The notes under the pieces: generated by a model
Seen by the model: the letters and a program-made list of their open reading frames with translations, nothing else
What the model was told of the DNA's origin: nothing
Databases searched by the model: none
Part shown: positions 1 through 39,384 of the stretch, in pieces
Numbering within the stretch: the first letter of the stretch is position 1
Layout: each line of letters begins with the position of its first letter
Translations under genes and position numbers: made by a program
Assembly (NCBI GenBank): GCA_905233545.1
Contig: CAJOEV010000013.1
Location: 1-39,384 of the forward strand
Source: an uncultured Eubacterium sp.
GTDB taxonomy: Bacteria; Bacillota; Clostridia; Oscillospirales; Acutalibacteraceae
Length of the DNA stretch: 39,384 nt
Reading direction: 5' to 3'

Positions 1-27
1 CATGCAACTAAATTATATCACAAAAAA

Positions 28-70
28 GACTGCATTCCTACCTTTCGGCGGGTTTGCAGTCGATTTTTTT
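28..70. terminator. bidirectional intrinsic terminator below trmB
   Basis: A 7-bp perfect stem GACTGCA (28-34) / TGCAGTC (55-61) is flanked by an A-run on the left (22-27) and a T-run on the right (64-70), so it could stop transcripts on both strands. It lies downstream of the minus-strand trmB stop. A second small hairpin, GGCTGT/ACAGCC, follows at 76-93. Confidence 0.75.
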
Positions 71-142
71 ATTCAGGCTGTTTTTTTACAGCCCCTTTTG
101 TTATAGTTTGGGGTTTCGGAACTCCGGGATTGGAACGCGCAA

Positions 143-814
143 CTATTTCATTCTTGCTTCGAGGCGGTAAATCGGGAAGCCTTGTGAGGAGAATTTTTCC
201 TCGTATTCGGTTACAATATTGCCCTCGAAATCGCTGCTATGCAAATCGAGCGAAATATTTGAAAGAATAAAGCCGTTATTTGAAAAGCTCTCGATTGAAT
301 ATTCAAAGAAGTGCATATTGTCCGTCTTTTGAAAAATCGGAGCGCCGTCTTTGAGGAGCTTTTTATATATCTCCAGAAATCTTTCATTTGTCAGCCTGTG
401 CGAAGCGTAGCGCTTTTTCGGGAACGGACACGAGAAATTGAGAAAAATGGTTTCAAAACTCTTCTCGGGAAGATAGGAGGGGAGATATTCGGCTAAGCAG
501 TCGAGGAACATAATGTTTTTCAGTCCCTTATCCTTTGCCGTTTCACATCCGCAGACAATAACGTCGCGGACTCTTTCAACGCAGAGAATATTTTTATCGG
601 GATTCTGCTCGGCAAAGGTGCAGGCAAACTGTCCCTTTCCGCCGCCGACTTCAAGATATACGGGATTATCGTTACCGAAAAGCGCCTTTAAATCAAGAAG
701 GTGCTTTTCATTTTCTGCGTCGTTAAAATTGAGGCTTTCGTTTCTCAGCGTGATTAAATAATCGCTTACAGCCTCAAGCCTTGATTCAAGATTTTTCTTA
801 TGTCTCGGTCTCAT
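143..814 (-). CDS. trmB: tRNA (guanine-N7-)-methyltransferase TrmB
   Basis: TrmB uses S-adenosylmethionine to methylate N7 of G46 in the variable loop of tRNA in the cytoplasm. The product of about 223 residues shows the AdoMet-binding loop (VYLEVGGGKGQF) followed by an acidic strand end (CVER), and a C-terminal FPKKRY...HRLT block typical of the family. The start at 814 (MRPRHKKN) is chosen because GGGTGAT sits just upstream. An in-frame ATG at 877 would add 21 hydrophobic residues and lies upstream of the promoter, so it is rejected. The usual SDPWPK motif reads SCPFPK here, replacing a conserved Asp with Cys and Trp with Phe. The gene lies 70 bp below the toxin-antitoxin pair but has its own promoter. 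The family call is firm; the effect of the motif change is unknown. Confidence 0.93.
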   Translation of the reverse strand: MRPRHKKNLESRLEAVSDYLITLRNESLNFNDAENEKHLLDLKALFGNDNPVYLEVGGGKGQFACTFAEQNPDKNILCVERVRDVIVCGCETAKDKGLKNIMFLDCLAEYLPSYLPEKSFETIFLNFSCPFPKKRYASHRLTNERFLEIYKKLLKDGAPIFQKTDNMHFFEYSIESFSNNGFILSNISLDLHSSDFEGNIVTEYEEKFSSQGFPIYRLEARMK

Positions 815-830
815 ATTTATCACCCAAAAC

Positions 831-859
831 ATTATAGTATTTTTCAAGACGCACTGCAA
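831..859 (-). promoter_or_regulatory. sigma-A type promoter of trmB
   Basis: Minus strand: -35 TTGCAG (859-854), 17-bp spacer, -10 TATAAT (836-831). The expected start is about 10 nt before the trmB ATG at 814, so the leader is short but includes the ribosome site. This promoter also rules out the longer reading of trmB from 877. Confidence 0.7.
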
Positions 860-884
860 GAGAAAAATAGCAGACACTTGTTTC

Positions 885-1205
885 TTATTGTATAATTATT
901 TTATTTGGTATATCGCTTGGTGCGTAGGCAATCATTACAATGTCGACTTGTTTAGACTGATTGTTTACAATATATAGAATGTCGTAATTTTTCACATTAA
1001 CAAAGCGTAGGTTTTTGCCTGCAAATCTTTCGCTGTCGTATTCACGGTAGCGTTCAGGCATTTCATTGAGCGATTTTATTATATCAATTATATCGTTGTA
1101 AAGATTTTCTGCCGACTGAGGAGCAAGAAGTACCTTTGCTATATAATCATAGATTTGATATAAATCGGCAATGGCGTTATCCGTTATATTAACCTTATAG
1201 CTCAT
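885..1205 (-). CDS. RelE/ParE-family toxin of a type II toxin-antitoxin system
   Basis: This 106-residue basic protein has the compact fold signature of the RelE/ParE superfamily: an N-terminal strand, two helices (IADLYQIYDYI and SAENLYNDIIDII), then the strand block RFVNVKNYDILYIVNN and the terminal VMIAYAPSDI. RelE-type members cleave mRNA in the ribosome; ParE-type members poison gyrase. The sequence alone does not decide which applies here. Its ATG overlaps the antitoxin stop as ATGA, the standard coupled arrangement with antitoxin first. Length matches the family (about 90-110). The final IIIQ end looks intact, with no frameshift. Expression is probably controlled from the promoter and palindrome upstream of the antitoxin. 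Confidence 0.88.
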   Translation of the reverse strand: MSYKVNITDNAIADLYQIYDYIAKVLLAPQSAENLYNDIIDIIKSLNEMPERYREYDSERFAGKNLRFVNVKNYDILYIVNNQSKQVDIVMIAYAPSDIPNKIIIQ

Positions 1206-1504
1206 ATATTATGCGCCTTTCTGAATTTGCTGTCGAATTCATCAATAGACATAGTTTTGCCTTGCTCTGCCGCTTCTATGCCTTCACTTATTTTTGCATA
1301 AAGTTCTTCTCTTGACATCTTTGTTGTATCAAGCGGGTTAGTCGGCAGCTTCATCTCGAAAGGCAAGCCACCCTGAAAGATGATTTGCTTATAGAACATA
1401 GTGATTGCGCTTGAAGCAGGAATACCGAGAGAGGCAAGAATACTTTCTGCCTGCTCTTTAACATTAGGTTCGACGCGCGCAGTAACATTAGCAGTTTTAG
1501 ACAT
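1202..1504 (-). CDS. RelB/DinJ-family antitoxin
   Basis: The 100-residue product begins with a ribbon-helix-helix type segment (NVTARVEPNVKEQAESILASLG followed by IPASSAITMFYKQII), the hallmark of RelB/DinJ antitoxins that bind operator DNA as dimers. The C-terminal half, rich in Glu and Lys and ending SKFRKAHNI, would wrap and neutralise the toxin. The start at 1504 is chosen because GGGAG lies 8 nt upstream; an ATG at 1522 would sit on top of that ribosome site. The stop overlaps the toxin start by 4 nt. Autoregulation by the antitoxin, alone or with the toxin, is known for the family and is supported here by the palindrome that covers the -35 box. Confidence 0.9.
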   Translation of the reverse strand: MSKTANVTARVEPNVKEQAESILASLGIPASSAITMFYKQIIFQGGLPFEMKLPTNPLDTTKMSREELYAKISEGIEAAEQGKTMSIDEFDSKFRKAHNI

Positions 1505-1536
1505 AATGAAAACTCCCTTCAAGAATTGTTATTATT

Positions 1537-1569
1537 ATTGTACCACAATGTAATGCAAATTGCAATACA
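1537..1569 (-). promoter_or_regulatory. promoter and operator-like palindrome of the toxin-antitoxin operon
   Basis: Minus strand: -35 TTGCAA (1565-1560), 17-bp spacer, -10 TACAAT (1542-1537). An inverted repeat centred on 1559 (TGCAA-A-TTGCA, extended outward with one mismatch to 1549-1569) covers the -35 box, as expected for an RHH antitoxin operator. Binding is inferred. Confidence 0.65.
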
Positions 1570-1639
1570 ATTATTGGCACAATCAAAAATGTGTGTTTAA
1601 AATGCCAAGTTTTGAGTTGTTGGCGTTTGCTGCCGGCGA

Positions 1640-2086
1640 TTATCTTTCTATATAACCCCATCCTTTTATGTCTTTAGGATTTCTGTAAATGATATTGCAG
1701 TAAAAGAAAAAAATATCGTAAGGAATACTTATGAACAAAAATCTGAATAATACTAAAATCAAAACAAGTCTTGAAACCGTTTCTGAATTGCCTGATGAAT
1801 ATAGCAAAACAATTATCGCAGAATAAACAGGTTCAAAAATTCTTATGCCATAAAACATTTTCAGATAATGCGGAACCTTGCACTGTTCCATATTGTATAT
1901 TCCAAAAATCTTTTGTGCGTTTGTGCGCTCTTTCAGATCTTTTTTTACTTTTGTTTTGCTTTTTTTATAGTAAAAAGCATATCTGCAATCCCTTCTTGCT
2001 CCCAAACCTTCTAGTAAAGAAAACACTACATCTAAGATTAAAACTAACTTTAAATCTTCTAATAAAAAGTTGAATAATTTAATCAT
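1640..2086 (-). CDS. small hypothetical membrane protein
   Basis: I do not recognise this 148-residue protein. It has a hydrophobic stretch near the N-terminus (about residues 10-28), a basic middle (KKSKTKVKKDLKER, about 41-54), and two strongly hydrophobic segments in the C-terminal half (about 85-100 and 107-130), ending in a polar tail WGYIER. The start is well supported: GGAGGA lies 8 nt upstream of the ATG. The gene follows immediately after the intrinsic terminator of the pspC operon, and no clear promoter is visible, so it would depend on read-through or a weak promoter. The toxin-antitoxin promoter is just downstream. It is likely real given the ribosome site, but its function is unknown. 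Confidence 0.6.
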   Translation of the reverse strand: MIKLFNFLLEDLKLVLILDVVFSLLEGLGARRDCRYAFYYKKSKTKVKKDLKERTNAQKIFGIYNMEQCKVPHYLKMFYGIRIFEPVYSAIIVLLYSSGNSETVSRLVLILVLFRFLFISIPYDIFFFYCNIIYRNPKDIKGWGYIER

Positions 2087-2106
2087 TCTGTCAAGTCCTC
2101 CTTTTT

Positions 2107-2137
2107 AAAAAACGCAGCGGATTTCTCCGCTGCGCCA
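2107..2137 (-). terminator. intrinsic terminator after pspC
   Basis: Minus strand: a perfect 9-bp stem (CGCAGCGGA 2113-2121 with TCCGCTGCG 2126-2134) with a 4-nt loop is followed by six T residues (2112-2107). It lies 4 nt beyond the pspC stop and directly before the ribosome site of the next gene. Confidence 0.88.
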
Positions 2138-2140
2138 TTT

Positions 2141-2374
2141 TTATTGATTATTGTTTACTTCGGTATATTCAACCTCGGTGTAGCCGTCGGGCTCATCGGG
2201 AATGATTATTGCACAGATGATGTAGGGAAGAATTCCAACTCCTCCGAAAACAACTGCCATTGCCCATACAAGTCTGACTATTGTCGGGTCAATGTCAAAG
2301 TATTTTGCAATTCCCGAGCAAACTCCCGAAAGCATTTTGTTTGAAGTGTCTTTATAAAGCTTTTTGACTGCCAT
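2141..2374 (-). CDS. PspC-domain membrane protein
   Basis: The 77-residue product is a single PspC domain: a basic start MAVKKLYKDTSNKMLSGVCSGIAKYF, then DPTIVRLVWAMAVVFGGVGILPYIICAIIIP forming one or two membrane segments, and an acidic tail. PspC proteins sit in the cytoplasmic membrane and act in envelope-stress responses in several phyla; in Firmicutes the exact role is less clear. AGAGG precedes the ATG by 7 nt. It is the last gene of the NfeD-SPFH-PspC set, 11 bp after the SPFH stop, and is followed by a strong terminator. The cluster context supports a membrane-homeostasis role. The domain call is firm and the function is inferred. Confidence 0.88.
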   Translation of the reverse strand: MAVKKLYKDTSNKMLSGVCSGIAKYFDIDPTIVRLVWAMAVVFGGVGILPYIICAIIIPDEPDGYTEVEYTEVNNNQ

Positions 2375-2385
2375 ATTAAAACCTC

Positions 2386-3309
2386 TTATTTTGTTGCCTG
2401 AATTACTCCCTCTGCAAGACCTGCAATGCCCTGAATTTCCGAGGGGATAATGATTTTTGTTGCCTGTCCGTCTGCTGCCTTTGCGAATGCTTCAAGTGCC
2501 TTGAGCTTAAGAACGCCTTCGTTTGCATCTGCCTCGTTTAAGAGTTTGATTGCATCTGCGGTTGCTCTCTGAACAGCTTCAATTGCCTGAGCCTCACCCT
2601 CAGCCTCGCGGATTTTTGCTTCTTTAACAGCTTCTGCGCGAAGGATTGCCGACTGCTTTTCTGCCTCAGCTTCAAGAATTTTTGATTCCTTGTGACCTTC
2701 TGCAACAAGGATTCTTGATTGCTTTTCACCCTCTGCGCGAAGGATTGCTTCTCTTCTCTCACGCTCTGCCTTCATTTGCTTTTCCATTGCGTCCTGAATC
2801 TCGCGCGGGGGAATGATGTTTTTAAGTTCAACTCTGTTTACCTTAATGCCCCAGGGATCGGTTGCTTCATCAAGAATTACTCTGATTTTAGCATTGATTG
2901 TGTCCCTTGATGTGAGTGTTGAGTCAAGCTCAAGCTCGCCGATGATGTTACGAAGGGTTGTTGCCGAAAGATTCTCGATTGCCGAAATCGGGCTTTCAAC
3001 TCCGTAGCAGTAGAGTTTCGGGTCGGTAATCTGGAAGAATACAACCGTGTCTATCTGCATTGTTACATTATCCTTTGTGATAACGGGCTGGGGTTTGAAG
3101 TCAACAACCTGCTCCTTTAAAGAAACGGTTTTTGCCATTCTGTCAACAAAGGGGATTTTTACATGAAGTCCCGTTGGCCAGGTTGAGTGATATGTTCCGA
3201 GTCTTTCAATAACAACTGCTTTTGACTGGGGAACAACTCTGATGTTTGCAAAAATGAGTCCTGCAATAGCAAGCAGAATTAAGATTACTAAGATTACAAA
3301 TGGTGACAT
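2386..3309 (-). CDS. SPFH/stomatin-family membrane protein (QmcA-like)
   Basis: A 307-residue SPFH (band 7) protein. Residues 1-22 form an N-terminal membrane anchor (FVILVILILLAIAGLIFA), followed by the SPFH domain (VVPQSKAVVIERLGTYHSTWPTGLHVKIPFVD) to about residue 190. A long Glu/Ala/Lys-rich coiled coil follows (repeated AEGEKQSRI, AEAEKQSAI, AEGEAQAIE units, about 175-245), then a Gly/Ala-rich C-terminal oligomerisation region. Such proteins form ring-like membrane scaffolds (flotillin/QmcA type) that organise membrane proteins and proteases. The ribosome site GGAG lies 7 nt before the ATG. Its neighbour upstream is NfeD, the standard genetic partner of SPFH proteins, with which it forms a functional pair. 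Confidence 0.94.
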   Translation of the reverse strand: MSPFVILVILILLAIAGLIFANIRVVPQSKAVVIERLGTYHSTWPTGLHVKIPFVDRMAKTVSLKEQVVDFKPQPVITKDNVTMQIDTVVFFQITDPKLYCYGVESPISAIENLSATTLRNIIGELELDSTLTSRDTINAKIRVILDEATDPWGIKVNRVELKNIIPPREIQDAMEKQMKAERERREAILRAEGEKQSRILVAEGHKESKILEAEAEKQSAILRAEAVKEAKIREAEGEAQAIEAVQRATADAIKLLNEADANEGVLKLKALEAFAKAADGQATKIIIPSEIQGIAGLAEGVIQATK

Positions 3310-3344
3310 AACTTTTCTCCTTTATTTGTTATAAATTTACGGCT

Positions 3345-3782
3345 TCAGCTGCCGATTTTTACTATTAGTTTTACTCCGTCGATTCTTTCAACGGTCACAA
3401 CGGTGTTCTCGGGAATGATACTGCCGTCTGAAGAACGCGCTGTCCAGACTTTACCGTCTGTTTTAACTTTAACTTGACCTTTTGCCTCAAGGTTGTTTAT
3501 TTCTTCGCATACAACAGCCTCTTCACCGATACATCGGTCTGCGTTTGTTTTTTCAAAATTCCTGTTGATTTTCTTTTTGACAATAGGTCGGGTTGCAACA
3601 AGCGCAATAACTGTTACGGCAATGAATATAATCACCTGAACTGCAAACGATGCCGAACATAACGATGCAACAAGTGCTGCAATAGCTCCGAGCACAAACC
3701 AAATTGAAACCAATTGCGTTGTCATACCTTCAAGAATTCCGAAAACGACTATCGCAACTGCCCAAACGATATACTCTTTCAT
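3345..3782 (-). CDS. NfeD-family membrane protein with OB fold
   Basis: The 145-residue protein has N-terminal hydrophobic segments (VWAVAIVVFGILEGM, VSIWFVLGAIAALVASL, VQVIIFIAVTVIALVATRP; about residues 4-75) and a C-terminal OB-fold domain (CIGEEAVVCEEI...KVWTARSSDGSIIPENTVVTVERIDGVKLIV). This is the short NfeD type without the serine-protease domain. The start at 3782 is fixed by GGAGG 8 nt upstream; an upstream ATG at 3812 precedes that ribosome site. It is the first gene of a three-gene membrane cluster. The OB-fold domain is thought to contact the SPFH partner. Family call firm. Confidence 0.92.
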   Translation of the reverse strand: MKEYIVWAVAIVVFGILEGMTTQLVSIWFVLGAIAALVASLCSASFAVQVIIFIAVTVIALVATRPIVKKKINRNFEKTNADRCIGEEAVVCEEINNLEAKGQVKVKTDGKVWTARSSDGSIIPENTVVTVERIDGVKLIVKIGS

Positions 3783-4008
3783 TCTCCTCACCTCCATATA
3801 CCGTTTTAACACAGGATGAAAACTTTTATATCATTATTATATGCATATTTAATGTTGTTTCCTTTTCCATATGTTGAGCCAATTATACCATATTTTTGCA
3901 AAAAAATCAATATGTTGTGCAATCGGCAAAATGAGATTTACACATTGTTAATAAATATATACAAGTCCTTGTATACCCGATTTTTATGTGTTATTCCTGT
4001 TGTATACA

Positions 4009-4048
4009 AAAGCGAACCTGCTCATATTTGTATGAACAGGTTCGCTTT
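4009..4048. terminator. long-stem terminator between the GNAT-like gene and the NfeD cluster
   Basis: A perfect 12-bp stem, AAAGCGAACCTG (4009-4020) with CAGGTTCGCTTT (4037-4048), encloses a 16-nt loop. It lies 26 bp beyond the minus-strand stop at 4074. Both flanks are T-containing but neither U-tract is long, so it may act as a terminator or as an mRNA 3' stabiliser. The rest of 3783-4073 shows only AT-rich DNA without a convincing gene. Confidence 0.65.
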
Positions 4049-4073
4049 ATTTATAACATATTAATAGTATTTA

Positions 4074-4751
4074 TTATTCGTTTTCTTCACCGTCTTCGCC
4101 TTCTTCGGGTTCTTCATCGATTAATATCGGTTTGAAATCTTCGATGAGCTTTGCGGGTTTCGACATATCATTTTCATAATAGGTCATAATTGTTTCAAAA
4201 TACTGAGTTCCCTGGAACTGCTTTTCATATGCGGTTTCAAATCCCAGTTCGCCCATAATTGCATTTGATTTTTTTGAGAAGGTCTCGTAAACAATCATAA
4301 AGTTCTGTTCTTTGGACAGTTTTATTGCTTCTTTTGCAAGCTCCTCAACAATATCGGCATTTTTCAGCGTTGCATAAACCGTCATAATCTTTGTGTTAAT
4401 GTATGCGGGCGCAACAATTTCCGCAAGATAGAAAATATTGCCTTGATGATATTGAATATTTGCATAGGGATTTTTATATTTTTTTATCTTTTTTGCACCC
4501 ATACCTTTGTCTTTGGTGTGAAACTCATTGATATCAACAAGAGTGACAATAATATCGCGGTTTTCATTTGTTAAGATTAATTCGTTTTTGTTCCATTTTC
4601 CAAGGAAGTAACAAAAATAATCCTCAATGAATTTTTGCCTGTTTTTTCCGTTTTTGCAATAAAACATAAACGCAGGATGAGTAACAAGCTTAGGAGCAAC
4701 CTGAGCGCTTATTTCTTTTATTTCCTTTTTTGAAAGATTTTTAAGAAGCAT
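4074..4751 (-). CDS. divergent GNAT-fold-like protein, function unknown
   Basis: A 225-residue soluble protein. The part from about residue 115 to 195 resembles the core and C-terminus of GNAT acetyltransferases: a strand ending in KIMTVYATL, a helix VEELAKEAIKLSKEQ, a strand FMIVYET, and the closing GELGFETAYEKQFQGTQYFETIMTYY. The N-terminal half (HPAFMFYCKNGKNRQKFIEDYFCYFLGKW) also matches GNAT-like proteins of Clostridia. The glycine-rich acetyl-CoA loop is not evident, so catalytic activity is uncertain. The C-terminus is very acidic (about 14 of the last 18 residues are Asp or Glu). It starts 1 nt after the MATE stop with GAGGAT upstream, so the two are probably translated together. Confidence 0.55.
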   Translation of the reverse strand: MLLKNLSKKEIKEISAQVAPKLVTHPAFMFYCKNGKNRQKFIEDYFCYFLGKWNKNELILTNENRDIIVTLVDINEFHTKDKGMGAKKIKKYKNPYANIQYHQGNIFYLAEIVAPAYINTKIMTVYATLKNADIVEELAKEAIKLSKEQNFMIVYETFSKKSNAIMGELGFETAYEKQFQGTQYFETIMTYYENDMSKPAKLIEDFKPILIDEEPEEGEDGEENE

Positions 4752-4752
4752 A

Positions 4753-6141
4753 TCAATATCCTCTTTTTTTGAGTTCGTTTATTAATGAGGAAAACATAAT
4801 CAGCGAGAGAATAATGCAGAAATAATCAGCAGCGGGCTGAGCCCAGATTATGCCTTCAAGACCTATTAATTTATCCATAATGACCAGCATCGGAAGGAAA
4901 ACAAGTCCCTGACGGCTGACGGCGAGAATAAGCGACCTTCCGCCTTTTCCCATTCCCTGGAATGCGAAGTTAATTATAAACATAACGCCGACAAACGGTC
5001 CTGCGCTCATAAGTGCAGTAAGCATTTTAACGCCGTATTCAATAACCTCTTTGTTATCAATAAAGCTTGCAACAACCTGTTCTCTGAAGAAAATATAGAA
5101 AACGGTCATAACCGAACCGATAATGATGTTGCACAGCATTGAAAAACGAATGCTTTTTTTCATTCTGTCGATGTTCTTTGCTCCGTAGCAATAGCCTACA
5201 AGGGGCTGAATACCCTGGGCAAGACCAATCTGAAGCATAACAACAAGCATATTTGCTTTCATTGCAACGCCCATTGCTGCAACGGCGGTATCGCCGTACT
5301 GTGAAAGGAACATATTGACAATAATGTTTGAAAGGCTCATGAGAAGATTGTTCAGGGAAGCGGGAAGTCCGACGCTTATAACGCCCTTTGCAATTCCGTT
5401 TTTTGCCGAAAAGCGCTTCGGAGTAATTGAAAGAATTGATTTTCCTTTCAGAAAATATGCAAGGAAGAATAAAACCGAAACAACATTTCCCAGAACCGTT
5501 GCAATTGCAGCGCCTGCAACGCCCATATCCAAGCCAAACGGAAGGTTGAAGAAAAAAAGCTTTTCGCCTTTTCCGAGAATAAAAATCGGGTCAAGAACAA
5601 TGTTTGTAAGCTGACCGATAACCATTCCGATCATTGATTCTTTAGCTGCGCCTTCGCCCCTGATAAGATTTGCAACCGTTATCGCAGCAACAATAATCGG
5701 TGCGCCGAGCGCAACCCAGAAAAGATAGCTTTCGCCGAAGCCTACGCTTGCATCGGAAGCTCCGATTAAATAAAGAAGCGGAGTTTTGAAAATCATGAAG
5801 ATTGCGCCGAGAATAATTCCGCACAGAATTGATGTGTAAATACAAAACGAGGATATGGATTTGATTATATCCTTTTTGCCTTCTCCGAGAGAACGGCTGA
5901 TAAATGCACATCCGCCGACTCCGAAAAGATTTCCGATTGCAATAAACAGAAAGAACAGCGGCATTGAAAGCGAAACCGCCGAAACCTGGTTTGCGTCGCC
6001 TGTCTGACCGACGAAAAATGTGTCGGCAAGATTATATATTATGTTTATAAGCATTCCGAGCATACTCGGAAGTGCAAGGGCTGCGACTGCTTTGGGTATG
6101 CTGTAGTCGCTGAAAACCTTGGTGTTATCTTTTTTTGCCAT
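4753..6141 (-). CDS. MATE-family multidrug/cation antiporter
   Basis: The 462-residue integral membrane protein has about 12 hydrophobic segments and the MATE signatures PSMLGMLINIIYNLADTFFVG near the N-terminus, the Gly-rich LFIAIGNLFGVGGCAFISR, and a second repeat half starting at VGLPASLNNLLMSLSNIIVN. MATE proteins export drugs or metabolites from the cytoplasm using Na+ or H+ gradients; the substrate cannot be read from sequence. Its ATG follows the rsmA stop as TAG-T-ATG with no Shine-Dalgarno motif, so translation probably depends on ribosomes finishing rsmA. The GNAT-like gene follows 1 nt after its stop. The length matches the family. Confidence 0.93.
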   Translation of the reverse strand: MAKKDNTKVFSDYSIPKAVAALALPSMLGMLINIIYNLADTFFVGQTGDANQVSAVSLSMPLFFLFIAIGNLFGVGGCAFISRSLGEGKKDIIKSISSFCIYTSILCGIILGAIFMIFKTPLLYLIGASDASVGFGESYLFWVALGAPIIVAAITVANLIRGEGAAKESMIGMVIGQLTNIVLDPIFILGKGEKLFFFNLPFGLDMGVAGAAIATVLGNVVSVLFFLAYFLKGKSILSITPKRFSAKNGIAKGVISVGLPASLNNLLMSLSNIIVNMFLSQYGDTAVAAMGVAMKANMLVVMLQIGLAQGIQPLVGYCYGAKNIDRMKKSIRFSMLCNIIIGSVMTVFYIFFREQVVASFIDNKEVIEYGVKMLTALMSAGPFVGVMFIINFAFQGMGKGGRSLILAVSRQGLVFLPMLVIMDKLIGLEGIIWAQPAADYFCIILSLIMFSSLINELKKRGY

Positions 6142-6142
6142 A

Positions 6143-7012
6143 CTAAAAGATTAAGCCGTAAAGACTTACAAAGTCCTCCATAGTTAATTCTTCAGCTCTT
6201 ATGTTAGGATTGAGTGAGAGCTGAGAAAGACAGTTTATAATTTCGCTTTTTTGAATTCCGAGCGTTGCCGAAACGGAATTAACAAGCGTTTTTCTTCGCT
6301 GTGCAAAAGCAGCGCGAATGAGTGAAAAAAACTTTTTTTCATCACTGACAGGGTATTTTTGATTGCCGTTTACGCTGATTTTTATAACCGCGCTGTCGAC
6401 TTTCGGTGAGGGCATAAAGCTTTCTCTTTTAACTTCAAAAAGAATTTCAGCCTCTCCGTAGTATTTAACCGCTGCCGTGACTGCGCCCGCCTTTCTTGTT
6501 CCCATATCTGCACAAAGGCGTTCTGCAGCCTCCTTTTGAACCATAACAACAATCTCGCTTATGGGAAGTCTTTCTTCAAGAAGCTTCATAATCAGCGGTG
6601 AGGTTATGTAGTAGGGGAGATTGGCGCAGAATTTTATTTCTTCATATCCCGAAAGATGCTCAAGGATAAGTTTATTTAAATCAAGCTTGAGCGCATCGCC
6701 CTCAATGAGTTCAAAATTATCATAGTCGCAGAGTGTTTCAGCAAGAATCGGATAAAGCCTTTTATCAAGCTCAATTGCCGCAACCTTTCCTGCGGTTTTG
6801 CAAAGCTCTTTTGTCAGAACACCGATTCCGGGGCCTACTTCAATAACAGCAGTGCTTTCGTCTGCACCGAGATATTCAGCCATTGCAGGACAGATTTCGT
6901 CATCAATCAGAAAATTCTGCCCAAGTGCTTTTGAAAAATTGAATCCGTGCTTTTTCAGCAGAGCTTCAACTGTTCGGTAATCGCAAAGATTATAGTTTGT
7001 TTCATTTCCCAT
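6143..7012 (-). CDS. rsmA: 16S rRNA dimethyladenosine transferase RsmA (KsgA)
   Basis: RsmA dimethylates two adjacent adenines in helix 45 of 16S rRNA (A1518/A1519 in E. coli numbering), a late step of small-subunit assembly, and its loss gives kasugamycin resistance. The 289-residue protein has the N-terminal KALGQNFLIDD block, the AdoMet loop VIEVGPGIGVLTKEL, the acidic AAIELD, and the catalytic NLPYYITSP motif, followed by the C-terminal helical domain. No ribosome site precedes the ATG. A promoter ends 11 nt upstream, which suggests a leaderless or nearly leaderless mRNA. It is the first gene of the rsmA-MATE-GNAT-like run. Confidence 0.96.
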   Translation of the reverse strand: MGNETNYNLCDYRTVEALLKKHGFNFSKALGQNFLIDDEICPAMAEYLGADESTAVIEVGPGIGVLTKELCKTAGKVAAIELDKRLYPILAETLCDYDNFELIEGDALKLDLNKLILEHLSGYEEIKFCANLPYYITSPLIMKLLEERLPISEIVVMVQKEAAERLCADMGTRKAGAVTAAVKYYGEAEILFEVKRESFMPSPKVDSAVIKISVNGNQKYPVSDEKKFFSLIRAAFAQRRKTLVNSVSATLGIQKSEIINCLSQLSLNPNIRAEELTMEDFVSLYGLIF

Positions 7013-7023
7013 ATCGAAAAATC

Positions 7024-7052
7024 ATTCTATCATATTTATACATTTATATCAA
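7024..7052 (-). promoter_or_regulatory. promoter of rsmA, possibly giving a leaderless mRNA
   Basis: Minus strand: -35 TTGATA (7052-7047), 17-bp spacer, -10 TAGAAT (7029-7024). Only 11 nt separate the -10 box from the ATG at 7012, so initiation at the usual distance would leave 2-5 nt of leader. No Shine-Dalgarno motif is present. The box pair lies just outside the response regulator stop. Confidence 0.55.
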
Positions 7053-7055
7053 TAA

Positions 7056-7748
7056 TTATTTATTAAATCTGTAGCCCCTGCCCCAAACAGTGTTAACGCC
7101 CTTGAAGTTTCTGTCAGCGGCAAAGAGCTTGTCGCGGACTCTGTTAACATGAACGGTGACCGTTGAGGTTTCACCCATTGAATCATACTGCCAGATTTTT
7201 TCAAAGAGCTCGTCCTTGCTGAAAATCTTGTCCGGGTCCTCTGCAAGGCAGGTTAAAAGGTCGAATTCCTTGTTTGTTAAAACAATTTCCTGTGAATTAA
7301 CATAAACTCTTCTTGCATTTTTATCAATTTTGAGTGAATCTATTTCAATAATACTGCATTCGGGCTTGCTGCCGCCGACAAGTCTTTCATATCTTTTTAT
7401 GTGTGCAATAACCCTTGCGGCAAGCTCTGAGGGACTGAAGGGCTTAACTATATAATCGTCAGCACCGAGTCCGAGACCTTTAATCTTATCAATATCGTCT
7501 CTTTTTGCGGAGACGAATATTATCGGAATATTGCTTACCTCGCGCACCTTTTTGCATATTTCGAGTCCGCTGACCTGCGGAAGCATAATATCCAGAAGAA
7601 TGAGGTTGAATTCCTCGTCCAGTGCAAGCGAAAGCCCCTCGCTTCCGCTCTGTGTTGCGGTAACGGAGAAACCGTTTGCTTCAAGATAGTCCTTTTCAAG
7701 CTGGAGAATGCTGTCGTCATCTTCAATAATTAAAACCTTTTTGTTCAT
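7056..7748 (-). CDS. OmpR/PhoB-family response regulator
   Basis: A 230-residue two-domain regulator. The receiver domain (about 1-120) has the acidic pocket E9/D10/D11, the phospho-acceptor Asp53 in LILLDIMLP, Ser80 and Lys102 in VKPF. The C-terminal winged-helix DNA-binding domain (about 130-230) ends in the family pattern STVTVHVNRVRDKLF...VWGRGYRF. It lies 23 bp downstream of the kinase gene on the same strand, so the two form a cognate pair. The upstream motif AAAGG is 11 nt from the ATG, a modest ribosome site. The target genes are not evident. The divergent secreted protein next to the kinase is a natural candidate but only by position. Confidence 0.95.
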   Translation of the reverse strand: MNKKVLIIEDDDSILQLEKDYLEANGFSVTATQSGSEGLSLALDEEFNLILLDIMLPQVSGLEICKKVREVSNIPIIFVSAKRDDIDKIKGLGLGADDYIVKPFSPSELAARVIAHIKRYERLVGGSKPECSIIEIDSLKIDKNARRVYVNSQEIVLTNKEFDLLTCLAEDPDKIFSKDELFEKIWQYDSMGETSTVTVHVNRVRDKLFAADRNFKGVNTVWGRGYRFNK

Positions 7749-7771
7749 TAGATATATTGCCTTTCGGATTA

Positions 7772-9280
7772 TTAATCGGTTATTTTATTCAAAGCGATAT
7801 GAATCGTTGTTCCTTCGCCCTCTTTTGAGCTTGCCCATATTCTTCCTTCGTGGAGCTCAACAATCTGCTTGCAGATATAAAGACCGAGTCCCGAGCCCTC
7901 GCTTACCTGGCTTCGTGCAGGGTCGGCACGGTAGAAGCTGTCGAAAATTTTGGGAAGATTTTCGGAGCTTATTCCTATTCCGTTATCCTCGATTGCAAAA
8001 ATAACGGTCTTTTTATATTCTCTTGCGCTGAATTTTATAACGCACTGAACATCTTTTTTGCTGTAGCGCACTGCGTTTGAAACAATGTTTCGAACAACTC
8101 GCTGGAACTGGTCGGAGTCGAGCATAACATATGCTTCGTCGCTGCATTTATTGTCATAAGTGTTAATGATACCCTTTTTTTCAAGATAAAGCCCGATGCT
8201 GTTTTCACAGTCGGCAAGGAAATCATTTACTCTGATTTTCTGAAAATCAAGACTGATTTTTCCTGTTTCAAGCTTTGATACTGTCAGCAGTTCATCAAGA
8301 AGCTTTTCCATTGAAAGTGTGGATTCGTATATTCTGTTGAGATAGCGTTCCTGTTTTTCAGGGGTGTCCGCAATTCCGTCAATAAGACCTTCAACATAGC
8401 CTTTAACCGAGGTCATCGGAGTTCTCATATCGTGGGCAACTCCTGCAATTATCTCTCTTTTTGATTCCTCAGCCTCGTTTTTCCAGTGCATTGATTCGCG
8501 CAGACGGTCGGTCATCTTGTTAAATGAATCAACCGTTTCACCGATTTCGTTCGTGCTATCGTAATCAATAACATAATCGAGATTGCCCTGGGCTATTTCA
8601 TGCGCGCCCTCTTCAAGCTTCCTGATAGGTTTGATAATAGTTGAAGCGGTGAAGAACGAAAGAACAAGAGCGGTTACAAAGAATACTAAAAGAATAATCG
8701 CAAGCACAATGGCTGTTCTTCCGTAAATAATTTTGTTAAAGCCTTCAATGCTTGTTTCATTGATAACATCGTTAAGCGTATAGTCGGGGTCGGCAATAAG
8801 AATCAGGTATTCTTCATTATCCGATGCGGCGTGGGTCAATAAAACCATTCCCTTGGCTGTAACGCAGTAGGTATTCTTTTTTGTGTTAACAGGGATTATT
8901 TTGTTTGCAGCCTGAAAAACGGTTTTTTTATCCGAGTTTGTGTAAAAATCACCCGACGAGTTGCTTATGTATATAAGGGAACCGGTTTTCTCTGCAGGTT
9001 TTGCAATGGTGTCAATTTCATTCAGCTTTCTTGAATCTGAATGGTCGGAAATCAGCTCATCCGCAAGTCCGTTGAGTAATTGATTCCACTGAAAAACATT
9101 TACAACCGAATAGGTGCTTGAATCAAGAGTTTTAAGATTAAAATATGTTGAAAAAGCACTGTAAAAAAACGTGCCGAACAATATTATGGTTGTCATCGGA
9201 ATGAGCACTCCGAATACAGTTGCAAGTGTAATTCTTGTTGAAATCTTCAGATTCCTTAAGCTTTTCTTTTTCGTTTTCAT
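7772..9280 (-). CDS. membrane sensor histidine kinase (HAMP-HisKA-HATPase)
   Basis: A 502-residue kinase. Membrane segment 1 is at about 17-42, an extracellular sensor region runs from about 43 to 183, membrane segment 2 is at about 187-212, and a HAMP linker follows (TIIKPIRKLEEGAHEIAQGN). The HisKA domain carries the phospho-acceptor His283 in VAHDMRTP, and the ATPase domain shows the N box (RNIVSNAVRYS), G1 (DNGIGI) and G2 (GSGLGL) boxes. It autophosphorylates on sensing an unknown external cue and passes phosphate to Asp53 of the regulator downstream. No ribosome site precedes the ATG, and the -10 box ends 6 nt before it, so a leaderless mRNA is likely. Confidence 0.95.
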   Translation of the reverse strand: MKTKKKSLRNLKISTRITLATVFGVLIPMTTIILFGTFFYSAFSTYFNLKTLDSSTYSVVNVFQWNQLLNGLADELISDHSDSRKLNEIDTIAKPAEKTGSLIYISNSSGDFYTNSDKKTVFQAANKIIPVNTKKNTYCVTAKGMVLLTHAASDNEEYLILIADPDYTLNDVINETSIEGFNKIIYGRTAIVLAIILLVFFVTALVLSFFTASTIIKPIRKLEEGAHEIAQGNLDYVIDYDSTNEIGETVDSFNKMTDRLRESMHWKNEAEESKREIIAGVAHDMRTPMTSVKGYVEGLIDGIADTPEKQERYLNRIYESTLSMEKLLDELLTVSKLETGKISLDFQKIRVNDFLADCENSIGLYLEKKGIINTYDNKCSDEAYVMLDSDQFQRVVRNIVSNAVRYSKKDVQCVIKFSAREYKKTVIFAIEDNGIGISSENLPKIFDSFYRADPARSQVSEGSGLGLYICKQIVELHEGRIWASSKEGEGTTIHIALNKITD

Positions 9281-9286
9281 AATGCT

Positions 9287-9315
9287 ATTTTATACTATTT
9301 TATTTTATTTTACAA
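9287..9315 (-). promoter_or_regulatory. promoter abutting the histidine kinase start codon
   Basis: Minus strand: -35 TTGTAA (9315-9310), 17-bp spacer, -10 TAAAAT (9292-9287), then 6 nt and the ATG at 9280. Standard initiation 7 nt below the -10 box would place the first transcribed base at the A of ATG. An alternative -10, TATAAA, overlaps it with a 15-bp spacer. Confidence 0.5.
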
Positions 9316-9328
9316 GAACTAAGTAAAA

Positions 9329-9365
9329 TTTGTAACTATACAAAATAAGTAATATCTGTTATAAT
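9329..9365 (+). promoter_or_regulatory. promoter of the secreted dockerin-like gene with overlapping inverted repeat
   Basis: -35-like TATACA (9337-9342), 17-bp spacer, -10 TATAAT (9360-9365). A perfect inverted repeat, TTTGTA (9329-9334) and TACAAA (9339-9344), overlaps the -35 box in the divergent space with the kinase. It could bind the response regulator or another factor; this is inference. Confidence 0.5.
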
Positions 9366-9396
9366 ACATAGAGTTAATAAAAAAGGAGGCGAAGAA

Positions 9397-10572
9397 ATGA
9401 AAAATAAAAAAACGGCAGCATTGATTATTGCCGTCGTTTTAATGATTTGCTCCTTTGCCTCAGGTTTATTCAGTGCTAATGCTAAAACCCAGAAGCTGAT
9501 TCTTGACACCGAGATTATAAACACAACCGACGGTTATGAGGATAAGCTCTGGTATTACTATACTCCCGAACAAACGGGAATGTATACCCTTCTTTCGTTT
9601 AATAGGGTTCGCTTCGGCGAGGCGTATCTTTTTGAAAAAAACGGCAAGGAATATACCCAGCTTGCGTATTCAAATACAAGTCCGAATTGGGAATACTATT
9701 CTCAGCCGAACAGCGAACAGTTTTGCCTGTCCTATCAGCTTGAAGCAGGGAAAACCTACTATTACGCAGTGGGCTGGGACAGCACAAGGCCAAGCGGTGA
9801 AATAACGGTTAAGCTGCTTTATGAGGGCAGTGAAGAGGATGTTATTGATTATATCGATGCTTCAAGCACGGGAGAGCTTACATGGTATACCGACGGAAGC
9901 TGGGAAACCGATGCAGCAGGAGAGGCGTATTTCAGATATAACTATTCAAAAATCCTGCAGAATATGACGGTTAATGTTCATTATAAAAACGGCAGTGTTT
10001 CAACTGTTTCGGCAGGAGGAGATAATGTTGACGGATATACAGTAAAATACTCCTCAAACCAGTTCGAAAACCATTGGTATCCCAAAGAAGATGAAAGATA
10101 TACAAGTAACACGCTGACTGTAAGCATACTCAATAAAAAAGCGCAGTATGAGGTAAATATTAATCAGGACGCGCTGTTTAAGGTTTACGGCTCAGTTTGC
10201 GATTATGCCTCTGGCGAAGCAGTTTCGGGAGCTTCTGTTATAATCAATAATTCAGAAGTCGCAAAAACCGATGAAGACGGCAATTTCACATTTGTTTATT
10301 CACCGGGTTATTATTCAGCAAAAATCAGCGGTGGCAATATAATAACAAGAAGCTTTTCAATAACTGTTGATGTCAATTCCGAGAAAAACGACCACAGAAA
10401 AGCGCCGATAGGCGTTGTTACAAGTGATTTCGTTACCGACGGAATAATAAATGCAAAGGACTTCGGATATATCTTAAAGAACTTCAGCGGTGATAAAAAA
10501 GAAGCGGAAATATCAAAGATTTCCGAGATTATAAACTTCAAGGCTGGGAAGTATCCTGATTTGGATTTATAA
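9397..10572 (+). CDS. secreted multidomain protein with dockerin-like C-terminus
   Basis: A 391-residue exported protein with a signal peptide (MKNKKTAALIIAVVLMICS...SANA, cleavage near residue 28). Residues about 35-140 form a Tyr-rich beta domain resembling pre-peptidase (PPC) or Ig-like sandwiches (LWYYYTPEQTGMYTL...TYYYAVGWD). Residues about 255-325 resemble a carboxypeptidase-regulatory-like fold (VYGSVCDYASGEAVSGASV...TDEDGNFTF). The tail (about 335-391) holds one good dockerin-like calcium-loop repeat, DFVTDGIINAKDFGYILKNF, and a degenerate second half. A dockerin would dock to a cohesin. No cohesin or enzyme domain is seen here, so the partner is unknown. The ribosome site GGAGG lies 7 nt before the ATG. 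Confidence 0.75.
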   Translation: MKNKKTAALIIAVVLMICSFASGLFSANAKTQKLILDTEIINTTDGYEDKLWYYYTPEQTGMYTLLSFNRVRFGEAYLFEKNGKEYTQLAYSNTSPNWEYYSQPNSEQFCLSYQLEAGKTYYYAVGWDSTRPSGEITVKLLYEGSEEDVIDYIDASSTGELTWYTDGSWETDAAGEAYFRYNYSKILQNMTVNVHYKNGSVSTVSAGGDNVDGYTVKYSSNQFENHWYPKEDERYTSNTLTVSILNKKAQYEVNINQDALFKVYGSVCDYASGEAVSGASVIINNSEVAKTDEDGNFTFVYSPGYYSAKISGGNIITRSFSITVDVNSEKNDHRKAPIGVVTSDFVTDGIINAKDFGYILKNFSGDKKEAEISKISEIINFKAGKYPDLDL

Positions 10573-10578
10573 GAAAAA

Positions 10579-10612
10579 CCCCTGTGACCTAGCGGTCACA
10601 GGGGCGATTTTT
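10579..10612. terminator. strong bidirectional terminator between convergent genes
   Basis: A perfect 11-bp stem, CCCCTGTGACC (10579-10589) with GGTCACAGGGG (10594-10604), has a 4-nt loop and T-runs on both sides (TTTTTT at 10608-10613 on plus, five T on minus). It serves the convergent genes ending at 10572 (plus) and 10612 (minus). Confidence 0.92.
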
Positions 10613-11613
10613 TATTTTATAGTTGCAATAACATAATATTCTGAAGTCGGTTTATTGTTTTTGTATTTTACAGTAATGATCTTGTTTCTGTAAAAGCCCA
10701 TATCGGTAGCGCATACCCTACTGAAGGGAAGACTTTTGATTAGTCTGAACGGTTTGTAGTTATCTGTGTATTTGTAATAATACACAGTGTCATCATCATT
10801 ATACCACACAGCGGCATAAAGCCTTTTATTTGCTACAATAAAATGAAAATTTCCGCTGACTTTTGTATCTCCGATACAGGTGACCTTTTTGGTTTTGACA
10901 TCAGCTTTGTAAAAGGATACCCACTCTGCGTAACCAACTGTCGAATAGTAGTAATAGTAGATTGATGAGCCTTCCATTCCGATTATCTCAGGATTTTTTA
11001 TTGCTTTATTAAACTTTATTCTGTAGATTTTCTTGTTTTTGGGATTGTATCGTTTAAAGCATTTTGAGTCCAGATCATAATAATAAATATTTTTTCCCCA
11101 TGAGTAAAAATGATCGGCAAAATGCTTTGTTATTCTTCTGATATGCTTACCGTTAAGGTCGCACTCGTATAAACCCGAATAACCTATATCTCCGTATGGG
11201 TCTTCTGCCAAAAAGAAGATTTTATCATATGCAACGATTAAATAGATTATATTGATGTTCTTTGAAATAATCTTCTTTTTGACTTTACCGTTTACCGAGC
11301 ATTTTTTTAGACAACCGTCTTCTCCGAGATAATAAACATAGTTTTTGTATATGGTATGGCAGCCGCCTGCGCAGACGCCTTTTCTGACCGATTTTGCTTT
11401 TCCGTTAACGCTCTTTTTTATATACAGCTTTTCGGAATGGTTGTTGATAAAATATGCGTTTTTTCCGTAAAATCCGCCTGCAATATTATTGTGCGTATTA
11501 TACTGTTCTCTTTGCAGATAATAATTTGAGCTGTCGGCATATGCACTGAAACTGAATGAAAAAGAGCATATAAGCACAGCGAGGGCAAGACAAATACTGA
11601 TGAATTTTCTCAT
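10612..11613 (-). CDS. secreted protein with DUF5050/beta-propeller-like repeats
   Basis: A 333-residue exported protein. The signal peptide (MRKFISICLALAVLICSFSFSFSAYA) ends near residue 26. The rest is made of repeating short strands of the form x-Y-Y-Y-x with basic turns (YKNYVYYLGEDGCLKK, YDKIFFLAED, KNIYYYDLDSKCF, GSSIYYYYYST, NKRLYAAVWYNDD), spaced about 40-45 residues. This pattern is typical of DUF5050 or TolB-like propellers. No catalytic motif or anchor is visible, so it probably binds a wall or external ligand. GGAG lies about 10 nt before the ATG. Strong terminators on both sides suggest a single-gene unit. The fold assignment is tentative. Confidence 0.6.
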   Translation of the reverse strand: MRKFISICLALAVLICSFSFSFSAYADSSNYYLQREQYNTHNNIAGGFYGKNAYFINNHSEKLYIKKSVNGKAKSVRKGVCAGGCHTIYKNYVYYLGEDGCLKKCSVNGKVKKKIISKNINIIYLIVAYDKIFFLAEDPYGDIGYSGLYECDLNGKHIRRITKHFADHFYSWGKNIYYYDLDSKCFKRYNPKNKKIYRIKFNKAIKNPEIIGMEGSSIYYYYYSTVGYAEWVSFYKADVKTKKVTCIGDTKVSGNFHFIVANKRLYAAVWYNDDDTVYYYKYTDNYKPFRLIKSLPFSRVCATDMGFYRNKIITVKYKNNKPTSEYYVIATIK

Positions 11614-11666
11614 AAAACATCACTCCTTAATAATTATACTAACACAGTGCATATCTGAAATCAAGA

Positions 11667-11704
11667 AAAAGCAGATACTGGAAGTTTTCCGGTAATCTGC
11701 TTTT
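11667..11704 (-). terminator. intrinsic terminator after the M23 hydrolase gene
   Basis: The arms AAAAGCAGAT (11667-11676) and ATCTGCTTTT (11695-11704) pair, and the inner ACTGGAA/TTCCGGT pairs with one wobble, giving a long stem with one bulged A. A run of T follows on the minus strand. It lies 14 bp beyond the M23 stop. Confidence 0.82.
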
Positions 11705-11717
11705 GTGCTATTAAGTA

Positions 11718-12968
11718 TTAAAGATAATTCATCGGGTTAACTCTTGTTCCGTTAACACGAACTTCAAAGTGACAGTGCGGTCCTGTTGAGTTTCCTGTTG
11801 AACCGCTCTTTGCGATAATCTGTCCCTTGCTGACGTGCTGTCCTACGCTGACAAGCAGCTGTGAGTTGTGGGCATAAAGAGTTGAAAGTCCGTTTCCGTG
11901 GTCAATGATGATGTGGTGACCGTAGCTGTACCAAAGCGGTCTTACAACGATAACCGTTCCCGAAGCTGCGGCATGAACGCTTGTTCCTGTCGGGCAGGGG
12001 AAGTCAACACCGCCGTGATAACGTCCGCTTGAATAGTTCGGATAACCCGCTGAAATTCCACGGTAGCTTGTCGGGTAGCCGAGTGCACCGCTGTGTGCGC
12101 CCGAGCCTGTTGAACCGCTTATTGAGCCGGTTTTTGAAGCTTTTGCATATGCAGCCTGAATCTCTGCCTCAACCTTTGCAAGCGCATCCTTATCATCCTC
12201 GATAGATTCCATATATTCAGCGCTCTGTGAGGAAAGCTTCTTCATTAATGCATTACATTCAGCAACCTCTTTGTCAAGCTCTCTTTTTGAAGCTTCGATG
12301 GTTGCAATCTGGTTTGTAAGCTTTTCTTTGTCCTCTTCAAGCTTTTTCTTATCTTTGTTGAGCTTGTTGATTTTTGTTTCAAGAGCAGCTTTGTCCTTTT
12401 CAATTTGCTCCATCTGAGTCATGAGCGAATCGAGAGTTGAGCTGTCCTGCTCCGAAACGGATTTAATCATCTGTGAGCGGGTGAGCATTGAGCTCATATC
12501 GCTGCAGGTGAGAAGCACCTCAAGATTGCTTGCGTGTCCCGAAACATACATTGCTCTGAGACGCTGACAGTATTCTGCAAAGGTTTTGTCAAACTCTGCC
12601 TGTTTTTTGTCAATTTCCTTTTGAGTTTTTTCAATTTCGTCCTCGGTTTTTACAATCGAAGCCTCAATTGAGCTTATCTCTGACTTAAGTGCGCTTACAT
12701 CTTCCTCAAGAACATCAATCTGGTCCTGCTTTAACTGGATTTTCTTGTCAAGAGCAGCTATGTATTCCTGGGTTTCCTTCTTTTCGGAAGCAAGCTTTTC
12801 AACCTTTTTTTCAGCCTCATCTATCTGCTTCTGAATTTTTTCTTTCTTTGTTTCAAGAGAAGAGGCTGATTCTTTAGCTAAAGCGCTCGTGCCTGCGAAC
12901 GAACTGAAAGCAAAGCATACACACAAAATCAAAGATAATACTTTTGCTATTTTTCCTTTAGATTGCAC
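11718..12968 (-). CDS. secreted coiled-coil M23 peptidase (EnvC-like peptidoglycan hydrolase)
   Basis: A 416-residue exported protein. The signal peptide covers about residues 1-31 (...LILCVCFAFSSFAGTSALA). A long Lys/Glu-rich coiled coil spans about 35-270. A C-terminal LytM/M23 zinc endopeptidase domain follows, with HGGVDFPCPTGTSVHA (zinc ligands His and Asp) and GPHCHFEVR (HxH). Such enzymes cut peptide cross-links of peptidoglycan, and the coiled coil is the usual docking site for FtsX. The start is GTG at 12968, inside the ftsX end (11-nt overlap), which supports translational coupling. The operon ftsE-ftsX-M23 places enzyme and activator together. Family and domains are firm; the FtsEX control is inferred from family knowledge. 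Confidence 0.93.
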   Translation of the reverse strand: MQSKGKIAKVLSLILCVCFAFSSFAGTSALAKESASSLETKKEKIQKQIDEAEKKVEKLASEKKETQEYIAALDKKIQLKQDQIDVLEEDVSALKSEISSIEASIVKTEDEIEKTQKEIDKKQAEFDKTFAEYCQRLRAMYVSGHASNLEVLLTCSDMSSMLTRSQMIKSVSEQDSSTLDSLMTQMEQIEKDKAALETKINKLNKDKKKLEEDKEKLTNQIATIEASKRELDKEVAECNALMKKLSSQSAEYMESIEDDKDALAKVEAEIQAAYAKASKTGSISGSTGSGAHSGALGYPTSYRGISAGYPNYSSGRYHGGVDFPCPTGTSVHAAASGTVIVVRPLWYSYGHHIIIDHGNGLSTLYAHNSQLLVSVGQHVSKGQIIAKSGSTGNSTGPHCHFEVRVNGTRVNPMNYL

Positions 12969-13878
12969 TTATCTCACTGCCTTCCTTGTTCAAATATCTT
13001 CTCATTGTTATAAGTGAACCGCCAACACCGCTGATAATTCCGATTGCAAGGAATATTCCAAGCATAGTCAGTGCGTAATCGGTGAATGCAAGCGGGCTTA
13101 TGCCGATTGATGCAAACAGCTCTCTGAACTGATTTGTTGCAAGCGCATATATTCCCCAAACAACTCCGAGCGAAACGGCTCCCGAAATAATTCCGAGAAC
13201 AATTCCCTCAACAACGAAGGGAAGCCGTACAAATGAGTTGGTTGCGCCGACGGATTTCATAATGCTGATTTCAAGACGGCGTGAATATACTGTAAGTTTG
13301 ATTGTGTTTGCGATAATAAAGAGTGAAATTGCGAAGAGAACGGCGATAATAATCAAAGCGATGATTGTTATTCCGTGGCTGATTGTGTCGAGCTTCTTTG
13401 CAAGTTCGGTGTTTTCGCGGACTGTGTCGATATTATCAAGCGCCTTAATCTCTTTAACCGTGGTCTTAAATTTAGAAAGGTCTTTTACAGTAACCTTATA
13501 TGCGTCGGGAAGGGGAATATCGGTGCTGACTTCGGTAAAGAACTGAGCCTGCGCCTCTTCCATTGTGTCAAGCTGTTCTGCCCATGCGTCTTCTTTGGCA
13601 ATGAACTCAGCTTTTTCAATGTTGCCCATTGCCGAAATCTTCTTGCCCATTTCATCAATCTGAGCGTCGGTTGCGTTATCATTAATATATACCATTATAA
13701 CGTTTTCGTCTTCAATTCTCTCAACAATGGAATTGATGTTGAGGAAAACCATTGCTGCCGAGCCGATAAGAACAAGACAGCTGAGCAAAACGCATATTGA
13801 TGCAACGGACATCATACGGTTTGTCCATGTGTTTCTGAAGCCCTCTTTAATGAGGTATCTAAAGCTTGAACCTGTCAT
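12958..13878 (-). CDS. ftsX: cell-division ABC permease FtsX
   Basis: FtsX is the membrane half of FtsEX, which does not pump a substrate but passes ATP-driven motion to peptidoglycan hydrolases outside. The 306-residue protein has the N-terminal FRYLIKEGFRNTWTNRMMSVAS cytoplasmic helix and first membrane segment, a large extracellular loop (about 45-165), and three more membrane segments in the C-terminal FtsX domain with RRLEISIMKSVGATNSFVRLPF. The ATG at 13878 shares one base with the ftsE stop and has GGAGG 9 nt upstream; a TTG one codon earlier is less likely. The extracellular loop would contact the coiled coil of the M23 enzyme encoded next. Confidence 0.95.
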   Translation of the reverse strand: MTGSSFRYLIKEGFRNTWTNRMMSVASICVLLSCLVLIGSAAMVFLNINSIVERIEDENVIMVYINDNATDAQIDEMGKKISAMGNIEKAEFIAKEDAWAEQLDTMEEAQAQFFTEVSTDIPLPDAYKVTVKDLSKFKTTVKEIKALDNIDTVRENTELAKKLDTISHGITIIALIIIAVLFAISLFIIANTIKLTVYSRRLEISIMKSVGATNSFVRLPFVVEGIVLGIISGAVSLGVVWGIYALATNQFRELFASIGISPLAFTDYALTMLGIFLAIGIISGVGGSLITMRRYLNKEGSEISAI

Positions 13879-14696
13879 CAATTCTCACCTCCGTTTTCTT
13901 CATCAGGATTTGCACTGTCACCGAGATTGTCGAATACTTCGGCAACATCCTCCTGTTTTACTTCTTCTTCGAAGTAGAACATATCGGTAACCTCTTCCTG
14001 TTTCTCAGTTTTAAACTGAGCAAAGGTGGGGTCGGGAGTATCCGAAACAACTTCACCGTTTTGAATAACGATAACTCTTCTCTGGAAAGAGCGAACAAGC
14101 TCGTGCTCATGAGTTACCATAACAACGGTTGTTCCGCTGTTGTTGATTTTTGTTAAAAGGTCAACGATTTCATGGCTCATTTCGGGGTCAACATTTCCTG
14201 TGGGCTCATCGGCAATGATGAGTTCGGGATTGTTTACAAGAGCTCTTGCAAGCGAAACTCTCTGCTGCTCACCGCCCGAAAGCTCGTTCGGCATTGAACG
14301 CGCCTTTTTCGAGAGACCGACAAGCTGAAGGATATAGGGAACTCTTTTTCTTATATCCTTTTCCTTTGCGCCGATAACGCGCATTGCGAATGCAACATTA
14401 TCATAAACGGTCATTTTCGGAATGATTCTGAAATCCTGGAAAACTATTCCCATTGTTCTTCTGTAGTAGGGAATCTTTCTCTTTTTAAGGGTTGCGGAGG
14501 AATATCCGTTAACAACAACCTCGCCCTCGCTTGGTTTCTCCTCCTGCATAATGAGCTTTAAAAATGTGCTTTTTCCCGCACCGGAAGCACCGACGACGAA
14601 AACAAATTCACCGTCTTCAATTTTAATATTGACTTTATCCAGCGCCTTAGTGCCGTTACTGTCATATATTTTTGTGACATCCTTAAATTCAATCAC
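13878..14696 (-). CDS. ftsE: cell-division ATP-binding protein FtsE with acidic C-terminal extension
   Basis: The ATPase of FtsEX. The 272-residue protein has Walker A GASGAGKST (residues 36-44), the Q-loop region GIVFQDFRIIP, signature LSGGEQQR, Walker B LIIADEPTGNVDP and the H-loop VMVTHEHEL. FtsE is usually about 225-230 residues; here about 45 extra residues rich in Glu and Asp follow (EEVTDMFYFEEEVKQEDVAEVF...). The start is GTG at 14696 with GGAGA 8 nt upstream. It is the first gene of the operon, transcribed from a promoter at about 14763-14791. The function is firm; the role of the acidic tail is unknown. Confidence 0.95.
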   Translation of the reverse strand: MIEFKDVTKIYDSNGTKALDKVNIKIEDGEFVFVVGASGAGKSTFLKLIMQEEKPSEGEVVVNGYSSATLKKRKIPYYRRTMGIVFQDFRIIPKMTVYDNVAFAMRVIGAKEKDIRKRVPYILQLVGLSKKARSMPNELSGGEQQRVSLARALVNNPELIIADEPTGNVDPEMSHEIVDLLTKINNSGTTVVMVTHEHELVRSFQRRVIVIQNGEVVSDTPDPTFAQFKTEKQEEVTDMFYFEEEVKQEDVAEVFDNLGDSANPDEENGGEN

Positions 14697-14762
14697 GGTT
14701 TGTTCTCCTTATAGCAATTATTTGTATAGTGAATAAAGGGACAAGTCCCCATACATCTTTAT

Positions 14763-14791
14763 ATAATATAACTTTATTTTTGAATATGCAA
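14763..14791 (-). promoter_or_regulatory. promoter of ftsE-ftsX-M23
   Basis: Minus strand: -35 TTGCAT (14791-14786), 17-bp spacer, -10 TATTAT (14768-14763). The leader to the GTG at 14696 is about 60 nt and holds a small hairpin, GGGAC/GTCCC (about 14737-14748). Confidence 0.6.
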
Positions 14792-14879
14792 GACCTTTTT
14801 GTTATTTTTTTGTAAATTTTGTAACAAATATGTAAATTGAAAGGTTTTGGGTGTCATGATTTGCTTCAAATATAACAAA

Positions 14880-14904
14880 AAGCCTTCTCAGACCGAGAAG
14901 GCTT
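14880..14904 (-). terminator. intrinsic terminator after mgtE
   Basis: A 10-bp perfect stem, AAGCCTTCTC (14880-14889) with GAGAAGGCTT (14895-14904), has a short loop and a T-run on the minus strand (14880-14876). It lies 17 bp beyond the mgtE stop. Confidence 0.88.
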
Positions 14905-14920
14905 AATCTTTCGATTGACG

Positions 14921-16309
14921 CTATCTTAACTGAGGAATAACAGCGCTTGAAATTCCGAAGAAAACAAGCAGTGAAACCGCGTCAACTATTGTTGTAATAA
15001 AGGGTGAGCTCATAACCGCAGGGTCGAAACCGATTTTCTTTGCAAGCATCGGAAGAGAGCATCCGATGAATTTTGCAAAAACTATTTCAACAACAAGGGT
15101 CATACAGATTGCAAGGTCGATAATCAGCGTTATTTCATCATTCTGGAACGCCAATCTGTCGACAAACCAGATTTTAAGGAAGTTAACTGCTGCAAGCGTC
15201 AGTCCGCAGATGAAACCTACTCGTATTTCCTTCCATACAACACGGAAATAGTCCTTGAAATTAACTTCGCCGAGGCTCATTGCACGAATGACCGTAACGC
15301 TTGCCTGACCGCCCGAGTTACCGCCCGTGTCCATAAGCATCGGAATGAAGGCTGTAAGAATTGTCAGCGCCGCGAGCTTATCCTCGAAAGCGGTGATAAT
15401 CGAGCCTGTGAATGTTGCCGAAACCATAAGGAGCAAAAGCCATGGAAAACGGCTTCGCCATGTTTCGAAAACCGAGGTTTTAAGATAGGTTTTCTCCGTC
15501 GGGAGCATAGCGTTCATCTTCTGGATATCCTCGGTGTTTTCCTCCTGCATAACGTCCATAGCGTCGTCGATTGTGATAATTCCGACAAGACGTTCCTCCA
15601 TATCAACAACGGGGAGAGCAAGGAAGTTATATTTGCTGAGCTGCTGAGCTGCAAGTTCCTGGTCATCCAGGGTGTTGACATAGATTGTATTTGTCTCCAT
15701 GAAATCTTCAATCAAATCATCGGAATCATGGAGCAAAAGCTCTTTAACAGTTGTTACGCCGATAAGATGGCGCTGAGCGTCGGTAACATAACAGGTGTAG
15801 ATTGTTTCCTTGTCAACGCCCGTTCGTCTGATTCGCTTGAACGCGTCCTCAACCGTCATATCCTTTTTTAGGTCAACGAACTCGGGCGTCATAAGTGAGC
15901 CCGCCGAGTCATCGGGATATTTCAGAAGGGCATTGATGGATTTTCTTGTTTCAGCATCGGTGTTTCTTAAAATACGCTTAACCAGAGTTGCAGGCATTTC
16001 TTCGATGATATCAACCGTATCGTCGAGGTAGAGCTCATCGAGCACTTCACGAAGCTCGGTATCGGTAATACCATGAATAAGAGCTTCCTGGGTATCGGGG
16101 TCAAGTTCAACGAAGGTGTCCGCAGCTTCCTCTTTAGGAAGAAGTCTGAAAAGCAGAAGTCTCTGGTTTTCGGGAAATTCTTCAAGCATAACAGCGATAT
16201 CCGCGGGGTTGAGTTCTCCGAGTATGGTTTTTATCTGAGGAAATTCCCGTTTTTCATAGTGTTCCTTTATTGTTTCAACGATTTCTTCGAGCATTTCTTC
16301 CATTTCCAC
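14921..16309 (-). CDS. mgtE: magnesium transporter/channel MgtE
   Basis: MgtE carries Mg2+ across the membrane and closes when cytoplasmic Mg2+ is high. The 462-residue protein has the N-terminal helical domain (LNPADIAVMLEEFPENQRLLLFRLL), two CBS domains (about residues 135-255), a plug helix and five membrane segments with the signature MLMDTGGNSGGQASVTVIRAM. The start is put at GTG 16309 because GAGG lies 8 nt upstream; a GTG at 16318 lies on that ribosome site, and an ATG at 16303 is too far from it. No M-box riboswitch is visible in the 80-bp upstream gap, which instead holds a half repeat element. The gene is the last of the rpe run before a terminator. Confidence 0.94.
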   Translation of the reverse strand: MEMEEMLEEIVETIKEHYEKREFPQIKTILGELNPADIAVMLEEFPENQRLLLFRLLPKEEAADTFVELDPDTQEALIHGITDTELREVLDELYLDDTVDIIEEMPATLVKRILRNTDAETRKSINALLKYPDDSAGSLMTPEFVDLKKDMTVEDAFKRIRRTGVDKETIYTCYVTDAQRHLIGVTTVKELLLHDSDDLIEDFMETNTIYVNTLDDQELAAQQLSKYNFLALPVVDMEERLVGIITIDDAMDVMQEENTEDIQKMNAMLPTEKTYLKTSVFETWRSRFPWLLLLMVSATFTGSIITAFEDKLAALTILTAFIPMLMDTGGNSGGQASVTVIRAMSLGEVNFKDYFRVVWKEIRVGFICGLTLAAVNFLKIWFVDRLAFQNDEITLIIDLAICMTLVVEIVFAKFIGCSLPMLAKKIGFDPAVMSSPFITTIVDAVSLLVFFGISSAVIPQLR

Positions 16310-16330
16310 GAATATCACCTCTCTTTTTAC

Positions 16331-16383
16331 AATTAGGAATTAGGAATGCGGAATGAGGAATTATCGGTTCGCTCCGCTCCGAT
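16331..16383. repeat. half copy of a heptad-armed inverted-repeat element
   Basis: An arm of about 32 bp made of near-heptameric AATTAGG/AATGAGG units (16331-16362) is followed by ATCGG...CCGAT (16363-16383). The arm matches those of the complete element at 23867-23982, but no second arm is present here. It lies between the cadherin-like gene and mgtE, inside a presumed operon. Confidence 0.65.
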
Positions 16384-16388
16384 TCTAT

Positions 16389-17216
16389 TTATTCTTCAAT
16401 TTCAAAGAATGAGGTTTCGTCCTCATCTTCAAGCTTGACTGTTAAGCGTTTTGCAATTTTTATAAATAACAATATAAGTAGTATTCCCGCGCACGCGCAC
16501 GCAATTCCAATCATAAATGCAGGCTTCTGCCAGAATAATTCACCCTTGACGAGTGATTCAAAATCGGGGGAAGCCATTTCTTTCTGAACTTCGTCACTGG
16601 TCTTTTCAAGTCTTGTAACCTCAAAGGTGTAAACCCTTGTTGAGCCGTTGGAAGCGGTAACGGTTACAGAGATTTCGGGCTCCTGGTCAACGCCGAGTGT
16701 AATTGCTTTCGGGATGTCGCAGAATGCGCTTGTGTCCTGTGTTGCAGCAGAAAGATTAATCTCGGTTAAATCCGACGGGATATAGAGCTTATATGTTGTC
16801 TGATTATCATTTATCTTTGGATAAACCTCACCGAGTCTGCATTCAACACTTTTGAGCAGATTGTTTGAATTCGGCTCATATGAAGCGGGATTTGAATACC
16901 TGAATTTATACAGAGACGAGCCGTTTTCATATTCAATGGTAACAATGATTCCCGTCTGGTGCTTTGCTTCATCAAGCTCATATGTAACAATTATATTAGC
17001 TTTTGACGATAGCTTATAGCTTTTTAAGGTCGGCGTTACTGCAGGGTCGTAAAGAGTAATTGTGTACTCAAAAACATCCTTTGAAAACGCTCCGTTAATA
17101 ACGGCGTTGTTGAATTCAATTTCAGTGAGCTCGGGTGAGTCCTGCTCGGCGGCAAACACACTGAGAGGAAGCGCCATACAAAGCGCAAAAATTATTAAAC
17201 TGACAATTTTTTTCAT
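16389..17216 (-). CDS. membrane-anchored protein with two cadherin-like beta-sandwich domains
   Basis: A 275-residue exported protein. A signal peptide ends near residue 23 (LPLSVFAA). Two domains of about 85 residues each resemble the cadherin-like beta-sandwich family: the first has LTEIEFNNAVINGAFSKDVFEYTITL, the second has LLKSVECRLGEVYPKINDNQTTYKLYIP and ends NGSTRVYTFEV. A C-terminal membrane segment (about 236-256) and a short acidic tail inside the cell follow. Such domains usually mediate surface binding rather than catalysis. Its ATG is 3 nt after the stop of the DUF4015 gene without a clear ribosome site, which points to coupled translation. The pair probably acts together at the envelope. 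Confidence 0.75.
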   Translation of the reverse strand: MKKIVSLIIFALCMALPLSVFAAEQDSPELTEIEFNNAVINGAFSKDVFEYTITLYDPAVTPTLKSYKLSSKANIIVTYELDEAKHQTGIIVTIEYENGSSLYKFRYSNPASYEPNSNNLLKSVECRLGEVYPKINDNQTTYKLYIPSDLTEINLSAATQDTSAFCDIPKAITLGVDQEPEISVTVTASNGSTRVYTFEVTRLEKTSDEVQKEMASPDFESLVKGELFWQKPAFMIGIACACAGILLILLFIKIAKRLTVKLEDEDETSFFEIEE

Positions 17217-17219
17217 AGG

Positions 17220-18287
17220 CTATCCAATAATAATATAGTTAGTGACATTGTTTTTGTTGAGCTGGGTTATCAGCTCTTTTGTTTCAAGTTCACTGATAAT
17301 GCAGTAAACCTTGTTTTTATCGGTTTTTTCAAACTTATTAATTTCTTCTTTAATCGCGGAATTTGTTATTTTTCCGTTGTTTTGGTCAATTCCCGTAATT
17401 TTTACATCTGTTTCTTCAAGAAGCTTGATATTGTTTCCGATATCCTTATAAAGCTTCTTTGAAATGGCTTCAAAGCCGTCGTTATAATTTTTGGAAATTG
17501 TTTCGGGCAAATCACAGTCATTCAGTACGAAAACCGTTACGCCCATTGAAACAAGCTCTTTTATGATATCCCTGAGATAACCGTATGCAGCATCGCTGTT
17601 AGGATTGAGATAGGTATTTTCATCCTCATCCTTATAGAGCTTGTTATCGCTGCCTTTTATTGATGCTTCGGGAATGTATTTCGGTGCAACATTGTCCTTG
17701 TAGCAGGATATTCTTGCAATCGGAAGAAGGTCGTTTTTAAGGAGCTCCTTGATTGATGCTGAGGGTTTTGACGCGGGCGCGCTCACCGCATTGAATGTAT
17801 CAACCGAGGCGAGCGAGGAATCGTATCCGACGGTGCCGTCGCTTCTCTTTGCATCAAAGGTTATGCTTGTAAAACCGAGAGTTGCGGTGTCGTTGATAAC
17901 CGAAGAGAGCATAACCGAGGAATCAAGGCTTATGCTGTCCGTTTTGAAAGAACGAAAATCAAGCTGCATATCCTTAAGATTCGAAAGCTCATCCGAGGAA
18001 TTAACCTTTTGGTTATATGCGTTCTCCTTGATTGCCATATAGGTGTCCATACCCGTGTAGCCAACGCCGATAAGCACAACGCAGAGAACGGCAATAATTA
18101 AGTTTTTCAGACGCTTCTGGCGTTTTGCCCTGTCTTTGACTGTCTTTGTGCGCTTTGAATCGAACTTGTTTTGGGAATCCCCGTTTTCAATGTATTTATC
18201 GGCAAATTCAATCTTTTTGCCCTTGGGTTCCTCAGTCCACTTCTGATTGCGCTTTTTATTGTTATAGAATCTTTTTCTTTTATTCAT
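17220..18287 (-). CDS. membrane-anchored putative glycoside hydrolase-like protein (DUF4015 type)
   Basis: A 355-residue protein with a highly basic cytoplasmic N-terminus (about 1-60), one membrane segment (about 62-82) and an extracellular domain. The domain shows a TIM-barrel-like pattern as in DUF4015 putative glycosidases: FTSITFDAKRSDGTVGYDS, LPIARISCYKDNVAP, the helix YLRDIIKELVSMGVTVFVLNDCDLP, and later strands VKITGID and KVYCIIS. The usual barrel acids are only partly visible, so catalytic ability is unsure. Its ATG overlaps the rpe stop as ATGA. The following gene encodes the cadherin-like membrane protein, so the two form a small surface module. The domain call is moderate. Confidence 0.6.
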   Translation of the reverse strand: MNKRKRFYNNKKRNQKWTEEPKGKKIEFADKYIENGDSQNKFDSKRTKTVKDRAKRQKRLKNLIIAVLCVVLIGVGYTGMDTYMAIKENAYNQKVNSSDELSNLKDMQLDFRSFKTDSISLDSSVMLSSVINDTATLGFTSITFDAKRSDGTVGYDSSLASVDTFNAVSAPASKPSASIKELLKNDLLPIARISCYKDNVAPKYIPEASIKGSDNKLYKDEDENTYLNPNSDAAYGYLRDIIKELVSMGVTVFVLNDCDLPETISKNYNDGFEAISKKLYKDIGNNIKLLEETDVKITGIDQNNGKITNSAIKEEINKFEKTDKNKVYCIISELETKELITQLNKNNVTNYIIIG

Positions 18288-18925
18288 ATTTCAGCATTAT
18301 TCCTTAATAATGTTATCATATCGTTTGGAATTTCGCTTTTGAAAACAGATGAGCCTGCAACAAAAACATTTGCACCTGCCTTTGCTGCAATCTTAACGGT
18401 TTCTTCGTTGATTCCGCCGTCAACCTCAATGTCGATTTCCTTGTTTGTTTCCCTGATTTTTTCGATTTTCGGCATAACTTCTTCCATAAAGCTCTGACCG
18501 CCGAAGCCGGGCTCAACGGTCATAACAAGCACCATTGAAAGCTTGTCAAGGAAGGGAAGAACAACATCAATTTCTGTTTTCGGCTTAACTGCAAGGGCAG
18601 CCTTTTTGCCCAGGAAGTGAATTTTTTCAATGGTTTTTTCAATATCGCTGTTGCTTTCGGTGTGAAAGCAGATTATGTCGGCTCCTGCAGCGGCAAAATC
18701 CTCTACATAATCAATGGGATTGCTAATCATAAGATGAACATCAAAGGGAATGTTGCAAACCCTTTTAAGTGCCTTAACAACGGGCGCGCCTATAGTTATG
18801 TTGGGCACGAAATGCCCGTCCATAACATCAATATGAATCAAATCGGAATTGCTGATTCTATTAAGCTCTTTTTCAAGATTTGCATAGTCGCTTGCAAGAA
18901 TTGAAGGCGATATTTTTAATTCCAT
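18284..18925 (-). CDS. rpe: ribulose-phosphate 3-epimerase
   Basis: Rpe interconverts ribulose 5-phosphate and xylulose 5-phosphate in the pentose phosphate pathway. The 213-residue TIM barrel shows all family marks: ISPSILASDYANLEKEL, the metal/catalytic HIDVMDGHFVPNITIG, DVHLMI, MTVEPGFGGQSF and the catalytic-Asp strand IDIEVDGGI. The start at 18925 is chosen because GGAG lies 6 nt upstream; an ATG at 18937 overlaps that ribosome site. It heads a minus-strand run into the DUF4015 gene with an ATGA overlap. In many Firmicutes rpe follows rsgA, which is absent here. Confidence 0.96.
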   Translation of the reverse strand: MELKISPSILASDYANLEKELNRISNSDLIHIDVMDGHFVPNITIGAPVVKALKRVCNIPFDVHLMISNPIDYVEDFAAAGADIICFHTESNSDIEKTIEKIHFLGKKAALAVKPKTEIDVVLPFLDKLSMVLVMTVEPGFGGQSFMEEVMPKIEKIRETNKEIDIEVDGGINEETVKIAAKAGANVFVAGSSVFKSEIPNDMITLLRNNAEI

Positions 18926-18956
18926 ATTCTGCTCCATCCAAAATTATTGTCATAAT

Positions 18957-18985
18957 ATTATACTATTTTATATTTATTAAATCAA
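18957..18985 (-). promoter_or_regulatory. promoter of the rpe run
   Basis: Minus strand: -35 TTGATT (18985-18980), 17-bp spacer, -10 TATAAT (18962-18957). It is about 25 nt upstream of the ribosome site of rpe. Confidence 0.7.
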
Positions 18986-18999
18986 GAAGAAAATGTTAT

Positions 19000-19150
19000 T
19001 TGCTGATGAGTTGGCAGTACTGTAGTAAAGAGGGTGCGTCTATTCGTTCGCCATGGGGACGCACCTCCGAGCGCGCAACAAATAATAACGGTTCGGTGGA
19101 GGAACGTCCCCGTGTGCTGTGGAGGGAGCGCCCTGAAAATCACAAGTTTA
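19000..19150. other. GC-rich structured intergenic stretch, no gene found
   Basis: In the 425-bp gap between rpe and rimP this part is much richer in G+C than the flanks. It holds a perfect 8-bp stem, GGTGCGTC (19033-19040) / GACGCACC (19058-19065), and a complementary pair GGGGACG / CGTCCCC further on. No open reading frame with a ribosome site is seen. It may be a decayed mobile repeat or a structured RNA. Confidence 0.4.
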
Positions 19151-19160
19151 TAAATAATGC

Positions 19161-19188
19161 TTGACAAATTAAAATTAATATATATAAT
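19161..19188 (+). promoter_or_regulatory. near-consensus promoter of the rimP-nusA-infB operon
   Basis: -35 TTGACA (19161-19166, a perfect match), 16-bp AT-rich spacer, -10 TATAAT (19183-19188, a perfect match). The expected start is about 19195, giving a leader of about 155 nt before rimP. It is the strongest promoter by sequence in the window. Confidence 0.85.
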
Positions 19189-19214
19189 AGCTATTGTACG
19201 AATATAAACAAAAC

Positions 19215-19243
19215 GAAGTGGAGCAGACGCTCCGCTTCTTTTT
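19215..19243 (+). terminator. terminator-like hairpin inside the rimP leader (possible attenuator)
   Basis: A 10-bp stem, GAAGTGGAGC (19215-19224) with GCTCCGCTTC (19229-19238, one G-T wobble), has a 4-nt loop and is followed by five T residues. It lies only about 20 nt after the predicted transcription start and about 110 nt before rimP. The segment CGGAGCG at 19297-19303 is complementary to CGCTCCG (19228-19234) in the 3' arm, offering an alternative pairing. Confidence 0.7.
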
Positions 19244-19350
19244 ATACTAACGAGGTCTTAGGTGTCGGGGGTCAGGTTGTAGCTTTGCAATATAATCGGA
19301 GCGAAGCGACCCAAAACTCCACCCTCCAAATTTAAAAAGGCGGTGATTAT

Positions 19351-19830
19351 ATGGCTAAGCCGAATACTGTTAAGAAAATTGAAGAAATAATCAAGCCCTA
19401 TGCCGACGAGCTCGGTCTTGAAATCTGGGATGTCCGCTATCTTAAAGAGGGAAGCGAATGGTATCTCAGAATTTTCATCGACAAAGAGGGCGGAATTTCG
19501 ATTGATGACTGCGTTGATTTGACCCACGCAATCTCAAAGCCCCTTGATGAGGCTGACCCGATTAATCAGAGCTATATGCTTGAGGTTGCCTCTCCCGGCG
19601 TTGAAAGAGAGCTGACAAGAAAAGAGCATTTTGAGAAATATATCGGCTCGCCCGTTATGCTCAGAACAATCAGAGCAATTGACGGTGTGCGCGATTTCAA
19701 AGGTGAGCTCAAAGCTTTTGAAAACAATCAGATAACAGTCGTTTTGCCCGACGAAAAGGAACTTACCCTTGAGAAAAAGGAAACGGTTTACGTTAAGCTC
19801 GACGACTTTGATATAAATGACTTTGTTTGA
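19351..19830 (+). CDS. rimP: ribosome maturation factor RimP
   Basis: RimP helps assemble the 30S ribosomal subunit. The 159-residue protein has the N-terminal alpha/beta domain (LGLEIWDVRYLKEGSEWYLRIFIDKEGGISIDDC), the linker motif YMLEVASPGVERELTRKEHFEKYIG, and the C-terminal Sm-like beta barrel (GVRDFKGELKAFENNQITVVL). Length is typical. The ribosome site GGCGGTG lies about 7 nt upstream of the ATG. It is the first gene of the transcription/translation operon, as in most bacteria, and is preceded by a strong promoter and a leader hairpin that could set expression of the whole run. Confidence 0.95.
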   Translation: MAKPNTVKKIEEIIKPYADELGLEIWDVRYLKEGSEWYLRIFIDKEGGISIDDCVDLTHAISKPLDEADPINQSYMLEVASPGVERELTRKEHFEKYIGSPVMLRTIRAIDGVRDFKGELKAFENNQITVVLPDEKELTLEKKETVYVKLDDFDINDFV

Positions 19831-19874
19831 TAATTAATTAACATATATTTGAAAAGGAATGGTGATTTGGAAAA

Positions 19875-20924
19875 ATGAGTAAAGAGTTTTTTGAAGCAGT
19901 AAAAATGCTTGAGGCAGAAAAAGGTATTCCGGCTGATTACCTCTATGAAAAAATTGCCGGAGCAATCGTAGTTGCCGCAAAGCGAAACTACAACGGCAAG
20001 GATATTGTTCACTGCGATATCGACCCCGAAAAGCAGAAAATTAAGGTTTATCTCAGAAAAAACGTTGTTGAGGAGATTGAAGACCCCGACACCGATTTGA
20101 CACTTGAGCAGGCTCAGCTTATCAGAAAGTCTGCAAAGGTCGGAAAAACAATCGATATTCCGCTTAAAACAAAGGATTTCGGAAGAATCGTTGTTCAGAC
20201 AGCAAAGCATGTTATCCGTTCGGCAATAAAGGACGCCGAAAGAGGACAGATGCTCCAGGAATTCCAGAGCAAAAACCAGGAGCTTCTTTCAGCAAAGGTT
20301 GTTCGTGTTGACCCGACAACGGGCAATGTAACCCTTGAAATCGGCAGGAACGAGGCTGTTCTTCCAAAGGCTGAGCAGGTTCCGGGCGAGGACCTTCGCG
20401 AAGGTGATATGACAAAGATTTTTGTTGTGGGAATCAAAGAGGGCGAAAAGAGACCGAGAATAATGATTTCAAGAACTCATCCCGGTCTTGTACGCAGACT
20501 TTTTGAAAGCGAAGTTCCCGAGATTTTCGACGGAACAATCGAAATCAAATCCGTATCCCGTGAGGCAGGCTCAAGAACAAAGATTGCCGTTTTCTCAAAG
20601 GATGAGGATGTTGACCCCGTAGGAGCTTGTATCGGACCGAGAGGTCAGAGAGTTTCAAACATTGTTGACGCACTCGGCGGAGAAAAAATTGATATCGTTA
20701 AGTACAACGAAGACCCGGTTGTTTTTGTTTCGGAGGCACTCGCTCCGTCGGATGTTATCGGAGTTGAGATTCTTGACGAGGGTTCAAAATCATGCAGAGC
20801 AACCGTTCCCGATGACCAGCTTTCACTTGCAATCGGAAACAAAGGTCAGAACGTTCGCCTTGCAGCAAAGCTTACAGGCTGGAAAATTGATATCAAGCCC
20901 GAATCGGGATTCTATGAGGGATAA
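19875..20924 (+). CDS. nusA: transcription elongation/termination factor NusA
   Basis: NusA binds RNA polymerase and nascent RNA and modulates pausing, termination and antitermination. The 349-residue protein has the N-terminal polymerase-binding domain (about 1-130), the S1 domain (LLSAKVVRVDPTTGNVTLEIGRNEAVLP, about 135-205) and two KH domains with the motifs VDPVGACIGPRGQRVSNIV and LSLAIGNKGQNVRLAAKLTGWKIDI. It lacks the acidic repeats found in proteobacteria, as is normal for Firmicutes. It follows rimP after 44 bp. As a termination factor it could act back on the leader hairpin of its own operon; this is inference. Confidence 0.97.
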   Translation: MSKEFFEAVKMLEAEKGIPADYLYEKIAGAIVVAAKRNYNGKDIVHCDIDPEKQKIKVYLRKNVVEEIEDPDTDLTLEQAQLIRKSAKVGKTIDIPLKTKDFGRIVVQTAKHVIRSAIKDAERGQMLQEFQSKNQELLSAKVVRVDPTTGNVTLEIGRNEAVLPKAEQVPGEDLREGDMTKIFVVGIKEGEKRPRIMISRTHPGLVRRLFESEVPEIFDGTIEIKSVSREAGSRTKIAVFSKDEDVDPVGACIGPRGQRVSNIVDALGGEKIDIVKYNEDPVVFVSEALAPSDVIGVEILDEGSKSCRATVPDDQLSLAIGNKGQNVRLAAKLTGWKIDIKPESGFYEG

Positions 20925-20926
20925 TT

Positions 20927-21193
20927 ATGAAAACGAAAAAAATCCCGATGAGAATGTGCACCGGCTGCGGCGAGATGTTTGATAAAAGAACGCTTGTACG
21001 CGTTGTTAAATCAAAGGACGGCGAAATAAGCCTTGATTTAACAGGCAAAAAGGCGGGCAGGGGCGCATATGTCTGCAAAAACATAGAATGTCTTAAAAAA
21101 GCGAGAAAGAAAAAAGCTTTTGAAAGAGCGTTTGATGTTCAGATAGACAGCAGCGTCTATGATAAAATGGAAGAAGAAATTAATAATGACTGA
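20927..21193 (+). CDS. ylxR: YlxR/RnpM family RNA-binding protein
   Basis: An 88-residue basic protein of the YlxR (DUF448) family, always encoded between nusA and infB in Firmicutes. It shows the core RMCTGCGEMFDKRTLVRVV and GRGAYVCKNIECLKKARKKKAFERAF. The first Cys pair (CTGC) is present and the later Cys residues replace the more usual single-Cys pattern. In Bacillus a YlxR homologue has been reported to bind RNase P RNA and modulate it (RnpM). The ATG is 2 nt after the nusA stop, and the 3' end overlaps the next gene by 8 nt. Confidence 0.92.
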   Translation: MKTKKIPMRMCTGCGEMFDKRTLVRVVKSKDGEISLDLTGKKAGRGAYVCKNIECLKKARKKKAFERAFDVQIDSSVYDKMEEEINND

Positions 21194-21512
21194 TAAAAAA
21201 TATTTGTCGATGCTCGGGCTTGCAAGAAGAGCGGGCAGACTTTCAATGGGTCACGATATGGCGCTTAAAGCCGTTAAGGAGAAAAAAGCAAAGCTTGTTG
21301 TTTTAGCAAGCGATGTTTCCGAAAGACTTATTGAAGAGTTTAAAAGAGCATGCGAATGTGACGGAATTAATATACTGATTATTGATGAAACAATCAATGA
21401 AATTCACTGCGCTTTGGGATACAAAGCGGGAGTCATAACCGTAAACGACGAAAATTTTTCCAAAAGAATAGAAGAACTGATTAATCAGGAGGTAGTTGCT
21501 CATGGTGATTAA
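21186..21512 (+). CDS. ylxQ: L7Ae/L30e-family ribosomal-like protein YlxQ
   Basis: A 108-residue protein of the L7Ae/L30e/Gadd45 fold, which binds kink-turn RNA. Visible marks are LSMLGLARRAGRLSMGHDMALKAVKEKKAKLVVLASDVS and IHCALGYKAGVITVNDENF. The start at 21186 has GGAAGAAG upstream and overlaps the ylxR stop; earlier in-frame codons lie inside ylxR. It follows the usual nusA-ylxR-ylxQ-infB order. Its end overlaps the infB start by 11 nt, and the infB ribosome site lies within its last codons. Confidence 0.9.
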   Translation: MTDKKYLSMLGLARRAGRLSMGHDMALKAVKEKKAKLVVLASDVSERLIEEFKRACECDGINILIIDETINEIHCALGYKAGVITVNDENFSKRIEELINQEVVAHGD

Positions 21513-23865
21513 GGTTAAGGTTTCCGATGTTGCAAAAGGCTTCGGAAAGCAAAACAAAGAAATTATTGAAATACTCTCTGGCTACTGCGAAGGACCTGCT
21601 AAAAAAGCGGGAACAGTGCTTGAAGAGGATGAGCTTAATATATTGTTTGACAAAATAACTCAGGATAACTCCGTAAAGGATTTCAACAGCTATTTTGCAA
21701 GCAAAAAGCCGAAAACAGATGATAAAAAGAATGAAGAAAAGCCGAAGAAGGAAACAAAGCCGAAGGATGATTCAAAAGCTAAGAAGCATCAGAGCCAGGC
21801 TGCAATTCTTCAGATGGCTGAGCAGGCTGCAAAGCGTGCAGAAGAAAAGGCAAAGAAAAAGGCTAACCAGACTCCCCAGGCAAGAACAAAGGGCGAGGCT
21901 CGCCGTATAGACACAAGAGCGAACACGGTTGACCTTGAAAAATACAACCAGAAATATGAGGATATTGCTCCTGCAAGCAATTATAACGATAACCAGAAAA
22001 AGCAGAAGCTTTCTCAGAAATCAAAGCAGTACAGAAAGAAGAGACCCATTTCCAAGAAGAGAGAAACCGAGGCTCAGCGTCTTGCGCGTATTGCCGAGCA
22101 GAGAAAGAAGCAGCAGATTAAGATTACCGTTCCCGATGAAATTACCGTCGGCGAGCTTGCTTCGCTTCTCCGTATGACCGCAAACGAGGTTATCAAAGAG
22201 CTTATGAAGCTCGGAATGATGGTAACCGTTAACGAGGTTATTGACTATGATACAGCTGAAATCGTTGCAACCGAGCTTGGCGCAAAGGTTGAAAAGGAAG
22301 TTGTAATTTCGATTGAAGAGCAGATTATCGAAGAAGAGATTGAAAACGACGATAACGCAATCGAGCGTCCGCCCGTTGTATGCGTTATGGGTCATGTTGA
22401 CCACGGTAAGACCTCAATCCTCGACGCTATCAGAAATACTGATGTAACCTCTACCGAAGCAGGAGGAATCACTCAGGCAATCGGTGCATATCAGGTTACT
22501 CTTCCCGACAATTCAAAAATCACATTCCTTGATACTCCAGGTCACGCAGCATTCACTTCAATGCGTGCAAGAGGAGCTATGGCAACTGATATAGCAGTTC
22601 TTGTTGTTGCTGCGGACGACGGTATTATGCCCCAGACAATCGAGGCAATCAACCATGCCCGTGCAGCAGGAGTTGAAATCATTGTTGCAATCAACAAGAT
22701 GGATAAAGAGGGCGCAAATCCCGACAGAGTAATGCAACAATTAACCGAGCACGAGCTTGTTCCCGAAGAATGGGGCGGTGATGTTATCTGTGTTCCCGTT
22801 TCTGCAAAGACCAAGATGGGTATTGATAAGCTTCTTGAAACAATCAATCTTGTTGCTGAAATGGGCGAACTAAAAGCAAATCCCGAAAGAACTGCAAAGG
22901 GTGTTGTTATCGAGGCTAAGCTCGATAAGGGAAGAGGTCCCATTGCAACACTTCTTGTTCAGAACGGAACTCTTAAAGCAGGCGATGTTATTGTTGCAGG
23001 AACTGCAGTTGGTAAGGTCCGTGCAATGACCGACTACAAGGGCAAAAAGATTAATTCCGCAGGACCGTCTGTTCCCGTTGAGATTATGGGACTTGACGCA
23101 GCTCCGATGAGCGGTGACCTCTTTAACGCCGTATCGGATGAAAAGCTTGCGCGCCGTCTTGTTGAACAGCGTAAGGAAGAGGCTAAGGAAGAAGAGTTCA
23201 AGGCATTCCAGAAGGTTACTCTCGATACCTTGTTTGACACTCTTCAGGATGGCGAGATGAAAGAGCTCAACATCATTGTTAAAGCGGATGTTCAGGGCTC
23301 GGTTGAAGCAGTTAAGCAGTCGCTTCTCAAGATTGAAAACGATGAAGTCCGCGTTAAGATTATTCACGGTGCAGTCGGAACAATCAATGAAAACGATGTT
23401 ATGCTTGCAAATGCTTCAAATGCTATTATTGTCGGCTTTGCAGTTGACGTTGACCCCGTTGCTAAGGACAGCGCAGAGCGCGACGGAATTGAAATCAAGA
23501 CATATAACATTATTTACGATGCAATTGAAGATATCGAAAACGCAATGAGAGGAATGAGAGCTCCGAAGTACCGCGATGTTGACACCGGTACTGCAGAAGT
23601 TCGCGAGGTTTACAAGATTTCCTCCGCAGGAACAATTGCGGGCTCGATTGTTACCTCGGGTAACATCAAGAGAGATTCAAAGGTTCGCGTTATCCGCGAC
23701 GGCAAGCAGGTTGCAGATGTTGAGCTTGCAAATCTCAAGAGATTCAAGGACGATGTTAAAGAGGTTTCATCGGGTTATGAATGCGGTATTTCCCTTAAGG
23801 ATTTCGACGATATCCGTCAGGGCGATATCTTTGAAGCATATATTGTTGAAGAATACCGCGATTAA
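21502..23865 (+). CDS. infB: translation initiation factor IF-2
   Basis: IF-2 is the GTPase that places initiator tRNA on the 30S subunit and promotes 50S joining. The 787-residue protein has an IF2_N domain, a long Lys/Glu/Ala-rich linker (about 70-200), a second IF2_N domain (ITVGELASLLRMTANEVIKELMKLG), then the G domain with GHVDHGKT (near residue 297), DTPGHAAF, NKMD and SAK. Domains II-IV end in DDIRQGDIFEAY. The ATG at 21502 has AGGAGG 9 nt upstream; a TTG at 21496 is too close. A 117-bp inverted-repeat element begins right after the stop. Confidence 0.97.
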   Translation: MVIKVKVSDVAKGFGKQNKEIIEILSGYCEGPAKKAGTVLEEDELNILFDKITQDNSVKDFNSYFASKKPKTDDKKNEEKPKKETKPKDDSKAKKHQSQAAILQMAEQAAKRAEEKAKKKANQTPQARTKGEARRIDTRANTVDLEKYNQKYEDIAPASNYNDNQKKQKLSQKSKQYRKKRPISKKRETEAQRLARIAEQRKKQQIKITVPDEITVGELASLLRMTANEVIKELMKLGMMVTVNEVIDYDTAEIVATELGAKVEKEVVISIEEQIIEEEIENDDNAIERPPVVCVMGHVDHGKTSILDAIRNTDVTSTEAGGITQAIGAYQVTLPDNSKITFLDTPGHAAFTSMRARGAMATDIAVLVVAADDGIMPQTIEAINHARAAGVEIIVAINKMDKEGANPDRVMQQLTEHELVPEEWGGDVICVPVSAKTKMGIDKLLETINLVAEMGELKANPERTAKGVVIEAKLDKGRGPIATLLVQNGTLKAGDVIVAGTAVGKVRAMTDYKGKKINSAGPSVPVEIMGLDAAPMSGDLFNAVSDEKLARRLVEQRKEEAKEEEFKAFQKVTLDTLFDTLQDGEMKELNIIVKADVQGSVEAVKQSLLKIENDEVRVKIIHGAVGTINENDVMLANASNAIIVGFAVDVDPVAKDSAERDGIEIKTYNIIYDAIEDIENAMRGMRAPKYRDVDTGTAEVREVYKISSAGTIAGSIVTSGNIKRDSKVRVIRDGKQVADVELANLKRFKDDVKEVSSGYECGISLKDFDDIRQGDIFEAYIVEEYRD

Positions 23866-23866
23866 C

Positions 23867-23982
23867 AATTAGAAATGAGGAATGAGGAATGAGGAATTTC
23901 GGGACCTGCGGTCGGATGATTATATAATCGGGTGCGGGTGACCCGCCATAAATTCCTAATTCCTAACTCCTAATTCCTCATT
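23867..23982. repeat. MITE-like inverted-repeat element between infB and rbfA
   Basis: Arms of 33 bp (23867-23899 and 23950-23982) are inverted copies with 27 of 33 positions matching, each built from tandem heptads of the type AATGAGG/AATTAGG. The 50-bp core holds the perfect palindrome GATTATATAATC (23918-23929) and a small GCGGG/CCCGC hairpin. There is no coding capacity. It starts 2 bp after the infB stop and ends shortly before the rbfA ribosome site, so it is transcribed within the operon. Confidence 0.82.
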
Positions 23983-23996
23983 ATTTGAGGTAAATT

Positions 23997-24362
23997 ATGG
24001 CAGGACACAGAATAGACAGAATAACGGAGGATATCAAGAGGGAATTGATTCATATTCTCCGCGAGGTTAAAGACCCGAGGGTCAGCGATATGGTCAGCGT
24101 TGTTAAGGTTGATGTAAGCAACGATCTGAGCTATGCAAAGATTTATATAAGCGATATCGGCGGAATGGATAAGGCAAAGGAATCCGTTAAAGGCTTAAAA
24201 GCAGCGGGAGGCTTCATCAGAAAAAGGCTCTCTGAGTCTTTGCATCTCAGAAAAACCCCCGAGCTTAAGTTCATTGCGGATGATTCTATCGAAAAAGGCT
24301 TTGACCTTTTCAATAAACTGAATTCACTTGATATCCCTGAGGAAAGAAAAGATGAGAATTAA
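23997..24362 (+). CDS. rbfA: ribosome-binding factor A
   Basis: RbfA binds the 30S subunit during 16S rRNA maturation near helix 1 and is linked to cold adaptation. The 121-residue single-KH-fold protein shows RIDRITEDIKRELIHILREVKDPRVSDMVSVVKVDVSNDLSYAKIYIS and SESLHLRKTPELKFIADDSIEKG, the family core. GAGG lies about 7 nt before the ATG. The last codons overlap the start of nrnA by 11 nt. It is separated from infB only by the inverted-repeat element, so the operon order is preserved. Confidence 0.95.
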   Translation: MAGHRIDRITEDIKRELIHILREVKDPRVSDMVSVVKVDVSNDLSYAKIYISDIGGMDKAKESVKGLKAAGGFIRKRLSESLHLRKTPELKFIADDSIEKGFDLFNKLNSLDIPEERKDEN

Positions 24363-25299
24363 TGTTAAAGAATGCGCGCAGATTTTAAAGGAGCAGGATA
24401 ATATCCTGATACTCACCCATGCCCATCCCGACGGAGACACACTCGGCTCAGGCTTCGGCCTTTGCAGAGCGCTTCTTAAGCTCGGCAAAAAGGCAAGGGT
24501 TGTTTGCGCGGATGAAATACCCGACAAGTATTTATGCATATTCAAAGAGCTTGAAATGCCCGAGTTTGAAGAGGATTACATTGTTGCAGTTGATGTTGCA
24601 ACAGAAAATCTTCTTGGTGATTTATGCGATAAATACAAGGGCAAAATAGATTTATGCATTGACCACCACAGGTCAAATTCCGATTATGCAAAGTATCTTG
24701 TTCTGGATTCCGATGCTGCAGCAGCCTGCGAAACAATTCTTGAAATTGTTAAAGAGCTCGGAGTTGAAATAGACAGCGCAATTGCGGACTGTCTGTTTAC
24801 GGGAATTTCAACGGATACGGGCTGTTTTAAGTTTGCAAGCACAACTGCAAACACATACAGAGCAGCGGCGGAGCTTGTTGATTTCGGTGCAGATAACGGA
24901 AAAATCAACCGTATTATGTTTGACACAAAAACAAAAACATATGCCGCAATCGAAAGCCTTGCGCTTGAGGGAATGCAGTTCTTCTGTGATGAAAGAATCT
25001 GTGTTATCACAATAACTCAGGATATGTATGAAAAAACAGGCGCAAAGGAATACGAAACCGAGGCGATTTCTCCGCTGACCCGTCAGATTGAGGGCGTTGA
25101 AATCGGGCTTACGATTCGTGAAAAGGCAAACGGTGAATGCAAATGCTCAATCAGAACATTTGAGAGTGTTGACGCTTCGGAGCTTGCTGCTTTCTTTGGC
25201 GGCGGCGGTCATAAGCAGGCATCGGCATGCGTTTTTAACTGTTCGGTTGAAGAGGCAAAAGCACGCCTTGTTGCAAAGTGTGAAGAGATACTGAAATGA
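24352..25299 (+). CDS. nrnA: DHH-family bifunctional oligoribonuclease/pAp phosphatase NrnA
   Basis: NrnA degrades short oligoribonucleotides and dephosphorylates pAp. The 315-residue protein has the DHH-domain motifs LTHAHPDGDTLGSG (metal ligands His and Asp), VAVDVA, LCIDHHRSN and GISTDTGCFKFAST, followed by the DHHA1 domain ending GGGGHKQASACVF. The start at 24352 has GAGGA upstream and overlaps the rbfA stop; a TTG at 24328 is rejected. It ends with an ATGA overlap into truB. The place between rbfA and truB is standard in Firmicutes. Confidence 0.94.
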   Translation: MRINVKECAQILKEQDNILILTHAHPDGDTLGSGFGLCRALLKLGKKARVVCADEIPDKYLCIFKELEMPEFEEDYIVAVDVATENLLGDLCDKYKGKIDLCIDHHRSNSDYAKYLVLDSDAAAACETILEIVKELGVEIDSAIADCLFTGISTDTGCFKFASTTANTYRAAAELVDFGADNGKINRIMFDTKTKTYAAIESLALEGMQFFCDERICVITITQDMYEKTGAKEYETEAISPLTRQIEGVEIGLTIREKANGECKCSIRTFESVDASELAAFFGGGGHKQASACVFNCSVEEAKARLVAKCEEILK

Positions 25300-26186
25300 C
25301 AGGAATAATCTGCATAGACAAGGATAAGGATATAACCTCATTCGGTGTTGTTGCAAAAGTTCGGGGAATCCTCGGCGAGAAAAAGGCGGGACATACGGGA
25401 ACGCTTGACCCGATGGCAACGGGTGTTTTGCCCGTTATGCTCGGAGGCTCAACAAAGTTCCTTGATTATCTGCCGAGCAGCGACAAGCGCTATGAAGCAA
25501 AATTCCTTCTCGGAAAAACAACCGACACTCTTGATATAACGGGAAAGGTTTTAAGCGAGAGCGAGGTTTGTGCAACAAAAGAAGATGTTTTAAAGATTCT
25601 TGAAAGCTTCACAGGTAAAATAATGCAATATCCTCCAATGTTCAGCGCAAAGTCCGTTGACGGAGTCCGCCTATATGATTTGGCAAGGCAGGGGATTGAG
25701 GTTAAAAGAGAGCCCTGTGAGGTTGAAATTAAAGCACTGAACCTGATTAAAAGTGAAGGAAACGAATATACAATTGATGTTCTCTGCTCAAAGGGAACAT
25801 ATATCCGTTCGCTTGCCCACGACATCGGGCGAAAGCTTGGCTGCGGTGCTGTTTTAACCGAGCTGAGAAGAACGCTTGCCTGCGGTTTTGATATTAATGA
25901 CACAGTGTCATTATCGGAGCTTCAAAGGCGGAAGGATAATAACGAAGGCTTTGACGGTCTTGTATTAGGGATTGACAGAGTTTTTGAAAACTATCACAGA
26001 GTTACAATTTCACAGGCGCAGACTGTCCGCTTTAAAAACGGCGGTGCGCTTGATATAACAAGAGTAAAAAATCCTCCGTCGGACGGAGGAGTATGCACTG
26101 TATATTCTTTTGATAATCAGTTTTTGGGTTTAGGTAAGAATGAAAACAAAGAGCTGAAGGTTCTTCGGCTTTTGATTAACAGGTAA
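25296..26186 (+). CDS. truB: tRNA pseudouridine(55) synthase TruB
   Basis: TruB makes the universal pseudouridine 55 in the T-loop of tRNA. The 296-residue protein shows the N-terminal GIICIDKDKDITSFGVVAKVR, the catalytic motif GHTGTLDPMATGVLPV with Asp38, the KRYEAKFLLGKTTDTLD segment, and CSKGTYIRSLAHDIGRKLGCGAVLTELRRT. A C-terminal extension of about 60 residues replaces a clear PUA domain. Its ATG overlaps the nrnA stop (ATGA). ribF follows after 4 bp. Confidence 0.95.
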   Translation: MTGIICIDKDKDITSFGVVAKVRGILGEKKAGHTGTLDPMATGVLPVMLGGSTKFLDYLPSSDKRYEAKFLLGKTTDTLDITGKVLSESEVCATKEDVLKILESFTGKIMQYPPMFSAKSVDGVRLYDLARQGIEVKREPCEVEIKALNLIKSEGNEYTIDVLCSKGTYIRSLAHDIGRKLGCGAVLTELRRTLACGFDINDTVSLSELQRRKDNNEGFDGLVLGIDRVFENYHRVTISQAQTVRFKNGGALDITRVKNPPSDGGVCTVYSFDNQFLGLGKNENKELKVLRLLINR

Positions 26187-26190
26187 GAAA

Positions 26191-26994
26191 ATGATAACAA
26201 ACAGAAAAGCAGTTGCCCTCGGCGATTTTGACGGAATGCACCTTGCACATAAAACCGTTGCAACGGGTGCAAAAAACGTTATTATATACTGCGTGAACAA
26301 TGAATTTTCTCTTCTGCAGAAAAGCATATTTGAAAGGCGTTTTGAAAATGCTGTTTTTGCGGATTTCGAGAAAATCAAAAATATGAGCGGTGAAGATTTC
26401 ATCAATGATATTCTGATTGATGAGCTCGGTGCCGAGATGCTTCTCTGCGGTTTCAACTTCCGTTTCGGTAAGAACGCAAGTATGACTGCTCTTGATTTAA
26501 GAAAATATCTTGAGCCCAGGGATATCTGGGTAAGAATTCTTGAGCATCTTGACTATCAGGGCGAGCCGATAAGCTCTTCGAGAATAAGGCAGTGCATTCA
26601 AAGCGGAAATATCAAAGAAGCAAATGATATGCTCGGCTACAATTTCACCTATGAAAGCAAAATCATTGACGGTGACAAAAGAGGACGGACAATCGGTTTC
26701 CCGACAATCAACCAGAAGCTTCCCGAAGGATTGGTTATTCCGAAGTTCGGAGTTTATGAAAGCCGTACCGAAATCGACGGCAAAATGTATAAGTCCTTCA
26801 CCAATATCGGTCTGCGCCCGAGCTTTCAGCTTAAGGAACCGCTGAGCGAAAGCCATATATTTGATTACAGCGGCGATTTATATAATAAAACCGTAAGAAT
26901 TGAGCTTATCGGATATATAAGAGAGGAAAAGAAGTTTTCTTCAATCAATGAATTAAAGGAACAGCTTGAGAATGATAAAAGCAGTATTATTTGA
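26191..26994 (+). CDS. ribF: RibF-like riboflavin kinase/FAD synthetase, short and divergent
   Basis: RibF phosphorylates riboflavin to FMN and adenylates FMN to FAD. The C-terminal kinase domain is clear: GRTIGFPTINQ, FGVYESRT, FTNIGLRPSF and SHIFDYSGDLYNKTVRIEL. The N-terminal adenylyltransferase domain is degenerate: the usual GNFDGVHLGH reads GDFDGMHLAH, and the segment up to CGFNFRFGKNAS is about 40 residues shorter than normal, which explains a length of 267 against the usual 305-320. SSSRIRQCIQSG matches the end of that domain. The kinase activity is likely intact; FAD synthesis is less certain. No FMN riboswitch is visible. Place after truB is typical. Confidence 0.85.
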   Translation: MITNRKAVALGDFDGMHLAHKTVATGAKNVIIYCVNNEFSLLQKSIFERRFENAVFADFEKIKNMSGEDFINDILIDELGAEMLLCGFNFRFGKNASMTALDLRKYLEPRDIWVRILEHLDYQGEPISSSRIRQCIQSGNIKEANDMLGYNFTYESKIIDGDKRGRTIGFPTINQKLPEGLVIPKFGVYESRTEIDGKMYKSFTNIGLRPSFQLKEPLSESHIFDYSGDLYNKTVRIELIGYIREEKKFSSINELKEQLENDKSSII

Positions 26995-27640
26995 TTTTGA
27001 TGAAACTCTGCAGGACAGAACAGAAGCCTTTGAGCATTATATGGATACCTTCCTCGAAACATTCAGACCGAATCTGAGTGAGGAACAGATAGAAATCTGC
27101 AAAGAGGATATGCGCGTAACGGGCAAGGGCGGATATGTCAACAGGGTGGAGTGGTGTACGCTGCTCTGTGATATGTGGGGCTGGAAGGATGCTCCGCCTG
27201 CCGAAGTGCTTGCCGAGCATTATGATGTAACCTTCGGCGACCACAATGTTATTTTCAAAAATTCAAAGCCCGTTTTGCAGGAACTCAAAAACAGGGGATA
27301 CTTAACGGGTGTTGTTACAAACGGACCTTCATATCTTCAAAATCACAAAATGGATATGAGCGGACTCAGAGAGCTCTGTGACATTGTTGTTGTAAGCGGT
27401 GATGTAGGCGTTCATAAGCCCGACCCCGAGCTTCTCAGATATTCTGCAAAACTGCTGGGTCTCAAACCCGAAGAGTGCATTTATGTCGGCGACCACCCGA
27501 TTAATGATATCAGGTGTGCGCTTGAAGCAGGAATGAAACCAATCCGTGTTAATTTCGGCTGGTTTAAAGATCAGGATTTGAGAAGCGACGTTCCCGTTAT
27601 TGAGGATATAATTGACGTTTTGAGGTATCTTGATGAATAA
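26972..27640 (+). CDS. HAD-superfamily phosphatase
   Basis: A 222-residue hydrolase of the haloacid dehalogenase family. Motif I FDFDETL (nucleophile first Asp), motif II VVTNG, motif III Lys in HKPDPE and motif IV GDHPINDI are all present, with a helical cap after motif I. The pattern fits YjjG/phosphoglycolate-phosphatase-like members that remove phosphate from small metabolites; the substrate is not decided. The ATG at 26972 lies inside the ribF end (23-nt overlap), with AAAGGA upstream. It overlaps the acyltransferase start at its 3' end, so it is part of the same run. Confidence 0.88.
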   Translation: MIKAVLFDFDETLQDRTEAFEHYMDTFLETFRPNLSEEQIEICKEDMRVTGKGGYVNRVEWCTLLCDMWGWKDAPPAEVLAEHYDVTFGDHNVIFKNSKPVLQELKNRGYLTGVVTNGPSYLQNHKMDMSGLRELCDIVVVSGDVGVHKPDPELLRYSAKLLGLKPEECIYVGDHPINDIRCALEAGMKPIRVNFGWFKDQDLRSDVPVIEDIIDVLRYLDE

Positions 27641-28688
27641 AACAGCAACAAAAAGCAATAAGAATATTTTTGATTTGGTTAAGTTCATTATGGCGCTGTG
27701 TGTTGTTGCAATTCATACTCATCCGCTTGAAAATGTTCAGATACCGATAGTTCAAAGCATTTTTGACACAGTCTTTTCATTGGCTGTGCCGTTTTTCTTC
27801 CTGTGCTCAGGTTATCTTCTTGCAGGAAAAATGCAGGGCGATTATAACAGTGAAGAGAATATTTCATTAGTTAAAAAAATGCTTTTCAGAATTTTGAAAA
27901 TGTATATTATCTGGATGGCAGTATATTTTCCGCTTGCTGTTTACGGCTACATTATTTCGGGCTCTTCATTAATAAAAAGTGTTGTTTTTTATTTAAGAGG
28001 ACTTTTTCTTGTAGGTGAGCATTATCATTCATATCCGCTTTGGTATTTGCTTTCAACAGTTTTTGCATGCTTGTTTATTCTGATTTTGTATAAGCTTAAA
28101 TGCAGCCACAGAGCAGTTGTCGGAATCGGATTTACAGTTATAATGATTGCGTTTGCAACTGCCTTCCTGATTAACTATAACGGTGAACTGCCGAAAATTC
28201 CGGATTTATACTGCGGTGTTATACGAAACACAATAGTCAATCCGAGAATTCTTTTCGGAATGTTTTATTTCCCGTTTGGCATGAGCCTTGCAAGGAAGGA
28301 TATATCTTCGCCGATTGCAATAATTATGTTTGCGTCGGGATTTATCGGAAGATGCATATTTATTGACAATATCTTTATTTCATATGTGTTCCTTCTTATT
28401 TGCGCTGTCGGATTTTTTGCAGTTATTCTGAGGATTAATCTTAAAGATGCAAAGATTTATTACCCTTTAAGAAAATCAAGCACTGTGATTTATCTGATTC
28501 ATATGTATGTGTGGAGCGCTGTTTGTCTTTTGATATATCACAGCAATGAAAAATTCGGATTTGTTCCGTTTATATTAACATCTTTCATTTCCATAATCAT
28601 TTCATTTATTTATATCGGCATAAAAAATAAAAAGACCGCTGTCTCGCAACGTATTGCAACAGATTGTGCAGATGGCAATGAAGTATAG
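27633..28688 (+). CDS. membrane acyltransferase (acyltransferase-3 family)
   Basis: A 351-residue integral membrane protein with about ten hydrophobic segments. The N-terminus has the family pattern NIFDLVKFIMALCVVAIHTHPL, where the His of AIHTH is the conserved catalytic position, followed by VPFFFLCSGYLLAGKM. Such proteins transfer acetyl or other acyl groups to sugars of the cell surface or secreted polymers. GAGG lies 7 nt before the ATG, which overlaps the HAD gene end by 8 nt. It closes the long plus-strand operon, and a terminator follows. Confidence 0.88.
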   Translation: MNKTATKSNKNIFDLVKFIMALCVVAIHTHPLENVQIPIVQSIFDTVFSLAVPFFFLCSGYLLAGKMQGDYNSEENISLVKKMLFRILKMYIIWMAVYFPLAVYGYIISGSSLIKSVVFYLRGLFLVGEHYHSYPLWYLLSTVFACLFILILYKLKCSHRAVVGIGFTVIMIAFATAFLINYNGELPKIPDLYCGVIRNTIVNPRILFGMFYFPFGMSLARKDISSPIAIIMFASGFIGRCIFIDNIFISYVFLLICAVGFFAVILRINLKDAKIYYPLRKSSTVIYLIHMYVWSAVCLLIYHSNEKFGFVPFILTSFISIIISFIYIGIKNKKTAVSQRIATDCADGNEV

Positions 28689-28703
28689 AATATTAAGCAG
28701 CGA

Positions 28704-28740
28704 ACTGACACCTTTGTTCTTAGAGTGTCAGTTTTGTTTT
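28704..28740 (+). terminator. terminator at the end of the rimP-acyltransferase run
   Basis: A perfect 8-bp stem, ACTGACAC (28704-28711) with GTGTCAGT (28725-28732), is followed by TTTGTTTT. It lies 16 bp after the acyltransferase stop. Confidence 0.8.
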
Positions 28741-28743
28741 ATC

Positions 28744-28772
28744 TTGACGGAAATACATCCCCGTGTTAATAT
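28744..28772 (+). promoter_or_regulatory. promoter of the large secreted protein gene
   Basis: -35 TTGACG (28744-28749), 17-bp spacer, -10 TAATAT (28767-28772). The leader is about 30 nt and carries AGGAGG before the ATG at 28810. Confidence 0.68.
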
Positions 28773-28809
28773 TTAAATGAGAACTATATATTTGTACAGG
28801 AGGTCGTTT

Positions 28810-31683
28810 ATGAAAAAGGTTATTAGCTTATTGCTGTCAATATGTATGTTGCTCAGCGTTACTGCAGGAATGAATTTCAATGCTTCAGCAGTTACGAGCA
28901 ATAGTGTTCAAGCCAACTCGCTTGCTTCAGGTGATATAATTCAGATGGGAATGTATCCTCAAACAAGAGTAACGTCCGATAACATGTTAAACAAACTGGA
29001 AAGCATTAATTGCACGCTGAGAAATTTTGGATATATGTGTGATTCAGATGCTGAGAGTCATACAAATACTACTCTGGATATCAGTTATGCAGATATCAGC
29101 TGTGACGGATTATTATACAGAAAAGTTGTTATGAACTCATGCAGACCAATATATACCAGCTCATCACAAGATGGCAGTAATTATCACGAGAGAAACGGAT
29201 ATTCTCCTAAAAACACTTATTATTTTAAATGGGAACCGATGGAATGGAGAGTTCTTGGCAAAAGTAATGACGGTGTTTATGTTATGAGTGAGAAACTCAT
29301 TGATTCTCAAGCATATCATTATTATGATGAAGATTCAACATGGGAAAACTGTTCATTGCGAAATTGGTTAAACAACGAATTCTATAATTTGGTATTCTCG
29401 AAAAGTGAGAAAAGCAGTATTAAATATACATATTTAAATAATGAAAACAACCCATATAACAGCACAAATGGAGGCAACGCAACAAACGATTATATCTGGA
29501 TTCCGTCGTACAGCGATATGATAAACACAAACTATGGCTTTTCTGCAGATGCAGGTGACTATGACAGCAACAGACTGGGCAAAGGAACAGATTACGCAAA
29601 AATGCAAGGCTTATATGTTAATAGTTCAGGTTATTCTTGGTGGTGGCTCAGAACACCCGGAAAAAGCTCAAATAGTTTAATGGGCGTTTATGATGAAGGA
29701 TATATTTATAATTATTCATCATACTTTTCATTTAATGCAACTGATGAGGGTATAAGACCGGCATTTATTATTAAATCAAACGCATCCGTAGTTAAATCTA
29801 ACAAAGATAGTTATTCTTCAAAATATGGCTGGTCCTTAACCAATAAAAATGATTCATACGGTTATACCGAGCATTATAAAATCAAACCGGAAAAGTATTA
29901 TTCATTGTTTGGTATATCTTTATCAACTTTGTTATTATCAAGTGTGAAGATGGTTAATGAATGGGGGGGAAGTTGTTTTGGTTTATCCTTACTGTCGTTA
30001 GCTCAATACTACAATATTGTTGATTTAAAACCGCTTTTCTCAGGGGATTCAGAGTATTTATATGACTTTGGATATGAAAGAATATATGAAAATCCTGATG
30101 GTGAGCAATGCTTTTCAGTAGAAGGCAACAATAAAGCAATAGATTTGATTGAGAGGGCAATGATTTCACAAAACTCAGTGGAGTTCTCAGAAAGTGAGAT
30201 CCTAAAATATGATTCTGACTATTCAGAATTGCTTGAATTTTTGAATTCTGCAGATGCAAGACCGATTCTGGTAACTTTTAACTATGGAAAGTTTGGACAT
30301 GCAATGGTAGTTACTACGGATTTCAAGCCTGTAAAGCTTAATAATTCTGATTATTATAAAATTCCGGTGTATGATTCTAATGCACCTGAAAATAGTGACA
30401 AGCTGACCAATCCCATGTCAGAGTATACCCGAGGACCGTCATATCTGTTGGTTAATCCGATAACCGGTAAATGGCAGTATTATGCCGAAGGAAAAGTTCA
30501 GAAACAAGCGTCTTACTATAGTATTTCCGAGTGGAAAGTTGACAATGCTTTAGCTCGCTCTATTAGGTTTTTTGATGTATCTTCATTAGATAAATCTTTT
30601 TTTACCAAAACTCTAAATGCGTTTTATAAACATATTCAATTACAGTTTAGCTCAAATAATATAAGTATACAAAATGATAGCGGCGAATTATTGCTTAAAA
30701 TCACGGACGGCAATATTACAGATTTAGCAAAAGACTGTATATGCAACTCAAACATTAGTTCGGAAAATGATGAATCAGCGCCGGTTTTTACATTCTATAC
30801 CGACACAGAAAATCTGACTATTGCATCTGACAATGCCGAGATTCTGGGTGTTAGTTCAGATTGTGCTCTTATGGCAAGTTCGGAAAAAGCAAATACTACC
30901 AAGTTCAATTTTGCACAAGGCACTGTAACAGTTTCGTCAAAAGAGAATAATGAAAGTATCATTATTGCATCGCAGGATTTGAAGTCAAATAACTGTATTA
31001 AAGCAACAGCTAAACTAAACAATAATGAATATGCTACCATAAACACAAATGATAACACAAAAAAATCATTGATAAAATCAAACAGTGATAACGTTAATTA
31101 TGTTTGTGAAGGAGTTGCTGATAATAATGTCATCAAAGATATTAATAAGGATGAACAATTAAAAACAAATCTTAGTAAAGTACAGATTTTAGGAATAAAA
31201 AATAAGACTTACACCGGAAATACGATTAAGCAATCAGTTACAGTAAAATTCGGAAACAAAACCCTAAAATACGGAACAGACTATTCTGTTTTATACAAGG
31301 ACAACAAAAAGATTGGCAAGTCAACTGTTGTTATTACAGGAAAGGGCAATTACTACGGAACTGTTGAAAAATCATTCAAAATACTTCCAAAAGGAACAAG
31401 TATTTCAAAAGCGACAAGCCCGAAATCCAAGCAGATAAAGGTTTTTTGGAAGAAGCAGAAGAAACAAACAACCGGATATCAGATTCAGTATAGCGCGGAT
31501 AAAAGTTTCAAGAAGGGCAACAAGACCGTAAATGTTTCCAAAAACAAAACAACATCAAAAACAATTTCAAAGCTAAAAGGCAACAAGATATACTATGTTC
31601 GTATCAGAACATATAAAAAGGTTGGGAAAACAAATTATTATTCTTTCTGGAGTAAAGCTAAATCGGTTAAAACAAAAAAATAA
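28810..31683 (+). CDS. large secreted protein: DUF6273-like, cysteine-protease-like, Ig-like and FN3 domains
   Basis: A 957-residue exported protein with a signal peptide (MKKVISLLLSICMLLSVTAG...ASA, about 1-27). Residues about 38-325 resemble DUF6273 (GDIIQMGMYPQT, FKWEPMEWRVLG, SLRNWLNNEFY, IWIPSYSDM, WWWLRTPG, GIRPAF). Residues about 375-600 look like a papain-fold cysteine protease: Cys389 in EWGGSCFGLS, His497 in FGHAMVV, and Asp522/Asn524 in VYDSNAP. A beta-rich Asn/Ser region follows, then an Ig-like repeat (YTGNTIKQSVTVKFGNKTLKYG) and a C-terminal FN3-like domain. The start has GGAGG 6 nt upstream; an ATG 33 nt earlier is rejected. Codon and base use are more AT-rich than the operon before it. 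Target unknown. Confidence 0.75.
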   Translation: MKKVISLLLSICMLLSVTAGMNFNASAVTSNSVQANSLASGDIIQMGMYPQTRVTSDNMLNKLESINCTLRNFGYMCDSDAESHTNTTLDISYADISCDGLLYRKVVMNSCRPIYTSSSQDGSNYHERNGYSPKNTYYFKWEPMEWRVLGKSNDGVYVMSEKLIDSQAYHYYDEDSTWENCSLRNWLNNEFYNLVFSKSEKSSIKYTYLNNENNPYNSTNGGNATNDYIWIPSYSDMINTNYGFSADAGDYDSNRLGKGTDYAKMQGLYVNSSGYSWWWLRTPGKSSNSLMGVYDEGYIYNYSSYFSFNATDEGIRPAFIIKSNASVVKSNKDSYSSKYGWSLTNKNDSYGYTEHYKIKPEKYYSLFGISLSTLLLSSVKMVNEWGGSCFGLSLLSLAQYYNIVDLKPLFSGDSEYLYDFGYERIYENPDGEQCFSVEGNNKAIDLIERAMISQNSVEFSESEILKYDSDYSELLEFLNSADARPILVTFNYGKFGHAMVVTTDFKPVKLNNSDYYKIPVYDSNAPENSDKLTNPMSEYTRGPSYLLVNPITGKWQYYAEGKVQKQASYYSISEWKVDNALARSIRFFDVSSLDKSFFTKTLNAFYKHIQLQFSSNNISIQNDSGELLLKITDGNITDLAKDCICNSNISSENDESAPVFTFYTDTENLTIASDNAEILGVSSDCALMASSEKANTTKFNFAQGTVTVSSKENNESIIIASQDLKSNNCIKATAKLNNNEYATINTNDNTKKSLIKSNSDNVNYVCEGVADNNVIKDINKDEQLKTNLSKVQILGIKNKTYTGNTIKQSVTVKFGNKTLKYGTDYSVLYKDNKKIGKSTVVITGKGNYYGTVEKSFKILPKGTSISKATSPKSKQIKVFWKKQKKQTTGYQIQYSADKSFKKGNKTVNVSKNKTTSKTISKLKGNKIYYVRIRTYKKVGKTNYYSFWSKAKSVKTKK

Positions 31684-31723
31684 TACAGACAACAGCTTGT
31701 ATTATGCATATCTGCAAATTATT

Positions 31724-31760
31724 AAAGCAGGTTGAGATTTTTAAATTCTCAACCTGCTTT
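31724..31760. terminator. long hairpin after the large secreted protein gene
   Basis: A perfect 14-bp stem, AAAGCAGGTTGAGA (31724-31737) with TCTCAACCTGCTTT (31747-31760), has a 9-nt loop. The U-tract on either strand is only three bases, so it may be a weak terminator or a 3' protective stem. The rest of 31761-31865 is AT-rich without a gene. Confidence 0.6.
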
Positions 31761-31865
31761 AAAAATGTCTTAACCTTGTTTTTTTCTTTTTTTATAAAAA
31801 ATTGACTTATTCCCATTAATCAAAAAGTGTTTTACATTAGGGAGGCAATTGGAGTCTTGCTGTGT

Positions 31866-32858
31866 TCAGCCTATCCATATCGGGTTTGTGAATGCCCAGA
31901 AAAGCTCGCTTGCAGTTTCAGGCATATCTCGGTTGAAGCCTGAAAAGATTTTGTGTTCAAGCGCGGCAAAGGACTTCAGAAAAGCACCTTTCAGCGTGTA
32001 GTCTATTTCAGCTCTTATGAAGCCTTTTTCCTTTATTCCGAAAATTGCTCTGTGTTCCTTTTCAAAGAATTTTGCGGTGTGGGAATAGATTATTTTATCG
32101 TTGTTGAAAATTCTGAGAGTGAAGCCGGGCTTCAGCTTTGTTGCGGTGCATTCGCCCGTCAGTCCGTCGCCCAAAGAAATTGTATCGCCGAGCTCGGCAT
32201 CGTCAACCTTAAGATAAATCATTGAAGCGTTCGGCTTGTTTGTTACAACGCTTCTGCCCTGCGTTATTGCTTCAAGGATATCCTCCTTTGAATTGCTTTT
32301 TGCGTGGGTTATCGTTGTCGGCATTGCAAGAAAATCCATTTTTGCATAATCCCTGTGGAAATCCGAACCGCCGACAGCGGGAAGCCTTTTGCCTTCAAGA
32401 AGCTTTTTTACCCACCACTGCATATTCCTTGTGTTATCGCTGTGCTGAATTGTGTTCCATACCTCAACGCAGTCCAACGGATAAGCATCAATATCCAGTC
32501 TGAACGGGCAGTTTGAGCAAAACGGATGATTAACGCTGATTACCGCGCCGTTTTCCTTTGCCTTTTCGGTTATTGCCGTATAATCTTCAAAGCTGTCAAG
32601 CGTATAGGGAGGCTCAAACGGAATTTTTTCGCCCCAGACATTTATATGACCGAGTTTTCCCGTAAGCTCCTGACCCTGAATAACCGTCAGACCGTCGCTC
32701 GAATATGATTTTTCAACGGTGTTGAAATTGTGGTCGGTTATGATAATCCAGTCAAGTCCGCTTTTTTTACAGCGTTCAATCAGTTCATACTGATGAAGAT
32801 GTCCGTCTGAATTAGTGGTGTGAAGATGGGTATCGCCTTTAAACCAGCGTCTTTCCAT
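31866..32858 (-). CDS. PHP-domain metal-dependent phosphoesterase (CehA/McbA-like)
   Basis: A 330-residue soluble protein. Metal-binding motifs of the PHP family are complete: HLHTTNSDGH near the N-terminus, IITDHNF, GQELTG, NHPF and GSDFHRD. The CehA/McbA type acts on phosphoesters or related bonds; the substrate here is unknown. The C-terminal 100 residues form a beta-rich domain (GDTISLGDGLTGECTATKL...) often found after the PHP core in this subgroup. GGAGA lies 6 nt before the ATG. A hairpin separates it from the deacetylase gene upstream on the same strand, with a gap of 51 bp, so they may be partly co-transcribed. Confidence 0.87.
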   Translation of the reverse strand: MERRWFKGDTHLHTTNSDGHLHQYELIERCKKSGLDWIIITDHNFNTVEKSYSSDGLTVIQGQELTGKLGHINVWGEKIPFEPPYTLDSFEDYTAITEKAKENGAVISVNHPFCSNCPFRLDIDAYPLDCVEVWNTIQHSDNTRNMQWWVKKLLEGKRLPAVGGSDFHRDYAKMDFLAMPTTITHAKSNSKEDILEAITQGRSVVTNKPNASMIYLKVDDAELGDTISLGDGLTGECTATKLKPGFTLRIFNNDKIIYSHTAKFFEKEHRAIFGIKEKGFIRAEIDYTLKGAFLKSFAALEHKIFSGFNRDMPETASELFWAFTNPIWIG

Positions 32859-32879
32859 TTTATATCTCCTTGTTATTTA

Positions 32880-32903
32880 AAGCCCTGCAAAAGTGCAGGG
32901 CTT
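32880..32903 (-). terminator. hairpin after the polysaccharide deacetylase gene
   Basis: A perfect 10-bp stem, AAGCCCTGCA (32880-32889) with TGCAGGGCTT (32894-32903), has a 4-nt loop. The minus-strand T-tract after it is short (CTTTAAAT), so termination may be partial, allowing some read-through into the PHP gene. Confidence 0.65.
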
Positions 32904-32909
32904 GGGTTA

Positions 32910-34238
32910 TTAACCTGTTGTGTTGTTTGTGCTTGTTGCGGTAACATACTGAGTTCCTGCAACGGGACGTTTGCCTGTTTTTGCGAAAACGAGTTCTTCG
33001 CAGGTTACAAGCTGATATCCCTCTTTAAGAAGCTTGGGAACCATTTTCTCAACCGCCTCAGCAGTGGAATCATAGATTTCGTGCATAAGAATTATATCGC
33101 CGTCGCGAACATTCTTGATTACTGCGTTATAAACCTTATCAGCGTCTCTTGATTTCCAGTCCTGAGTATCAAGCGACCAGTAGTAAAGAGGCATATTCTC
33201 TTTCTTGCATTCTGCTCTGATAACCGAAGTTGTAATTCCACCGGGAGAGCGGAACGCCGTCGGATACTGACCGCAGGCTTCATATATTGCCTTTGAGCAT
33301 TTCTTGATATCCTTTGCGGTAACACTCTTACCGTAGTTATTATGGTTCCAGGTGTGGTTTGCAAGCTCGCATCCGAGAGCAACCTTTCTCTTTAAGTTGT
33401 CGGGATGGTCTTTCGCGTTTCTTCCAACCATAAAGAATGTTGCTCTTGCGTTGTATTTTTCAAGAACATCAAGAATCTTATCGGAAGAGTGATTGTATCC
33501 GGGACCGTCGTCAAAGGTCAGCGCAACCATCGGCTTTTTGGTGTCAACATTACTTGCCATATTGACTTTTTCCTGGATTTTAACAGATGCTGTTTTGCTC
33601 CATGCTCCGTAAACGGTTTTGTCTTTATAGGAAATATATGTTCTGACTCGGACGCTGTACTGTTTTTTCTCCTTTAATTTGTTAACCGAGTAATAGGGCT
33701 TTGCCTTATCCTTGATATTAACTGTTTTGGCAGAAGAAAAGTCGCTGCCGTCGCCCTGAACATATTGAAGCTGATATCCCTTTGCGTTGCTGTTTATTAC
33801 CCATCTGACCTTCATCAGTCCGACATCGGTTGATTCAAGACTCTGAATTTTCTGAGTTTCGGGAAGAGTACATGCCCCGATGGATGGGTGTTCCTTGCTT
33901 TCAACAATTTCGCTGTCGCCCTTATATGCGGTTATATAAAATTTATAAACAGTTGCCTGTTCAAGATTTTTAAGGGTATATTCTTTTTTGCTCCCGTCCT
34001 TGATTGTTGCCGCTTTTTCGTATTCCTTGTTTTCTTCATCAGCCACATAAATGAAATATCCGTCCGCAGAAGAAGCCTTTTTCCAAGAGAAGGTTATACT
34101 GTTGCTTGAAGCCTTTTCAACCTCAAATTTTTCAACATCCGAAACAGTTTTTGACTGAACAACTGCCATAGCAGAAAAGGCGGCAATTATGATGAGAATT
34201 ATTAGAAAAATTCCCGCAATTCTGATTTTTTTAGCCAT
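32910..34238 (-). CDS. membrane-anchored FN3-NodB polysaccharide deacetylase
   Basis: A 442-residue protein with an N-terminal membrane anchor or signal (about 8-26), two FN3 domains (about 35-115 and 125-215) and a NodB deacetylase domain (about 230-415). Catalytic motifs are present: VALTFDDGPGYN with the catalytic Asp and metal Asp, the metal-binding HTWNH, RSPGG, WSLDTQDW and ILMHEI. Such enzymes remove N-acetyl groups from peptidoglycan or other surface glycans, often to resist lysozyme. The start at 34238 is set by GAG 7 nt upstream; a TTG at 34250 is rejected. It is divergent from the TetR gene, which may control it. Confidence 0.93.
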   Translation of the reverse strand: MAKKIRIAGIFLIILIIIAAFSAMAVVQSKTVSDVEKFEVEKASSNSITFSWKKASSADGYFIYVADEENKEYEKAATIKDGSKKEYTLKNLEQATVYKFYITAYKGDSEIVESKEHPSIGACTLPETQKIQSLESTDVGLMKVRWVINSNAKGYQLQYVQGDGSDFSSAKTVNIKDKAKPYYSVNKLKEKKQYSVRVRTYISYKDKTVYGAWSKTASVKIQEKVNMASNVDTKKPMVALTFDDGPGYNHSSDKILDVLEKYNARATFFMVGRNAKDHPDNLKRKVALGCELANHTWNHNNYGKSVTAKDIKKCSKAIYEACGQYPTAFRSPGGITTSVIRAECKKENMPLYYWSLDTQDWKSRDADKVYNAVIKNVRDGDIILMHEIYDSTAEAVEKMVPKLLKEGYQLVTCEELVFAKTGKRPVAGTQYVTATSTNNTTG

Positions 34239-34266
34239 ATTCACACTCAATTCTTTTCATAGTATA

Positions 34267-34319
34267 TGCCGTCTGTCGGCAACTAATGATATTATACTAT
34301 TTATTAATAGTTAATTCAA
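34267..34319 (-). promoter_or_regulatory. promoter and start-site palindrome of the deacetylase gene
   Basis: Minus strand: -35 TTGAAT (34319-34314), 17-bp spacer, -10 TATAAT (34296-34291). A palindrome, TGCCG (34267-34271) / CGGCA (34277-34281), covers the expected start site, a common operator position for repressors. Confidence 0.6.
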
Positions 34320-34353
34320 TATAAAATTTAAGTAAAAAATATAAAAAATAATT

Positions 34354-34393
34354 ATACAGCTGTATTGATTTTTGTGAAACTTTATGATATACT
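34354..34393 (+). promoter_or_regulatory. promoter of the TetR gene with overlapping perfect palindrome
   Basis: -35 TTGATT (34365-34370), 17-bp spacer, -10 TATACT (34388-34393). The perfect 12-bp palindrome ATACAGCTGTAT (34354-34365) touches the -35 box and could be an autoregulatory operator. Confidence 0.6.
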
Positions 34394-34438
34394 CTTTTTG
34401 GCACTGGAATCAGACATATTCTTGTGGAGGTTAAAACG

Positions 34439-34957
34439 ATGCCGAAAAAAACAAAAGAGGCTTTAGTAAACGCGTTTCTGGAATTAGTTAAGGAAGAACC
34501 ATTTGATAAAATAACGGTAACCGATCTGGTTGAGAAATGTAATATCAGCCGCCAAACATTCTATTATCATTTTGATGATATTCAGAGAATGCTTGAATGG
34601 GCTTTTGACAGCGAAACAAAAGCTGTTTGCGCCCTTACGGATTCCGATGATTTAAGCTCAAATGAAGAAAGATATATCGAGTTTTTCAACAGATACGACA
34701 CAATGCTGAGAAAAACTCTTAATTCCGTGAAGTTTATTAACATATTTAATCTTATTGAAAAGAGCTTTTATGATTGTATAACATTTTATGTTTCATCAAT
34801 CAGAAACGATGAACAAAACATCGGTAAAAATGTTGAATATGTTATTTCATATACAGCGGGAGCGTATACAGCGCTTATTATTAAAACAATACAGAGTGAA
34901 AAAAGCGATTATGAAACGATTATAAAAAATCTTTCAGCTTCACTTAAAGCAATATAA
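34439..34957 (+). CDS. TetR/AcrR-family transcriptional regulator
   Basis: A 172-residue regulator. The N-terminal helix-turn-helix is typical of the family: ALVNAFLELVKEEPFDKITVTDLVEKCNISRQTFYYHFDDIQ. The C-terminal ligand/dimer domain (FFNRYDTMLRKTLNSVKFINIFNLIEKSF) fits the group related to DhaS-like regulators. The ATG at 34439 has GGAGG 8 nt upstream; the GTG at 34424 precedes that ribosome site and is rejected. It faces away from the deacetylase gene across 200 bp with two palindromes. The ligand is unknown. Confidence 0.9.
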   Translation: MPKKTKEALVNAFLELVKEEPFDKITVTDLVEKCNISRQTFYYHFDDIQRMLEWAFDSETKAVCALTDSDDLSSNEERYIEFFNRYDTMLRKTLNSVKFINIFNLIEKSFYDCITFYVSSIRNDEQNIGKNVEYVISYTAGAYTALIIKTIQSEKSDYETIIKNLSASLKAI

Positions 34958-34968
34958 AAATCAACATA

Positions 34969-34999
34969 AAAAGCAGCTCGTTTGAGCTGCTTTTTTGCT
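34969..34999. terminator. bidirectional terminator between TetR and zinc-ribbon genes
   Basis: A perfect 11-bp stem, AAAAGCAGCTC (34969-34979) with GAGCTGCTTTT (34984-34994), has a 4-nt loop and T-runs on both strands. It lies between the convergent stops at 34957 and 35005. Confidence 0.88.
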
Positions 35000-35004
35000 T
35001 TTCA

Positions 35005-36102
35005 CTATATACCGAAGAAATCTTCGGCATTTTTTATGCTGTTGTATTTTCTCGCTTCAAGAGTGGAAGTCTTTTGACCGTTTTCCTCTTCAAACAGGGA
35101 ATTGTTCTGAGCATCAATTTTGTAATATGAGCTTTCTGTTGCGACTCCGTTATCAATAACAACATAGCCGTCTTCGATTTTATAGCTGCCGTTTCCTCTT
35201 GTTATCTGCCAGCCTCCGTCGCCTTCTTTAAAATAGCTTGTTGAAACATAGGTGTTGTCGTTGTTGAGCTTCAGCGCGGATATGCTGTATTCCTCGCCGT
35301 TTTGAATTGGCTCGGTGTACCAATAGTAGTCGTAAATAAAGGAATAATCATCTGCTGAAAGCGCTGTTGTCTTTTCAGCTTTTGTTGTTTCTTCTTCAGC
35401 TGAATCACCGCTGTCTGAAGCAGTTGTCTCTTCCTCGGTGCTGTGGTCAAAAACCAAATCGGCAACATTTGATTTTGCAGGTGAAGTGAAGGAAACAGGT
35501 TGGGTATAGGTGTATATCTCGTCTGAATTATAAAAGCTGAATTTCATCTCGAAGGTATAAGTGTTATCACCCTTTTTCGGCTTTAAATCCTTGAGGTCGA
35601 AGAAAATAGCTCTGAAAGTTGAATCAATGCTTTTTGTGTATTCATAATCGCTTGAAACAGGGTCTTTGTTCTCGGCGGATTTATCGGTTTTATCGTAATC
35701 ATAGATTGAAACGCCGTGAATAAATTCGATTTTTGAATCCTGTGAGAGCAGAACATAAACCACTTTCTCATCATCATTGATGATTCCTGCACCGCCTTCA
35801 AAGCTAAGCTCAGGCTGGTTTGTTTTGGGGGAATAAATATTTGCAAAATAGTAGTATGCTCCGCCGCCGATAATTGCAAGTGTTATAATAATGCTTATGA
35901 ACCAGATTATTCTGCTTTTTTTATTATTTTTTCTCTTTAATGCCCTGTCCCTTTCGTCCTCGGGAGCGTCGGCATAAATGTCGAACATTTTTTCGTCCGC
36001 TGTCAGAAGCACATATTCATCATTGTTATCAATATGGGCTCCGCAGTTGGAACAGACCTTTGCATTATCGTCAAGTCTGGCTCCGCAGTTATTGCATTTC
36101 AT
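35005..36102 (-). CDS. zinc-ribbon membrane protein with extracellular domain, function unknown
   Basis: A 365-residue protein. A cytoplasmic zinc ribbon (Cys3, Cys6, Cys17, Cys20; CNNCGARL...CSNCG) is followed by an acidic/basic linker, one membrane segment (about 64-86) and a long extracellular part. That part has a beta-rich region (about 95-215), an acidic Thr/Glu linker (EEETTASDSGDSAEEETTKAEKTT, about 225-248) and a C-terminal lipocalin-like domain (YDYYWYTEPIQNGEEYSISALKLNNDNTYVSTSYF...GNGSYKIEDGYVVID). Such zinc-ribbon anchored proteins are common in Clostridia but uncharacterised. GGGATG precedes the ATG. It is the last chromosomal gene before the mobile element. Confidence 0.72.
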   Translation of the reverse strand: MKCNNCGARLDDNAKVCSNCGAHIDNNDEYVLLTADEKMFDIYADAPEDERDRALKRKNNKKSRIIWFISIIITLAIIGGGAYYYFANIYSPKTNQPELSFEGGAGIINDDEKVVYVLLSQDSKIEFIHGVSIYDYDKTDKSAENKDPVSSDYEYTKSIDSTFRAIFFDLKDLKPKKGDNTYTFEMKFSFYNSDEIYTYTQPVSFTSPAKSNVADLVFDHSTEEETTASDSGDSAEEETTKAEKTTALSADDYSFIYDYYWYTEPIQNGEEYSISALKLNNDNTYVSTSYFKEGDGGWQITRGNGSYKIEDGYVVIDNGVATESSYYKIDAQNNSLFEEENGQKTSTLEARKYNSIKNAEDFFGI

Positions 36103-36135
36103 ATTTTCACATCCCTTTCAGGTTTGCTTTTTACC

Positions 36136-36164
36136 AATATATCACTTATTAAAAGAAATTACAA
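36136..36164 (-). promoter_or_regulatory. promoter of the zinc-ribbon gene
   Basis: Minus strand: -35 TTGTAA (36164-36159), 17-bp spacer, -10 TATATT (36141-36136). It sits divergently next to a plus-strand promoter at 36172. Confidence 0.6.
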
Positions 36165-36171
36165 TAATAAG

Positions 36172-36285
36172 TTGATTTTTGTAGAGCGGTGGGATATAAT
36201 ACCCCTTGTCAGTTCGCAAAATCCTGACGTAAAACAAAACTAAGGAGAAAGAATAAAAAACCGCTATTTTAGGCGGTTTTCTTTT
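36172..36285 (+). ncRNA. candidate small transcript at the left end of the mobile element
   Basis: A promoter (-35 TTGATT 36172-36177, 17-bp spacer, -10 TATAAT 36195-36200) would start RNA at about 36207. About 50 nt later lies the terminator AAAACCGC (36257-36264) / GCGGTTTT (36273-36280), followed by CTTTTATTTTT. In between there is a small stem GTCAG/CTGAC (36208-36228) and a GGAG motif (36244-36247) with no open reading frame after it. It could be a small RNA of about 80 nt or the 5' stump of a gene cut off by integration. Confidence 0.45.
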
Positions 36286-36291
36286 ATTTTT

Positions 36292-36337
36292 AACCCCAAA
36301 TTTGAATTGGGATTGGGGTTGATTTTCGGGGTTGATT
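36292..36337. repeat. inverted and direct repeats next to the integrase gene
   Basis: AACCCCAA (36292-36299) and TTGGGGTT (36313-36320) form a perfect inverted repeat, and GGGGTTGATT occurs twice in direct order (36315-36324 and 36328-36337, 13-bp period). They lie 30-75 bp before the recombinase gene, where arm-type or excisionase sites are usual. Use as binding sites is inferred. Confidence 0.55.
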
Positions 36338-36367
36338 ATGGTAATATATTTTCAGGAGTTGATATAT

Positions 36368-37873
36368 ATGACCATAAAAAAGCGGACTAATAAAAAAACA
36401 AACAAAAAAGAGTATAAATGCCGTTATTCCTTCAAAACCTCTGACGGTGTTCTTCACGATACCGAAACAGGTTGGTTCCCTTCTGAAAAGGAAGCCAAAG
36501 AAGCGGCTAAAAGGCTGAAAGAGGAAAAGGAAAAGGCTGAAACAAATAATACTCATAATCGAGAACGATTAGTCAAAAATGTATTTTCGGAATTTGTTGA
36601 CTATCTCTATCAAAAGGACAAAGAGACCGATGCAACGACTTATTACAATTATTATTCGTGGTCTCACGCAATTCTGAACAAACATATTCCGAAAGACATT
36701 GAAAAACTGAAAATTAAGGAATTAACGCCGTCGGCATATTATAATTGGTTAAATACAATTAATAAAAAATCATCAGTAGGCGGGAAATATATTAGGTGTA
36801 TTCGAGATGCATTATACAAATTCAATGGATATTTACAGGATGAAAACTATTACCTTAATTTAAGTGAATATTTATCATATTCAGCAGCGTTAAAAGAAGT
36901 CCCTCTGAAAAGCATTAGCGTAAACAATAAGGAAGATGCAGGCTTACGTCATTGGTACAATGTCAACCAACTCCACGCCTTAGTAAGTTATTATCGTGAA
37001 AATTTAGGCGAATTTAATAGTTTTTATTGGTACACGTTTTTCTATGTCCTCTTTTTCTCAGGAATGAGAGTGGAAGAAATCGTTGCGCTTCAATGGAACG
37101 ATATTGATTTTAATTTAGGTACGCTAACGATCGACGACAGTATCGCACGCGTCGAAACAAAGGAACGCGTTAAAAAGCGCTTAAATGAAAACGTAAAGAA
37201 AACCAAAAACAAGGACAGCGTAAGAACCATTCCGATTTTGGATTTTTATTATGAACTTTTGAAGGATTATAGCGAAAGTTATCAATATCAATTCAACTTG
37301 AAAAAAACGGAAATGTCTGATTGTTTTGTTTTTCCGAATCTAACGCATAACAACCCGAATGAGTATCAACTGCACGATAACATTGCAAACGCTTTACAAA
37401 AAGCGGCGAAGGCAAAGAAATTACCAAAAACCGATGCTCAGATGTTCCGTCATTCCTGTGCTTATTTTCTGATAGTCGAACCGCCAAAGGGTTTGGGCTA
37501 TGATATATCAAAAGTATATGATTATTTCGGTCATCAGAATGAAAGCATGATAAGAACCGTTTACGGTCGTTTTTCAAAAGAGCAAAAAACCGACAAATTG
37601 TTAACCACTTTTTCGGATATAGCAACAACCTATATTAAACCCGATACGGTGAAACAAAAAGAAGCGGAAATAGCAAGGCTTATTGAACGAATAACGGGCG
37701 ATAACAAAGAACTAAATAAAGCAAGAAAAGAACGTATTTTCGGACAGATTGATTATGTTTCAAAAAAGACAAACAAAACCGTTTATTATTATCGGAAAAG
37801 CGATAAAGATATTATAAAGGAATACAAGGCGAACAATCCGAATTGCAGATTACAATTTGTACAGGAAACCTAA
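36368..37873 (+). CDS. tyrosine recombinase/integrase of a mobile element
   Basis: A 501-residue integrase that would insert and excise the element by site-specific recombination. Residues 1-60 resemble the arm-type DNA-binding domain (KKRTNKKTNKKEYKCRYSF...WFPSEKEAKEAAKRL). Residues about 68-165 are the core-binding domain. The catalytic domain (about 195-415) shows Arg234 in FFSGMRVEEIVALQW, Arg361-His362 in QMFRHSC, His389 in FGHQNE and the nucleophile Tyr399 in IRTVYGRF. The first His of the usual HxxR box is Gln358 here. About 75 residues follow past the active site, ending in a basic Tyr-rich segment. The ATG at 36368 has AGGAG 9 nt upstream; the TTG at 36332 is rejected. It reads inward, as is normal at an element end. 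Confidence 0.93.
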   Translation: MTIKKRTNKKTNKKEYKCRYSFKTSDGVLHDTETGWFPSEKEAKEAAKRLKEEKEKAETNNTHNRERLVKNVFSEFVDYLYQKDKETDATTYYNYYSWSHAILNKHIPKDIEKLKIKELTPSAYYNWLNTINKKSSVGGKYIRCIRDALYKFNGYLQDENYYLNLSEYLSYSAALKEVPLKSISVNNKEDAGLRHWYNVNQLHALVSYYRENLGEFNSFYWYTFFYVLFFSGMRVEEIVALQWNDIDFNLGTLTIDDSIARVETKERVKKRLNENVKKTKNKDSVRTIPILDFYYELLKDYSESYQYQFNLKKTEMSDCFVFPNLTHNNPNEYQLHDNIANALQKAAKAKKLPKTDAQMFRHSCAYFLIVEPPKGLGYDISKVYDYFGHQNESMIRTVYGRFSKEQKTDKLLTTFSDIATTYIKPDTVKQKEAEIARLIERITGDNKELNKARKERIFGQIDYVSKKTNKTVYYYRKSDKDIIKEYKANNPNCRLQFVQET

Positions 37874-37884
37874 AAAATGAATCA

Positions 37885-38007
37885 TTGATATTTATATCCG
37901 TATGTGGTAAAATGAAAGAGCCAAATAATTTATAAATTAATAGTCATAAAAGGCAGAGTGGCATTTTGTCAAAAATGCTCACTCCAATAACTCTGTTTTT
38001 TTATGAC
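37885..38007 (+). ncRNA. candidate structured small RNA or attenuator after the integrase gene
   Basis: A promoter (-35 TTGATA 37885-37890, 17-bp spacer, -10 TAAAAT 37908-37913) precedes nested inverted repeats: GTCATAAAA (37943-37951) / TTTTATGAC (37999-38007), CAGAGT (37954-37959) / ACTCTG (37990-37995), and an inner GAGTG-GCATTTT hairpin (about 37956-37984). A run of seven T follows the second arm (37996-38002). This would give an RNA of about 85 nt ending in a terminator. No convincing reading frame is present. Confidence 0.5.
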
Positions 38008-38049
38008 GGTTATAAATTGTTTGGCGACAATCGGAGCGAGCGTTTTATT

Positions 38050-38078
38050 GCGTGGCGCTTCGGTGTCACGCATTTTTT
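38050..38078 (+). terminator. second terminator before the 240-residue protein gene
   Basis: GCGTGGCG (38050-38057) pairs with the 3' arm ending GTCACGC (about 38063-38071) around a TTCG-type loop and is followed by TTTTTT (38073-38078). It ends about 5 nt before the AAAGGAGG ribosome site of the next gene, so it could also act as an attenuator. Confidence 0.7.
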
Positions 38079-38095
38079 ATAAAGGAGGATAACAT

Positions 38096-38818
38096 ATGAA
38101 TAACGACTTTGAAAAAATGGTTAAACAATCTAACGATGCCACTCTTTTGGATATGTATTCGAACGAGGCTTATTATACAGAAGAACGTCGCGAAATCTTA
38201 CAAAATGAACTAAAAATAAGAGGATTATCAACTATTACTATTTTTGAAATATCAAAAAAATATGACTTGGATTATGGTGATTTTTTAGATTTTCTTACAG
38301 ATAATAACCTTGAAATAGAAAAGGGAAATGCACCATTTGAACGTTCTATAAAAACAGAAAATATTAAAAAATATGTTAGTATGTATACAGGAGAACCAAT
38401 TGAAAACATCAAGCCGGTTTCTGTAAACAAAAAAGAAAAGAAAAAAGGAGACACTGATTCTAAGGATTGCATCACAAATAGCAGTGTTCTACCAGAAAAC
38501 AATCATAAACAATCTACAATAGTTACAAATTCTGTAAGTGCAAAAGATATCGATATTGTGTTGAGTATTGCGTCAATTAGACGAATGGGGCTAATATCAA
38601 TTATTTGTGCAATACTCAATCCAATTATTACTTTAATCTGTGGTTCAATCGGAAAAAGAAGAGGATACGAATTACACAGTGTTCCAAGCGAATTGAAGGC
38701 ATCATTGAATGAAGCCATTGGTTATAATCAGAAAGGAATAACATTATCCATAGTATTTTTAGTAATTGATATTATCGCCGCTATTATTGCTACAGTATAC
38801 TTTGGTGGGTATTATTAA
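38096..38818 (+). CDS. mobile-element membrane protein of unknown function
   Basis: I do not recognise this 240-residue protein. The N-terminal 100 residues are polar and helical (MLKQSNDATLL-like opening, EERREILQNELKIRGL, then FEISKKYDLDYGDFLDFLTDNN), which may be a small interaction or DNA-binding-like fold. A Lys/Asp/Ser-rich linker follows (about 105-150). The C-terminus has two membrane segments with a short loop (LISIICAILNPIITLICGSIGKRRG and ISLSIVFLVIDIIAAIIATVYF type), resembling DUF4190-like tails. AGGAGG lies about 8 nt before the ATG. Low G+C and position after the integrase mark it as element cargo. It is real by ribosome site and length; its role is unknown. Confidence 0.65.
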   Translation: MNNDFEKMVKQSNDATLLDMYSNEAYYTEERREILQNELKIRGLSTITIFEISKKYDLDYGDFLDFLTDNNLEIEKGNAPFERSIKTENIKKYVSMYTGEPIENIKPVSVNKKEKKKGDTDSKDCITNSSVLPENNHKQSTIVTNSVSAKDIDIVLSIASIRRMGLISIICAILNPIITLICGSIGKRRGYELHSVPSELKASLNEAIGYNQKGITLSIVFLVIDIIAAIIATVYFGGYY

Positions 38819-38867
38819 ATTTCATTTGTTTTAAGACTGCTCATTCTATTATTGAGGAGTGGTATAT

Positions 38868-39032
38868 ATGAATGATTTTGTTAACCCAATGGAGTTTGAT
38901 AACATTGATGATTTTATCAAAGCCATTGAGAATAAATACAACACCAAAAAACGCAACGCGTTTGATGACGAGAGTCAGACAGTCACCCCTGACGGTCGCA
39001 ACCAACACCACAACACTTTTGATGACCGATAA
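38868..39032 (+). CDS. small acidic protein of 54 residues, mobile-element gene
   Basis: A short reading frame with a strong ribosome site (GAGGAG 8 nt before the ATG) and a terminator directly after the stop. The product begins MNDFVNPMEFDNIDDFIKAIENKYN and ends with two similar pieces, NAFDDE and NTFDDR, separated by a polar Gln/Asn/His stretch. It is acidic at the start and carries no membrane segment or Cys. Its position 49 bp after the 240-residue gene suggests one transcript. Small phage-like regulators often look like this, but no family is recognised. Confidence 0.65.
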   Translation: MNDFVNPMEFDNIDDFIKAIENKYNTKKRNAFDDESQTVTPDGRNQHHNTFDDR

Positions 39033-39057
39033 CAGCACCTCCCCCGGTGCTGTTTTT
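39032..39057 (+). terminator. intrinsic terminator after the 54-residue gene
   Basis: A perfect 8-bp stem, ACAGCACC (39032-39039) with GGTGCTGT (39046-39053), has a 6-nt loop and five T residues (39053-39057). It overlaps the stop codon by one base and separates the gene from the structured region that follows. Confidence 0.88.
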
Positions 39058-39084
39058 GTATATACCAAATTTTCCCAAAATTGA

Positions 39085-39384
39085 AAGGGCTTCCGACATA
39101 CTAAACTTACACAGGTAAAAGGTAGTTTTATCGGTTGCCCTTAACCGAAAAGGGAAACCGCTTTGAGAGGCTTGCCAAAGTTTATGAATATCAAAGCGGC
39201 ACTTTAAGCGAAACAAGTATAAACTTTTGAGTATAGCCAAGCTCACGCATAGAATTGGCTCGGCATGGCGGCAGCAGCCTATTGTCAAAGTGTCGAAAGG
39301 GGTTGAGTCGAGCCGCAAGACCTCTGCCTAAGTTGATTATATCAATATGGTTAAAAGTAGGGCTCGGGGGCGCACCTGTTTAGA
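39085..39384 (+). ncRNA. candidate large structured RNA, cut by the window end
   Basis: This stretch has no plus-strand gene but a dense set of helices. These include CGGTT (39132-39136) / AACCG (39156-39160) enclosing CCCTT (39138-39142) / AAGGG (39150-39154); a perfect 9-bp stem CCGCTTTGA (39158-39166) / TCAAAGCGG (39191-39199) that shares three bases with the first; AGCCAA (39235-39240) / TTGGCT (39255-39260); AGGGGTT (39298-39304) / GACCTCT (39319-39325, two wobbles); and TTGAT (39333-39337) / ATCAA (39341-39345). GNRA-type loops GCGAAA, CGAAAG and CGCAAG fit the plus strand. G+C is higher than in the flanks. Large ornate RNAs (GOLLD/ROOL type) or a guide-type RNA such as HEARO/omega RNA are possible; the class is not recognised. 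No clear promoter is visible. Confidence 0.5.

Follow-up and report, generated by a model that had tools for sequence, protein, structure and literature searches.

The final 300 nt of the window (39085–39384), a 39,384-nt stretch that is the entire contig C13 of the 76-contig genome (G000) of an uncultured Eubacterium sp., are the 5′ half of a conserved, foldable, non-coding region of ~590 nt, which continues for ~290 nt past the window end and stands directly upstream of a canonical-looking, putative MobV-type transfer origin (oriT). We put at about an even chance the reading that this is a region of the transfer origin which works as folded single-stranded DNA, sso-like and/or a leader for the relaxosome. 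An earlier note, made from the letters of the window, had supposed that the window stops inside the feature and proposed extending it to the right; the extension is provided by a relative, uncultured Eubacterium sp. isolate Red_deer_4_mag_11 (G028; CAJOHE010000001.1, a 226-kb contig), whose intact locus L005 holds the whole region from 8562 to about 9150, with a terminator on one side and the MobV-type oriT on the other. In the window, the intrinsic terminator at 39031–39054 (+) has 9 pairs and a T tail and closes a small ORF. The region opens with variable 5′ hairpins (39085–39142, +), and the 5′ half of its conserved core (39131–39384, +) runs on past the contig end, at L005 8862–9150 in the relative. 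The note was also right that a terminator precedes a gene-free stretch of raised G+C: 39085–39384 holds no conserved gene, and its G+C is 45.3% compared to 39.8% for the window.

Conservation was evaluated across several genome samples. A search of 148 related genomes returned four with matches: the own genome, G028 (97%), G048 (95%) and G011, in which a 22-nt match was taken as chance, mobV being absent from that locus. With a longer query, six of 80 genomes of the genus matched, and the structured region was present in three (own, G028 and G048); in G036, G072 and G076 the match was limited to 42 nt at the 3′ end of the small ORF. Matches were found in 18 of 398 genomes of a family sample (E ≤ 0.01) and 4 of 394 of an order sample (E ≤ 0.001), all of them except the own genome spanning 23–40 nt, and tblastn located mobV in none of the 21 short-match loci of these samples, for seven of which the sequence was read. 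Plasmid and phage collections gave no blastn match to the region. Among viral contigs, an 18-nt core pattern had 0 matches, the 23 contigs with a stem-pattern match showed no blastn match to the region at E 0.5, and no relatives were found with the integrase and relaxase queries; the one genome contig matched by the relaxase query was that of G028 itself.

The three carriers allow the rate and the placing of substitutions to be compared. The window differs from G028 at 9 of 300 nt (3.0%), with 4 of the 9 differences in the first 46 nt, and from G048 at 14 positions (one an insertion), 8 of which fall within the first 46 nt, whereas fourfold sites of the own genome and G028 differ at 17/156 in the integrase and 13/74 in mobV (11–18%). 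The portion of the region that lies on contig C62 of the own genome equals L005 except for the length of an A-run, and divergence starts just past oriT. In a structure-constraint check, pairs from the G028 fold were confronted with 17 substituted sites in three sequences, one 1-nt insertion being left out. In the first 46 nt (8 substituted sites), 6 of 19 pairs are lost in one or more of the sequences, one becomes a wobble and none is compensated; the predicted 5′ hairpins are not preserved, and the compensatory changes anticipated for the stems that the earlier note had listed are absent there. In the remaining 254 nt, the nine substituted sites have a mean pairing probability of 0.38 versus 0.60, with 3.6% of random draws as low. 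Two C/T changes in the core keep a possible G-U pair on the plus strand, one of them at a low-probability pair; at one site two sequences break the pair, the G048 locus (L006) breaks one pair of a 13-bp stem unless the partner outside its contig also changed, and compensatory changes number 0 among the three near-identical homologues (95–97%). This substitution pattern lends weak support to a predicted structure in the core and none to the 5′ hairpins. The G048 contig ends at L006 4175, the same base as window end 39384, and an end base shared by contigs of two separate genomes suggests that the next stretch is common to several elements of the source communities.

The 300 nt alone fold poorly. 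Their z of –1.28 was equalled or bettered by 21 of 200 shuffles, and 13 of the window's 38 ordinary tiles of this length have a value that low or lower. They do contain two perfect 9-bp stems, 39158–39166/39191–39199 and 39177–39185/39219–39227, a number found in 4 of 200 shuffles (mean 0.17); the two cross, and so form a pseudoknot or are mutually exclusive. The stem count is less unusual at other lengths, with 15 stems of at least 6 bp (matched by 11/200 shuffles), 3 of at least 7 bp (83/200) and 2 of at least 8 bp (30/200). The first 9-bp stem (39158–39199, +) has the same sequence in all three homologues. The two 9-bp stems bear out the earlier note's observation of helices, whereas the 300 nt overall hardly stand out from shuffled sequence and the 5′ helices are broken in one homologue or another. 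Among background stretches, the tiles at about 14051–14649 and at 31501–31800 of the window reach z of about –6.

The whole region folds far better. With RNA parameters, the 599-nt whole in L005 gave z –5.57 on the plus strand and –4.47 on the minus strand, and with DNA parameters –6.23 and –4.68, with 0 of 100 shuffles as good in each case. Background 599-nt tiles (n = 46, 16 shuffles per tile) had a mean z of –1.55, with values of –4 or lower in 4/46 and of –5.5 or lower in 1/46, so that foldability by itself is not rare. In addition, the whole region has four perfect stems of at least 9 bp within 150 nt, compared to 0.27 expected (0/200 shuffles). A 13-bp stem pairs L005 8648–8660 with 8880–8892; its 5′ arm lies at 39171–39183 (+) of the window, as carried over from L005, where it overlaps the competing 9-bp stem 39177–39185/39219–39227, and its 3′ arm lies outside the window. 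Two more stems of 8–9 bp also span the window end. The better fold of the whole is partly due to such long stems, which tie the window half to the sequence beyond, and they partly explain why helices were noticed in a cut piece that nevertheless folds poorly. Windows in the 3′ part favour the plus strand (z –5.29 versus –0.62 for minus at L005 8961–9110), whereas those at 8781–8990 favour the minus strand. The plus strand of the region carries a GAAA hairpin and a wobble-containing stem, and a hairpin AAGGAG-ATGTG-CTCCTT occurs near its 3′ end. A 10-mer, TTGCCAAAGT, is present at L005 8651–8660, 8759–8768 and 8882–8891, twice on plus and once on minus, its second copy reading TTGTCAAAGT in the window; it may serve as a repeat bound by a protein or allow switching between alternative stems.

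The oriT-like site follows at about L005 9144–9190 and has a motif of the type arm, inverted repeat, GGTATAACTTGCTAC. This motif aligns with 8 of 9 plasmid MobV loci as well as with 2 of the 3 genomic ones that have upstream sequence (L040 and L038); the pattern had no match before the relaxase in L084, L039 and L097–L099. Foldable sequence also adjoins other MobV origins. Across ten MobV loci including L005, the 300 nt upstream of oriT have a plus-strand z of –4 or lower in six and –2.8 or lower in eight, with the weakest at –1.95 (L005 itself gave –4.04, and –5.27 with other shuffles), compared to –4 or lower in 3 of the window's 38 ordinary tiles of that length. Genes overlap some of the ten upstream stretches, and the minus strand folds better in six of the ten, so that foldability at the other loci does not point to the transferred strand in particular. 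In lactic acid bacteria, MobV plasmids have a conserved foldable region upstream of mobV (L080 860–1090, L097–L099) that was matched in 181 plasmid records, and most of the 40 records listed carry no annotated feature there. Among four sequences of it, compensation preserves 6 of 50 predicted pairs, and 8 of 50 show a break or gap in one sequence. The idea that it occurs on small plasmids lacking mobV was dropped, mobV being present in all three plasmids examined. Literature searches over titles and abstract openings of open-licence papers, on structured RNAs of mobilizable elements, on MobV oriT and sso work and on structured regions upstream of a MobV oriT, gave nothing describing such a region.

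From this arrangement we infer a function as single-stranded DNA. Specifically, MobV would nick oriT just downstream of the region, the plus strand, which codes for the relaxase, would depart as single-stranded DNA, and the conserved region would fold on this departing strand. So folded, it may be an sso-like start for the second strand, at which host RNA polymerase would prime, and/or a transfer-origin leader for the relaxosome. The assignment of plus as the transferred strand would hold by analogy with pMV158, in which the transferred strand is the mobM coding strand, according to the excerpted text of PMC5863519. The order terminator, region, oriT, mobV in G028 and the lack of a promoter-like match between terminator and region count for the DNA reading. 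Ssos are described as working through structure and in one orientation (excerpted text of PMC4595007), and predicted secondary structure is indeed found on the putative transferred strand, the minus strand also being structured. Against an sso, the region is much longer than ssoA, given as ~160 nt in the part of PMC5703833 consulted. The CS-6 motif TAGCGA/T of some sso types (PMC10378824, in excerpt) has one plus-strand copy, at L005 8958, with ~0.3 expected by chance in 590 nt. Also counted against the DNA reading is that the GAAA hairpin and the wobble-containing stem suit RNA equally. The return of single-stranded DNA to duplex in a new host is known for few small mobilizable elements; the region beside the MobV oriT offers a specific candidate for a second-strand origin of unusual size, and several other MobV loci are foldable at the same place.

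The known modules closest to this arrangement share part of it. In the locus, as in the pMV158 and IMESag-rpsI modules, a MobV/Mob_Pre relaxase has an inverted-repeat oriT immediately ahead of it. The element is integrated in the chromosome, as is IMESag-rpsI, a MobV mobilizable element whose mobilization module contains a putative sso (excerpted text of PMC5090054). Unlike in IMESag-rpsI, where ssoA is placed downstream of mob in the text seen, the extra ~590-nt region is upstream of oriT. With ssoA, ssoU and ICEBs1 sso1 the region has in common that it is non-coding, foldable on the presumed transferred strand and near a relaxase gene and nick site; unlike these, it is longer and without demonstrated sequence similarity, and its sso function is that of a candidate.

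A tentative alternative is that the region is a non-coding RNA of ~590 nt from a new, large and ornate class, borne by the element and similar in size to ROOL. Its size, the low divergence of the region relative to fourfold sites, the stronger plus strand of the whole fold and of the 3′ windows, the 13-bp long-range stem, crossing stems and GAAA hairpin, and the tendency of core substitutions to fall away from paired positions or to leave a possible G-U on plus are all consistent with an RNA. However, DNA parameters score the fold at least equally, the L005 8781–8990 windows favour minus, pairs are broken in the 5′ hairpins, uncompensated, and also in the core, and comparable foldable DNA adjoins other MobV oriTs. 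No promoter-like match lies between the terminator and the region, and the single one inside it (39227–39255) belongs to a number no higher than in shuffles. Rfam gave no family at gathering cut-off for either the window end or the whole region in L005; the best permissive matches (E 1.9 and 0.31, respectively) were all microRNA or eukaryotic models far below cut-offs. No ordinary RNA family is indicated by this search, and it leaves without support the parallel to GOLLD, ROOL or HEARO that the earlier note had drawn, families that we take to be present in Rfam. Neither ROOL nor GOLLD had a covariance model match, and no family model matched for HEARO, the omega RNA of IscB. The region resembles ROOL and GOLLD in length, mobile-element setting and complex predicted fold (ROOL env-120, from cow rumen, has 659 nt in the excerpted text of PMC12286853); it differs in lacking an Rfam match, in that ARAGORN reports no tRNA for either the window or L005, in that no phage context was seen, and in being known here from DNA alone. 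It resembles HEARO in its placing, as a structured stretch ahead of a protein gene of a mobile element. A protein gene does follow, as the earlier note had thought possible, but it encodes a MobV relaxase (Mob_Pre) rather than an IscB-type nuclease, and the oriT-like site lies between. Of the note's central proposal, a large structured RNA carried by the element, the large, conserved, foldable and non-coding character stands, whereas RNA rather than single-stranded DNA found no support. We consider it rather doubtful that the window holds the 5′ half of an undescribed ~590-nt ornate RNA class which travels with the MobV mobilizable elements that uncultured bacteria living with animals carry (one carrier genome comes from a red-deer metagenome) and which possibly acts with the relaxase or transfer machinery; were it RNA, the region would represent a new class of large RNA linked to DNA transfer.

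The region might also form the 5′ end of the mobV mRNA, as a long structured leader controlling relaxase expression in cis, given that it lies upstream of mobV on the same strand and bears the AAGGAG-ATGTG-CTCCTT hairpin near its 3′ end. This is improbable: oriT and ~90 nt of less conserved sequence intervene before mobV, and no promoter match lies directly upstream of the region. Both mobM promoters of pMV158 are located within and next to oriT (PMC5863519, in excerpt), so that a mobV mRNA would, by analogy, exclude the region. A coding or decayed gene is highly improbable, since the sole ORF of at least 60 aa that extends into 39085–39384 (minus strand, 111 aa, 38983–39318), although open in the window and L005, traverses the plus-strand terminator and small ORF and is frameshifted by a 1-nt insertion in L006, where 87 aa are left.

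Returning to the folded-DNA reading, the element that would be transferred is a small, ~5-kb MobV integrative mobilizable element (IME) of uncultured bacteria. The order in L005 is att core, tyrosine integrase, cargo genes, small ORF, terminator, ~590-nt region, oriT-like site, MobV relaxase, promoter-like match and att core. In the own genome the other element end is on contig C62, with ~225 nt missing between the contigs, as judged from L005. The tyrosine integrase (36356–37870, +; frame open from 36332) matches Pfam Phage_integrase (1.2e-17) and is 97% identical to the G028 copy. The MobV relaxase (L005 9279–9995) matches Mob_Pre (1.8e-13 for the G028 copy), and the own copy on C62 is 97% identical to it. 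In contrast to the IMESag-rpsI and pMV158 modules, the host element has a relaxase 28–35% identical to the 20 plasmid proteins listed, and all 181 matches are below 60%. Relatives occur in 5 of 398 family genomes (E ≤ 1e-8) and 1 of 391 class genomes (E ≤ 1e-15), the own genome being in both counts. The four others are 28–38% identical; upstream of three of them blastn found no similar region, with a short oriT match in one.

Integrase and relaxase are common to the own genome and G028, and the structured region to all three carriers, the G048 contig being too short to reach either gene. The genes just before the small ORF differ per carrier (window 38096–38818, L005 6970–8059, L006 1781–3565), and the site upstream of this ORF looks like a cargo-swapping site. 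In the window the cargo is a 240-aa gene (38096–38818, +) with no Pfam match. The 54-aa small ORF (38868–39032, +) is nearly invariant in DNA in its 3′ part, and its 3′ end surrounds a near-invariant hairpin, GACCGTCA-CCCC-TGACGGTC. Partial relatives of this ORF also occur in G036, G072 and G076 (L090, L091 and L092), in which the genes that follow are presumably BrnT/BrnA-like.

The left att core, ACAAAACTAAGGAG (36234–36247, +), lies in a queT-type leader and has its right-end match on C62 (L037); the L005 copies are at 5254 and 10165. The element inserts at the ACAAAACTAAGGAG segment of this leader, queT being named by reading the protein. At the right end, a TATAAT promoter-like match (10/12, TG ahead) and a second preQ1-like leader are supplied, so that the gene would still have a riboswitch-like leader once the element is integrated; with the preQ1 model, the two ends of the element score 17.6 bits and, for the second leader, 18.5 bits, short of its cut-off of 39, and several unrelated models score equally or higher. 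A related integrase piece of 128 residues, 85% identical and with one TGA and one TAG inside, is found at L054 (G079:C69) 616–999, adjoining what reads as L28 and recA genes.
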